Below are positions 1 through 42,318 of a DNA stretch of 42,318 bases, piece by piece. Below the pieces are notes generated by a model. The model did not search any database, was not told the DNA's origin, and worked only from the letters and a program-made list of their open reading frames with translations. Both the position numbers and the translations under genes were made by a program. How positions within the stretch are numbered: position 1 is the stretch's first letter; every line of letters begins with the position of its first letter. The stretch covers positions 1 to 42,318 of IMG/VR virus record IMGVR_UViG_3300032275_000008, one strand, 5' to 3'. Source of the stretch: a virus.

Positions 1-109
1 CAGATATTACTAATTTTTTAGCCGCTTGACGAAGAGATAAATTTTCATCAACCCTACATAAATTAACTACCGATCCAAATAACTCGAAAGGATATTTATT
101 CTTTACCAT
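1..109 (-). CDS. XRE-type regulator, N-terminal fragment (same gene as 41987-42292)
   Basis: Reading leftwards from the ATG at 109-107 gives the first 36 codons of the helix-turn-helix protein that is complete at the other end of the window. It is cut by the window edge and is not a second gene if the molecule is circular. The A at position 9 changes the GGA glycine codon after the KKL of the recognition region to GTA valine, so the two copies differ by one residue. The start overlaps the stop of the upstream gene (96-98). Confidence 0.85.
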   Translation of the reverse strand, partial: MVKNKYPFELFGSVVNLCRVDENLSLRQAAKKLVIS

Positions 110-135
110 TAAACCCCGCAAAATACTTTACCCAA
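1..135. repeat. Left copy of 135-bp terminal repeat
   Basis: These bases recur at 42184-42318 with a single difference (A at position 9, C at 42192); positions 10-135 are identical over 126 bases. The repeat cuts through the XRE regulator gene, so this is either a true terminal redundancy or the overlap left by assembling a circular or circularly permuted genome. The mismatch sits near the outer edge, where assembly or strain variation often shows. Confidence 0.95.
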
Positions 136-404
136 GTTTTAAAATTATACCTTGGCAAGCTCTTGTCGTAGTAGCACTCCATTTCGTAATCATAGAATTG
201 GATTAGAAGCTCGTGAGAGCAATTTATCTCTAATGCTTCCACAATTCTACTTAACCCAAAGAAGTAATCTCCTACCTCGAAATTTCCCCCAATATCTTCA
301 CCAATCCAACGCCAATCCAAAGTTCCATCAAAGTATTTATTGCAGAACTCTTGAGCCAGTGCATTGGTTGCTTTTTGCCAAGCGGCTAGTTTTTTATTCA
401 TCAT
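96..404 (-). CDS. Hypothetical early protein (about 102 aa)
   Basis: I do not recognise this protein. It is acidic, rich in Trp, Tyr and Phe, with no membrane segment and no clear motif (for example LDWRWIGEDIGGNF near the middle). The ATGATG at 404-399 is preferred because GAGGG lies just upstream; a TTG further upstream would also be open. The start overlaps the stop of the preceding gene (394-396) and its own stop overlaps the start of the XRE regulator, so it belongs to the leftward early operon. Confidence 0.7.
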   Translation of the reverse strand: MMNKKLAAWQKATNALAQEFCNKYFDGTLDWRWIGEDIGGNFEVGDYFFGLSRIVEALEINCSHELLIQFYDYEMECYYDKSLPRYNFKTWVKYFAGFNGKE

Positions 405-576
405 CGCCCTCGTCAATTGTTAAATTACCTTTAAAACTAAACCCAGAAGCTCTTAAACAATTTTCAATCATTGAAAGCATGTCTTCTAAATTAGGAGCCT
501 CTCTTGTAATTGCAGCCTCTCCAAAAGCATCTTTAATTGTAATTGTGGTTTTGTTTTTTAGCTCTGATTCATTCAT
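394..576 (-). CDS. Hypothetical small acidic protein (60 aa)
   Basis: A short soluble, acidic protein with no recognised family; the C-terminus is DEGDDE. The start at 576 (MNESELKNK) is chosen because GGAAGAGGG lies four bases upstream and because the ATG overlaps the TGA of the upstream 55-aa gene as ATGA. The 3' end overlaps the next gene by about ten bases. The tight coupling on both sides supports translation although the sequence gives no function. Confidence 0.65.
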   Translation of the reverse strand: MNESELKNKTTITIKDAFGEAAITREAPNLEDMLSMIENCLRASGFSFKGNLTIDEGDDE

Positions 577-740
577 GATACCCTCTTCCATTCATCACTA
601 AGTTTCTTAGCATCTAGTTTTTTCTCACTGACCACATGCTTTACTGGCTTACCTTCAATCTCATATTGAGCATTCGCAGTGAAGTAATGAACTGTTATTT
701 TACGGCCTAGGTTGTCGATGTATTTCTCTGTTTTTTCCAT
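573..740 (-). CDS. Hypothetical small protein (55 aa)
   Basis: This open frame was found by reading the gap. It starts with MEKTEKYIDNLGRK and ends with DEWKRVS, and its TGA overlaps the ATG of the next gene as ATGA, a common arrangement in this operon. The sequence alternates basic and hydrophobic residues and suggests a small beta-strand protein. There is only a weak Shine-Dalgarno sequence, and the gene stands behind a hairpin downstream of ssb. The family is unknown. Confidence 0.6.
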   Translation of the reverse strand: MEKTEKYIDNLGRKITVHYFTANAQYEIEGKPVKHVVSEKKLDAKKLSDEWKRVS

Positions 741-768
741 AAATTATTTTACTTTAAAATAAACCCCA

Positions 769-830
769 AGGAAAACCCCTAGATTCATCTCAATCTTAGG
801 GTTTATCCGAGGGTTTAGGCTTTGGAGCCT
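769..830 (-). terminator. Possible terminator or attenuator after ssb
   Basis: An inverted repeat pairs 773-785 (AAACCCCTAGATT) with 792-804 (AATCTTAGGGTTT), 11 of 13 bases complementary around a 6-base loop. On the minus strand it is followed by TTTTCC and lies downstream of the ssb stop. A second small stem GGCT/AGCC is at 818-829. The T-run is short, so it may only attenuate. Confidence 0.35.
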
Positions 831-835
831 ACGGG

Positions 836-1264
836 CTAAAAGGGCGGAGATTCTCCGTCATCTTCCTCAACATGATTAGACTCTGGCGCAAAACCGTTTC
901 CTTTGTCTTGAGCATGTTGCGAGATTCCTTCTTCTCTTTCCTTACCCTTAATAATATCAATCACGCTGGCAATAATCTTAGTACTAGGAACTTCGACACC
1001 TTCTTTGTTCTTGTAAGTGCCATATTCAAGCTCACCTTCTAAATATACCTTACTTCCCTTGTCTAGGTATTGGCAAACTTTAACCAATGAACCCCAGCAA
1101 GAAATATTATGCCAAGATGTTTTTTCTTGCTTCTCACCGTTGGCGTCTTTCCATTTCTTACTTGTGGCAAGTGAAAAATTGGCATAGTCTTTGCCGTTTT
1201 GAGTTTGACCAATAGCTGGCGCTTTTCCCAAAGTTCCCACTAGAATTGTTTTTGATACTGACAC
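836..1264 (-). CDS. ssb: Single-stranded DNA-binding protein
   Basis: A 142-aa SSB of the bacterial/phage OB-fold type. Residues 1-110 carry the typical pattern (VSKTILVGTLGKAP at the start, NFSLATSKKW, then KTSWHNISCWG and GSKVYLEGELEYGTY). The tail is disordered, acidic and ends in DDGESPPF, resembling the acidic tip with PF end that binds partner proteins. It starts with GTG at 1264 behind GGAG. It coats single strands during replication and recombination and sits in one operon with NinB-like and Bet genes, which fits a phage recombination module. Confidence 0.93.
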   Translation of the reverse strand: MSVSKTILVGTLGKAPAIGQTQNGKDYANFSLATSKKWKDANGEKQEKTSWHNISCWGSLVKVCQYLDKGSKVYLEGELEYGTYKNKEGVEVPSTKIIASVIDIIKGKEREEGISQHAQDKGNGFAPESNHVEEDDGESPPF

Positions 1265-1267
1265 TTC

Positions 1268-1699
1268 TTACTCCTTGAAATAATTGTTAATCTCTTGCAA
1301 CTCATACGGCACTAGCTCATAATCCTCTAGTCCATAGAAATTGCACATAAAATAAAGCTTCTCAATCAAAAGGTTCATGTCCTCTTGGCTGATAGTCTTT
1401 AAACTCTTTGGCAATAAACTTGTCTTGGTTTTAACGCAATATCCCGCGCTAATCTTAGCCAAGTCACTCACCATTTCTTTATCAAATATCTCTCCATAAC
1501 TCTTGCGAACATGCGGCACAAGCAAAGTGCAAAGCCTCCAATAACCATTAAGGCTAGCCTGTGATTTACCTTTCTTTTCTTCTTTAAACTCCACCGAGAA
1601 ATCCTTACCCATAGCCAGCATTGAGCAAAGAGTGTCGCTTAGTTGCTTTTGAAGCTGACCAAAGGTAGATTTGTTTTGGAAGTTGAAGAGGAGTTTCAT
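1268..1699 (-). CDS. NinB-like recombination protein candidate
   Basis: A 143-aa protein whose layout recalls the NinB family (lambda Orf, a recombination mediator that binds SSB and single strands): a central SLNGYWRLCTLL helix, a KSLKTIS segment and the C-terminal helix QEDMNLLIEKLYFMCNFYGL, comparable to the final helix of NinB proteins. Similarity is by eye and weak. Its place directly upstream of ssb and near Bet supports a recombination role. The ATG at 1699 overlaps the TGA of the previous small gene. It could instead be an unrelated hypothetical protein. Confidence 0.55.
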   Translation of the reverse strand: MKLLFNFQNKSTFGQLQKQLSDTLCSMLAMGKDFSVEFKEEKKGKSQASLNGYWRLCTLLVPHVRKSYGEIFDKEMVSDLAKISAGYCVKTKTSLLPKSLKTISQEDMNLLIEKLYFMCNFYGLEDYELVPYELQEINNYFKE

Positions 1700-1866
1700 T
1701 TTCTTAAATCTGTCAAAACAATAACTTTTCTATTTTTATCAAAAAAAAGCTTATCCTCTTTAACGCCTCTCAAATAGTAATAATCTTTGTCCATTTCTTC
1801 TTTAAACATAACCTCTATCTCCCCATCAAACTCTTGTAGCTTGGCTATTAGTTCTTTAACTTTCAT
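1696..1866 (-). CDS. Hypothetical small protein (56 aa)
   Basis: Found by reading the gap. It begins MKVKELIAKLQEFDGEIEV and ends with KVIVLTDLRK. The opening resembles a common type of small phage protein with a leading helix followed by beta strands; no function is known to me. Its TGA overlaps the ATG of the NinB-like gene. The codon pattern, the typical start and the coupling all argue that it is translated. Confidence 0.65.
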   Translation of the reverse strand: MKVKELIAKLQEFDGEIEVMFKEEMDKDYYYLRGVKEDKLFFDKNRKVIVLTDLRK

Positions 1867-1886
1867 AATCTGTTAGTTTTTATTGG

Positions 1887-2048
1887 TTAGTGTAAAATTA
1901 TTTGCTTTTGGTCATTAGTAACCTCTGCGTAAATAATAGCATGGTCGCTGTATTCATCATGCCCACTTATCAAAATCTCCATTTCCAAAGCCTCTGGTCT
2001 TTCCTTGGCTAATTGGTTTAGTTGTTCTAGTAGTTGTTTAAGTTTCAT
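1887..2048 (-). CDS. Hypothetical small protein (53 aa)
   Basis: Found by reading the gap. It starts MKLKQLLEQLNQLAKERPEA and continues with an EMEILISGHDEYSD segment, a plan similar to the 56-aa protein downstream (helix, then beta strands), so the two may be distant paralogues. GGGGGA lies just before the start, and the start codon directly follows the stop of the upstream 40-aa gene. Confidence 0.65.
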   Translation of the reverse strand: MKLKQLLEQLNQLAKERPEALEMEILISGHDEYSDHAIIYAEVTNDQKQIILH

Positions 2049-2171
2049 CTAATCCCCCTTGGTTAATTGTTCTAAAGCTGTTTCAGCTATTGCCCTAATT
2101 TTACACTCTGACCACTCGGCAATTTCCGTTAGAGCCTCGGTGGCTATTCTTAATTTTTCTTCTAAGCTCAT
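2049..2171 (-). CDS. Hypothetical helical microprotein (40 aa)
   Basis: A 40-aa open frame, MSLEEKLRIATEALTEIAEW to TKGD, predicted wholly helical and amphipathic. Its ATG overlaps the TGA of the upstream zinc-ribbon gene (ATGA) and it stops directly before the next ATG, so it is tightly built into the operon. Small proteins of this look occur in many phages; function unknown. Confidence 0.6.
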   Translation of the reverse strand: MSLEEKLRIATEALTEIAEWSECKIRAIAETALEQLTKGD

Positions 2172-2521
2172 TTCCCCCTCCTAAAATACTCTTCCAAAAA
2201 CACAGCCCTTAACTCTTGGTTCAAGTTCTGTGTCTTTAGAATCGCGTTAATATGCCCAATGTCCATGTCTTTCAATTTAACATAGCTCAAAGGTTCTTTT
2301 CCATCAACTCCCCTAGTTCCCCATTCAAAACCCTCTCTAATTTCTTCAAAAGAGTTTTGGCTGGTTAGTGAAGTTTCGGTGTAGTCGCCCCTTCTTTTTA
2401 AGTAAGACAACCCACCATCAACTGAAGTGGCTCCGCAAGAACAAGAAACGTAATCGTGTTGGTAGCGGCTAACTACCTCTTCTTTACATTGATTGCAGAT
2501 TGCTGAGTTTCTGTAAATCAC
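2168..2521 (-). CDS. Zinc-ribbon-like phage protein (DUF7695 type)
   Basis: A 117-aa protein with MIYRNSAICNQCKEEVVSRY, then CSCGATSVDGGLSYLKR. The two cysteine pairs (CNQC about residues 9-12, CSCG about 27-30) look like a zinc ribbon, and the motif resembles phage proteins that carry the DUF7695 label. The C-terminal half is helical. It starts with GTG at 2521 behind GGGGAG, directly after the stop of bet. A DNA- or protein-binding accessory role in the recombination module is an inference from its neighbours. Confidence 0.7.
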   Translation of the reverse strand: MIYRNSAICNQCKEEVVSRYQHDYVSCSCGATSVDGGLSYLKRRGDYTETSLTSQNSFEEIREGFEWGTRGVDGKEPLSYVKLKDMDIGHINAILKTQNLNQELRAVFLEEYFRRGK

Positions 2522-3385
2522 CTACTCCCCCTTAGTTAATTCTTCCCCATTAATTCTAGCAATCTCGTCCGCTTTTATCTTAACAAGTTTGCTCTGCAAA
2601 GATTTATTTAGGGTTAGCGTCTCTGGCCTTTTATCAGCACAGGCAGCTTCTAATTCTGCAATTGATCCTCTGTTTAAAATGTAGCCTTTGATTATCTCGA
2701 ATTTAGCATCCATTTCGTTAAATGTTTGTTTCATATCCGCGCCAGTACCTAGATCACCGTTAGGAGAAAAGCCAAGGGCGTTTCTAGGAGCTTCTTTTGG
2801 CTCTACAATTACTGGCTCTACAATCTTAACCTCATCAGCTTGATTCATTTCGTCAGAAGTATAAAGCCCAGATAAATCTTGTGGATAAGCTTTTCTTAAC
2901 GCTAGAGCTTCCGCTACTTTTGAAAGCATGGTGTGGGGCATTTTTTTCCATAAACCAGAAGGGTTGTTCTCTTTATCGGTTTGAACATACTCTGACCAAT
3001 AAGCCACGCCAACAGCCGCAGGATAGCGCACATCGCCGCGGAAACGATAGACTGTGACCTTACATGAAATTAGCTTTGCATCTTCTTCTGTAAAAATAGG
3101 CTCATCTTGTCCAGCATAATCACCGCTTCTTTCTGCAATAACTCTAAAACCATCAATTGAAGTTTGGATTGACATTTTATTAACCCAAACCCATGCACCA
3201 TTAACATTCTCTTTGCAAGCTCTGTGAATAGCATAGATTTGACGAGTCAAGGGATCTAACCCAGTTCTTTTGGCTTGATACAAAAACAACTGCAATTCGC
3301 TGTCAGTTGCTTTTGGCGCAATTTGCGATTTGATTAGTTTTATTTGGTCTTCATTAAAATTGACCAATGCGATTTCTTTTGTCAT
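2522..3385 (-). CDS. bet: Bet/RecT-type single-strand annealing protein
   Basis: A 287-aa recombinase of the phage Bet group of the RecT superfamily. Recognised stretches are FLYQAKRTGLDPLTRQIYAI (about residues 34-53), TSIDGFRVIAERSGDYAGQD, and KMPHTMLSKVAEALALRKAY with the following LSGLYTSDEM. It anneals complementary single strands for recombination or repair of phage ends, working with SSB. No exonuclease partner is adjacent; the VRR-NUC nuclease at 41425-41997 is the nearest candidate. The C-terminal 90 residues are variable and helical. It overlaps the upstream 21-aa frame by ATGA. Confidence 0.92.
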   Translation of the reverse strand: MTKEIALVNFNEDQIKLIKSQIAPKATDSELQLFLYQAKRTGLDPLTRQIYAIHRACKENVNGAWVWVNKMSIQTSIDGFRVIAERSGDYAGQDEPIFTEEDAKLISCKVTVYRFRGDVRYPAAVGVAYWSEYVQTDKENNPSGLWKKMPHTMLSKVAEALALRKAYPQDLSGLYTSDEMNQADEVKIVEPVIVEPKEAPRNALGFSPNGDLGTGADMKQTFNEMDAKFEIIKGYILNRGSIAELEAACADKRPETLTLNKSLQSKLVKIKADEIARINGEELTKGE

Positions 3386-3447
3386 GTTTTACCTTTTGTT
3401 AATTTGACTTGCCCAATAGTAATAATATTCCCGTGAATCTCTCTCAT
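3382..3447 (-). CDS. Possible coupled microprotein (21 aa)
   Basis: The short gap before bet contains an ATG frame of 21 codons (MREIHGNIITIGQVKLTKGK plus T). It overlaps the upstream stop (GGATGAG) and the bet start (ACATGACA) by ATGA on both sides. That double coupling suggests ribosomes pass through it to reach bet. It may be a coupling leader rather than a functional protein. Confidence 0.4.
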   Translation of the reverse strand: MREIHGNIITIGQVKLTKGKT

Positions 3448-3626
3448 CCATGCACAACCTCTGCTCTAAATTTAATCTTATCGTCTTTATTCCATCTAAG
3501 CTCACTATCATCACCTCTTAAAAGCCTGATTGCATTTGTTTTAGCTTCTAAGTCAGTTTCACCGTAAACTTCTACAACTTCGTAGTGTTCGGTGATTTTA
3601 GTGACTAGGATTTTATATTTTGGCAT
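3444..3626 (-). CDS. Hypothetical small protein (60 aa)
   Basis: A 60-aa soluble protein beginning MPKYKILVTKITEHYEVVEV and ending in RAEVVHG. The pattern of two strands, a helix (TDLEAKTNAIRLL) and a last strand is reminiscent of small DpnD/PcfM-type phage proteins, but this is only a fold impression. The ATG overlaps the TAA of the upstream gene as TAATG. Confidence 0.6.
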   Translation of the reverse strand: MPKYKILVTKITEHYEVVEVYGETDLEAKTNAIRLLRGDDSELRWNKDDKIKFRAEVVHG

Positions 3627-3835
3627 TAATCCCTCGCTAATTCTCTTGCAGAAACTCCGCCACCAAAATCATCAGAGGCTTTCTGAGCTTTATTATCCAT
3701 TTCCTCTTGAGCCTCATCATCAAAATCATTTCCATAATCTCTTATTTCTCCCCAAGCTTCTGAGAAATCCTGAGCTGATTCTTTAAGATAAAGTGCTTTG
3801 ATTTGCGCTTTAATGTTTGCGATTTCTGTTTTCAT
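3626..3835 (-). CDS. Hypothetical acidic protein (69 aa)
   Basis: Starts at the ATG at 3835 because GAGGGG lies five bases upstream. An N-terminal helix (MKTEIANIKAQIKALYLKES) is followed by a strongly acidic stretch and a glycine-rich end. No family recognised. It is the first gene behind the promoter/operator at 3865-3897, so it opens the sub-operon that continues through bet and ssb. Confidence 0.6.
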   Translation of the reverse strand: MKTEIANIKAQIKALYLKESAQDFSEAWGEIRDYGNDFDDEAQEEMDNKAQKASDDFGGGVSARELARD

Positions 3836-3864
3836 TTTTCCCCTCATTTATTGTTGTTTGATAG

Positions 3865-3897
3865 ACACACTTTAAACACACCTTTCCTAACTTGCAA
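3865..3897 (-). promoter_or_regulatory. Leftward promoter with operator-like sequence
   Basis: On the minus strand TTGCAA (3897-3892), a 17-base spacer and TAAAGT (3874-3869) form a sigma70-like promoter in front of the bet/ssb cluster. The sequence ACACACTTTAAACACACC and three further bases (3865-3885) is identical to 41006-41026, where it lies in the same place relative to TAAAGT. It covers the -10 region, as a repressor site would. The ribbon-helix-helix protein at 40826-40984 is the natural candidate to bind it. Confidence 0.6.
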
Positions 3898-3906
3898 CCC
3901 TTTATT

Positions 3907-4089
3907 TTAAATTATTTTACGAATCAGCCAATGCAAGCCGTTGTAGTCGTAGCAGGTGAATTCAATCTTGAAAAGACCATAATCTTTTATTTCTTTTGAG
4001 ATTAATTTCCCGAACAATTTTAGCTTTAGTTTTTTGAGGAAGGGTGTGTTTACGATGTAAATACTTTGCATTTCATTTATCATTTTCAT
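3907..4089 (-). CDS. Hypothetical basic protein (60 aa)
   Basis: A short Lys/Ile/Phe-rich protein (SIYIVNTPFLKKLKLKLFG, then a FKIEFTCYDYNGLHWLIRK end). Start choice among ATG 4089 and 4083 is uncertain; both overlap the stop of the upstream gene and neither has a strong ribosome site. Function unknown. Confidence 0.5.
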   Translation of the reverse strand: MKMINEMQSIYIVNTPFLKKLKLKLFGKLISKEIKDYGLFKIEFTCYDYNGLHWLIRKII

Positions 4090-4414
4090 TATCAATTATT
4101 TGCAAACGGTTCAGACAATCCACGAGCATTGCTTGAGCTAATTCAGGGGTTAGTTCAACATTAGAACTCATACCTCTGCCACACCACTTATACCAGCTAA
4201 TCTCAACATCGCGCCACTTAAAATTAAAAGGCTGCTCATCATCACTCCAAGAATAAGCCTCAACCTCAAAAGCATCGCACTTGAACTTGTTGCCAGTGTT
4301 GCTGAAAGGTGATTGATATTCTTTCTGGGTTTTATTCTGCATTACTCGGCAAAGGTCGTAGCTTAGGTATTGTAGAGCTGCTTCCCAGATTATTGGAACT
4401 TCAAATGTTTTCAT
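4073..4414 (-). CDS. Hypothetical protein (113 aa)
   Basis: Starts MKTFEVPIIWEAALQYLSYD at the ATG at 4414, four bases after the stop of the methyltransferase-like gene; the open frame extends further upstream but only inside that gene. The centre is Trp/Asp rich (EVEAYSWSDDEQPFNFKWRD) and the C-terminus is helical. I recognise no family. Its position suggests coexpression with the methyltransferase-like protein. Confidence 0.6.
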   Translation of the reverse strand: MKTFEVPIIWEAALQYLSYDLCRVMQNKTQKEYQSPFSNTGNKFKCDAFEVEAYSWSDDEQPFNFKWRDVEISWYKWCGRGMSSNVELTPELAQAMLVDCLNRLQIIDNENDK

Positions 4415-4418
4415 TTCT

Positions 4419-5024
4419 TTAGCTCCATTGATTTGCCATTGCCTCAGCGATTCCGCTAAAAGTTTTTGATCTTTCTTTTGCCCTGATTTCTTTTGGAAGC
4501 CTGAAAGTATCATAAGACCATTTGGGATATTTCTCACCCTTCTTAGTGATTATGTATTCAGGTTCGACAATTTTAGTAGGTACAAGCTTTGGCAAATTCT
4601 TTAACCAAAGACAGGTTGTTTTCATTGCACCATGTCCAAAATGATAAGGTTGAATGATTTGATCTGGTTTACGAATCTTTGATGAAATTACACTCACTGG
4701 ATTCTCAATACAAATTTTGTCAATTGGCGCATCCATTAATTTTTGCACAAAATCTAAAGCCGCTTGTTGCCTTCCATCTGCAATCTTTTCTTTAAACCAA
4801 GCTGCGCCACTTACTGCTAAATGCGTGCAAGGTGGGTGAGCAATCATCAAGTCAAAAGGTTCGTCAAATCTTGTTTTAAGAACCTCAAAAATGTCACCTT
4901 GAAAATGATATTGTGAAAATTCTCCCTCAGAAGGCAAAATATCACAACTCCAAGCATCATGCCCTTTTCTGCGAAAGGCGTCTCGCACAGTTCCCGAAAA
5001 TTCACAAGCCACTAAAACTTTCAT
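4419..5024 (-). CDS. Short C5-cytosine methyltransferase-like phage protein
   Basis: A 201-aa protein with the signatures of C5-cytosine methyltransferases in compact form: VACEFSG at residues 5-11 (SAM-binding loop), IAHPPCTHLAVSG around 61-73 (the PPC catalytic motif, Cys66) and CIENPVSV around 105-112 (ENV-like motif). Ordinary enzymes of this class exceed 300 residues and have a target recognition domain; this one has almost no room for it. Phages carry many such short forms. It may modify phage DNA against host restriction, or use another substrate. GGAGGGGAAG precedes the ATG, which overlaps the upstream TGA. Confidence 0.75.
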   Translation of the reverse strand: MKVLVACEFSGTVRDAFRRKGHDAWSCDILPSEGEFSQYHFQGDIFEVLKTRFDEPFDLMIAHPPCTHLAVSGAAWFKEKIADGRQQAALDFVQKLMDAPIDKICIENPVSVISSKIRKPDQIIQPYHFGHGAMKTTCLWLKNLPKLVPTKIVEPEYIITKKGEKYPKWSYDTFRLPKEIRAKERSKTFSGIAEAMANQWS

Positions 5025-5200
5025 CTCTTCCCCTCCTTAATAATTAACTCCATTTTCTCAAAATTCCCAGCCAAAATCAAAGCCTCATATTGCTCAAGGC
5101 TATCAAAATAACGTAGGAAGATGTCTCGGTTTGTTCGGTAGAATTTAGCTTTGCTTGCTCTTTCTACTGTGCGCTCTAGTAGGTCTTTAATGTGAATCAC
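5021..5200 (-). CDS. Hypothetical small protein, GTG start (59 aa)
   Basis: Found by reading the gap. GTG at 5200 follows GGAGG with five bases between, and the GTGA overlaps the upstream stop; its own TGA overlaps the ATG of the methyltransferase-like gene. The product (IHIKDLLERTVERASKAKFY to MELIIKEGKR) is highly charged and helical. Function unknown, but coupling on both sides makes it a convincing gene. Confidence 0.65.
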   Translation of the reverse strand: MIHIKDLLERTVERASKAKFYRTNRDIFLRYFDSLEQYEALILAGNFEKMELIIKEGKR

Positions 5201-5457
5201 TTTGCCTCCGCTAAATTTACTTTTTGTAATGCTTCATTGCATTCAAGAAGTTGCGCTCTTATTCGCTCCTCCCAACTTTCTTTTGGATATTTCAAGAGAA
5301 TCAGTTCAACAGCTCCCAAAGCTCCAGATAGAATATTAATTTGTCTCGACCTAGCCCAGTTTGCATTCATAAGATCTTCATTGGCTGTGTTTATTATCTC
5401 TAAACATTTACCATATTTTGAATCTATGACATCAATAAGTTCCCTTCTACTAATCAT
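5197..5457 (-). CDS. Hypothetical helical protein (86 aa)
   Basis: Starts MISRRELIDVIDSKYGKCLE behind AAGGGGGG. It is all-helical by appearance, with a middle ARSRQINILSGALGAVELIL stretch; no catalytic motif and no membrane segment. The start overlaps the stop of the upstream gene and the stop overlaps the next GTG. No family recognised. Confidence 0.6.
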   Translation of the reverse strand: MISRRELIDVIDSKYGKCLEIINTANEDLMNANWARSRQINILSGALGAVELILLKYPKESWEERIRAQLLECNEALQKVNLAEAK

Positions 5458-5633
5458 TTTCCCCCCTTAATTTTATCATAATCTATGCGATGTTGGCGAA
5501 TCTTATCTTTCAAAATAGCCCAAATTTTTTTAGATTTATTTTGCTCTTCTAGGCAACTAAGATAATCTTCTTTTGCTGACTGCTCCTCATCTTTCAAATC
5601 GTAAAGCTTCTTCAAAAATTCTTCGTGCGTCAT
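5454..5633 (-). CDS. Hypothetical coiled-coil protein (59 aa)
   Basis: Found by reading the gap. MTHEEFLKKLYDLKDEEQSA to YDKIKGGK is a charged helix, probably a coiled coil. AGGAGGGG lies upstream of the ATG, and the TGA overlaps the next ATG. Function unknown. Confidence 0.6.
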   Translation of the reverse strand: MTHEEFLKKLYDLKDEEQSAKEDYLSCLEEQNKSKKIWAILKDKIRQHRIDYDKIKGGK

Positions 5634-5643
5634 TCACCCCTCC

Positions 5644-5859
5644 TTAAAAATTATTTTCAGTAAATCTTCCAAACTCAGAAAATATCTTTGCAAATCTTTT
5701 GTCATCTCTTAATCCATCAATCATCCTTAAAATACTTCCAAAAGATTTAATGGCCTCTTCTGTTTCGTTTTCTGTCATATGGTCAAATTTTGATTCAATG
5801 TAAGCCTCGATAAATATTTTCTTTGTGTCTCTGAATAGTTTTATTTTATCTTTTTGCAT
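5644..5859 (-). CDS. Hypothetical helical protein (71 aa)
   Basis: A charged, helical protein (MQKDKIKLFRDTKKIFIEAY, ending GRFTENNF) directly downstream of the replicative helicase gene, five bases from its stop. The ribosome-binding site is weak (AAATTTT), so it may depend on coupling to the helicase gene. No family recognised. Confidence 0.55.
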   Translation of the reverse strand: MQKDKIKLFRDTKKIFIEAYIESKFDHMTENETEEAIKSFGSILRMIDGLRDDKRFAKIFSEFGRFTENNF

Positions 5860-5864
5860 AAAAT

Positions 5865-7187
5865 TTAATAATTATTTTCTTCTGTGAATCTCTGAAACTC
5901 TTTATCGAATTTCATTTCACTTTCCCCAGTTTCTCCATTTCGATTCTTTCCAATCAGAATGTAAGCCTTTCCCTTGCTTCTCTGATAAGCTTCAAGCCAG
6001 CGGTTGTAGTTGGGACTGTGCGGCGGTTCTGCCTCTTTTTCCAAATAGTAATCGTCACGGTGAACAAACATCACAACGTCACTCTCTTGCTCGATGCTTC
6101 CAGAATCTCTCAAGTCTGAAAGAAGAGGTCTTTTGTTTTGTCTTTTCTCGTTTTCTCTCGAAAGCTGACAAAGCACGATCACAACAATCTGATATTTTTT
6201 AGCTAAAGTTTTTAAATCCTCAGCTATCCCACCAATTTGTCTTTCTCGTGAATCTTTTAAGTTTGTCGGCTTCATCTTTTGGAGGTAGTCAATTATCACA
6301 ACCTTAACTCCATGCTTAGAAACCAGTCTTTTTATTTTTGACTCCAAGTTTGCAACCGTTATGCTTGCAGGGTCATCAATAAATAATCTGCTATTGTAGT
6401 CATTCTTAGCAATCATTGCCGCTTGCTCTTCAATTGGTTTGAGGCATCCATTTTTCAATCTGTAGCCGTTAATTGAAGCCATCTCAACCAGAAATCTTGC
6501 TAAAACCTCATCTTCTGTCATCTCAATTGAAAATAAAACAGTTGGAATTGTTTGTGAGATATTCTTAGCCAAGTTTAATGCGAAGGCAGTTTTCCCCATT
6601 GAGGTTTTACCAGCCAAAGTAATCATATTTCCACAATACAGCCCACTCAAGATTTTATCGAGTAATGGATAGCCAAGATTTATGATCTCGCCCGTTTCTT
6701 TTTGTTCAACTTTTCTGACAATAAAATTCTGCATTAACTCATTAGCGGATCTAGGCTGCTTCTCATTCTCAAATTCTAAGCCGTCAAATGTCTCGTTTAA
6801 ATCACTTTTGATCTCCTCAAGGGTCTTTGACTTATCAAGTGATTCAATAGCCTTAAATAGCTCTCTTTTCTGCCAGAGAGTTAGTAAATTCTTGCCATAA
6901 TCTTTTGCATCAAGGATTGTCTCACCAGCAGCTAATAATAATTCTTGCATGTATTCATGACCGCCAACAATTTTCATTGTAGGTTCAGACTGCAAATAAG
7001 ATCTTAAAGTCATCATGTCTTGAGATTCACCTTTAGCAATTGAGGTTTTCAAGTATCTGAAAAGATTCTGGTGACATTCAAAATAAAAATGTTCTGGATT
7101 TAGGAAGCTTACAGAGTCAATTCTGAAGTTATGCAGAATGATTAAACCGATTAGGCCTTGCTCAACTCGTTGATTGAATAGTTCCAT
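5865..7187 (-). CDS. dnaB: DnaB-type replicative helicase
   Basis: A 440-aa hexameric helicase of the DnaB family. The first 100 residues form the DnaB N-terminal domain (EQGLIGLIILHN, FYFECHQNLF). The ATPase domain has Walker A GKTSMGKT (193-200), Walker B VVIIDYLQ (296-303), QLSRENEKR (341-349) and the diagnostic DLRDSGSIEQESD (358-370). It unwinds phage DNA at the fork and recruits the host polymerase, as the window encodes none. It shares bases with the upstream loader-like gene, so the two are co-translated. Confidence 0.95.
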   Translation of the reverse strand: MELFNQRVEQGLIGLIILHNFRIDSVSFLNPEHFYFECHQNLFRYLKTSIAKGESQDMMTLRSYLQSEPTMKIVGGHEYMQELLLAAGETILDAKDYGKNLLTLWQKRELFKAIESLDKSKTLEEIKSDLNETFDGLEFENEKQPRSANELMQNFIVRKVEQKETGEIINLGYPLLDKILSGLYCGNMITLAGKTSMGKTAFALNLAKNISQTIPTVLFSIEMTEDEVLARFLVEMASINGYRLKNGCLKPIEEQAAMIAKNDYNSRLFIDDPASITVANLESKIKRLVSKHGVKVVIIDYLQKMKPTNLKDSRERQIGGIAEDLKTLAKKYQIVVIVLCQLSRENEKRQNKRPLLSDLRDSGSIEQESDVVMFVHRDDYYLEKEAEPPHSPNYNRWLEAYQRSKGKAYILIGKNRNGETGESEMKFDKEFQRFTEENNY

Positions 7188-7915
7188 TATTTACCACCTG
7201 TTAAATAATCCAAATAGGAAGGGTTTGCATATTGATTAGGTTTCTGAACTTGCTCTTGGCTAGATGAATACTCTCCTTTCCATCCCTGCTTATTTAACCA
7301 CACAGAAACTTGCTTGGTGTAGATATTTTTAGCATGGCAATCATCCATGTAGTTTTTTAGTCCCTTCTCGATTTCTTCAAAGCTGGAAATCTTTAAAGCT
7401 TTTTTGAATGACTCCTTCGCCTGATCCTTTACACCCTTTCCAGTGTGAATTGCTTTGTAAGATTGCCAGAAAGATTCAAATTGAGATTCAATCAATAATT
7501 TCTTTTCCTCTTCCAATCTTTTTCTTTCTTGTGTTTCTTTATCTGTGTCTGTTTCTTTCTCTGTTTCTGTTTCATTTTCTTTCTCTTTCTCGCCTTTTCT
7601 GGGTTCGTAAAAACCCACTGGGTTTTCTGGGTTAGCTTGGGTTTCCTCCTTCTTAGGTCTTCCACCCTTAGAGCCATTTGATTTATTGCGCTCTAATACT
7701 ACTTGATATTTTTGCTCATCAAGGTCAAACTGATTCTTGAAAAAGGCAAAAGCCATCCCAACTTGGGGAGGTAAATTTATAATCTCTAAGCCATTCTGAT
7801 AATCAAAAAGCGCACGAAAAAGCAATCCTAGTTCATCATCTTTTAGATGTTTAACTGGTGCATAAAATGATTTATAAAGTAGAAAAGAAGGACGACTATT
7901 TATTGAAGTGGTCAT
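7187..7915 (-). CDS. Replication initiator/helicase loader-like protein (DUF6291-like N-terminus)
   Basis: A 242-aa protein. Residues 1-75 (FLLYKSFYAPVKHLKDDELG, then LFRALFDYQNGLE) match the DUF6291-type domain of phage replication proteins. The centre (about 88-140) is a Lys/Glu/Thr repeat, probably a flexible linker. The C-terminal part (FESFWQSYKAIHTGKGVKDQ, then KQVSVWLNKQGWKGEY) resembles the helicase-binding end of phage O/P- or DnaT-like proteins. Its stop overlaps the helicase start, supporting a job as origin-binding or loading partner of the helicase. No ATPase motif is visible, so it is not a DnaC-type loader. Confidence 0.75.
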   Translation of the reverse strand: MTTSINSRPSFLLYKSFYAPVKHLKDDELGLLFRALFDYQNGLEIINLPPQVGMAFAFFKNQFDLDEQKYQVVLERNKSNGSKGGRPKKEETQANPENPVGFYEPRKGEKEKENETETEKETDTDKETQERKRLEEEKKLLIESQFESFWQSYKAIHTGKGVKDQAKESFKKALKISSFEEIEKGLKNYMDDCHAKNIYTKQVSVWLNKQGWKGEYSSSQEQVQKPNQYANPSYLDYLTGGK

Positions 7916-8099
7916 TGTGATTTGAATTACTTGTTAATACTTGGTTCTTGATGTCATTCGAATAAAATGAGAATTGTCTCTTAACCGCATCAAGTATGAT
8001 TTGGGGAGCATTTATTCCATTTAGTGAATCTAGAAGCTTGGCAATGTGCCTGCGATGTAGCTTATTTACCAATTCTATTTGGTCAACTGTATTTTCCAT
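7896..8099 (-). CDS. Hypothetical small protein (67 aa)
   Basis: Starts MENTVDQIELVNKLHRRHIA at 8099, with GAGGAA immediately before; an ATG three codons upstream is possible. Predicted helical, with an Asn/Ser/His-rich end. It overlaps the start of the loader-like gene by 20 bases and is the first gene after the long non-coding region. Function unknown. Confidence 0.55.
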   Translation of the reverse strand: MENTVDQIELVNKLHRRHIAKLLDSLNGINAPQIILDAVKRQFSFYSNDIKNQVLTSNSNHNDHFNK

Positions 8100-8677
8100 G
8101 TTCCTCATTTTTACTTGTTAATTTTCATTTCCACCACTCTCAACCCCTATTTCTAAGGATCAAGAGAAAATTGGTCGGAGCGACTAAATTAGAAACTACC
8201 CCGTTTTCAGCGTCTAATCGCCTATTTAGTTCACAACTTTCCACGCAAGTTGCCAGCGCGCCTAATTGTGCTGCAAATTATTCAGGCTCTCCCATGTCAT
8301 GTTGCAGCGGAACATTTGCCTTCATCTTTCCCCGTGCCAAGGTTCGCCCCGCCAGATTGATTACTGACCTCTCCACCTATGCGATGGCGTCCTAGTTATA
8401 GACGAGGGGCGGTATGTCCCCCGCTGGTGCGATCCTTTCGGGTTCGTTCGGGGGCACTATTTGCAGAGGACGCCTTTTGGACGAACTCAGGACTTCTTTC
8501 TACACTAGGTAGATGGGTGAATTGGCAAGATTTTATTAGCTTTCGCCTCACGGCAGGAGACTTGCCAGCCCCTTAGTCCGATTTGTTTCATCCCCCGCTA
8601 CGCAGTGAATAAAACCTAACGCATTTCTGCGCTTCTCTATACACGTTTTTAGACATGTATAGAAATACGAAGAAAAA

Positions 8678-8785
8678 CATCCCGCTCGGGTTGTTTCACT
8701 AATTTCAACCCTTAAAATCAGCCAGAAAATAACAAATCATCCCGCTCGGGTTGGTAATTTTAGTCATTAAAATTTACCGCTCGGG
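8678..8785. repeat. Three CCCGCTCGGG-type dyad repeats
   Basis: CATCCCGCTCGGGTTG occurs at 8678-8693 and again at 8738-8753, and a shortened third copy CCGCTCGGG at 8777-8785. Each core is self-complementary around two bases and could form a small hairpin. The second and third copies are joined by a long stem (8753-8762 with 8767-8778, one bulge). They may be loops or protein sites of the RNA. Confidence 0.75.
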
Positions 8786-8794
8786 ATCTTAATT

Positions 8795-8803
8795 TGATAT
8801 AAT
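8795..8803 (+). promoter_or_regulatory. Possible rightward extended -10 promoter
   Basis: TGATATAAT is a perfect extended -10 (TGnTATAAT) on the plus strand, opposite to the probable sense of the surrounding RNA. The -35 region (about 8775-8780) does not match. Transcription would start near 8810 and run antisense to the small gene at 8926-9060. It could be chance in AT-rich DNA. Confidence 0.35.
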
Positions 8804-8925
8804 AAAGCAAGTGGGCGTTGCTCGAGACTACCCACCCGCCGACTAACCCGTTGCAACAGGCTTCGTCCCAGCTCCATCATCCACAAGGGAGAGAGGAATC
8901 GCTGGTTTTATTCTTTAACTGAAAA

Positions 8926-9060
8926 TTATTCAGCTTTATCTTCGGCGATTTGTTCGTTTAGATCTGCTGCTTGTTCAGCATCAAGAACGATGGTTTCTTC
9001 TTTACCATCAATTTCAACGCCAATTTCATCACCAGCTTTTAATTTTTCGATTTCTGACAT
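8926..9060 (-). CDS. Small acidic protein inside the RNA locus (44 aa)
   Basis: An ATG frame of 44 codons, MSEIEKLKAGDEIGVEIDG to NEQIAEDKAE, very acidic and with normal codon use for this phage. It would fold as a short beta segment plus helix. There is no clear ribosome-binding site (an A/T-only leader) and the stop is inside a small hairpin (CTGAA/TTCAG). It separates the two structured RNA segments. It could be a real regulator or an open frame carried within one long RNA. Confidence 0.5.
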   Translation of the reverse strand: MSEIEKLKAGDEIGVEIDGKEETIVLDAEQAADLNEQIAEDKAE

Positions 9061-9082
9061 GATTTTATTTTTTTAAATTATT

Positions 9083-9581
9083 CCCCAAGCCATCAATGCG
9101 CTAGTTTTTAATTAGCTCTGTACTTGGGGCCGTTCGGTTGCTTTACCGAAAGTCAATCCAATGGTGCCTTTAGGCGGAACTTTCTTGGATATTCCCCGCC
9201 ACCAATTTTTACTTAATCCTATTGGCAGGATAAGGTCTTTCCCTTGTCAGCTTTCCCTCTGGATTGCATCACTCCTTTCAGAGTTTGACCAGCTCGATTA
9301 CTAATTCGCTATTACCATTTTGCAGATAAGGAAACTATACAGCTTATCGTCTGATATTCTTAAGCCTTTCAGCTCTACAAGTTCCAGTGAATATCTCCAA
9401 AATAATAAAGTGAGGGAGTCGCTGGAACCAGTAGAATTGAATTTCAACTTAGCTGATTATCCCTCTTTTTTTAATTCAAGCTTAAAAAATTCGATGCACC
9501 GAAGGATAATCAACAAAATGGAAATGTCAGCGCAGCAGGGATTCGAACCGCTGGCCCCTGAAGGGTGAGGACTACGCTGAC
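9083..9581 (-). ncRNA. Candidate large structured RNA, segment B, with two pseudoknots
   Basis: Nearly every stretch has a partner: 9083-9089/9123-9129; 9133-9138/9145-9150; 9156-9161/9185-9190 with GCC/GGC inside; 9212-9220/9227-9234 with a bulged A; 9257-9261/9279-9283 with GGA/TCC inside; 9325-9330/9343-9348. GATATTC 9353-9359/GAATATC 9389-9395 crosses GTTCCAG 9381-9387/CTGGAAC 9422-9428. TTGAATT 9437-9443/AATTCAA 9473-9479 crosses TGATTATCC 9454-9462/GGATAATCA 9504-9512. Unpaired parts are A/G rich on the minus strand, as in folded RNAs. A tRNA-like element stands at its minus-strand 5' end. Together with segment A it may be one RNA of about 1.4 kb. Confidence 0.6.
9526..9581 (-). ncRNA. 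tRNA-like element without D-arm
   Basis: On the minus strand GTCAGCG and CGCTGAC (9581-9575 and 9532-9526) form a perfect 7-bp acceptor-like stem. Inside are T and A at the positions expected for U8 and A9, a CCC-TTCA-GGG hairpin, and a T-arm with the canonical loop TTCGAAT (9547-9541) on a CAG(C)GG/CCCTG stem with one bulged C. There is no D-arm and the element is only 56 bases, so it is not a normal tRNA and has no encoded CCA. It could be a tRNA mimic of the large RNA or a decayed tRNA. Confidence 0.55.
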
Positions 9582-9613
9582 GCGCGGGAATGAAAGAACC
9601 GCTCCTCAATTAT

Positions 9614-9829
9614 TTAGTCAAACTTTGGAGCTGTCAAGTATTTTGTCTCGTCATCAAACTCATTTGACCAAGTGTTTTCAATTGATGCATGAAGCTCATT
9701 ATAATCAATTGCCTCTCCTCGATAGTAATTAATCAACCGCTTTTCTTCTTTTGTTTCTTCGTAATCAATCCACCAGATAAAAAGCCCTAAGCAAATCCAA
9801 ATTATTAGCATCGTGATTTTGTTTTCCAT
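9614..9829 (-). CDS. Small single-pass membrane protein (71 aa)
   Basis: Residues 5-21 (ITMLIIWICLGLFIWWI) form one membrane helix; the rest is a soluble acidic tail (YEETKEEKRLINYYRGEAID onward), probably cytoplasmic. GGAGGAA lies before the ATG. Such early membrane microproteins in phages may act in exclusion or host takeover; nothing here decides that. Confidence 0.65.
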   Translation of the reverse strand: MENKITMLIIWICLGLFIWWIDYEETKEEKRLINYYRGEAIDYNELHASIENTWSNEFDDETKYLTAPKFD

Positions 9830-9830
9830 T

Positions 9831-10028
9831 TTAGATTTCCTCCATTTGTTTTTTAACGGCTAAAAGCTTATCTTCTAAAATTTTTAAAGGCTTTTTAACA
9901 AGTGCAACCCCTTTTCTTCTGACTTTGTTTCGTTTTTCGATTAGCTCCGCAATTTCCTCTTTTATAATTTGCTCCTCATGTTGAAGGCGGCGCATTTCTG
10001 TTTCGTATTTCTTGCCTGTTAGTTTCAT
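9831..10028 (-). CDS. Hypothetical coiled-coil protein (65 aa)
   Basis: Almost entirely one charged helix with heptad pattern (MKLTGKKYETEMRRLQHEEQ, EIAELIEKRNKVRRKG, KILEDKLLAVKKQMEEI). GAGGAAAA precedes the ATG. It ends one base before the next gene. Function unknown. Confidence 0.6.
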   Translation of the reverse strand: MKLTGKKYETEMRRLQHEEQIIKEEIAELIEKRNKVRRKGVALVKKPLKILEDKLLAVKKQMEEI

Positions 10029-10039
10029 TTTTTCCTCGT

Positions 10040-10591
10040 TTAATGTTTGTGCGGTAATCCTTTCACTTTTAGAGCGCCAGTGCTTGCAAGTGATAAGACT
10101 TCTAGAACTGATAGACTCAGCCCAAATTTTTCATTGATTGGAGCTACCGCGTCAAACTTAAACTTAAAAGTTCTTTTAACGTAGTAGTTCTCAGCAAAGA
10201 ATTTCTGAATGTTGGTAAGCATAGGCTCACCAATCCAAAAAGGCATTAAGGCTCTTGGATTATCCTTTTTTTTGTATTTGTAGTGCTGAATTGGATTCAA
10301 TTTCATGAACTCTTTTAGATCTCTATTCAAACAAGAATCACAATTTCCAAGCTCTTCTAAAACATTCTGAGATTTGTAAGTTTTCTTGCATCTAGTGCAT
10401 TTCGCCTCAACAAAGTTTAGCTCTGGCTGTGGTTTGTTGTTTTCGAAACTAGAGATTCTCGGCTCAAGTTTTTCTCTGAAATGATAATTGAACTGAAGAA
10501 GATAATCACTTTTTCGATAATTATGCATCGCAATCAGAGATTTGATTTCTGCCTTGCACATCTCGATTCCTTTTTCAAATTGTATATCCAT
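10040..10591 (-). CDS. Hypothetical zinc-ribbon-like protein (183 aa)
   Basis: The start MDIQFEKGIEMCKAEIKSLI at 10591 is chosen because GAGGG lies six bases upstream. CTRCKKTY (about residue 66) and CDSC (about residue 88) are two Cys-x2-Cys pairs about 20 residues apart, typical of a zinc ribbon. Basic and helical parts surround it, ending in a SVLEVLSLASTGALKVKG stretch. A nucleic-acid-binding role is plausible but inferred only from the cysteines. I do not recognise the family. Confidence 0.6.
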   Translation of the reverse strand: MDIQFEKGIEMCKAEIKSLIAMHNYRKSDYLLQFNYHFREKLEPRISSFENNKPQPELNFVEAKCTRCKKTYKSQNVLEELGNCDSCLNRDLKEFMKLNPIQHYKYKKKDNPRALMPFWIGEPMLTNIQKFFAENYYVKRTFKFKFDAVAPINEKFGLSLSVLEVLSLASTGALKVKGLPHKH

Positions 10592-10603
10592 TTTTTCCCT
10601 CAT

Positions 10604-10747
10604 TTAATAACATTGAACAAAAGCTTTCGCTAACCAAGCAAAAGTCCATAAAAACCCTAGCGTGGCAATTACTGCGATCACCAGCAAAAGTTTATTTTGA
10701 TAAATTGTTTCTTCGCACTTGTCGCACCATTTAATAAACTTTCTCAT
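10604..10747 (-). CDS. Small membrane protein (47 aa)
   Basis: Found by reading the gap. MRKFIKWCDKCEETIYQNK is followed by a hydrophobic helix (LLLVIAVIATLGFLWTFAWL). CDKC forms a cysteine pair before the membrane segment. GGGGG stands five bases before the ATG within a 22-bp sequence that is repeated in front of the next upstream gene. It stops directly before the ATGAGG at 10603. Confidence 0.6.
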   Translation of the reverse strand: MRKFIKWCDKCEETIYQNKLLLVIAVIATLGFLWTFAWLAKAFVQCY

Positions 10748-10764
10748 TAAACCCCCATTTTTAA
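10743..10764. repeat. 22-bp leader repeat, copy 1
   Basis: The sequence covering the start codon and ribosome-binding site of the 47-aa membrane protein (10743-10764) is identical to 10849-10870, which covers those of the 30-aa membrane protein. The core on the minus strand is AAAATGGGGGTTTAATGAG. It is a duplicated translation-initiation region. Confidence 0.85.
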
Positions 10765-10853
10765 CTTAATAAACAAATTAGACAAAAACCAAACGCAGCG
10801 CCCGCAATTGTGCTAAATAAAATAACTAAACAGCTTTCTAAAAAATCACTCAT
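10761..10853 (-). CDS. Membrane microprotein (30 aa)
   Basis: Found by reading the gap. MSDFLESC is followed by one hydrophobic helix (LVILFSTIAGAAFGFCLICL), nearly the whole protein. It has the same 22-bp initiation region as the 47-aa membrane protein downstream and its ATG overlaps the upstream stop as TAATG. The pair may have arisen by local duplication. Confidence 0.55.
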   Translation of the reverse strand: MSDFLESCLVILFSTIAGAAFGFCLICLLS

Positions 10854-10870
10854 TAAACCCCCATTTTTAA
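10849..10870. repeat. 22-bp leader repeat, copy 2
   Basis: Identical to 10743-10764. It contains GGGGG and the ATG of the 30-aa membrane protein, and it also holds the last codons of the gene at 10853-11050. Confidence 0.85.
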
Positions 10871-11050
10871 TTGATTTAAACGCTCTTCGATTCTTTCGTG
10901 CATTTCTGTCTCGCAGTAAACTAACTCATCATTCTCGTTGAGAAAAACAGGCTTTCCATCGATTCTAATGATGTTGGTTGGTGTTAGCTTTCCAATGTTA
11001 AGCGAGCCATAGATTTGCTCGCCATTTAATTTTGTGACGTGAATTCTCAT
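10853..11050 (-). CDS. Hypothetical small protein (65 aa)
   Basis: MRIHVTKLNGEQIYGSLNIG onward looks like a small beta protein with an SH3- or Sm-like alternation of strands, then a helix (MHERIEERLNQLKMGV). ATG at 11050 follows GGAG and overlaps the upstream TGA as ATGA; a GTG two codons earlier is less likely. Function unknown. Confidence 0.6.
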   Translation of the reverse strand: MRIHVTKLNGEQIYGSLNIGKLTPTNIIRIDGKPVFLNENDELVYCETEMHERIEERLNQLKMGV

Positions 11051-11280
11051 TTGCACTCCAAATCATCCGAATAATCGATAACAAACCCTTCTGGCGGTTC
11101 GCAAGAAGCCTTTTTAATCATTCTTTTTTCCACTACATACCAAACGCCGCAAATTTTTTCAGCTACTAAAACTGGCCTGCCCGACAAAATAACTTCTTCG
11201 TAAGCTTCTCTAAAAGCTTTCGCTGCTAGTGCAGGAATTTCATCTTCTAACTTTACCATTTCTTCTTCAGTCAATTTCAT
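11047..11280 (-). CDS. Hypothetical protein (77 aa)
   Basis: An alpha/beta protein: acidic N-terminal helices (MKLTEEEMVKLEDEIPALAA), then strands (PVLVAEKICGVWYVVEK) and an acidic end. AAGGGGG precedes the ATG, which overlaps the upstream stop as TAATG. No family recognised. Confidence 0.6.
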   Translation of the reverse strand: MKLTEEEMVKLEDEIPALAAKAFREAYEEVILSGRPVLVAEKICGVWYVVEKRMIKKASCEPPEGFVIDYSDDLECK

Positions 11281-11483
11281 TATTCCCCCTTTAATTTAAA
11301 TTTAGGCTCTTTTGGCTTTCTTCCGCATTTAACACGATGCATTTCCAAGCCATTGTCTTTGCAGTATTTCACAAGGTGAGAGCGTAAGCCTTGGTGCGTT
11401 AGTTTTGGAATTAACATTGCAGCTAGTTGTGCGTTAGTTAGGTTTTCCTCAACTTTCTTTTCGTAGAGTTGTTTGATGTTCAT
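11280..11483 (-). CDS. Possible small helix-turn-helix protein (67 aa)
   Basis: Residues 14-46 (NLTNAQLAAMLIPKLTHQGL and following RSHLVKYCKDNGLEM) could be a helix-turn-helix in which TNAQLAAML enters and RSHLVKYC would be the recognition helix; the tail is strongly basic (CGRKPKEPKFKLKG). DNA binding is an inference. The ribosome-binding site is weak. Confidence 0.5.
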   Translation of the reverse strand: MNIKQLYEKKVEENLTNAQLAAMLIPKLTHQGLRSHLVKYCKDNGLEMHRVKCGRKPKEPKFKLKGE

Positions 11484-11487
11484 AAGA

Positions 11488-12030
11488 TTAAATTTCGGAT
11501 TGATCCCAGATTTCTAGGGGTAGGTATTTTCTACAAATGTCGGCCGTTAATTCTTGATTTTGCTTTCGCGCATAAGCAGCAGCAGCATAAGCAGCAGCAT
11601 CAGCAGCAGCATCAGCAGCAGCATCAGCAGCAGCATCAGCAGCAGCATCAGCAGCAGCATAAGCAGCAGCATCAGCAGCATAAGCAGCATCAGCATCAGC
11701 AGCAGCAGCAGCAGCAGCATAAGCAGCAGCAGCAGCAGCAGCAGCTTTTAGCTCATTCTCACTCGCTCTATTCTCACCAAATGCGATGGCCACCTCCACG
11801 GCCTTAGTGCTTCTTTCGTCTCTCATCAAGTGCCTCACTGTATTAGCGCAATGAGCTTTTGCTAATATTATCTGACGAAAAGATTGTGGATTAGTTCTTC
11901 TAAAGAGCCATAAAATCCAGTCACCACGCTCACAAGTATTTAGAAACTGCTCAAGGGTTAAATCTTTCGCAAAGTCAAAGCCATCTTGGCAAGCATTGTG
12001 TTTTTCTAGAAATGTTTTTAGTGTTTTCAT
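11488..12030 (-). CDS. Imm-5-like putative immunity-type protein with Ala repeat
   Basis: A 180-aa protein starting MKTLKTFLEKHNACQDGFDF. The first 95 residues (LEQFLNTCERGDWILWLFRR, then LAKAHCANTVRHLM) match a family widely annotated as Imm-5-like putative immunity protein and often found in phages. Residues about 96-155 are a low-complexity run of Ala with Asp and Tyr, made by a triplet-based DNA repeat; the end (ADICRKYLPLEIWDQS) is again family-like. The real cellular role is unknown; the immunity label comes from homology to toxin-immunity proteins and may mislead in a phage. Confidence 0.75.
   Translation of the reverse strand: MKTLKTFLEKHNACQDGFDFAKDLTLEQFLNTCERGDWILWLFRRTNPQSFRQIILAKAHCANTVRHLMRDERSTKAVEVAIAFGENRASENELKAAAAAAAAYAAAAAAADADAAYAADAAAYAAADAAADAAADAAADAAADAAAYAAAAYARKQNQELTADICRKYLPLEIWDQSEI
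11571..11745. repeat. Triplet/12-bp tandem repeat encoding poly-Ala
   Basis: About 175 bases built of GCA/GCATCA/GCATAA units (plus-strand reading), with several tandem 12-mers GCAGCAGCATCA. On the coding (minus) strand it gives Ala-Ala-Ala-Asp and Ala-Ala-Ala-Tyr units. The tract can expand or contract without breaking the frame because all units are multiples of three. Confidence 0.95.
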
Positions 12031-12041
12031 ATTCTTAAAAA

Positions 12042-12206
12042 TTAAAGTTGAATAAAAGTGAACCAACTAATCAGCGTGAACGCACCCACAGCCATGATTA
12101 AAATTGATTTTAGAAGCTGGCGGACATCGTTAGAGTCTTTTGCAAATATTTGTCGATGAATTGGAAAGGTGACATTTCTTACCTGCTTAAATAATGTTTT
12201 AAAAAT
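12042..12206 (-). CDS. Possible small membrane protein with unusual start
   Basis: An open frame ending at 12042 would encode a basic N-terminus (KTLFKQVRNVTFPIHRQIFA) and one membrane helix (SILIMAVGAFTLISWFTFI), a sensible small membrane protein. It lacks an ATG, GTG or TTG; the only candidate near the 5' end is ATT at 12206, which overlaps the upstream gene. Either the start is ATT or the frame is a remnant. Confidence 0.3.
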   Translation of the reverse strand: MFKTLFKQVRNVTFPIHRQIFAKDSNDVRQLLKSILIMAVGAFTLISWFTFIQL

Positions 12207-12423
12207 TGTCGTATCGACCTAAAATAGATTTGTAAATTGCCTCAACATCATCATCTAAATGATGACCGTCTTGTGCCGCTTCGTTGTAAAGAGTCTCGAT
12301 TTCTTTACTAAGTTGCTTTTGTGCTTCGCCTTCAGGTGCGGTGTGGATTTGGTAGATGTCAATTTCACCGTCGAGCATTTGGTTGATTAGTAGAACTTGT
12401 TTAAATGGTTGGTCATTTATCAT
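12199..12423 (-). CDS. Hypothetical acidic protein (74 aa)
   Basis: MINDQPFKQVLLINQMLDGE onward, then helices rich in Glu and Asp (AQDGHHLDDDVEAIYKSILG). The ATG overlaps the TGA of the YopX-family gene as ATGA. No family recognised. Confidence 0.6.
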   Translation of the reverse strand: MINDQPFKQVLLINQMLDGEIDIYQIHTAPEGEAQKQLSKEIETLYNEAAQDGHHLDDDVEAIYKSILGRYDNF

Positions 12424-12779
12424 AAAGAATCCTCCAATAATTCAGGGTTTTCGTAGATGTTGCCGATTACCTCATAACCTTCACAAACATCATAAAGAGA
12501 ATGACTGTCACAAATTTCATCACCGCGATGATAATAACGGAATCCACCGCGATCAAATGCAACAATAAGATTTGAATAGCCTTCTGCCGCCAAAACATCG
12601 CCTTCGTAAATTTCATTTCTATTTTTATCTTTTAAGCCAGTGTATTGCATTAATTCTAATTCCCCAATCGGATCGTTTCCCTCGATGGTGTATAGTCTGC
12701 CATTTGCCCCGCCGTGAGCATAACTCTTAATCATGTTTTTGTTTTGCTTATCCCAAGCTCTAAATTTTATTTTTCTCAT
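12420..12779 (-). CDS. YopX-family phage protein
   Basis: A 119-aa protein of the YopX family, recognised by the opening KIKFRAWDKQNKNMI, the central LMQYTGLKDKNRNEIYEGDV and the final YEVIGNIYENPELL. These proteins are common in phages of many hosts and fold as a small beta-barrel; their function is not known. It lies in the string of small early genes right behind the early promoter, so it is probably made soon after infection. Confidence 0.9.
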   Translation of the reverse strand: MRKIKFRAWDKQNKNMIKSYAHGGANGRLYTIEGNDPIGELELMQYTGLKDKNRNEIYEGDVLAAEGYSNLIVAFDRGGFRYYHRGDEICDSHSLYDVCEGYEVIGNIYENPELLEDSL

Positions 12780-12791
12780 TTTTTATCTCCT

Positions 12792-13028
12792 TTAGTTAAT
12801 TTTTCTTAAAAGAACTTTTTTGTTTTTAATGTCCCAGATTGGGTGATTGAATTTAAACACTTCACCGTTTTTAGAAAAGCGTGGGTTGCCATGTTCATTT
12901 TTAAACTCAGCGAAACCTTTTTCTTTTAAACAATCTGAAGCGCAAACATGCGAACCAGATGAAATTTGAATTAACTCTAACGCTAAGTCAGCTTCGCTCA
13001 TTTTTGTTACGCTTTGAAATTCTTTCAT
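12792..13028 (-). CDS. Hypothetical protein (78 aa)
   Basis: Start at 13028 (MKEFQSVTKMSEADLALELI) is chosen for the GAGGG eight bases upstream. The C-terminal half (FSKNGEVFKFNHPIWDIKNK) is beta-rich. CASDC is a Cys pair with no second pair. No family recognised. Confidence 0.55.
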   Translation of the reverse strand: MKEFQSVTKMSEADLALELIQISSGSHVCASDCLKEKGFAEFKNEHGNPRFSKNGEVFKFNHPIWDIKNKKVLLRKIN

Positions 13029-13043
13029 TTTTATTGCCCTCAT

Positions 13044-13520
13044 TTAGTTGATTTGAGTTTTTAATTTGTTGAAACAAGCAGCGAAAGCCACACGTTCAGG
13101 AGTGCCTGCATCTGGAACATAAGAGCAAAGAAGTTTGTTTTTCTCCCAGATAATTCTGCCACGTCCGCCATCTTTTACAAAAAAACGGTTAGGGAATTTG
13201 CGCCATTGGGTTATTTCACCAGTTTCTAAAGCATCCAAAAAAGGTTTTGGTAAATCTTTCAAAACGCTTTGGCAGTCAAGGATCTTGCCTTGTTCAAATT
13301 CAATTGCTGCTTTGGTTTTCTCGATTTCTTTTTGCTGATTTCTGATTGAATCGTTTTGTGATTCCCAACGGTTAAGAGTTGCCTGCCCGTTTCTTTTGTC
13401 ATTCATTGGCTGACCGTTACCACGTTTTACGTCCGCAAAATGATTGTCGAATTTTTGATTCAATACTGCTTCTTTTTTTAAAAGAGAGTTTTGCAAAATT
13501 TCTAATCTTTTTGTTTTCAT
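13044..13520 (-). CDS. Conserved phage protein of unknown function (158 aa)
   Basis: A protein type seen in many phages: a basic N-terminal helix (KRLEILQNSLLKKEAVLNQK), then GNGQPMNDKRNGQATLNRW, a long helix (NQQKEIEKTKAAIEFEQG) and a mixed C-terminus (WRKFPNRFFVKDGGRGRIIW). No catalytic motif is visible. It is the second gene behind the early promoter and carries GAGGG before the ATG. A DNA- or RNA-binding role would suit the charge but is not shown. Confidence 0.65.
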   Translation of the reverse strand: MKTKRLEILQNSLLKKEAVLNQKFDNHFADVKRGNGQPMNDKRNGQATLNRWESQNDSIRNQQKEIEKTKAAIEFEQGKILDCQSVLKDLPKPFLDALETGEITQWRKFPNRFFVKDGGRGRIIWEKNKLLCSYVPDAGTPERVAFAACFNKLKTQIN

Positions 13521-13544
13521 TTTCTCGCCCTCATTTGTTATTAA

Positions 13545-13751
13545 TTAAAGAGCAAGAAATTTCACTTGCTCTTGGATTGAAAGTTTGTCGAATTTTTTGA
13601 ATTTGTTGATAACTTCTGAAAGTTCAGAAAGACCGTCAATTGTTTCAATTTTTAAAGTTTGAAGATTTTTAGTGAAATTAACGATTAAATAATTTTTGCG
13701 GATGAATGAAAGAAGTTCGTTATTTGAGATGTTTAAGATTAAAGTTTTCAT
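13545..13751 (-). CDS. First early gene, hypothetical (68 aa)
   Basis: MKTLILNISNNELLSFIRKN onward, mixed alpha/beta with a lysine-rich C-terminal helix (FKKFDKLSIQEQVKFLAL). It is the promoter-proximal gene of the leftward operon, about 40 bases from the predicted start of transcription, hence likely among the first proteins made. CAGGT precedes the ATG. Family unknown. Confidence 0.6.
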   Translation of the reverse strand: MKTLILNISNNELLSFIRKNYLIVNFTKNLQTLKIETIDGLSELSEVINKFKKFDKLSIQEQVKFLAL

Positions 13752-13799
13752 TTTGTTACCTGATTAATTTTGTTTCGATTTGTTTTTTGGTGTGACATC

Positions 13800-13828
13800 A
13801 TCTTATGAGCCATGATTTTAATTGTAAA
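13800..13828 (-). promoter_or_regulatory. Main leftward early promoter
   Basis: On the minus strand TTTACA (13828-13823), exactly 17 bases, then TAAGAT (13805-13800): 5/6 and 4/6 matches to the sigma70 consensus. Transcription would start near 13793 and enter the gene at 13545-13751. This fits a promoter read by the host polymerase on entry. Confidence 0.7.
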
Positions 13829-13859
13829 GCGATTATTTAAAAGAATATGCAAATAAATT

Positions 13860-14060
13860 AGAGACTAGAGCCAGAAGGGTTGAGGGGGTATTTTGAGGGA
13901 AAGGCTTAAAAATAAATGAAAAAAGATTCGGGCTAAGTTCAGTTATTAAGGATTGCTTAAGTACTGAAAATGTATGTACAAAGTAAATATGGTGTAAATA
14001 CTTTAGACACTAGAGAGAAAAGGGTTGAAGAATAAAATTGTGTGTTTTATAGTTGGGGCG
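13860..14060. promoter_or_regulatory. Control region between early and late blocks
   Basis: The 336 bases from 13752 to 14087 hold no gene. Besides the two promoters they contain an imperfect 22-bp direct repeat (ACTAGAG..AGGGTTGA type, 13864-13885 and 14009-14030, 18 of 22 identical), the dyad TGTATGTACA at 13971-13980, and a close direct repeat GTAAATA at 13983-13989 and 13994-14000. The second copy of the 22-mer contains the -35 of the late promoter. These are likely operator sites, perhaps for the XRE regulator or an unidentified activator. Confidence 0.55.
14025..14053 (+). promoter_or_regulatory. Main rightward late promoter
   Basis: TTGAAG (14025-14030), a 17-base spacer, and TATAGT (14048-14053): 4/6 and 5/6 matches to sigma70 consensus. 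Transcription would begin near 14060 and reach the first late gene at 14088. Confidence 0.65.
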
Positions 14061-14087
14061 AGGATTTAATTTAATGAATGAGGGGAA

Positions 14088-14309
14088 ATGAAAGAAGGGG
14101 AATTGTTCTTTACTAAAAGCGGGAACTTAATGAGACACATGAATATTGATTACGATTCGGGCAAAGTTAAATTTTCCGGAGCATTTCCGGCAATCGGATT
14201 ATTAAACTGGGTTGCTATGAGGCCATTTACTACAGAAGAAAGAAAAGAAATTACAGACCGCCTCATCGTAGAAAATGGATTAATTGCGCCGGATAATATA
14301 ACTTATTAA
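14088..14309 (+). CDS. First late-block gene, hypothetical (73 aa)
   Basis: MKEGELFFTKSGNLMRHMNI onward, a small alpha/beta protein without recognised motif. GAGGGGAA directly precedes the ATG. As the promoter-proximal gene of the rightward block it might act early in the switch to late expression, but the sequence does not show this. Confidence 0.6.
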   Translation: MKEGELFFTKSGNLMRHMNIDYDSGKVKFSGAFPAIGLLNWVAMRPFTTEERKEITDRLIVENGLIAPDNITY

Positions 14310-14321
14310 TTTGAGGGGAAA

Positions 14322-14510
14322 ATGACTAAAGAAGAAAAGATTAAATTTAGAGATGAATGCGCTATTAAAGCGATGAATCTTTTAGAACGACATAATTGCA
14401 CCAGCGGCGAGAGTGATGCGTACAGAGTAAACAAGATTGCCGTGCTGGCTTTTGCCTTAGCTGACGCTATGCTAGAAGAAAAGAAGAAGAGAGATGAAAA
14501 GCTATCTTAA
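14322..14510 (+). CDS. Hypothetical helical protein (62 aa)
   Basis: MTKEEKIKFRDECAIKAMNL and AVLAFALADAMLEEKKKRDE suggest two amphipathic helices. GAGGGGAAA precedes the ATG and the end overlaps the HNH/Ref-like gene by 17 bases. Function unknown. Confidence 0.6.
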   Translation: MTKEEKIKFRDECAIKAMNLLERHNCTSGESDAYRVNKIAVLAFALADAMLEEKKKRDEKLS

Positions 14511-14820
14511 GGCACCCAAAGAACTAAGAAACGGATTTAAGGACAAGGAGAGATTGGCTAAGATTCATTCGCTCCCGTGCGTTGTTTGTTTTACAAAAGG
14601 AATAGAACAGAAGACAAAAACAATCGCCCATCATTCTATTGGTGGAGGCTTAGGACTAAAGGTAAGTGATCTAAAAACCTGCGCCCTTTGCGATTGGCAT
14701 CACACAAGAGGGGGAAAAGGCGAGGCAATACACGAAACGCCCTTGCATGAGTGGGAAAGTAAGTTTTGGAGACAAGATGAATTGATTGAACTAACTAACA
14801 AAATGCTAGAAAGCGCTTGA
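14494..14820 (+). CDS. HNH/Ref-like (DUF968-type) nuclease candidate
   Basis: A 108-aa protein with CVVC near residue 29-32, AHHSIGGGLGLKVSDLKT, then CALCDWHHTRGGKGEAIHE. Two Cys-x2-Cys pairs and the clustered histidines match the zinc-bound ββα-metal nuclease core of DUF968/Ref-type phage proteins (P1 Ref is a RecA-dependent nuclease). Many phages place an HNH protein just before the terminase genes, where it assists packaging, and this position fits. No activity can be proven from sequence. Confidence 0.7.
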   Translation: MKSYLKAPKELRNGFKDKERLAKIHSLPCVVCFTKGIEQKTKTIAHHSIGGGLGLKVSDLKTCALCDWHHTRGGKGEAIHETPLHEWESKFWRQDELIELTNKMLESA

Positions 14821-14844
14821 CTTTAAGAACGAATCACTTGACAA

Positions 14845-15033
14845 ATGCCCCGCGTGAAAAAATACAATGTGCTAAGCATAAAAAAAAGGCACAAGAAAGC
14901 TGAGAAGCTAGCTCTTAAAGAACTGGCAAGATTAAGCTTTGAGATTGCTATGAGTAAGTTAAATGATTCTCAAAAGAGTGACTTTACTAAAGAGAGAATC
15001 AATCCAAATTTAATTAAAGATTTTTTAGAATGA
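14845..15033 (+). CDS. Hypothetical basic protein (62 aa)
   Basis: MPRVKKYNVLSIKKRHKKAE and following helices; strongly basic N-terminus and a polar C-terminus (KERINPNLIKDFLE). The stop overlaps the start of the small terminase gene by ATGA. DNA contact is plausible from charge only. Confidence 0.55.
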   Translation: MPRVKKYNVLSIKKRHKKAEKLALKELARLSFEIAMSKLNDSQKSDFTKERINPNLIKDFLE

Positions 15034-15455
15034 AGAAAGAGGGAAAGAAAACAAGCGCAGAGAAGTTGCACGAGAGAGCAAGCGAAGTAATTGATATGCT
15101 TGAAAATGATGTGAACTATAGGAACATTGCACAGAAGATTGGAGTTGATTTAGCTGATGTGAGTAATTTCGTTAATCATTCTCAACATTCCGTGCGCGCA
15201 CGCGAAGCGTTACAAAACAGCGCAGATAGAGCCTTCGACAAAGCAGAAGAAGCAATACTTGAGATTCAAGACGATGCAACACAAGCAGCGGTTGCAAGAC
15301 AGAAAGAGCTTGCCCATCACTTCAGAAGAAAGGCCGCAGTTAAGAATAAAAACAAGTTTAGCGATTCACACAAGATTCAAGCTGAGATCAAAGACACAAG
15401 CGCAACCAGCTCTTGGCTCGGTGAAGTGTTAAGCGAGATTGATAATAATAAATAA
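15030..15455 (+). CDS. Terminase small subunit candidate
   Basis: A 141-aa protein with an N-terminal helix-turn-helix-like part (NDVNYRNIAQKIGVDLADVS) and a helical middle (AREALQNSADRAFDKAEEAI, then ARQKELAHHFRRKAAVKNKN), the pattern of phage small terminase proteins that recognise packaging DNA and end in ...KKYGD-like segments. It lies one gene before the large subunit. The label rests on architecture and position, not on a catalytic motif. Confidence 0.75.
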   Translation: MKKEGKKTSAEKLHERASEVIDMLENDVNYRNIAQKIGVDLADVSNFVNHSQHSVRAREALQNSADRAFDKAEEAILEIQDDATQAAVARQKELAHHFRRKAAVKNKNKFSDSHKIQAEIKDTSATSSWLGEVLSEIDNNK

Positions 15456-15473
15456 TTTTAATAATTTGAGTAA

Positions 15474-15812
15474 ATGAAAATAGAAATGGAAGATCTTTTG
15501 TCTAAAGACAAGAAGCGTGCATTGAAGATATTGAGACAGTTGGTGACTGACGAATCACTATCTTGCGAGATAAAAGTAAGCAGCATCGGGAATGTTTATC
15601 GTCAAAAGGAATCAGGTAAAGTTTTTTATAGCATCGGTCATTGCGATGATTCAAGGCCGTTGACCGAGATTATAGACTTAGAACTAGAACTGCAGCAATT
15701 GGCTGGACTTTATCTATTCAAGCACCCCCGCAACGATTTTAGAATTCATGACAGGGATTTGAAGAAGGAATTTGAAGAAATACAAAATCCTTATTTTAAA
15801 ATTGACCGGTAA
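15474..15812 (+). CDS. Hypothetical protein between terminase subunits (112 aa)
   Basis: MKIEMEDLLSKDKKRALKIL, then beta segments (EIKVSSIGNVYRQKESGKVF) and a charged end (HDRDLKKEFEEIQNPYFKID). The start codon is part of a TTGAGTAAATG sequence that recurs in the late region. Its stop is directly before the terminase ATG, so translation is coupled. Function unknown. Confidence 0.6.
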   Translation: MKIEMEDLLSKDKKRALKILRQLVTDESLSCEIKVSSIGNVYRQKESGKVFYSIGHCDDSRPLTEIIDLELELQQLAGLYLFKHPRNDFRIHDRDLKKEFEEIQNPYFKIDR

Positions 15813-17348
15813 ATGAAGCATAGCACTCAAGCATTAGATCAGTTTAAAAAGAACATTGCTGACAAAGCTTGGCGCATGTCAAATTTGTATTATTGCAAAG
15901 ATGAAAACGGCAAAGAGTTTAAGTTTATCTGCAACGAAGCACAAAGCGAATTAATAGAAGAGAAGCACCCGCTCAATATTGTGTTGAAAGCTCGTCAGAT
16001 GGGTATCACAACATTCTACTGCATCAACTTCTTAGATGATTGCTTGTTCAACTCAAACATCACAGCGGTTCTGATTGGTGATGATTTAGAAGATGCGAAG
16101 AAGCTACTTAGAGATAAAGTTCGTTATGCTTACGATCGCTTGCCGCTTGAGATAAGAGAGCATCGCAAGCTTGTGACTGATTCAACTGAAATCATGCGCT
16201 TTAGCAATGGTTCTTCTTATTCTGTCACCACTTCTGCACGTTCAGGCACAGTTCAAAGATTACACATCACAGAGTTTGGTAAGATTTGCAGGAAGTCACC
16301 AGATAAAGCTGAAGAAATCATGTCTGGTTCACTTAACACAGTTCATCAAGGCCAACAGATTGTAATTGAATCAACAGCGCAAGGCGCAAGCGGACACTTC
16401 TTTACCCTGTGTGATGTTGCAGAAAGAAAGATGAGAATGAAAGAAGAACTGACGCCGCTCGACTGGAAGTTTCATTTCTTCGGATGGTGGAAAGACAGAA
16501 AGTATCAGATGGTTGCTGACTATCACTTTAACGACAAGCAAAACGATTACTTTTTAGAGCTTGATAAGGAAGGGATTGAACTCACCAAGCAGCAAAAGAC
16601 TTGGTATTGTAAGAAAGAAGAAACTCAAGGCGATCTAATGAAGCAAGAGTTTCCAAGCAACAGCAAAGAAGCTTTCCAAAAGGCTATTATTGGCGCTTAC
16701 TGGTCAAAGGAACTAATAACAGCGGAGAATGACGGAAGGATTGGCAGAGTGAGAGTTGATATTGATTTGCCTATTCATACAGCTTGGGATTTAGGGATTA
16801 ACGACACAACTTGTATTTGGTTCTATCAGAAGAAAGGCTTTGATTTTACTCTGGTCGACTATTACGAGATGTGCGAAGAGCCATTGCCGCACTACTTCAA
16901 GATCCTGAAAGAGAAAGGGTACAACTACGGCTATCACTTCGCACCGCATGACATCAACAAGAGAAGTTATTACGATGGAAAGGACGGCCTAGAGATTGCT
17001 AGAAACTTTGGCTTTAAGTTTGAAAGAATTGTAAGAGCGCAGAACAAAATGGATTCAATTAATCAAGCTCGGTCAATTATAAACCGTTGCTGGTTCGATC
17101 AAAAGAAGTGTGAGATTGGTATTGGAAGACTGAGAGAATACAGAAAGAAGTTTAATGAAAAGCTTGGCTCATTCTCTGACCAACCTCTGCATGATATTAA
17201 CTCAAACGGGGCTGATGCTTTCCAAACGTTTGCTGCTTCGGTTCATAAGTTAGAGACTAACCTAACGAACCAAGACAATTACGTTGATGAGTACGCTTAC
17301 GAAGAGTTCTTAAACGCGAGCAATCGCAATTCGATCACTGGATACTAA
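15813..17348 (+). CDS. terL: Terminase large subunit (packaging ATPase/nuclease)
   Basis: A 511-aa TerL, full length for the family. The ATPase half shows a Walker A-type KARQMGITT (59-67), the Walker B region LHITEFGK (150-157) with its glutamate, and the coupling motif IESTAQG (185-191). The nuclease half has the RNase H-like acidic motifs WDLGINDTT (325-333), FAPHD (376-380) and a final Asp in SNGADAFQTF. It cuts concatemeric DNA and pumps it into the prohead through the portal at 18285-20465. Confidence 0.93.
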   Translation: MKHSTQALDQFKKNIADKAWRMSNLYYCKDENGKEFKFICNEAQSELIEEKHPLNIVLKARQMGITTFYCINFLDDCLFNSNITAVLIGDDLEDAKKLLRDKVRYAYDRLPLEIREHRKLVTDSTEIMRFSNGSSYSVTTSARSGTVQRLHITEFGKICRKSPDKAEEIMSGSLNTVHQGQQIVIESTAQGASGHFFTLCDVAERKMRMKEELTPLDWKFHFFGWWKDRKYQMVADYHFNDKQNDYFLELDKEGIELTKQQKTWYCKKEETQGDLMKQEFPSNSKEAFQKAIIGAYWSKELITAENDGRIGRVRVDIDLPIHTAWDLGINDTTCIWFYQKKGFDFTLVDYYEMCEEPLPHYFKILKEKGYNYGYHFAPHDINKRSYYDGKDGLEIARNFGFKFERIVRAQNKMDSINQARSIINRCWFDQKKCEIGIGRLREYRKKFNEKLGSFSDQPLHDINSNGADAFQTFAASVHKLETNLTNQDNYVDEYAYEEFLNASNRNSITGY

Positions 17349-17364
17349 TTTAATTTTTGAGAAA

Positions 17365-17748
17365 ATGAGAGAGCTACACGAGAAGCCAGTTTCAGGGGCT
17401 GTAATTTACGATACTATCCCCCTTCATAAGAGAACAAAAACTTTCTGGCGTTTTTTAGTATTGCACAACTCTTGGACTTATTTAAGAGACAGAAAGCAAG
17501 GTGGAACTAATGGCACGCAATGGGCTGGCAAATATGAATATCTTGGTGGAGAGTCAATTAAATTTGATTACATCCAAATCCTGAGAAACATAAGGTATTG
17601 CAGAGAGAACAGATACAATCGGTTTCAAAACCATCCTGAAAACGCAGTTCATATAAGCAATTTGCAATGGAGGTTAAATCTCTTTAAGAGAGGTTTATAC
17701 AATCCAAAGACTATCGATAAAATTCTTCTAAAACAAGCGGGGTATTAA
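17365..17748 (+). CDS. Hypothetical basic protein (127 aa)
   Basis: A Lys/Arg/Tyr/Trp-rich protein (FWRFLVLHNSWTYLRDRKQG; ILRNIRYCRENRYNRFQNHP) of unknown family. It ends one base before the next gene. Its charge suggests nucleic-acid contact. No nuclease motif is evident. Confidence 0.55.
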   Translation: MRELHEKPVSGAVIYDTIPLHKRTKTFWRFLVLHNSWTYLRDRKQGGTNGTQWAGKYEYLGGESIKFDYIQILRNIRYCRENRYNRFQNHPENAVHISNLQWRLNLFKRGLYNPKTIDKILLKQAGY

Positions 17749-17970
17749 ATGAAATATACAATAGACGATTCGGGCAAAGTTAGAGTTACGTTTAGAATTG
17801 GAGACAGGAAAACCAGCTACACTACTTGCCAAGAGTTCAACTATGAAGTTGATCTCGACAGCGAACAGAAGGAAATCTTGAGCAAGATTATCATGACTAA
17901 TTTGCAAAAGTTAAACATTCCTAACGAGGATATAAACAGAATAATTTCCAAGGGGTTAAATGATTTGTAA
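17749..17970 (+). CDS. Hypothetical protein (73 aa)
   Basis: MKYTIDDSGKVRVTFRIGDR followed by beta and helical parts. It starts directly after the preceding stop and overlaps the next gene by 11 bases. GGGGT before the ATG may be the ribosome site. No family recognised. Confidence 0.55.
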   Translation: MKYTIDDSGKVRVTFRIGDRKTSYTTCQEFNYEVDLDSEQKEILSKIIMTNLQKLNIPNEDINRIISKGLNDL

Positions 17971-18226
17971 ACATTGCTATGAGGTATTCTGCGACAACAC
18001 GTTCGGCAAGATGGCAACATTTGAAACAGAAGAAGAAAGACAGCGTTATTATGACACTCGAAAAGTTATTCACAATGGCAAAGAATTAAACTTTGTGAAG
18101 ATGCAACGCAACATGAGCCAAGAAGAATTTGATAGAATCAAGCAAACTAAACAAAGCTCTTTTTTTCTTGTGCTGGCTCGGAACTACAAAGACAATTTAG
18201 GTTTTTCTAAAATAGAATATCTGTAA
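17960..18226 (+). CDS. Hypothetical protein (88 aa)
   Basis: MICKHCYEVFCDNTFGKMAT has one Cys-x2-Cys pair plus a further Cys, then a helical charged part (EEERQRYYDTRKVIHNGKEL). AAGGGG precedes the ATG. Metal binding is possible with the third Cys and a His but uncertain. Last gene before the portal promoter region. Confidence 0.55.
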   Translation: MICKHCYEVFCDNTFGKMATFETEEERQRYYDTRKVIHNGKELNFVKMQRNMSQEEFDRIKQTKQSSFFLVLARNYKDNLGFSKIEYL

Positions 18227-18235
18227 GAAATAAAA

Positions 18236-18287
18236 CGCTTGCAATTAAAAAACAGTAATCTAACAATCAACCAACCTTGAGTAAATG
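18236..18287 (+). promoter_or_regulatory. Possible promoter before the portal gene
   Basis: CGCTTGCAA (18236-18244) opens the 58-base gap upstream of the portal gene; TTGCAA, 16 bases and TAACAA (18261-18266) resemble a weak sigma70 promoter. The same CGCTTGCAA stands at 25827-25835 before another late segment. The gap ends with TTGAGTAAATG, which includes the portal start codon. Confidence 0.4.
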
Positions 18288-20465
18288 AATCAGAAAAATA
18301 ACGCGCGAATAATGCTGCTTACTCAAGACGCTGCCCAATATTTAGACTTCAGAATCATTCTAAGCACAGACAACCTTGCTGAGGTTTTGTCTGAAGAGAT
18401 GCGCGCGTCTGTTGCTACCCAAGTCAACACTAGATTTACAACTGATTTACAATCTCGCACTGAGAAGCAGAAACAACTTCAAGAAATCATTAAATACGTC
18501 CTCTCACAATCTGAGAAGAGATCCTTTCCTTTCGACGGTGCTTCTAACGTAATCTTTCCACTTATCGCCACTGCTTGCGTTGAGTTTTCCGCTAAATGTT
18601 ATCCTGAAATCTTTAAGGATGGTAACATTGTTAAAGCTAAGGTAATTGGAAACGATGATGGCGAAGTGATGAAAGACATCGAAGGCAATGAGATGCGTAA
18701 TGAAGACGGTTCGATTGCTGCCCTTGATGAGACTGGCTTATTAGCTATTCAAAACGTAGGGGCGAAACTTAAGAGAGGCCAAAGAGTTGCCACAGTTCTT
18801 AACTATCAGCTAAATGAAGAGATCGAAAACTTCGAAGAAGACATGGACGCGTTGTTTGGTGCATTAAGTGCGCTAGGAACGATGTTTAAAAAGGATTATT
18901 ACTCTTCTGAAGATCAAAAGCTTTGTTCTGATTTGATTTATCCAGATAAGCTAATCATGAACGACTTTGCGCCTTCTTTTGCAGCGCCCGTCACCCATAT
19001 CATTGAGAAATACCCGCAAGATGTTGTTTCTTGCATTCGTTCTGGTGATTACATTGATTTCGATTTTGACCCAAACGCTCAAGACTCAGCTTCTTTCGAC
19101 AATGCTTTAGACAAGAATGATGAGAAAAGCACTGGTGACGAAGCATCTGCTGGATTGGTTTTTTTCCTAGAGCAACATACTTGGATTGACTTAGACGGTG
19201 ATGGCTATGCTGAGCCTTACATTGCAGTTGTTCACAAAGCTACAAATAAACTAGTTAAACTGGTTAAAAGATTTAAAGAAAAAGGTGTTAAAAGAAACAA
19301 GAAAGGACAGATCCAATGCATCGAAGCAATCAACTTCTTCGTGCGGTACATCTTCATTCCTTCACCTGATGGTTCGTTCTATGGTGTTGGTCTAGGTCAC
19401 TTACTTTTCAACATCAACTCAGCGATCAACAGCTCAATCAATCAATTAACTGATGCTGGCACACTACAAAACACTGGTGGCGGGTTTATCTCTAAAGCAC
19501 TAAACATTTCTGGCGGCATGAAGCCTTTCCGCCCTGCTGAATGGAAGATGTGCGACTCGTTTGGTGGGAATATCCGCGATGCAATTGTTCCTCTGCCTGT
19601 TCCAGAACCTTCTCAGACTTTGTTTGTTTTGATGCAGTTCTTGGTTAACGCTGGGAAAGAGCTTGGAAGCTTAAGAGACGTTCTAACTGGTGAGAACGCA
19701 GGGAATATCGCAGCCACGACTTACATGGGAATGGCTGAACAAGGACAGAAGCAGTTTAAAGCTGTGTTCATGCGGATCTACAACTCACTTAGAAAAGAAA
19801 TCAACATCTTCTACGAGCTAGATTCTGAATATCTAAATCAAAGAAAGTACGCCGAGATCTTAGACATGAAGCTAAACGAAGTGCCGAATGTTAAAGAAGA
19901 TTTTAGCATGAAAGGATATGACATCGTTCCAGTCGCAAACCCTGAGAATGTCGTCTCAATGCAAAAGTTTGCCAAGGCTCAATTCTTGATGGGCTTTATC
20001 AACTCGCCTTACGTTGAACAAAACTTACTACACAGAACAGTGTTTGAAACTGCCGGCATTGAAAACTTCGACAAGTTCATAATTCAACCACAACCACAAC
20101 CAGATCCTGCTGTGCAAATGGCAACTCTTCAAGAAGAAACCAGACGCATGGAAATCCAAGCTAAGACTCAAATTGAAGCGGCTAAATTGGAACTAGAGCA
20201 AATGAAGTTGCAAAGACAATCAGCCGAAACCGATTCGAAAGTTTTAGTCAACTACGCACAAGCTGGTAAATTAGTGAAAGATACTGAGATGGCAGAGAGT
20301 AGAGAGAAACTAGACGTTCTCGACAATATAATTGACGCAGAATCAAGAAAGAGTGAGATGCAAGACCGCAAAGAAGACAGAAGATTTAGAGCGGCAGTAG
20401 AGCTAGCAAAGCTAGAGAATCAGCAAGTCAAAATCCCTTCAACTGAAATCGAATTGGAGGAATAG
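18285..20465 (+). CDS. Portal protein
   Basis: A 726-aa portal of the P22 gp1-like group, near the usual length of that group. The N-terminal half includes KRSFPFDGASNVIFPLIATA and a core with GVGLGHLLFNINSAINSSIN; residues about 600-720 form a long Gln/Glu/Lys-rich coiled coil (EETRRMEIQAKTQIEAAKLE), like the barrel of P22-type portals. Twelve copies form the vertex ring through which TerL pumps DNA. It follows the terminase block and precedes the scaffold and capsid genes. Confidence 0.88.
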   Translation: MNQKNNARIMLLTQDAAQYLDFRIILSTDNLAEVLSEEMRASVATQVNTRFTTDLQSRTEKQKQLQEIIKYVLSQSEKRSFPFDGASNVIFPLIATACVEFSAKCYPEIFKDGNIVKAKVIGNDDGEVMKDIEGNEMRNEDGSIAALDETGLLAIQNVGAKLKRGQRVATVLNYQLNEEIENFEEDMDALFGALSALGTMFKKDYYSSEDQKLCSDLIYPDKLIMNDFAPSFAAPVTHIIEKYPQDVVSCIRSGDYIDFDFDPNAQDSASFDNALDKNDEKSTGDEASAGLVFFLEQHTWIDLDGDGYAEPYIAVVHKATNKLVKLVKRFKEKGVKRNKKGQIQCIEAINFFVRYIFIPSPDGSFYGVGLGHLLFNINSAINSSINQLTDAGTLQNTGGGFISKALNISGGMKPFRPAEWKMCDSFGGNIRDAIVPLPVPEPSQTLFVLMQFLVNAGKELGSLRDVLTGENAGNIAATTYMGMAEQGQKQFKAVFMRIYNSLRKEINIFYELDSEYLNQRKYAEILDMKLNEVPNVKEDFSMKGYDIVPVANPENVVSMQKFAKAQFLMGFINSPYVEQNLLHRTVFETAGIENFDKFIIQPQPQPDPAVQMATLQEETRRMEIQAKTQIEAAKLELEQMKLQRQSAETDSKVLVNYAQAGKLVKDTEMAESREKLDVLDNIIDAESRKSEMQDRKEDRRFRAAVELAKLENQQVKIPSTEIELEE

Positions 20466-20501
20466 GCCGCTGATATTTTATTAATAACCTGAGTAAAACA
20501 A

Positions 20502-20774
20502 ATGAGTAAATTAGAAGTACAAGAGTTAAGAGAGTGGTTAGGTAATCCAACCGCTTTGAAGTTTAAGACAATTTTAGCAAATTCTCGACTTAAATTGCTG
20601 AATGACGTGTCGCATAATTACATTGGCAGAGACCACCAATTTAATAAAGACATCATCCTAAGTAGTCTTGGAGGCTGTGAAGCAATAGAGCAAGTTTCTA
20701 ATTACTTTGACGCAAAAACAGACGAAGAGTTAGAGAGCTTACTAAAGTTATTTTTCGGAGGTGTGAGTGAGTAA
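20502..20774 (+). CDS. Hypothetical protein (90 aa)
   Basis: MSKLEVQELREWLGNPTALK, SHNYIGRDHQFNKDIILSSL: a helical soluble protein without recognised family. Phages with this head-gene order often carry a small protein here. Its end overlaps the GTG start of the GroES-like gene by eight bases, and the GGAGG inside its last codons is the ribosome site of that gene. Confidence 0.55.
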   Translation: MSKLEVQELREWLGNPTALKFKTILANSRLKLLNDVSHNYIGRDHQFNKDIILSSLGGCEAIEQVSNYFDAKTDEELESLLKLFFGGVSE

Positions 20775-21105
20775 TTTAAACACTTCTGGTTTTAACGCCG
20801 TTGAATACAGAATAATCATTTTGCCTGAAGAAGTAGAAGAAACCACAAAAGCCGGGATTATTATTCCCGATAAAGCGAAAGAAGAAATGCAGGGTGCTAA
20901 AACAATTGCAACCATAATTTCTTGTGGGGCAAAAGCTTTTGATTCTAGCACTTGGAAAGACCAGCCTAAGGTTGGAGACAAAATAGTAATTCCAACATAC
21001 GCGGGATACATTTTGAACAAAAAACAAACTGATGACGGCAAAGAATACCGCATCATTTTAGATAGAGATATTCTAGCAATTAAACGTGAGGAAATATGCC
21101 AGTAA
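20767..21105 (+). CDS. GroES-like co-chaperonin
   Basis: A 112-aa protein with the GroES beta-barrel pattern: VEYRIIILPEEVEETTKAGI, IPDKAKEEMQGAKTIATIIS, VGDKIVIPTYAGY and a final DRDILAI. The segment from TTKAGI to TIIS corresponds to the mobile loop region that docks on GroEL. It sits between portal and scaffold, and probably helps the host GroEL fold the capsid protein, as T4 gp31 does. It starts with GTG at 20767, five bases after GGAGG. Confidence 0.85.
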   Translation: MSNLNTSGFNAVEYRIIILPEEVEETTKAGIIIPDKAKEEMQGAKTIATIISCGAKAFDSSTWKDQPKVGDKIVIPTYAGYILNKKQTDDGKEYRIILDRDILAIKREEICQ

Positions 21106-22061
21106 TCGACCGCTCTGAAGAAATTGATTTAGACATTGGAGTCCAAATCGAAGACGAAGCTCCTGAGAAAGAAATCGCTCCTAATCCAATCTTTGAAGAG
21201 ATGGAAGAGGAAGAAGCAGAAGAAGCTCCAAGGTTTGATCCGAAAGCTGAGGAAAGAGCATTTTATCAGTCTCTTTCTGAAACTGAAAAGGAAGCTTGGG
21301 ACAGAGGCTGGAGAACTGGCAGATTCTTCAAAGGAAAATATAAGGATGGTACTCCGAAACCGCATAAATCAGCCGAAGACTTTTTGGCTATGCAGGAAAA
21401 GGAAACTCCAATCTTAAATGAGAGAAACAGAAAACTAGCTAAAGAGAAAACAGTCCTTGAAACACAAGTAGCTGAACTGGGCAAACAAATGCAAGTTCTG
21501 TTAAATGTTCAAAAGATTGCCCAAGAGAGCCAGTTCACAAAATCTTACGCTTCTTTAGACGAAGCAGAAGAAAACGCTATTCTTGAAGGTGACGTTGCTA
21601 AGGTTAGAGCTATTCGTCAACAGCGTGATGACTTAGCTAAGTCAAAAGTTGTTTTTGATGAGCCAGAAGTCGAGCAACCAAGAAATCAAATCAATCGCGA
21701 TGAAAAAGCGCTTTTTGATAATTGGACTGCTGACAACACTTGGTTTCATCAAGACAAAGTATTGCAAGCAGTAGCAGCGGCGTATTTCGGGGATTTATCC
21801 GAAAGAATCCCTCTTCAAGAAAGGTTAGAAATGGTCACTGAAGAAGTAGAGAAACGCTTTAGCGACAAACTGGGAATTTCAAAAGCTCCTAGAGTCGAAT
21901 CTGGTCAAAGAGGAATCAAGACTGGAAAAGCCCAACACTCTTACAACGACCTTCCTGCCGATGTTCGTAAGAATTGTGATTTTATGGCTAAAAGACATAA
22001 CTTCTCAAAAGACCAAGTTGCTAGAATGCAACAAGAGGCAATCAAAGAATATTTTAATTAA
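21096..22061 (+). CDS. Scaffolding protein candidate
   Basis: A 321-aa protein, strongly acidic at the N-terminus (EEMEEEEAEEAPRFDPKAEE), with a long coiled-coil centre (ERNRKLAKEKTVLETQVAEL) and a basic helical C-terminus (AKRHNFSKDQVARMQQEAIK). This acidic-coil-basic design and the place before the capsid gene fit a scaffold that shapes the prohead and leaves before DNA fills it. No protease domain is visible. Confidence 0.75.
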   Translation: MPVIDRSEEIDLDIGVQIEDEAPEKEIAPNPIFEEMEEEEAEEAPRFDPKAEERAFYQSLSETEKEAWDRGWRTGRFFKGKYKDGTPKPHKSAEDFLAMQEKETPILNERNRKLAKEKTVLETQVAELGKQMQVLLNVQKIAQESQFTKSYASLDEAEENAILEGDVAKVRAIRQQRDDLAKSKVVFDEPEVEQPRNQINRDEKALFDNWTADNTWFHQDKVLQAVAAAYFGDLSERIPLQERLEMVTEEVEKRFSDKLGISKAPRVESGQRGIKTGKAQHSYNDLPADVRKNCDFMAKRHNFSKDQVARMQQEAIKEYFN

Positions 22062-22075
22062 ACTGAGGTAATCAT

Positions 22076-22591
22076 ATGACTAAAGAATCAGCTAGAATAC
22101 AAAAATCACACTCTCAAGAAAGATTGGAAATCCAAGATTCAAGAGAATCACGACCAACTACTAGAGACCATGAGGTTGTCAAAATGCCTGATGGAAGAGA
22201 ATTTATTAGCAGCCCCCGCACCTCCCTAAAAAGAGCCGGTGCGCTATCTGACTTGCCTCAAAAAGCAGGTTTTTTACGCAGATGGGTTTCGTCTAATATA
22301 CCCGGCAGAATCCAAGATTTGATCGATCTTGGCTACCGACCAGCTACCGATGAAAACGGCATTGAAATTGCTCCAATACGCGGTGGTACGAATAAACAGG
22401 GCGAAACCTTCATGAGGTACGCCATGGAAATTTCTGAGGAAATGAACGCAAAAATTGAGAGAGATAAAAAAATAAAATCTGAAGCAAATCGTCAAGAACA
22501 TCTAGATAAGATGAAAGGCGCGAGCTTGGGTTATAGTTCTTCGACCTACATTGGGCAAGATACAACAAAATTCGTAACTAAACAAAATTAA
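22076..22591 (+). CDS. Head-region protein of unknown function (171 aa)
   Basis: A polar, charged protein with a conserved-looking core LPQKAGFLRRWVSSNIPGRI, then DLIDLGYRPATDENG. The FLRRWV..GRIQ..L.LGY pattern recurs in phage proteins placed between scaffold and capsid genes. Largely helical and probably flexible. It may be a minor head or assembly protein; its exact role is unknown. Confidence 0.6.
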   Translation: MTKESARIQKSHSQERLEIQDSRESRPTTRDHEVVKMPDGREFISSPRTSLKRAGALSDLPQKAGFLRRWVSSNIPGRIQDLIDLGYRPATDENGIEIAPIRGGTNKQGETFMRYAMEISEEMNAKIERDKKIKSEANRQEHLDKMKGASLGYSSSTYIGQDTTKFVTKQN

Positions 22592-22596
22592 AAAAT

Positions 22597-23208
22597 ATGG
22601 CAAACGCTAATATCCCTTCTGGTCTTAGACCAATTAAGAACTCTCCGTTCAACGAGATTCCTAAAAACTACTACTACGTCCCTTCAAGCTATGCAACTGC
22701 ATTGTTTATTGGCGATCCTGTAATCAAAACTGGAACTTCTAACACCGCTGCTGTTTTAGGCGATGGAAGACCTTTCGCGGCTGGTTCTTTACCAGAAATC
22801 AATAAAGCAACTGCTGGTGATGCTAATAAAATCACTGGTGTTATTATTGGCTTCTTGGCTATCCCAACCAACTTAAACATAGCTTACAACGCAGCTTCTA
22901 CTGAAAGAGTTGCTATTGTTGCCGACAGCCCATTCCAAGAATTCGAAATTCAAGAAGAATCTGCTGGCACTCCTTTGGCTGTTACTTCTGTTGGCTTGAA
23001 CGCAAACTTAGTATTCGCTGAATCTGGCTCAACTGTCACTGGCTTGTCTGGTGTAGAATTGGACACTTCAACTCCTGCTACTGATGCAACTTTTCAACTT
23101 AAAATCTTAAGATTGTTGGATGCTCCTGAAAATGCTATTGGTCAACACGCTAAATGGCGCGTTAAAATCAATAACCATACAGAAGCAAACATTGTTGCTG
23201 GAATCTAA
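22597..23208 (+). CDS. Head decoration-type structural protein (203 aa)
   Basis: A beta-rich Ala/Thr/Ser protein without coils (MANANIPSGLRPIKNSPFNE; NAIGQHAKWRVKINNHTEAN). Such proteins directly before the capsid gene are usually capsid decoration or cement proteins. No specific family is certain. Good spacing of 25 bases to the capsid gene start. Confidence 0.6.
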   Translation: MANANIPSGLRPIKNSPFNEIPKNYYYVPSSYATALFIGDPVIKTGTSNTAAVLGDGRPFAAGSLPEINKATAGDANKITGVIIGFLAIPTNLNIAYNAASTERVAIVADSPFQEFEIQEESAGTPLAVTSVGLNANLVFAESGSTVTGLSGVELDTSTPATDATFQLKILRLLDAPENAIGQHAKWRVKINNHTEANIVAGI

Positions 23209-23233
23209 CTTATTAACTTAAAATAAATAAATC

Positions 23234-24139
23234 ATGTCTGTAATTGTAACAGGTACTATCCCTAAAGCACTAAAACCAGGAGTAAAAACTTTCTGGGGTT
23301 CTTATACCGAAGACGATCTTCTTGCCGCTAAACTCCTTAAAATGGAAACAACTGACGAGCAATTCGATGAAGATGTGTTAGTTAGCCCGTTTGGCTTACT
23401 AACCGCTAAAAACGAAGGCGCGGGCGTTGATTACGATTCAATGACTCAAGGCTATGTGACTAGATACCAACAAAGAACTCGCGCTTTGGGTTACCAAGTT
23501 TCTTGGGAAGCTCGCAAGTTTGGTAAATATCTTAACGTGGTTTCTAAAGGTAACGAATTCCTTTCTGCATCTCTTCGTGAGACCAAAGAAGTGGATGTTG
23601 CTGACCTTTTCAACAACGGCTTTGATACTAACTACACTTTTGGCGATGGTAAAAAGTTCTTTGCAACTGATCACCCTTCTCGCGCTGGCAACTTTTCAAA
23701 CACTCTTGCAACTCCGCAAGATCTTTGTGAAGAAGCTTTGGAAGAATTGTGTGTTCAAATCAAAGAAACTAACAACGACAGAGGAATTAAAGCTAGAATT
23801 AAACCAGTTCTTCTTCAAGTTCCTTCTGCTTTGATGTTTGAAGCTACTCGTATTCTTGAGTCTCAACTTCGTGTTAATACCGCTAATAACGACATTAACG
23901 CTTTAAAAAATATGGGTCTATTTGCACAAGGAATCGTGGTTAACCCACACCTTGAGTCAAATGATGCTTATTTCATCAAAACTGACGCTCCAGAAGGTGC
24001 TAAAATGATCACTGCTGTTCAAGGTGAATTTAGCAACGATGGTGCTTTTGAATCTGGAGATCATAAATACAAAATTATGACTTCTTACTCAATTGGTGTT
24101 ACTGATCCACGCGGCTATTTCGCTTCTGAAGGAGTTTAG
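23234..24139 (+). CDS. Major capsid protein
   Basis: A 301-aa capsid protein of the HK97-like fold type, in the subgroup around Mu-like major head proteins, recognised by TRALGYQVSWEARKFGKYLN, FATDHPSRAGNFSNTLATP and the end YSIGVTDPRGYFASEG. No N-terminal delta domain is present, consistent with a separate scaffold gene. It is followed by a strong G/C hairpin that may lower downstream transcription relative to the capsid gene. Confidence 0.88.
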   Translation: MSVIVTGTIPKALKPGVKTFWGSYTEDDLLAAKLLKMETTDEQFDEDVLVSPFGLLTAKNEGAGVDYDSMTQGYVTRYQQRTRALGYQVSWEARKFGKYLNVVSKGNEFLSASLRETKEVDVADLFNNGFDTNYTFGDGKKFFATDHPSRAGNFSNTLATPQDLCEEALEELCVQIKETNNDRGIKARIKPVLLQVPSALMFEATRILESQLRVNTANNDINALKNMGLFAQGIVVNPHLESNDAYFIKTDAPEGAKMITAVQGEFSNDGAFESGDHKYKIMTSYSIGVTDPRGYFASEGV

Positions 24140-24163
24140 TTATCAACTGTTGTCCTAATGGGT

Positions 24164-24190
24164 AAAGGGGGGTGAGATTCCCCCCACAAC
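24164..24190 (+). terminator. G6/C6 hairpin after the capsid gene
   Basis: GGGGGG (24167-24172), a 7-base loop TGAGATT, and CCCCCC (24180-24185), 28 bases after the capsid stop. The following ACAACTAAATTTT is a poor U-tract, so it is more likely a partial terminator or an mRNA-stabilising 3' stem than a full stop. Confidence 0.6.
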
Positions 24191-24205
24191 TAAATTTTAA
24201 ATATT

Positions 24206-24904
24206 ATGACATCTAATAATTTCACTAAAGGCGTTAATAACATTACCGCTCAAAACATCTTGGGACAAATGATTCAATTGGATCCAACCCAAATGCACAC
24301 TTACTTTAACGACTTCGACACTTATGCTGCGGCAGACTGGACTGTAACCGAAACGCAAGCTGGTGCAACTCAAGCACTAACTAATGCTGATGGTGGCGTT
24401 CTTTTGCTTACTAACTCAGCAGCGGATGATGATATAGTTGCTTTGCAAAAAGTGGGAGAATCATACAAATTTGTAGCAGGTAAAAAATTATTTTTTAAAG
24501 CTAAATTTGCCGTTTCTGATGCGACTCAAAGCGATTTTGTTATTGGTCTTCAAATCACCGACATAACTCCTTTGGCTGTAACTGATGGCGTTTACTTCAG
24601 AAAAGACGATGGCGATGCTAACTTAGATTTCGTTGTTGTAAAAGATTCAACTGCATCGACTGCAACCGCAATTACTACTGTTGTTGCTGCAACCTACATT
24701 ACTGTAGGTTTTTATTACAATGGTGTTGATGAAGTGGTTTACGCTGCTTCAACTAATAGTTTGAATCCAACTGTTTTAGGTAAATTAGCAACTACCAATC
24801 TTCCTGATGACGAAGAATTGACTATCTCTTTTTGTATTCAAAACGGCGAAGCGGTAGCTAAAACTTTGTCTGTTGATTACATCTTTGTAGCTAAAGAAAG
24901 ATAA
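24206..24904 (+). CDS. Virion protein with lectin-like beta-sandwich (232 aa)
   Basis: After 30 N-terminal residues the protein is beta-rich (LDPTQMHTYFNDFDTYAAAD, DGVYFRKDDGDANLDFVVVK, ISFCIQNGEAVAKTLSVDYI), the pattern of concanavalin-like capsid-associated proteins found next to capsid genes in several podoviruses. It could be a head surface protein that touches the host or mucus. No signal peptide, hence intracellular assembly. Confidence 0.6.
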   Translation: MTSNNFTKGVNNITAQNILGQMIQLDPTQMHTYFNDFDTYAAADWTVTETQAGATQALTNADGGVLLLTNSAADDDIVALQKVGESYKFVAGKKLFFKAKFAVSDATQSDFVIGLQITDITPLAVTDGVYFRKDDGDANLDFVVVKDSTASTATAITTVVAATYITVGFYYNGVDEVVYAASTNSLNPTVLGKLATTNLPDDEELTISFCIQNGEAVAKTLSVDYIFVAKER

Positions 24905-24917
24905 ATCAGGAGCAATC

Positions 24918-25565
24918 ATGCGTAGAATAGAAATCGACATGGATTTGGCGGACGTTGATGATGATGGAGTTTTCCAGAATCAAACACTAGGCGGCGCTGG
25001 CAACTTTACTCTTAACGGAGCTGGAGTTTCTAGCGGCGAATGGGTTACGCCAGATCTATTTGCTAAACAAATTGGTTTTGCTTCGACTGGCAATATTTCA
25101 GCGGTGACTTTTACTGTTTCTGGCTATTTAGACAAAAACAAAACAATCTTCATCTCTGAAGCATTGGCTGGCCCAAACAACAACACAGTAGAAACTACGA
25201 ATTACTTTTATTCAATTCAGAGTATCGCTGCTAGTGGAGCCGTTGGAACTAACACTAAAGCTGGCCCAGTTGACGAAGCTGTTTCTCAAATTATTCCTAT
25301 CGCTAGGACTAATTCCGACAGAAACGAGCGACAAGTTGGCTTGACTTTTATCGTGACTGGAACTATCAATTATACTGTTCAACAAACTAATGACAATGTT
25401 CAAAGTTTGACCAACAGAACCTTTGATTGGTTAGATCAGGATGATTCAGCTCTGGTTAATGCCACTACTTCTAAAAACGGAAACTACATTGTTGTTCCTC
25501 AAGCGATGAGAGTTAAAATCAACTCTTACTCTTCAGGAGCAGCTTTAAAAATTCAAGTCAACTAA
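24918..25565 (+). CDS. Beta-rich structural protein (215 aa)
   Basis: Acidic start (MRRIEIDMDLADVDDDGVFQ), then Ser/Thr/Asn-rich strands (NISAVTFTVSGYLDKNKTIF) suggesting immunoglobulin-like or jelly-roll domains. Probably a decoration or connector protein. Family unknown. AGGAG precedes the ATG. Confidence 0.55.
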   Translation: MRRIEIDMDLADVDDDGVFQNQTLGGAGNFTLNGAGVSSGEWVTPDLFAKQIGFASTGNISAVTFTVSGYLDKNKTIFISEALAGPNNNTVETTNYFYSIQSIAASGAVGTNTKAGPVDEAVSQIIPIARTNSDRNERQVGLTFIVTGTINYTVQQTNDNVQSLTNRTFDWLDQDDSALVNATTSKNGNYIVVPQAMRVKINSYSSGAALKIQVN

Positions 25566-25566
25566 T

Positions 25567-25782
25567 ATGGATTACCGAGTAATATGCGACAGGACAGGCT
25601 TCAAGAAATGGCGCTCAGAATGTCGCTATGAATGGAATGGCAAATTAGTTTGGAGTAAGGTCTGGAGGAGAAGACAACCGCAGGACACGCCGATTGTTTA
25701 TCCTCCAGCCCAACCAATACCAGATGCTAGACCAGAGACAACGGACAATTTTATTAACGTGCCAGTACCTGATTACGATTAA
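25567..25782 (+). CDS. Small structural-type protein (71 aa)
   Basis: MDYRVICDRTGFKKWRSECR, a YEWNGKLVWSKVWRRR centre and a proline-rich end (PIVYPPAQPIPDARPE). The CDRTGF..EC...WNG pattern is familiar from small proteins in phage head clusters; two cysteines may bind metal. Starts one base after the previous stop. Function unknown. Confidence 0.6.
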   Translation: MDYRVICDRTGFKKWRSECRYEWNGKLVWSKVWRRRQPQDTPIVYPPAQPIPDARPETTDNFINVPVPDYD

Positions 25783-25784
25783 AT

Positions 25785-25826
25785 ATGAAAAAATGCGGAA
25801 CTAAAAAAGGCGGAAAAAAGAAATAA
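25785..25826 (+). CDS. Lysine-rich 13-aa peptide frame
   Basis: Directly after the previous gene, ATG opens a frame for MKKCGTKKGGKKK and stops. Very short, highly basic peptides of this look occur in head clusters of other phages. There is no strong ribosome site. It may be a DNA-condensing peptide or chance. Confidence 0.4.
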   Translation: MKKCGTKKGGKKK

Positions 25827-25858
25827 CGCTTGCAACAATAAAAACTAAGATCTAAAAA
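25827..25858 (+). promoter_or_regulatory. Possible promoter before the cupin/ejection segment
   Basis: CGCTTGCAA at 25827-25835, identical to 18236-18244; TTGCAA, 17 bases, then TAAAAA (25853-25858). As at the portal gene, it starts right after a stop codon and is followed by a TTGAGTAAATG motif downstream. Confidence 0.4.
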
Positions 25859-25867
25859 ATAATACAG

Positions 25868-25924
25868 CTTCTTTTGAGTAAATGTAGTTAAGCTGAGATA
25901 TAAAAACTAAACTCTCAAAAGAAG
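25868..25924 (+). promoter_or_regulatory. 11-bp stem-loop abutting a start codon
   Basis: CTTCTTTTGAG (25868-25878) pairs perfectly with CTCAAAAGAAG (25914-25924), and the ATG of the cupin-like gene is the next base. The stem would cover the purine-rich ribosome site AAAAGAAG. The loop contains ATG-TAG, a start followed at once by a stop. This is a likely translational switch. Confidence 0.65.
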
Positions 25925-26404
25925 ATGGATTGCTTTAACCTGCCAGCAGTAGCAGAAAAATACGATAAAGACCTCGCCACTCTATCCAATATGGAAAAGA
26001 TAGAGCTAACCGAGTATTATCTCAAAAATTACTTTGAAGGCACTGAGCAAACAGCAAAAGAATTGCCCCTAGAGCATTTTATCTGCAACAAAACCTACGT
26101 TAGACAGATAACCCTACCTAAAGACTTAGTCCTTACTGGCAAAGTTCATAATTTCGACCATACTAGCATCCTATCTAAAGGTGATGTAACAATCATGACC
26201 GATGAGGGCGTTACTCGCATAAAAGCCCCTGCAACATGGATTTCAAAAGCAGGCACAAAGCGCTTAATTTATGTGCATGAAGACACAATTTGGGCTACCA
26301 TTCATCAAAGCGAAAATACGCTTGTCGAAGACTTAGAAAAAGAGATAGTTCATGAAAGCGATTTGTCGTGGATTAATAAAGAAAATTTATTAGGAGATAA
26401 ATAA
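25925..26404 (+). CDS. Cupin-like virion-cluster protein (159 aa)
   Basis: The C-terminal two thirds (LPLEHFICNKTYVRQITLPK, HNFDHTSILSKGDVTIMTDE, KAGTKRLIYVHEDTIWATIH) match a cupin/RmlC-like small beta-barrel found in phage structural clusters. Two histidines in HNFDH and one in YVHED could bind metal. The N-terminal 45 residues are helical. It precedes the ejection genes and may be an assembly or connector factor. Translation may be controlled by the stem-loop next to its start. Confidence 0.65.
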   Translation: MDCFNLPAVAEKYDKDLATLSNMEKIELTEYYLKNYFEGTEQTAKELPLEHFICNKTYVRQITLPKDLVLTGKVHNFDHTSILSKGDVTIMTDEGVTRIKAPATWISKAGTKRLIYVHEDTIWATIHQSENTLVEDLEKEIVHESDLSWINKENLLGDK

Positions 26405-27141
26405 TGACATTCGCAGCAACAGCAATAGGTGGAGCAGCGTTGGTTGGTGGTGGAATGGCTACTCAAGGCTATTTTGCTAACAAATCTTCTAAAAAAGCAG
26501 CAAAAGCCCAAGCAAACGCAATGGATGCGTATATCAGAGAAATGCGCGCAAGAAGCAACACAGCTATTGGCTACCAAAAACCATACGAAGAAGCTGGAAG
26601 AAGCGGTTTAAATATGCTTCAACAATTAGTTACTGGCAATCCTCAAGATGTTATGTCGCGCTTAGAAGCGACTCCGGGCTATCAATTCCGCATGTCTCAA
26701 GGACAAACTGGCGTTCAAAATCTTCTGGCCTCTAAGGGCGGCCTTAAATCTGGCGCTGCAATGAAAGCATTAAGTGATTACGCGCAAGGAACAGCCTCAC
26801 AAGAATTTGGCAACCAAGTTGGCTATGCTCAAGGATTAGCTGGAATCGGACAAAACGCAGCAATTTCCATGGGTAACTATGAGATGCAAGCTGGATCTAA
26901 TATTGCCAACTCTATGCAACAAGGTATTCTAGGTCAAGGTCAAGCAATGGCTAACCGTGATGCACAAATGGGAAATATCATTGGTGGCGGAATGAGCCAA
27001 GTTGGCGGTAGTATGATAGGTATGGGAATGCAAGGCATGAGTGGGCAACCAAAATCACCTTCTGGCTTTACCTCAACAGGTGGTGGACAGTATAATTCAA
27101 GAGCATTTATGAACTCTAGTCAATCTTCAATGGGGTATTAA
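26404..27141 (+). CDS. DNA ejection protein, P22 gp7-like
   Basis: A 245-aa protein opening with a Gly/Ala hydrophobic segment (AATAIGGAALVGGGMATQGY), then Ala-rich helices and LEATPGYQFRMSQGQTGVQN, a hallmark of DNA-transfer/internal virion proteins; the end is Gly/Met/Gln-rich. Such proteins leave the head with the DNA and help form a channel across the host envelope. Start and stop overlap both neighbours by one base (TAATG and ATG sharing), so the three ejection genes are co-translated. Confidence 0.78.
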   Translation: MTFAATAIGGAALVGGGMATQGYFANKSSKKAAKAQANAMDAYIREMRARSNTAIGYQKPYEEAGRSGLNMLQQLVTGNPQDVMSRLEATPGYQFRMSQGQTGVQNLLASKGGLKSGAAMKALSDYAQGTASQEFGNQVGYAQGLAGIGQNAAISMGNYEMQAGSNIANSMQQGILGQGQAMANRDAQMGNIIGGGMSQVGGSMIGMGMQGMSGQPKSPSGFTSTGGGQYNSRAFMNSSQSSMGY

Positions 27142-28292
27142 TGCCAGAATTAATTCAACAACAAACCCCAGATTATGTAGGCAGCATCCTTAAGGGCTAT
27201 GAATTTGCCCAAAAAGCAAAAGCTAATCAATTAACCTTGCTTGCTGCTCAGCAAGAGATGGATATTAACAAAGCAAAATTTGCACAGACTCAAGCTGAAA
27301 ATATTTTATCACAAACAGCCTCAATGGGCGATAGAAACGCCCTTCAAAGACTTGCTGGGTTAAACCCTGTTCGTGCGGAAGGAATAAGAAAGCAACAAGA
27401 TTATAATGATACTCAAGGAGCTAGAGTTTTAGATTCTTATAGTTCAATGCCGCAATATGCCTTTTCTCAAAAGAAATGGGAACAAATGCACAATGAATAT
27501 TTTGAAGCAACAGGTAAAGAATTGCCTTTGCCCTCCGATAAATCACCAGAAGCAATTTTGGAATTTAAACGCCTATCTTCTCGCCTAAAAGGCAGAGAAC
27601 AAGATCTAAAAGAACAATACCAATCAGCGCAAATTAAAACCGAAGGTTTCCAACAAACTAAATATGGCGTTGATATTCAGAAAGGTAAGCAAGATTTGCA
27701 AAAAGGCGCGCTGGATATTATGAAATCTCGTGGCGAGTTATTAAGCGCAGAGCAAGAAAGACAAGCTGCCGCTCAACAAGGTTTAACTCTAGGAGCATTT
27801 AAAAAACAACAAGATAAATTGGGCGAGTTTAGAGGTGACACAATGGCTAAATTGCCTCAAGCAGAGCAAAATGTTCAAACTACTGTAAAATTAGTTGATG
27901 ATTTATTGAAACATCCAGGTTTTAAATCTGCTGTAGGTACAAATATTACTTTAGTTGATAGATTTATTCCGGGAACAGATGCCTCTGGTTTTATGGCTAA
28001 ATACGATCAATTAAAAGGTAAGCAGTTCTTAGAATCAATAGGACAATTACAAGGTTTTGGTGCGTTGTCAAATTTAGAAGGCACAAATGCAACAAATGCT
28101 GCTTCGTCAATGAGTATTTCTACTAGTGAGGCAGAATTTAAAAAAGCCGCTAGAGAATATCAAAGAGTAATGAAGCTTGGTTTAGAAAGAATGAAAAGCG
28201 GAATTGGATATAATGGGCAGCGTCTTCAAATGCAAAATGCAGGAAATACACCTGAAAGCGAAAGCAATATTATCGATTGGGGGTCTTTGTAA
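27141..28292 (+). CDS. DNA ejection protein, P22 gp20-like
   Basis: A 383-aa Gln/Lys/Ala-rich helical protein (PDYVGSILKGYEFAQKAKAN, QQEMDINKAKFAQTQAENIL) of the kind found as the second of three ejection proteins in P22-like phages. It has no membrane segment; long coiled coils dominate. The last base of its stop is the first base of the next start (TAATG). Family assignment rests on composition and position. Confidence 0.7.
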   Translation: MPELIQQQTPDYVGSILKGYEFAQKAKANQLTLLAAQQEMDINKAKFAQTQAENILSQTASMGDRNALQRLAGLNPVRAEGIRKQQDYNDTQGARVLDSYSSMPQYAFSQKKWEQMHNEYFEATGKELPLPSDKSPEAILEFKRLSSRLKGREQDLKEQYQSAQIKTEGFQQTKYGVDIQKGKQDLQKGALDIMKSRGELLSAEQERQAAAQQGLTLGAFKKQQDKLGEFRGDTMAKLPQAEQNVQTTVKLVDDLLKHPGFKSAVGTNITLVDRFIPGTDASGFMAKYDQLKGKQFLESIGQLQGFGALSNLEGTNATNAASSMSISTSEAEFKKAAREYQRVMKLGLERMKSGIGYNGQRLQMQNAGNTPESESNIIDWGSL

Positions 28293-30580
28293 TGGCGGAT
28301 TTAAGGCTTCCTGATGGAAGAATTGTAAAAAACATTCCTGAAGGAATATCCAAACAACAGATTGAACAGAAGCTTATAGGTTCTGGCATGCTGTCTGGGG
28401 ATGAAGAGTGGCTAACTCCAAAAATGTCAATGAGCGAAGCAGCCTTCACAACCGCAACAAACCCCCTTGGTTTTGGTGATGAAATCAAAGCAGGTATTTC
28501 TGCTGGTGTTGCTAAAATATTTGGTGGAGCTGCAACTAAAGATATTGATATTGGCGATTTGTACAGAGAAGCGAGAACTGCTGAAAGAGCTAAACTAGAT
28601 AAGGCTAGGCAAGATTACCCTTCAATGACTGGCATGATTGAAACTCCTTCTAATTTAGCAAGAGGTGCAGTAAAAGGTTTAGAAGAAGTTGGGTCGGGTA
28701 TTTATCAAACTGCTGCTGATTTTGGTGCTGATTTTTCAGGAGCTAAAGCAATACTTAGTAAAATTCGCCCTGATCTAAAGAATGAGATTGAAAGCTTAAC
28801 CCCACAAGATATTTCTAGTATTTTAGGAGAAAAAGCAGCTCAAGATTCTAAAGCAACAGAACAAGAAGGATTGGCATATAAAACAGGAAGATTTGCAGGT
28901 AAAGTTGCTCCTTTTCTTGGAGTAGGGGGAGGTAGCGCAACTGGCTTGGCTGTTGGTGGCGGATTATCTGGTGGTTCGGAATTAATGGAGGATTCAAGTG
29001 CTGGCAAAAGATTAGGATCTGCTGCCATTGGAGCTGTTGCCGCTCCTGTCATTGGAAAAGCTATTAAAGAGATAGTGCCAGCTGCTCAATCATTAGGAAT
29101 TGCTGCTGCTCAAGCCCCTAAAAAACTCTTACAAAAAATAACTGGGATTGATCCAAAAGCAGTAAAAACATTTCAAGAATTAGGAATTGAGCCAACTCTT
29201 GCAGATGTCTCAAACTCTGCTGGCTTACAAAACTTTATCAAAGACGTGCCTTTAGCTGGCAAGCCAATTACAGAAGCTCTACAAAAACAAGTTAATGATA
29301 TTTCTGGGCAGATTCAGAATGTTTCTAAATCTCAAGGCGGATCTTATAACCAAGCTGGTAAAGAAATTGTAAAAGGTGCAGAAAATATCATCGAGAAATC
29401 TAAGTTAAGAGACAAGCAACTTTACGGTAAAGTGGATGAGTTTATTCCTGCCGATAGCCCCGTTTCAATGGATAATACCTTTAAAGCCTTGCAAGATCGC
29501 AAAGTGCAAATCACTAGTGCCGTTAGTGGTGGAAAAGTTGCTGGATATAACAAATTTATCACTGACGCCCAAAATCAATTATCACAAGGCAAACAAATTC
29601 CTTATGATAGTTTGACAGCTTTAAGAAGCGAAGTCGGCACAGCCTTACAAGGTAAATTAGAGCCACAAGAAAGAGCTGCTTTGAATAAGATTTATGGCGG
29701 CCTTACTAATGATATTAAAACAAATATCCAACGCTCTGATTTAGATAAAATTGGCAAACAAAGTGCTTTGCAAGCTTGGGAAAAAGCCAACACTTCTCAC
29801 CGCTTAAGAACTAATTTTATTAAAGATAATATCCAACCTTTGCTAGATAAAGGAACTCCTGAAGAAGTTTACAAATACGCAACCTCCCAAGCTAGACTTG
29901 GTGGCACAAGAGTTAGTCAAATTATGCGCTCTCTGAATGATAATCAGAAAGAATTTATCAGAGGCACTTTAATTCGTGATTTAGGCTTGGCTCAAAAAGG
30001 GGCGCAATCTGCTGAAGCTAACGTATTTAGTCCGCAAAAATTCATGGCTGAGTATTCTACACTTAAAAAGAACGGCACAGAAAAAGCCATCTTTACCCCT
30101 GAGCAAGTGACTGCGTTTAATCGCTTAAATAAAGTTGTTGAACTAACTAAAAACACAGAACAAGCAGGACAACAAAGGCAATTAATGCAAGCAATCGGAT
30201 TGACAAGCGTTGGTGTTTCAACTGGTGGCGCTGGATTGGTTCCTGCACTAGGAGCGGCGAGAATTTCAGCTAATCTAATGACAAACCCTAAGTTCATCAA
30301 CTGGCTAGCAATTACCTCCCAATCTACTCCAAAAGAACTACCAAGGCATTTAAACAGACTGTCAGCAATCACTGCTGCAAATCCTGAAATCAGAGAAGAT
30401 GCCTTAGAGTTTTTATCTGCTTTTGGGATTAATGATTCTGAAGCGTCTCAGCCGAATATGAGTGAAGATGAAATCCGCCAACAACTTTCAAGCCAGCGCG
30501 AAAAAGAGCCACTTCTAATGGACGGAATTAATATTGACGAAGAATCTAAAAAAATTAAACAACGCTTTTACAGAGACTAA
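28292..30580 (+). CDS. Large DNA ejection protein, P22 gp16-like
   Basis: A 762-aa protein. MADLRLPDGRIVKNIPEGIS and KQQIEQKLIGSGML form a small N-terminal domain common in phage ejection proteins. Residues about 190-270 hold Gly/Ala hydrophobic stretches (VAPFLGVGGGSATGLAVGGG) able to insert into membrane; the rest is a long helical body. The largest ejected protein in this group usually crosses the envelope and guides DNA. The true start is ATG 28292; an upstream TTG is inside the previous gene. Confidence 0.75.
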   Translation: MADLRLPDGRIVKNIPEGISKQQIEQKLIGSGMLSGDEEWLTPKMSMSEAAFTTATNPLGFGDEIKAGISAGVAKIFGGAATKDIDIGDLYREARTAERAKLDKARQDYPSMTGMIETPSNLARGAVKGLEEVGSGIYQTAADFGADFSGAKAILSKIRPDLKNEIESLTPQDISSILGEKAAQDSKATEQEGLAYKTGRFAGKVAPFLGVGGGSATGLAVGGGLSGGSELMEDSSAGKRLGSAAIGAVAAPVIGKAIKEIVPAAQSLGIAAAQAPKKLLQKITGIDPKAVKTFQELGIEPTLADVSNSAGLQNFIKDVPLAGKPITEALQKQVNDISGQIQNVSKSQGGSYNQAGKEIVKGAENIIEKSKLRDKQLYGKVDEFIPADSPVSMDNTFKALQDRKVQITSAVSGGKVAGYNKFITDAQNQLSQGKQIPYDSLTALRSEVGTALQGKLEPQERAALNKIYGGLTNDIKTNIQRSDLDKIGKQSALQAWEKANTSHRLRTNFIKDNIQPLLDKGTPEEVYKYATSQARLGGTRVSQIMRSLNDNQKEFIRGTLIRDLGLAQKGAQSAEANVFSPQKFMAEYSTLKKNGTEKAIFTPEQVTAFNRLNKVVELTKNTEQAGQQRQLMQAIGLTSVGVSTGGAGLVPALGAARISANLMTNPKFINWLAITSQSTPKELPRHLNRLSAITAANPEIREDALEFLSAFGINDSEASQPNMSEDEIRQQLSSQREKEPLLMDGINIDEESKKIKQRFYRD

Positions 30581-30582
30581 CT

Positions 30583-31947
30583 ATGGCACAAAGATTTTAT
30601 GAACCAGTGGCAAGAATATTTACTAATGCTGGAGCGGTTGGCGTTGGTTATAAATATTACTTCTATGCAACTGGAACCACAACGCCCGTCACAACTTATC
30701 AAAATGCTGGACTAACTGTTACAAATACTAACCCAGTTTTATCCGACGCAAATGGTCGCTTTCCTGAGATTTGGTATTCTGATTTATCTCAGCTTAAATT
30801 GATTGTTAAAGATTCTTCTGACAATATTTTAGAAACTGTTGACCCAGTAGGGGCGTCCGCTTCAGCTGTTTCTTTGAATGATTTTGACGTGCGCCCAACT
30901 TCTTATTGGGGTTTAACTGCTGGCACATCAACAGCTTTTACTTTGATTGCTAACCCAACAATCAGCGCATATGCTAACACTCAAACCTTTGTTGTGCAAG
31001 TGCATGTTGATTGTGGGGCTGATCCAACTCTAGCAATTGACGGCTTGTCTGCTTTAAATTGGAAAAAATACACTCAGCAAGGCACTAAGGTCGCAATGAA
31101 GGCTAATGACTTAAGAGCTACCCAAAGATATTTTTGTATAAATGATGGCGTTGATATTGTTTGTTTAAATCCGAACTCATTACCAATGCTAGCTGGTTCT
31201 AATACCGCATTAACAATCGCAACTGGTGTTGTAACATTAAGCAATAATTCTAGCTCTTATATTTTAGATACGGAAGGAGCTGCGGCTACTGACGACTTAG
31301 ACACAATTAGCGGCGGACAAGATGGGCAGATTGTTTTTATAACTCCAGCAAGTGCCGCTCGCGTAATTACTGTGAAGAATGGCACTGGAAATCTTAGTCT
31401 GACATTAGGTAAGGATTTCTCATTAGCTGCTACTTCTTTTATAATTGGTCTTAGATATAATTCATCTTTAGCTTTATGGGTACAAATCTTTTCTAGCCCA
31501 GTGCAAGGCGCACTTTTACAATCACAAAGATCTTTGCTTACTACTGCCGCCTCTACTACCGCAGTAATTCCAATTGATAATACAAAGCCTCAAATTACTG
31601 AGGGAGTTGAATATACCACTGTGGTTTTCACTCCGAAATCTACTAGCTCCACTATTAAAGTTACCTTGCGAGGTAATTTCTCGAAAGATACCAACGAATA
31701 CGCCACTATCGCTCTGTTCAAAGATTCTACAGCTAATGCCTTAGCTTCAGCTCCAACTTTCATATCTAGTGGCAGAATAGCTTATACTGAGTTGGTCTAT
31801 TACGAAGCTAATACCACACTTACAGCTAGAACTTATAGAATGAGATGGGGCGCATCTGGCAATACTGCTTATATTAACATGTTATCTAGTGGATTTATCT
31901 TAGACTCTACAATGACCAGCGGAATTGAAGTGGAGGAATTTATTTAA
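30583..31947 (+). CDS. Tail fibre/spike protein with phage-binding N-terminus (454 aa)
   Basis: The N-terminal 90 residues (ARIFTNAGAVGVGYKYYFYA, then LSDANGRFPEIWYSDLSQLK) match the head-proximal domain of podoviral tail fibres and spikes that carries the fibre on the virion. The distal part is Thr/Ser/Ala-rich beta structure, probably a trimer that contacts the host. The next gene, a DUF4376 protein, is often a fibre partner. Confidence 0.78.
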   Translation: MAQRFYEPVARIFTNAGAVGVGYKYYFYATGTTTPVTTYQNAGLTVTNTNPVLSDANGRFPEIWYSDLSQLKLIVKDSSDNILETVDPVGASASAVSLNDFDVRPTSYWGLTAGTSTAFTLIANPTISAYANTQTFVVQVHVDCGADPTLAIDGLSALNWKKYTQQGTKVAMKANDLRATQRYFCINDGVDIVCLNPNSLPMLAGSNTALTIATGVVTLSNNSSSYILDTEGAAATDDLDTISGGQDGQIVFITPASAARVITVKNGTGNLSLTLGKDFSLAATSFIIGLRYNSSLALWVQIFSSPVQGALLQSQRSLLTTAASTTAVIPIDNTKPQITEGVEYTTVVFTPKSTSSTIKVTLRGNFSKDTNEYATIALFKDSTANALASAPTFISSGRIAYTELVYYEANTTLTARTYRMRWGASGNTAYINMLSSGFILDSTMTSGIEVEEFI

Positions 31948-31951
31948 AATT

Positions 31952-32494
31952 ATGAAAAATATACATAAAGCAATAAAAGCAATTTACCCAGACTTTACAA
32001 ACTATTCATATTGTTACGCAAAACCTTGCGGATCTCCTTTAGATAATCCTATTGACGGTTTAATTTGGGAAAATACGGAATTAGAAAAACCGACTTGGGA
32101 ACAAATCGAAAGAAAATTAGCGGATATTGATCTGGAAAATGTTAAGGCTATTAAAAAAGCGCAAATTAATGCCTTGCGTGATACTCGCATGGCTAAAGAT
32201 ATTCTAGGCAAAGTAAACGGAAAAGACTATTATTTCCAACGCAATGTCACCGCAAATCTAGCTTGGGTTAATTACCTAGAAAGCAGCAAAGATATTGTCG
32301 TAACTAACTGGGTAACTGCTGATAATAAGATAATTGATATTAACCAAAATGATTTAGTTTCAATCTGCACTCATATCAGAGACAGAGACACGCAAGCAGT
32401 GATTCAAGCTAGAAAATGTAAGGATGCTTTAGAAAAACTCTCTACCTTGGCAGAAGTGGAAGCTTTCGATATTAATCAAGTTTTTGAGATTTAA
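31952..32494 (+). CDS. DUF4376 tail-fibre-associated protein
   Basis: A 180-aa protein. Residues about 70-180 (AQINALRDTRMAKDILGKVN, YFQRNVTANLAWVNYLESSK, then TALAEVEAF-like end) fit the DUF4376 domain found at the ends of tail fibre or fibre-assembly proteins. The start at 31952 avoids overlap with the fibre gene beyond its stop. A chaperone or tip role for the fibre at 30583-31947 is inferred from position. Confidence 0.75.
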   Translation: MKNIHKAIKAIYPDFTNYSYCYAKPCGSPLDNPIDGLIWENTELEKPTWEQIERKLADIDLENVKAIKKAQINALRDTRMAKDILGKVNGKDYYFQRNVTANLAWVNYLESSKDIVVTNWVTADNKIIDINQNDLVSICTHIRDRDTQAVIQARKCKDALEKLSTLAEVEAFDINQVFEI

Positions 32495-32496
32495 TC

Positions 32497-33435
32497 ATGG
32501 CAGTAAGTGGAACCAATACATTCTCTCAAACAAGAAACGATATAATCAACAGAGCTTTATCAATTCTTGGAGTAAAGACACGCGGCAGAGCATTAACAGC
32601 CGAAGAAGTAAACGAAGCTTCTGATGCCCTCAACTTGTTTGTTAAGGGTCTTAAAAGCGAAGGGGTTTACCTTTGGAAATACGCAGAAGGAACTTTGTTT
32701 TTAACCGTAGGGCAAGAAAGCTACACCCTAAATGGCTCAACAGCTAACGCCTCAGAATCTTTTGTCGAAACCACTGCTAGTGCAGCAGCGGTAAGTGGAG
32801 CTTCTTCTATTGTAGTGACAAGCGCGACAGGATTTGTTATTGGATACAATATTGGAATCATGCAAGATGACGGCGATTTATTTTGGACAACCATTTCTAA
32901 CATCGTAGGCACAACTATAACTTTAACCGTCGCCCTAACAGATGACGTTTCAAGTTCAGCAACTGTTTACGTTTATCAAACCAAGATTAATCGACCAGAG
33001 GCAATAAGTTCTTGTCGGAGAAGAGACTCTTCTGATTACGACACACCAATGACCGAGATGGCAAGAAGTGATTACTTCAACTTAGCGCAAAAAACAAATA
33101 CTGGCCAGCCTACTCAATATTATTATGACAAGCAGTTAACTTACGGAACGCTTTATTTATACCAAGCTCCAGATGATGCAACAAATACAATTAAATTCAC
33201 ATTTCAAAAAATGTTTTTTGATTTCTCCTCTGGAACTGATAGCATTGATTTCCCGATTGAATGGGCTGAAACTTTAGCTTTTGGTTTAGCTTCTCGTCTT
33301 TGTTATGATTATGGAATTGACAAAACAAAAGCAGAATTAATCAAAAGAACTGCTGACGAAATGTTGAGAAATCTAAAAGGATATGATCGCGAAGAGTCTA
33401 TTTATTTCGTGCCAACCTATAATTTGTATCAATAA
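32497..33435 (+). CDS. Tail accessory protein, P22 gp4-like (head completion)
   Basis: A 312-aa protein beginning with the family pattern NDIINRALSILGVKTRGRAL and EASDALNLFVKGLKSEGVYL, characteristic of P22 gp4/tubular A-like adaptors that ring the portal after packaging. The centre contains a beta insertion (SSIVVTSATGFVIGYNIGIM), and the end has IEWAETLAFGLASRLCYDYG. Its stop overlaps the start of the gp10-like gene. Confidence 0.85.
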   Translation: MAVSGTNTFSQTRNDIINRALSILGVKTRGRALTAEEVNEASDALNLFVKGLKSEGVYLWKYAEGTLFLTVGQESYTLNGSTANASESFVETTASAAAVSGASSIVVTSATGFVIGYNIGIMQDDGDLFWTTISNIVGTTITLTVALTDDVSSSATVYVYQTKINRPEAISSCRRRDSSDYDTPMTEMARSDYFNLAQKTNTGQPTQYYYDKQLTYGTLYLYQAPDDATNTIKFTFQKMFFDFSSGTDSIDFPIEWAETLAFGLASRLCYDYGIDKTKAELIKRTADEMLRNLKGYDREESIYFVPTYNLYQ

Positions 33436-34856
33436 TGTTGCAGCAAATTCATTTCGGCGTTAACTCATACAAAGCAAAAAGTGGCTTAGTTTCTGCTGAA
33501 AGGTTAGTTAATTGCTATGCTGAAATTACTCCGCAGACTAGCTCTTTTCCAAATATGGTTTTAGGAACCGCTGGGCTGACTGTCTGGAAAGATACTTCGG
33601 TTTCCTTGCCTGTTTACGGCATGAGAGTTATGGGTGAAAACCTATTTGTAGTAGTTGGTAATAAAGTTTATAAAATAGATTCAAGTAAAACACAGACTCT
33701 TCTGGGAAAAATAACTTCTGAAATTGGTCGTGTAATAATGACTGATAATGGAGACCAAGTTACTATCGAATTACCAGATGGAACTACCTACTATTGCACA
33801 GCAACAGCAAGTTCGCTAACTCAGATTACAGATGGTGATTTTAATGACTCTGGATCAATCACCACTTTAGATGGCTTCACTATCTCGGCACTAATAGATA
33901 GTAATCAATTTCAGTGGTCAGACGTTAATAATACCCAAAACTGGAACGCTTCAAACGCAGCAACTGTTGAGGCTAACTCGTCTAAGATTGTTAGGGTTTA
34001 TCAGAACAATTTAGAGCTTTGGTTCTTTAAAGAGGACATCATACAAGTTTACTATAACACAGGAACTGGTAGCCCTTTATTCCAAAGAAAAGAAGGCGTT
34101 TACATCGAGAAAGGTTGCGCTTCAAAATACTCAGTTGCCACACTAGACAACTCATTCTTCTTTTTAGGAAATGATAGAATCGTTTATCAAACTATTGGCT
34201 ATCAATTAAAACCAATCTCAACCTTTCCTCTTTCTCAAGAAATAGAAAAATACGAAGTCATAAACGATGCTATTGGCTTTACCTACGTTCAAGATGGACA
34301 CAAGCAATATTGCTTATCATTTCCCTCTGAAAACAAAACTTGGGAATACGACATCACAACTGAACTTTGGCACGAAAGAGAAAGCCTTGATAACCAAAAC
34401 AGAGATGGCAGATGGCGGGCTAATTGCCAAGCGTATTTTGCTGGCAAAAACTTAGTTGGAGATTTCCAAACTGGAATTATTTACGAACTAGATCCAGATG
34501 TTTACACAGAAAATGGCACGGTAATTAAAAGAGAAATTATCGGGACAACTATGTTTAAAAACTTTGCTAGAATGAACCTGAATAAATTTGTGGTTATGAT
34601 GGACACTGGGGTTGGTATTGCCACTGGTCAAGGGTCTGATCCTCAAATAGTTGGAAGGTTCTCTGATAATGGTGGAAAAACTTACACTGACGAATTATGG
34701 CAACCAATCGGAGCTGAAGGATCTTTTTTAACTGAATTATTCTGGACTAAGATTGGCGGCAAAGCTCGTTCTTTTATTGCCAAACTTAATTACAGCGAAC
34801 CAACTAAATTTCATGTTGTGGGGGCATTTGTAGAAGTGGAAACGGAAGATGATTAA
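33435..34856 (+). CDS. Tail accessory protein, P22 gp10-like (DNA stabilisation)
   Basis: A 473-aa beta-propeller-like protein of the P22 gp10 family (packaged DNA stabilisation). Recognised by LVNCYAEITPQTSSFPNMVL, the central FQWSDVNNTQNWNASNAATV and SKIVRVYQNNLELWFFKEDI, and the C-terminal DNGGKTYTDELWQPIG. It sits below the gp4 ring and closes the tail tube. Its last bases overlap the next gene by eight. Confidence 0.88.
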   Translation: MLQQIHFGVNSYKAKSGLVSAERLVNCYAEITPQTSSFPNMVLGTAGLTVWKDTSVSLPVYGMRVMGENLFVVVGNKVYKIDSSKTQTLLGKITSEIGRVIMTDNGDQVTIELPDGTTYYCTATASSLTQITDGDFNDSGSITTLDGFTISALIDSNQFQWSDVNNTQNWNASNAATVEANSSKIVRVYQNNLELWFFKEDIIQVYYNTGTGSPLFQRKEGVYIEKGCASKYSVATLDNSFFFLGNDRIVYQTIGYQLKPISTFPLSQEIEKYEVINDAIGFTYVQDGHKQYCLSFPSENKTWEYDITTELWHERESLDNQNRDGRWRANCQAYFAGKNLVGDFQTGIIYELDPDVYTENGTVIKREIIGTTMFKNFARMNLNKFVVMMDTGVGIATGQGSDPQIVGRFSDNGGKTYTDELWQPIGAEGSFLTELFWTKIGGKARSFIAKLNYSEPTKFHVVGAFVEVETEDD

Positions 34857-35154
34857 TCTGCCAAATATTCAACAACCAATAACAGAAGAAAACGGAATAA
34901 CTAAACCCGAATGGAATACTTTTTTTCAACAAATAAAAGCAACCATTAAAACCGACCTAACTATTGATATTGGAGTTCCAAGTATTCAGGAGCCACTGGT
35001 AAATAGTGAGGGAGAAATTAATAGAACATGGTATTCGTTTTTTGAAAAAAGCTATTCTTCAACTGGGGCAACTTTTGGTATTCCTTCAGCGCAAGAAAAA
35101 CTCGGTAGAAACTGGAATAATTTTTTTCAGAGCATGTATCAAGAATTAAAATAA
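34849..35154 (+). CDS. Triple-repeat tail protein candidate (101 aa)
   Basis: The protein contains three copies of one unit: NIQQPITEENGITKPEWNTF (about 4-23), SIQEPLVNSEGEINRTWYSF (about 45-64) and a short SAQEKLGRNWNNFFQ (about 80-94), each ending W-x2-FF or W-x2-F-F with a helix after it. It follows gp10 where P22 has its needle gene gp26. It could be a short needle, plug or adaptor; no family recognised. Confidence 0.55.
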   Translation: MINLPNIQQPITEENGITKPEWNTFFQQIKATIKTDLTIDIGVPSIQEPLVNSEGEINRTWYSFFEKSYSSTGATFGIPSAQEKLGRNWNNFFQSMYQELK

Positions 35155-35193
35155 CACTTGATCTTTTTTATTAACACGGCAAGATTTATTACA

Positions 35194-35237
35194 TTGAGTA
35201 AATGTAAAAATATTATTGCTATAATTCATTTACTTAT
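35194..35237 (+). promoter_or_regulatory. Extended -10 promoter and stem before the second fibre gene
   Basis: TGCTATAAT (35217-35225) is a perfect extended -10 element and the ATG follows at 35238, so the mRNA would have a leader of only a few bases and no ribosome site (leaderless). AGTAAATG (35197-35204) is complementary to CATTTACT (35227-35234), framing the promoter as an inverted repeat. The left arm is part of TTGAGTAAATG followed by TAA. Confidence 0.5.
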
Positions 35238-36836
35238 ATGTCAGGCGGTCTTTCGGTATACAATTCAACCAACCCAAGAGGTCAATCCTCTGCTGCAGAT
35301 TCAATCCCAGTTGTTATTTCTTCAGATCAAACCTCTTTAACACCGGCAGTTCGAGGTAGCGCAGGAATTGTTGTAACTCCAGCACAACAAAAGCTATTCC
35401 GCTGCACTTTTGCCAACACGCAAGCTGGTGCTGATTCAACTTTTTTTAATACAATTGCCACCGGAGCTGGTCAAGGGGTGTCTCAGGCTTCGGGTAACTT
35501 ATTAATCACATCGGGAATCACTGTTAACTCAGAAACGATCTTGCGTTCTACTTCTAGCTTTACTGGTAATACAATTTCTAGAATGCATACAATTCTTTCT
35601 CAAAGGATTGTTAACCAAACATTTTTCCTTGAGTTAGTCGATGTGATAGGTGATGGACTAGTAGCAAACGCGACAAGCGCCACTACTCTTGTTGTAACTA
35701 TCCCAAACAATCCATTTACCGCTGGAAATGTGGGGCAATCTATGTATGTAGGGGCTTTAGCTGGTGGGTTAGTAGGAGTTCCGAATAGATACGCTATCGC
35801 TTCCGTGTCTGGCAATGATGTCACATTTACAGTAGCAGGCTTTTCTGTAACAACGGGTACTTGCTCACTATTTGGCTGGAACTATTACCATACTTCATAT
35901 TCCGGAGTAGGCGTAAACGGCGCTTTTTATGACGCGCAAAGAAAAGGGTGGAACTCTGGTGATACTGGAATAACTACACAAACTACTGCCGCTCCTGGAC
36001 ATATGCTGCTTATGGGCAACGAGGACACGAACGCTTGGGTAGCAGATCAACTTGTTGCGTCAGGAGCAACCACCGCAGTTACACAACGCGGTTCTCGTGT
36101 TTTAAACTTACCTGACGAATCTGCGACGCTCTATCTTCAAATCAGATGTTTGAACGGTTCAACAGCCCCAGCCACTACTACTACTTTTACGATTGGAGCG
36201 GTTTCTGTAGAAAACTACGCTACCACCCCTATAAGTAGTTACAATGTTAAGCCTCAGGGCAGCGCCAATGTTACTCCTGTTCTTATCCCTGGCGGCACTG
36301 TAATTAACTCTGGAACAGTTACAGCCGTTACAACTTTATCTAACGGACAAACAGCGCACTCTTCTGCATCAACAGGTTCTCCTATTAGAATTGGTGGTCG
36401 TGTTAATACAACTTTGGACACAACTTTAATCCAAGGCGATGCTTGTGATGCGTTTATGACTACGGCGGGTCAACAAGTGCAAAAACCATTTGGAACAGCA
36501 GAAAATGATTGGCAATATGCAGCGGCTGCTGGTGGTATTACAAATAGCACCGCAGATGTAGCAATTAAAACCGCAGGTGCTGCCAACATTAGAAACTACA
36601 TAACTTCAATAACTATTATGTCAGAAGCATTGACAACGGCAACGGAATTAGTAATTAAAGAAGGCGCTACCGTTATTTTTAGAACAAAAATCCCGTTAGC
36701 TGGACTGCCATTGACACATGTAGAATTTCCAACGCCATTAAAAGGCGCAGCCGCAACTCAATTAAACGTGGCTCTTTTAACAGCTTCAGCCACAGGCGCT
36801 GTTTATTTCAATGCTCAAGGTTACCAATCATTCTAA
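35238..36836 (+). CDS. Fibre-like virion protein (532 aa)
   Basis: A beta-rich Thr/Ala/Gly/Ser protein: MSGGLSVYNSTNPRGQSSAA at the start, a domain with FFLELVDVIGDG and HTSYSGVGVNGAFYDAQRKG in the middle, and a C-terminal jelly-roll-like part (ITSITIMSEALTTATELVIK). No signal peptide or enzyme motif. Likely a receptor-binding or appendage protein, separate from the fibre at 30583-31947. It lies before the lysis genes and has its own promoter candidate. Confidence 0.65.
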   Translation: MSGGLSVYNSTNPRGQSSAADSIPVVISSDQTSLTPAVRGSAGIVVTPAQQKLFRCTFANTQAGADSTFFNTIATGAGQGVSQASGNLLITSGITVNSETILRSTSSFTGNTISRMHTILSQRIVNQTFFLELVDVIGDGLVANATSATTLVVTIPNNPFTAGNVGQSMYVGALAGGLVGVPNRYAIASVSGNDVTFTVAGFSVTTGTCSLFGWNYYHTSYSGVGVNGAFYDAQRKGWNSGDTGITTQTTAAPGHMLLMGNEDTNAWVADQLVASGATTAVTQRGSRVLNLPDESATLYLQIRCLNGSTAPATTTTFTIGAVSVENYATTPISSYNVKPQGSANVTPVLIPGGTVINSGTVTAVTTLSNGQTAHSSASTGSPIRIGGRVNTTLDTTLIQGDACDAFMTTAGQQVQKPFGTAENDWQYAAAAGGITNSTADVAIKTAGAANIRNYITSITIMSEALTTATELVIKEGATVIFRTKIPLAGLPLTHVEFPTPLKGAAATQLNVALLTASATGAVYFNAQGYQSF

Positions 36837-36868
36837 TTAATTAATTAACTAAAAAAACAAGGAACAAA

Positions 36869-37204
36869 ATGACTAACAGAAATTACAATACTACTTTAGG
36901 AAAACCATTTATCAGAAGTAAAGAAATCATTATTAGATACGGAATTTCCGAATCTGAAAGAGTTAGGTTGACGATTAGCGAAGTCGAAGCCATTGTTGAC
37001 TCCGAAGGTGACACTAATATTATTCAAGGCTACTCAAACAATCTTGATAAAATGATAAGTCTTTCACAAATTGATTCAGAGACTTTTGAATTGATTGATC
37101 CAATTACTGGAGAAGGTATTGGCGAAAGTATGTTATTAAAAGACCTTTTTGTTGGAATAGTTTCTTACATTAGAAAAATCCAAAAAGAAGAAGATTCAAA
37201 ATAG
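36869..37204 (+). CDS. Hypothetical protein (111 aa)
   Basis: MTNRNYNTTLGKPFIRSKEI onward: soluble, mixed alpha/beta, with a final helix FVGIVSYIRKIQKEEDSK. Placed between the fibre and the lysis genes. AAGGAAC precedes the ATG. No family recognised. Confidence 0.55.
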   Translation: MTNRNYNTTLGKPFIRSKEIIIRYGISESERVRLTISEVEAIVDSEGDTNIIQGYSNNLDKMISLSQIDSETFELIDPITGEGIGESMLLKDLFVGIVSYIRKIQKEEDSK

Positions 37205-37207
37205 TAT

Positions 37208-37534
37208 ATGGATTTAGATTCTTTTTATAAAATAGCTGGATTAATTTCTTTTATATTTGCTTTTATAAATTTTTTTATTGTGATTGTAGCTAAAACTTTT
37301 TGGAATTTAACTTTTAAAAGAGTAGAGCTAAAACTTGATGAAGTTGATAGACGAACTACTAAAGAGCAAAAAGATAATGAAGCTTTTAGACACAAATATA
37401 AAACTACTGTCGAAGGTTTATTTGAGCTAATAAAGATAAAATTTGAAGACATGGACAAGAATTTTAAAAATTTTGAAAAGCTTGTTGAAACTCGGATTGA
37501 TTTAGCAATTTCCAAAAACAATGAAAAAAAGTAA
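37208..37534 (+). CDS. Membrane-anchored coiled-coil protein (108 aa)
   Basis: One membrane helix near the N-terminus (LISFIFAFINFFIVIVAKTF) followed by a charged coiled coil (LKLDEVDRRTTKEQKDNEAF). It opens the lysis cluster. It may be a holin/antiholin partner or a membrane regulator; the classical spanins are encoded further on, so it is not needed as one. Confidence 0.55.
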   Translation: MDLDSFYKIAGLISFIFAFINFFIVIVAKTFWNLTFKRVELKLDEVDRRTTKEQKDNEAFRHKYKTTVEGLFELIKIKFEDMDKNFKNFEKLVETRIDLAISKNNEKK

Positions 37535-37564
37535 AAGCCAATTTACTCTTAAAGAGATGAAGAA

Positions 37565-37804
37565 ATGACCGAAAAGATAGGATTTCTACAAGCCGCGTCT
37601 GGCGCTAACTCTTCAAGGAGATTAGCTTTTTTAGTGTGCCAGCCTTTCATCATTTTAGTTGCGCTGTATTTAATTAAGCATCTAGCCCACACTGAACCAA
37701 AAATAGCTTATAAAGTTTTTGTTGCATTTTGTGCCTATTCAAGCTTACTTGGAGGTATGGTAACTTCTGACACACTTTTAAAAATATTCGGCAAAAAGAA
37801 ATGA
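37565..37804 (+). CDS. Holin candidate (79 aa)
   Basis: Two membrane helices (about residues 20-40, FLVCQPFIILVALYLIKHLA, and 48-70, YKVFVAFCAYSSLLGGMVTS), short charged ends and a final FGKKK. Size, topology and place before the spanin genes fit a class II holin that permeabilises the inner membrane. Its last codons overlap the inner spanin start (AAATGACG). Confidence 0.7.
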   Translation: MTEKIGFLQAASGANSSRRLAFLVCQPFIILVALYLIKHLAHTEPKIAYKVFVAFCAYSSLLGGMVTSDTLLKIFGKKK

Positions 37805-38016
37805 CGCGTTATATAATTGCTGTTTTGGTTTTAATTGCAGCTTTAGCAGCGGTATTCTTTGCGGGTAAAAAAGCTGGCAAAGAATCCGAAGTAATTATCC
37901 AGCAAGCTGAAACAATCCAAACTCAACATGAGACAATCCAAACCGTTAAAAAGTCTAAAGTTATTGCTAAAAATAATGCTTCTCTTGAGCGGGATGCGCT
38001 CATTGACAAGCTGTAA
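37801..38016 (+). CDS. Inner-membrane spanin (Rz-like, 71 aa)
   Basis: An N-terminal signal anchor (YIIAVLVLIAALAAVFFAGK) and a periplasmic coiled coil (ESEVIIQQAETIQTQHETIQ) as in Rz proteins, though short. The outer spanin begins inside this gene in another frame, the typical Rz/Rz1 arrangement. With the outer spanin it fuses the inner and outer membranes in the last lysis step. It indicates a Gram-negative host. Confidence 0.78.
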   Translation: MTRYIIAVLVLIAALAAVFFAGKKAGKESEVIIQQAETIQTQHETIQTVKKSKVIAKNNASLERDALIDKL

Positions 38017-38179
38017 GGCAAAAACCATTTACATCCACGATTATTGCATTATCTCTAGCCCTATTACTGCTAACCTAGAGGATAAAGCTGCATTAAAACA
38101 ATCAACTGTCTCAAGAGAGTTTATTGAGAAGATTGTCAACCATAACGATATTTGGAGAGACACTTGCAAATCGAATTAA
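37928..38179 (+). CDS. Outer-membrane spanin lipoprotein (Rz1-like, 83 aa)
   Basis: Basic n-region and hydrophobic core (LKSLKLLLKIMLLLSG) end in the lipobox L-T-S-C, so Cys29 would be lipidated. The mature part (KAKTIYIHDYCIISSPITAN, then VNHNDIWRDTC) shows the familiar Rz1-type order: Cys, D-x-C, PI, and a final HN..W...C. It starts inside the inner spanin gene in a different frame; a later ATG at 37976 would leave a signal without positive charge. Confidence 0.75.
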   Translation: MRQSKPLKSLKLLLKIMLLLSGMRSLTSCKAKTIYIHDYCIISSPITANLEDKAALKQSTVSREFIEKIVNHNDIWRDTCKSN

Positions 38180-38625
38180 TCAGAACAGACTATCACCCAG
38201 AAGCGACAGTTGGACGCATTTTAAAAGAAGGGAAAGAAGTTTGTAAGACCCTTGAGCGCCCCAACTTAAACAACCAAAAAGACAACCCGAATACGAAACA
38301 AAATGAAAGCTCCTGCATCCCAGAGGGGATTTACAAATGTAAAAAATACTCAAGCGCAAAATATCCCGACACATGGGAAATCACAGGAGTTGCTAATCGC
38401 GGCGCCATCCTTTTCCATTCAGCTAATTATGTTTCTCAACTTCTGGGTTGCGTTGCTACCGCGTCATCTATTCAAAACATGGACCCGAAAAATGAAGGTA
38501 AGGTTGCGCCAGAGCAAAAATGGTTAGCATCTCAGTCTAAAGATGCTTTTGCTAAGTTCAAAGCTGCTATGCCTAAAGAATTTAATTTATTAATTACCTC
38601 AGAGCAAACTCTGTGCAAAGCTTAA
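38164..38625 (+). CDS. DUF5675 protein, lysis-cluster enzyme candidate
   Basis: A 153-aa protein matching the DUF5675 pattern: opening QIELIRTDYHPEATVGRILK, CIPEGIYKCKKYSSAKYP, and FHSANYVSQLLGCVATAS. The His (FHSAN) and Cys (LGC) spaced about ten residues apart resemble the active-site pair of L,D-transpeptidase-like folds. No classical lysozyme, amidase or peptidase is found in the window, so this may be the murein-active enzyme; that is inference. TTG at 38164 is preferred as start because GGAGAG lies four bases upstream; an earlier TTG at 38152 lacks a ribosome site. Confidence 0.7.
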   Translation: MQIELIRTDYHPEATVGRILKEGKEVCKTLERPNLNNQKDNPNTKQNESSCIPEGIYKCKKYSSAKYPDTWEITGVANRGAILFHSANYVSQLLGCVATASSIQNMDPKNEGKVAPEQKWLASQSKDAFAKFKAAMPKEFNLLITSEQTLCKA

Positions 38626-38630
38626 ATATT

Positions 38631-38963
38631 ATGGAAAATCTCAAAAATACTGCCACTCAGCTTTTAGATCAAGCAAAAGAAATCTTTAAAACTTTCATCA
38701 ATAAAACACGCTTGCCTAGCCTTGTTTCTTTAATCTTTAAGCCAACCATAGCCGAAGCCCTAAAAGATGCACCTGTTGCCTCTGAAAACTGGGTTAGATT
38801 AGGCTTAGAGAAAACTTGGAAGTATTTTGCTTTGCTTATCGTAGTTCTGTTGGTTTATTTCTTTAAAAGCTCTCTTCAGTTCGTTATTGAGATTGTTGCT
38901 CAATTTGGGATCGTGGCTGTTTTTGGTTTTGCTGGCTACTGGATTTACAAGCAAATCAAATAA
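38631..38963 (+). CDS. Membrane protein at the end of the late block (110 aa)
   Basis: An amphipathic N-terminal part (MENLKNTATQLLDQAKEIFK), then two hydrophobic helices (YFALLIVVLLVYFFK; VIEIVAQFGIVAVFGFAGYW). It may be a second holin-type or structural membrane protein. Last gene of the rightward block; its stop is one base from the stop of the convergent gene. Confidence 0.6.
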   Translation: MENLKNTATQLLDQAKEIFKTFINKTRLPSLVSLIFKPTIAEALKDAPVASENWVRLGLEKTWKYFALLIVVLLVYFFKSSLQFVIEIVAQFGIVAVFGFAGYWIYKQIK

Positions 38964-38964
38964 A

Positions 38965-39900
38965 TCATTTTCTCTTAAGCTCCTCAATATCTTTCTGCAT
39001 TTGCTCGAAGGAGTTAATGAAATCGGTTAGAGTGCAATAATCAATTATTTCTTTTGAATTAAGGCAACCAATAATATCTTGAGGGTACGATCCGATTTCT
39101 GCTAGTCCAATGCTTAAGTCAGCTCTTTTTATTAAAAGCTCCTGCCATCTCAAATCTTCTGGCAACTCGCTAACATCTTTCCAAATACTCACTGGCTCGA
39201 CAAGTTCTTCTTTCATGTCGATTTTAAGCTCTGGTTTCGACATAATATCTTCTTGATATTCAGATTTGTATTTGTGATTGGCATGATACTTTTCCCAGTC
39301 TTCTTGGGTTACTTCTTTCTCAGTTTCCAAAGCATTAATTAAGTTTTGCGCTTTTCGCAAAGTGTAATAAACGCCGTTCTGGCAGAAAGGCCTTACCTTA
39401 GAGAAAAATTTATCATCACAATCTTCACAAGTATCTCCTATTCTTTTCCCCGCCCATGTGTGATTGCACTCAGGTTTTGACAAGAAAAAATCAGGGAAAC
39501 TTTCAAACCAATCTTTTAATTCAGATTTCAACTCCTCCAAAGCCCTTTCAACTTCGTTGACTTCTTCCTTCTTAAAGTCAACTGGATTGGGGGTTTCGTT
39601 TGCTTTCGGCTCATTATCTGCTGGCTCTTTAAAGCGATAATCTTTTTTAAAACTAAAGTCATTCCATCCAGCATTGTAGCCTTCCATGAAATCTTTTGAT
39701 GCAACTTCTGGCACTTCCTCTGGTTTCTGCGAGTTAGAGTCTGGGAGTTCTTCGTATCTGTAATAAAATTGAGTCAGAGAAAGTGGTTCATGCTTTTCAA
39801 AGAAAACTATACCTCCCTCAACACTAGAAACTTTGACAATCAGGTTCGGTGCATCTTGGTGTCTATATCTCTGCCCCACTACCGGTAATTTATTCGTCAT
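38965..39900 (-). CDS. Last leftward gene, multi-part hypothetical (311 aa)
   Basis: The N-terminal 55 residues (MTNKLPVVGQRYRHQDAPNL) resemble the neighbouring 77-aa protein and form a small beta domain. A middle part has SKDFMEGYNAGWNDFSFKKD, then a Cys/His-containing segment (CNHTWAGKRIGDTCEDCDDK) that may bind zinc, and a helical C-terminus. ATG at 39900 follows GAGAAG. The gene starts inside the end of its paralogous neighbour. Function unknown. Confidence 0.6.
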   Translation of the reverse strand: MTNKLPVVGQRYRHQDAPNLIVKVSSVEGGIVFFEKHEPLSLTQFYYRYEELPDSNSQKPEEVPEVASKDFMEGYNAGWNDFSFKKDYRFKEPADNEPKANETPNPVDFKKEEVNEVERALEELKSELKDWFESFPDFFLSKPECNHTWAGKRIGDTCEDCDDKFFSKVRPFCQNGVYYTLRKAQNLINALETEKEVTQEDWEKYHANHKYKSEYQEDIMSKPELKIDMKEELVEPVSIWKDVSELPEDLRWQELLIKRADLSIGLAEIGSYPQDIIGCLNSKEIIDYCTLTDFINSFEQMQKDIEELKRK

Positions 39901-40123
39901 GTGCTTCTCCTTGTTTGTTGAGTTTATCCATAGCTTCTTCACAAATATTACAAAAAGATGCTAGTGGTAGCGGATCACTAGAAACACTGTCATTCTTTTC
40001 AAAATAAACTTTACAAGAAAAATCCTTATCCACGCTAACAACCATCACTATGTCACCGTTGCCACTTCCAAGCTGATTTCTCAATTTATATCTCTTCCCC
40101 ACTACTGGTATTTTATTCACCAT
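39890..40123 (-). CDS. Hypothetical small beta protein, paralogue of the next gene's N-terminus (77 aa)
   Basis: MVNKIPVVGKRYKLRNQLGS onward, with IVMVVSVDKDFSCKVYFEKN, aligns by eye with the first 55 residues of the 311-aa protein (both begin M-x-NK-x-PVVG-x-RY and contain a VYFEK/VFFEK strand). A tandem duplication is likely. GGAG..ATG spacing is good and the start overlaps the coiled-coil gene upstream. Confidence 0.6.
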   Translation of the reverse strand: MVNKIPVVGKRYKLRNQLGSGNGDIVMVVSVDKDFSCKVYFEKNDSVSSDPLPLASFCNICEEAMDKLNKQGEAHDE

Positions 40124-40397
40124 GCTTTTCTCCTCTTCTATTTTTATTAAACGGATCTCTCAAGTCTTCAACTAGCACTGTGAGCCTCTCCACTTTCCCC
40201 TCAAGCTCCTTAACCTTAGCCGCAAGCTTTTGGTTTAGTTTAAGCATGCCGTAATTTATTGATGTTTCTACCTTAGCTAGGAGGGCTTGGTTTTCTGCTT
40301 GAAGCTCAATAATTATTTCTAACGCATCTTTTGCCTTCGGAAGGCCTGTGTAAATCTGTTTAAATTCCGCAATTCTCTCTTCTAGTGTCTGTGTCAT
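40113..40397 (-). CDS. Coiled-coil protein (94 aa)
   Basis: MTQTLEERIAEFKQIYTGLP, then a long coiled coil (EIIIELQAENQALLAKVETS; LAAKVKELEGKVERLTVLVE). Many phages carry similar small coiled coils among early genes. GAGGGGGG precedes the ATG. Function unknown. Confidence 0.6.
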   Translation of the reverse strand: MTQTLEERIAEFKQIYTGLPKAKDALEIIIELQAENQALLAKVETSINYGMLKLNQKLAAKVKELEGKVERLTVLVEDLRDPFNKNRRGEKHGE

Positions 40398-40411
40398 GTT
40401 ATCCCCCCTCG

Positions 40412-40600
40412 TTAAAATGAATTAAGATTAGAAAAAAGTGGGACCGCCTCAAGCTCGACGGAATAGATCTTGCTTACTCCTCCACCTTCTTCGGCCTCTT
40501 TCTTGTAAAATAACACCCTTAACTCTAAGCAACCAGAGTGTTGGCTTGGAATGTGCTTTTCCAATAGCAAGGCTAGTTCTTCGTAAAAGGTTTTGTCCAT
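40412..40600 (-). CDS. Hypothetical protein (62 aa)
   Basis: MDKTFYEELALLLEKHIPSQ followed by two beta strands (CLELRVLFYKKEAEEGGGVS). ATG at 40600 follows GAGGGGGGG. It is the first gene after the structured region at 40641-40829, so that RNA would be in its leader. Function unknown. Confidence 0.55.
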   Translation of the reverse strand: MDKTFYEELALLLEKHIPSQHSGCLELRVLFYKKEAEEGGGVSKIYSVELEAVPLFSNLNSF

Positions 40601-40640
40601 TATCCCCCCCCTCAATTCTAATTAACACCCTCTAAAAGCC

Positions 40641-40829
40641 CCGTGAGAAAAATAATATTCTTTAGTTAATAAAATGCTCACGGAGCCATTGGAGAATATT
40701 AACCCCACAAGCCCTGCAAATTTAGAATAGCAAAATTATAAATTTAACCTGTGGGGCCTTCCCTCATAGCCTACAAATTTCCCTTACGAATTTTTATCCC
40801 AAGCATAACGCTCAGAATATCTAGGCTAT
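40641..40829 (-). ncRNA. Candidate pseudoknotted RNA or leader element
   Basis: The 225-base gap 40601-40825 contains five helices. CCGTGAG 40641-40647/CTCACGG 40677-40683 crosses AATATTC 40654-40660/GAATATT 40694-40700, a pseudoknot. CCCCACA 40703-40709/TGTGGGG 40750-40756 encloses AAATTTA 40718-40724/TAAATTT 40739-40745. ATAGCCTA 40766-40773/TAGGCTAT 40822-40829 closes the third domain and includes the stop codon of the ribbon-helix-helix gene. It could be a small phage RNA, a 3' regulator of that gene, or the leader of the next gene. Sense is assumed from the flanking genes. Confidence 0.55.
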
Positions 40830-40984
40830 AAGGTATTCTTTTTTGCTAACAATTTAATCATTGAAAGCCTAATAAAGCCAGAAACTGACAACCCAGCTTT
40901 TTTTGATAAAACTAGCAATTTCTCATTTTGATTTTCAGTTAGATAAATGTTTCGTCTAATCCCTTTTTTTCTTTCTGCTTTCAT
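40826..40984 (-). CDS. Ribbon-helix-helix DNA-binding protein (52 aa)
   Basis: A basic protein with the Arc/CopG-type pattern: a strand GIRRNIYLTENQNEKL, a helix LLVLSKKAGLS and a second helix SGFIRLSMIKLLAKK. Such proteins bind DNA as dimers through a paired strand. ATG at 40984 follows a promoter holding two direct repeats TTAAACACAC, so it may control itself; the same sequence lies in the promoter at 3865-3897. Likely an early-operon repressor. Confidence 0.75.
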   Translation of the reverse strand: MKAERKKGIRRNIYLTENQNEKLLVLSKKAGLSVSGFIRLSMIKLLAKKNTL

Positions 40985-40998
40985 TTTTTTAGAATTAA

Positions 40999-41036
40999 TT
41001 GTTAAACACACTTTAAACACACCTTTTATAATACAC
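40999..41036 (-). promoter_or_regulatory. Autoregulated promoter of the ribbon-helix-helix gene
   Basis: On the minus strand TTGTGT, 17 bases, then TAAAGT (41015-41010) mirrors the arrangement at 3869-3897. The 21 bases 41006-41026 are identical to 3865-3885. Here the operator is a perfect tandem TTAAACACAC (41002-41011 and 41013-41022), 11 bases apart centre to centre, one helical turn, as suits two ribbon-helix-helix dimers side by side. Confidence 0.6.
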
Positions 41037-41050
41037 AATAGCCTAAATGA

Positions 41051-41413
41051 TTATTTCTCTAATCGCCACCAAGCAGCGCCAAATAAAGCCAAACCCTTTG
41101 CAAGCTTTTTCTGGTGCTTAATAAATTTAACTTCATCAATCCCCTCTTTTGTGACAAAACTCTCAGGAACAAATAGATTCTCCAAACTCCAAATCATTGC
41201 GTCAATTTCCTTGGATAGTTTCTTGCCTATCTTATCATCTTTTTGAAAAGCTTTAAGGAGCGGCAGGATCAAGTCAATCATAGTTCCGTTGAGCTGATTG
41301 ATTTCTTGCTCGTTAAATCCACAACATACTTTTTGAAGCATAAGTTTTACTTTGTATGCACATTGTAGGATAAGTTCTTGTAGGTAGTAGAAGAAGAATC
41401 TAAGTGTTTTCAT
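41051..41413 (-). CDS. Hypothetical helical protein (120 aa)
   Basis: MKTLRFFFYYLQELILQCAY, then charged helices (KDDKIGKKLSKEIDAMIWSL) and an end KGLALFGAAWWRLEK. The N-terminus is hydrophobic but interrupted by charges, so membrane insertion is doubtful. It lies between the nuclease gene and the regulator gene. No family recognised. Confidence 0.55.
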   Translation of the reverse strand: MKTLRFFFYYLQELILQCAYKVKLMLQKVCCGFNEQEINQLNGTMIDLILPLLKAFQKDDKIGKKLSKEIDAMIWSLENLFVPESFVTKEGIDEVKFIKHQKKLAKGLALFGAAWWRLEK

Positions 41414-41424
41414 TTTCTATTAGT

Positions 41425-41997
41425 TTAGTTAAAAAAATTTCTTACTTCTCCAAGAACTACATCTCGAAAAAATATCGGGTTATTAGTGATATACGCATTA
41501 AATCCCATTCCGTTAAGCTTTAAGAACCACTCTAGTTGCTCTTCTCTGATATGAATTGAGCTTGGTGCTGCAATCTTCTTTACCTCACAAAATATGGTAT
41601 CTCTGAGATTAAGACCTTGATTAAAAAGCAGCATTGAACAATCGGGAAAACCTTTGCGACTACCTTCAGCTTTCTTTCTTTTGTAAAGAACCATTCTTTG
41701 GATCTGAGTTAAACTGCCGCCAGCGGTGTCTCCATTGTCATTCTGCACAAATTCTAGCTCATTAAATTTATGCCTAAACTTCATCTCTTGAGCAACTAGA
41801 TTAAACAATTTGTAAAAATATTGTTGCATGTCGCTTTCTTTTAATGCCGCAAACTTAATAATTAGAGTATCATCAGAGGTTTTTGGTCGCTTAGGAATAT
41901 CCTTATTAACAAGTAAATTGATTCTGTCTCTCCAGTAGTGAGGCACTAATTTATCTAAATCTTTTAAATCAATAAATTTCTGTTCGTTATTTTTCAT
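41425..41997 (-). CDS. VRR-NUC domain nuclease
   Basis: A 190-aa protein whose C-terminal half is a VRR-NUC type PD-(D/E)XK nuclease: EGSRKGFPDCSMLLFNQ gives the PD motif, IFCEVKKIAAPSS the (D/E)XK motif, and REEQLEWFLKLNGMGFNAYI the following helix with conserved Gln and Trp. Family members cut branched or flapped DNA (FAN1 domain) and occur widely in phages. It could supply the nuclease step for Bet-mediated recombination or resolve junctions before packaging. The start overlaps the XRE gene by 11 bases. Confidence 0.85.
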   Translation of the reverse strand: MKNNEQKFIDLKDLDKLVPHYWRDRINLLVNKDIPKRPKTSDDTLIIKFAALKESDMQQYFYKLFNLVAQEMKFRHKFNELEFVQNDNGDTAGGSLTQIQRMVLYKRKKAEGSRKGFPDCSMLLFNQGLNLRDTIFCEVKKIAAPSSIHIREEQLEWFLKLNGMGFNAYITNNPIFFRDVVLGEVRNFFN

Positions 41998-42292
41998 ATC
42001 GAATCTTTTTAAAATATTTATGAGGTTGGTTAAAGATAATTTTTTCTACATCTGGCGGAAGTATTCTTGCTAGAGCGCAAAAGTTATCAAACTCATTAGG
42101 TATATTGTACGAGTTGCAAACCATGTTTATTATTTTTAAAGACGGCTTTACTTCTCCGTTTTCAATTAAACAAAGATATGTTGCAGATATTCCTAATTTT
42201 TTAGCCGCTTGACGAAGAGATAAATTTTCATCAACCCTACATAAATTAACTACCGATCCAAATAACTCGAAAGGATATTTATTCTTTACCAT
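41987..42292 (-). CDS. XRE-family helix-turn-helix regulator (101 aa)
   Basis: A Cro/C1-type helix-turn-helix protein: NLSLRQAAKKLGISATYLCL gives the two helices and IENGEVKPS the following turn; a C-terminal extension of about 45 residues (EFDNFCALARILPPDVEKII) is helical. ATG at 42292 is taken as start; a TTG four codons upstream is unlikely. It could control the divergent promoters at 13800-14053, where TGTATGTACA is a dyad. The gene is split by the window ends and is duplicated in part at 1-109. Confidence 0.85.
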   Translation of the reverse strand: MVKNKYPFELFGSVVNLCRVDENLSLRQAAKKLGISATYLCLIENGEVKPSLKIINMVCNSYNIPNEFDNFCALARILPPDVEKIIFNQPHKYFKKIRYEK

Positions 42293-42318
42293 TAAACCCC
42301 GCAAAATACTTTACCCAA
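42184..42318. repeat. Right copy of 135-bp terminal repeat
   Basis: Matches 1-135 with one mismatch (C at 42192 against A at 9). It shows that the ends join to a circle of about 42,183 bp. Confidence 0.95.

Follow-up and report, generated by a model that had tools for sequence, protein, structure and literature searches.

The window analysed here, a stretch of 42,318 bases that makes up the whole of one IMG/VR virus record, carries at 8135-9605 (minus strand) a structured non-coding region of ~1.47 kb with a modular architecture. Most of this array consists of self-closed helical domains placed between a constant hairpin, M1, and a constant GNRA hairpin, M9; it is conserved among phages, several of its modules fold as RNA, and the folding prefers the minus strand. 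In the group of carriers, which are related, uncultured bacterial viruses, the domains are interspersed with predicted small genes and tRNA-like structures. A large, ornate non-coding RNA on the minus strand had been proposed in a first-pass annotation of the sequence, and this proposal was supported by cross-phage conservation, covariation and folding energies. Sequence comparison further indicated that the helices are grouped into modules that have been retained, lost or exchanged in other phages, an arrangement that could not be seen in the single sequence.

Location of the array and its carriers

The first-pass annotation placed the RNA at 8160-9581; the region was found to be real, with better boundaries at ~9605 and 8135. 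Its higher GC content was evident in 700-base bins, at 45.9% (8051-8750) and 43.7% (8401-9100) versus mostly 33-41% in neighbouring bins. A single 44-codon frame had been reported, which is correct for minus-strand ATG frames of at least 40 aa (9060-8926); the other, longer listed frames begin with GTG or TTG or belong to the plus strand, and are interrupted by module insertions in relatives. No protein-coding frame is kept across the region. Single-sequence folding of the minus strand in 200-nt windows gave z values of -2.0 to -4.3 at 8401-8800 and mostly ~0 in the flanking genes. The array adjoins replication genes, lying upstream of and co-directional with them: the minus-strand gene at 7187-7915 encodes a DUF6291 domain and is similar to replication-initiation proteins, and that at 5865-7187 encodes a DnaB-like helicase. 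A 70-aa ORF located 3' of the structured RNA (8108-7896) is bracketed by direct repeats ATTAACAAGTAA near 8126-8115 and 7936-7925 and is possibly a small gene acquired by insertion; elsewhere in the phage group its position is occupied by other genes or by the pairing switch described below.

The first three relatives were obtained through the adjacent replication protein, and more through short exact patterns taken from shared non-coding blocks. Two or more modules were present in 22 distinct contigs including the window, i.e. in at least 21 other IMG/VR contigs, a count that includes near-identical copies from other samples (L093/L096). In at least two further contigs, L120 and L121, M9, the last module, stood alone in the sequence available. 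Non-coding blocks of the window recurred in relatives at 77-100% DNA identity (blastn). Terminases, where found, were 84-95% identical to that of the window, which indicates a single phage group; terminase matches reached 44% in phages of Gammaproteobacteria. Helicases were 29-42% identical in array-bearing contigs where found, and 61% identical in L120. Set against helicases at 29-61% and terminases at 84-95%, module identities of 77-100% indicate either selection on the RNA itself or its exchange as an intact unit. No isolate phage matched the window's region, and the matches listed between isolate phages and the L008 array (20 of 89 records) covered only the stretch with an HNH-like gene. 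Contigs L006, L107, L110 and L111 were rejected as chance pattern matches. A genome scan with the M4 core returned 83 stretches, none confirmed as a relative by blastn, an outcome consistent with chance because the pattern has 17 fixed bases.

Modules, tRNA-like structures and cargo genes

All features of the window described in this section are on the minus strand. At the 5' end of the RNA, a GCGG..CCGC hairpin (9582-9605), which folds alike in the window and L116, directly precedes a tRNA-like structure (9526-9581) composed of a 10-bp acceptor-like stem GUCAGCGUAG/CUGCGCUGAC, a small D-like hairpin and a T-arm with the canonical UUCGAAU loop; an anticodon arm is absent. This structure is 99% identical in L122 and shared by L116, where the acceptor stem is changed in a paired way (GCCAGCGCAG/CUGCGCUGGC); its folding z was -2.6 in L116 and -1.1 in the window. 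The fold resembles those of mascRNA and menRNA, which have a T-arm and no full anticodon arm and are processed by tRNA enzymes, and differs in its 10-bp acceptor-like stem, in its phage origin and in lacking a significant Rfam score (mascRNA-like, 19.4 bits, E 0.94, cut-off 42.5). The tRNA-like sequence is thus real, although a tRNA gene search found no intact tRNA in the window. A promoter-like TTGACA-17-AATAAT sequence at 9637-9609 (scan score 11/12) overlaps the 3' end of the upstream gene and was not counted as evidence, because conservation there may equally reflect coding, as the same bases specify the last residues of the upstream protein (LTAPxF codons).

In relatives, tRNA or tRNA-like sequences occur at other places in the array. 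An intact tRNA-Cys is present at L007:12333-12407. By eye and from single folds, the L007 array was also seen to contain a tRNA-like sequence of the long-variable-arm type and a CAU-type sequence at 12646-12723, exactly between M4 and M5; a CAU-type sequence was likewise seen in L094, and tRNA-like sequences with expanded arms in L008 and L101. Several of these (L007, L094) have CCA-type ends and CAU anticodon positions.

At the 5' end the nearest relative is L122, with 99% identity over window 9610-9367; it lacks window 9366-8911, the 44-codon ORF included, and M2 sits there instead. In the alignment with L122, 9080-9366 is a window-only stretch. The 44-codon ORF (8926-9060), a candidate cargo gene, is 86% identical in L098 at the DNA level with its amino acids mostly kept; codon changes between the two (9 synonymous, 8 non-synonymous) indicate that it is probably translated. 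It is followed by a 5' domain (8807-8906) made up of a closing helix CCAGC/GCUGG, a UGCA-loop hairpin and a GGUGGG/CCCACU hairpin. Homologous hairpins with changed yet paired stems occur in L099, L002, L008, L100, L101 and L102; a strand-swap test of helix B was weakly positive (242 of 20000 trials) and was contaminated by unrelated TTGCAA matches. A repeat stretch (8680-8789) then holds three copies of CCCGAGCGG(G) separated by A/T-rich hairpins; two copies align in L122, so copy number varies.

The constant 5' anchor, M1 (8618-8676; 15 distinct homologous rows), consists of a UUUCU/AGAAA stem that encloses a long hairpin, UUUCUAUACAU..AUGUGUAUAGAAA. It is followed by M2 (8585-8616), with an invariant ACUGCGUAGCGGGG hairpin end and a closing stem for which different phages have different sequences, and by M3 (8522-8600), which is closed by GGCAAG/CUUGCC, bears a GAAA tetraloop and is found at 93-99% identity in L008, L092, L105 and L106 and partially in L096 and L100. 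M4 (8460-8520) has a GAGUUCGUCCAAAAGGCGUCCUC core and is 79-100% identical in L003, L007, L008 and L106. M5 (8412-8461), closed by CCCCC/GGGGG and also with a GAAA tetraloop, has 11 homologues at 91-100%, and just upstream of it relatives carry tRNA-like sequences or ORFs (HNH, Acb2-like). M7 (8324-8421), closed by CGCCCC/GGGGCG, is 95-100% identical in L103, L105 and L122, and M8 (8169-8224) is 80-98% identical in L092, L101 and L103. The constant 3' anchor, M9 (8135-8173; 18 distinct homologous rows), is a 12-bp hairpin with conserved G-U pairs and a GAAA or GGAA loop, and ends ~27 bases ahead of the next gene. The GNRA-type tetraloops that had been noticed on the minus strand are real, and they are conserved: 8173-8135 has GAAA, 8461-8412 has GAAA at CCGAAAGG, and 8600-8522 has GCGAAAGC.

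Module ends are sharp, and each module is present or absent as a unit. Modules generally follow the order 5' hairpins, M1, M12 or M2/M3, M6, M4, M5, M7, M10, M8, M9 and M11, the exceptions seen being L003, where M10 precedes M4, and M2, which can lie on either side of M1. Present in the window are M1, M2, M3, M4, M5, M7, M8 and M9, and the minimal relatives L102 and L104 have little beyond the 5' hairpins, M1 and M9. In alignment folds of M2, M5, M7, M11 and M12, the two ends of each module pair with one another and close it, an arrangement that would make insertion or loss of a module harmless. At two loci, L100:7299-7470 (minus-strand orientation) and L096:1564-1722, M11 is flanked by two copies of the M9 hairpin, and its borders bear short direct repeats, as if it had been inserted into a duplicated site.

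Several arrays carry further predicted genes. ORFs with the Pfam Acb2/Tad1 hairpin domain were scored above the cut-off in L105 (45.9 bits; ~10614-10835, minus strand) and L092 (38.5 bits; ~4898-5131, plus strand) and below it in L106 (~7823-8069, minus strand), and their position within the RNA array differs among the three. L098 has a DnaJ-type zinc-finger-like ORF that scored below the cut-off, and L008:6148-6708 contains two ORFs at the M4/M5 junction, one of them in a stretch resembling phage HNH endonuclease genes. Proteins of the Acb2 family act as sponges for the cyclic nucleotides that serve as defence signals, and Acb2/Tad1 proteins are of the anti-CBASS/anti-Thoeris type; the cargo, which includes several Acb2-like genes, raises the possibility that the array is part of the phage's counter-defence.

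Just after M9, a pairing switch was observed in some of the phages, in which a word of 6-7 nt is followed by a hairpin with the word's reverse complement as its loop, and then by a second copy of the word 1-5 bases ahead of an ATG. It was located at L008:7080-7170, L008:7430-7525, L003:5060-5155 and L101 ~2725-2635 (minus strand), and also in L102, L104, L105, L109, L116, L117 and L123. The words vary by phage (GGGGAC, GGTTCAC, GTTAGGG, GTGCAG, GTGCGG, GGTTCGG, GTAGGG, GGTTCAG, GGGGAAG). The loop was complementary to the second copy in all 11 parsed elements and fully to the first copy in 9 of the 11. From its sequence the switch looks like a toggling pseudoknot that controls translation, and is possibly a separate new element.

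Covariation and strand of the RNA

Covariation was decisive for the M2 block (8616-8585). In a MAFFT alignment, 90.2% of cells paired versus 47-68% with slid partners, and 16 cells had changed on both sides. The covariation score was 0.324, compared to 0.088 ± 0.025 for shuffled and at most 0.120 for slid alignments, and was reached in none of 500 shuffles. When 3' strands were exchanged between phages, 47.9 ± 5.9 pairs were retained versus 77 of 88 in the native combinations, a value reached in none of 20000 trials. The loop ACUGCGUAGCGG does not vary, but it is closed by different stems, such as UUUUAUUC/GGAUGAAA (window), GUCCG/CGGAC (L099), AAAUC/GAUUU (L003) and GAUUUAUC/GGCAAAUC (L098). 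Compensatory base changes beyond controls, the mark of a structured non-coding RNA, are thus present in M2. Supporting paired changes were also found in M5, M6, M8 (5 pairs changed on both sides among 4 sequences), M10 and M11. Sequences are few and several modules are too identical for covariation to be informative.

Alignment folding energies were compared with column shuffles in the sense (minus) and antisense directions. The respective z values were -8.4 and -7.8 for M1, -5.7 and -1.8 for M2, -6.2 and -3.9 for M6, -3.9 and -1.8 for M8, -6.6 and 0.0 for M9, and -5.1 and -1.8 for M11; M3, M4, M7 and M12 were weakly supported. M5 (-3.7 and -4.1) and M10 (-1.6 and -3.6) had no minus-strand preference and count against the reading favoured below. 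The values for M9 fix the strand as minus, and the balance of the data favours a minus-strand RNA.

Known RNA families and alternative explanations

The first-pass annotation had suggested a divergent member of the GOLLD or ROOL families or a new class. Rfam searches of the window and three related arrays, at gathering level and permissively, returned only tRNA and chance matches such as microRNA models. The GOLLD model (RF02032, cut-off 150 bits) gave a best, chance-level score of 9.5 bits in the window, at 7692-7791 on the plus strand and outside the region, and no match in 13 relatives. The ROOL model (RF03087, cut-off 99.1 bits) gave no match at E <= 10 in the same 14 records; 14 controls were also silent, so that the sensitivity of this result rests also on the Rfam search of the window. 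Group I intron core (RF00028) was found in none of 14 records at E <= 1, with controls matched in 8, and group II intron D1-D4 (RF01998) scored at most 12 bits against a cut-off of 35. These searches support a new class and not a divergent member. A search of the open PMC literature yielded no account of the array RNA.

GOLLD and ROOL are large phage RNAs of unknown function that often lie near tRNA islands and form RNA cages (PMC12286853). Like the array RNA, GOLLD is large, structured and carried by phages or prophages, near tRNA islands, with tRNAs sometimes within its variable linker (PMC12286853). GOLLD has a universally conserved 3' region, whereas in the array the modules 3' of M5 vary and only the short M9 hairpin is general; the array RNA, moreover, has optional modules, is sited before replication genes and has small ORFs inside. 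ROOL is similarly large, ornate, phage-borne and often near tRNA islands, but has a fixed architecture of ~570 positions that the array RNA lacks. The absence of a constant core sets the array RNA apart from both. An abundant ~800-nt non-coding transcript of the Vibrio phage ICP1, compared by description, is likewise a large phage RNA not adjoining tRNAs; its neighbours are lysis genes (PMC7567579).

The reading favoured here, with moderate confidence, is that the array encodes a large, structured, domain-modular minus-strand RNA that is transcribed from the early strand, perhaps released at tRNA-like sites, and acts in trans. Transcription of the array would accompany or precede that of the replication operon, and the RNA would fold one domain at a time. 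Host tRNA-processing enzymes may free it at the tRNA-like structures, and the freed product may act as a stable RNA early in infection, as proposed for GOLLD and ROOL; by this analogy it perhaps works as they do, without being a member of either family. Recombination between co-circulating phages would add and remove domains, a self-closed domain tolerating exchange with the rest of the fold intact. Three further points count against this reading. The minimal forms in L102 and L104 imply that there is no large obligatory core, the small internal ORFs suggest that part of the transcript is translated, and M9, lying just before a start codon, would also fit a cis-acting leader.

Such a leader, in which the array is a long 5' UTR of the replication operon controlling transcription (by antitermination or protection) or translation of the first gene, is the most serious rival, because M9 also precedes replication genes without an array: in L120 and L121 it stands directly before start codons, often followed by the pairing switch. 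It would also explain why the array is always upstream of and co-directional with the replication genes, and would be at ease with the minimal forms. We nevertheless regard it as less likely, since a leader would seldom reach this size or show such module turnover, the array contains unrelated cargo genes as well as tRNA-like structures, and the start codon is tracked by the pairing switch rather than by the array. A decayed or specialised tRNA cluster, i.e. a degenerated tRNA array interleaved with small stable RNAs as in T4, is less probable still. In clusters of the T4 type, stable RNAs other than tRNAs are interspersed with tRNAs and homing endonucleases, a mixture echoed by the tRNA-Cys of L007, the tRNA-like sequences of L007 and L094 and the HNH-like gene of L008; the array RNA, however, is far larger, modular and mostly non-tRNA, its best conserved modules mostly have neither tRNA features nor an Rfam tRNA score, and the window has no tRNA. 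Selection on DNA hairpins, as in a hairpin-rich replication origin or recombination hot spot, would suit the adjoining initiator-like and helicase genes and the mosaic gain and loss of blocks, but is rendered very improbable by the strand bias of the fold, as the G-U pairs and GNRA loops of M9 (antisense z 0.0) together with M2 and M11 favour an RNA from one strand. Chance folding of functionless DNA, for which helices of 5-9 bp are common enough and several single-sequence windows had z near 0, is contradicted by covariation and cross-phage conservation, is refuted for M2 and is hardly credible for the rest.

Beyond the trans-acting RNA favoured above, it is tentatively proposed that the array represents a giant phage RNA class without an obligatory core, which would shuffle self-closed domains in a set order, in the way known from phage proteins, and would carry anti-defence genes and tRNA-like processing sites between these domains. 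To our knowledge, domain shuffling has rarely been documented in non-coding RNA. The functions of large phage RNAs of the GOLLD and ROOL type are still unknown, and a further class unrelated to them in sequence, with domains that can be dropped or swapped, would provide a natural deletion series for the study of how such RNAs function.
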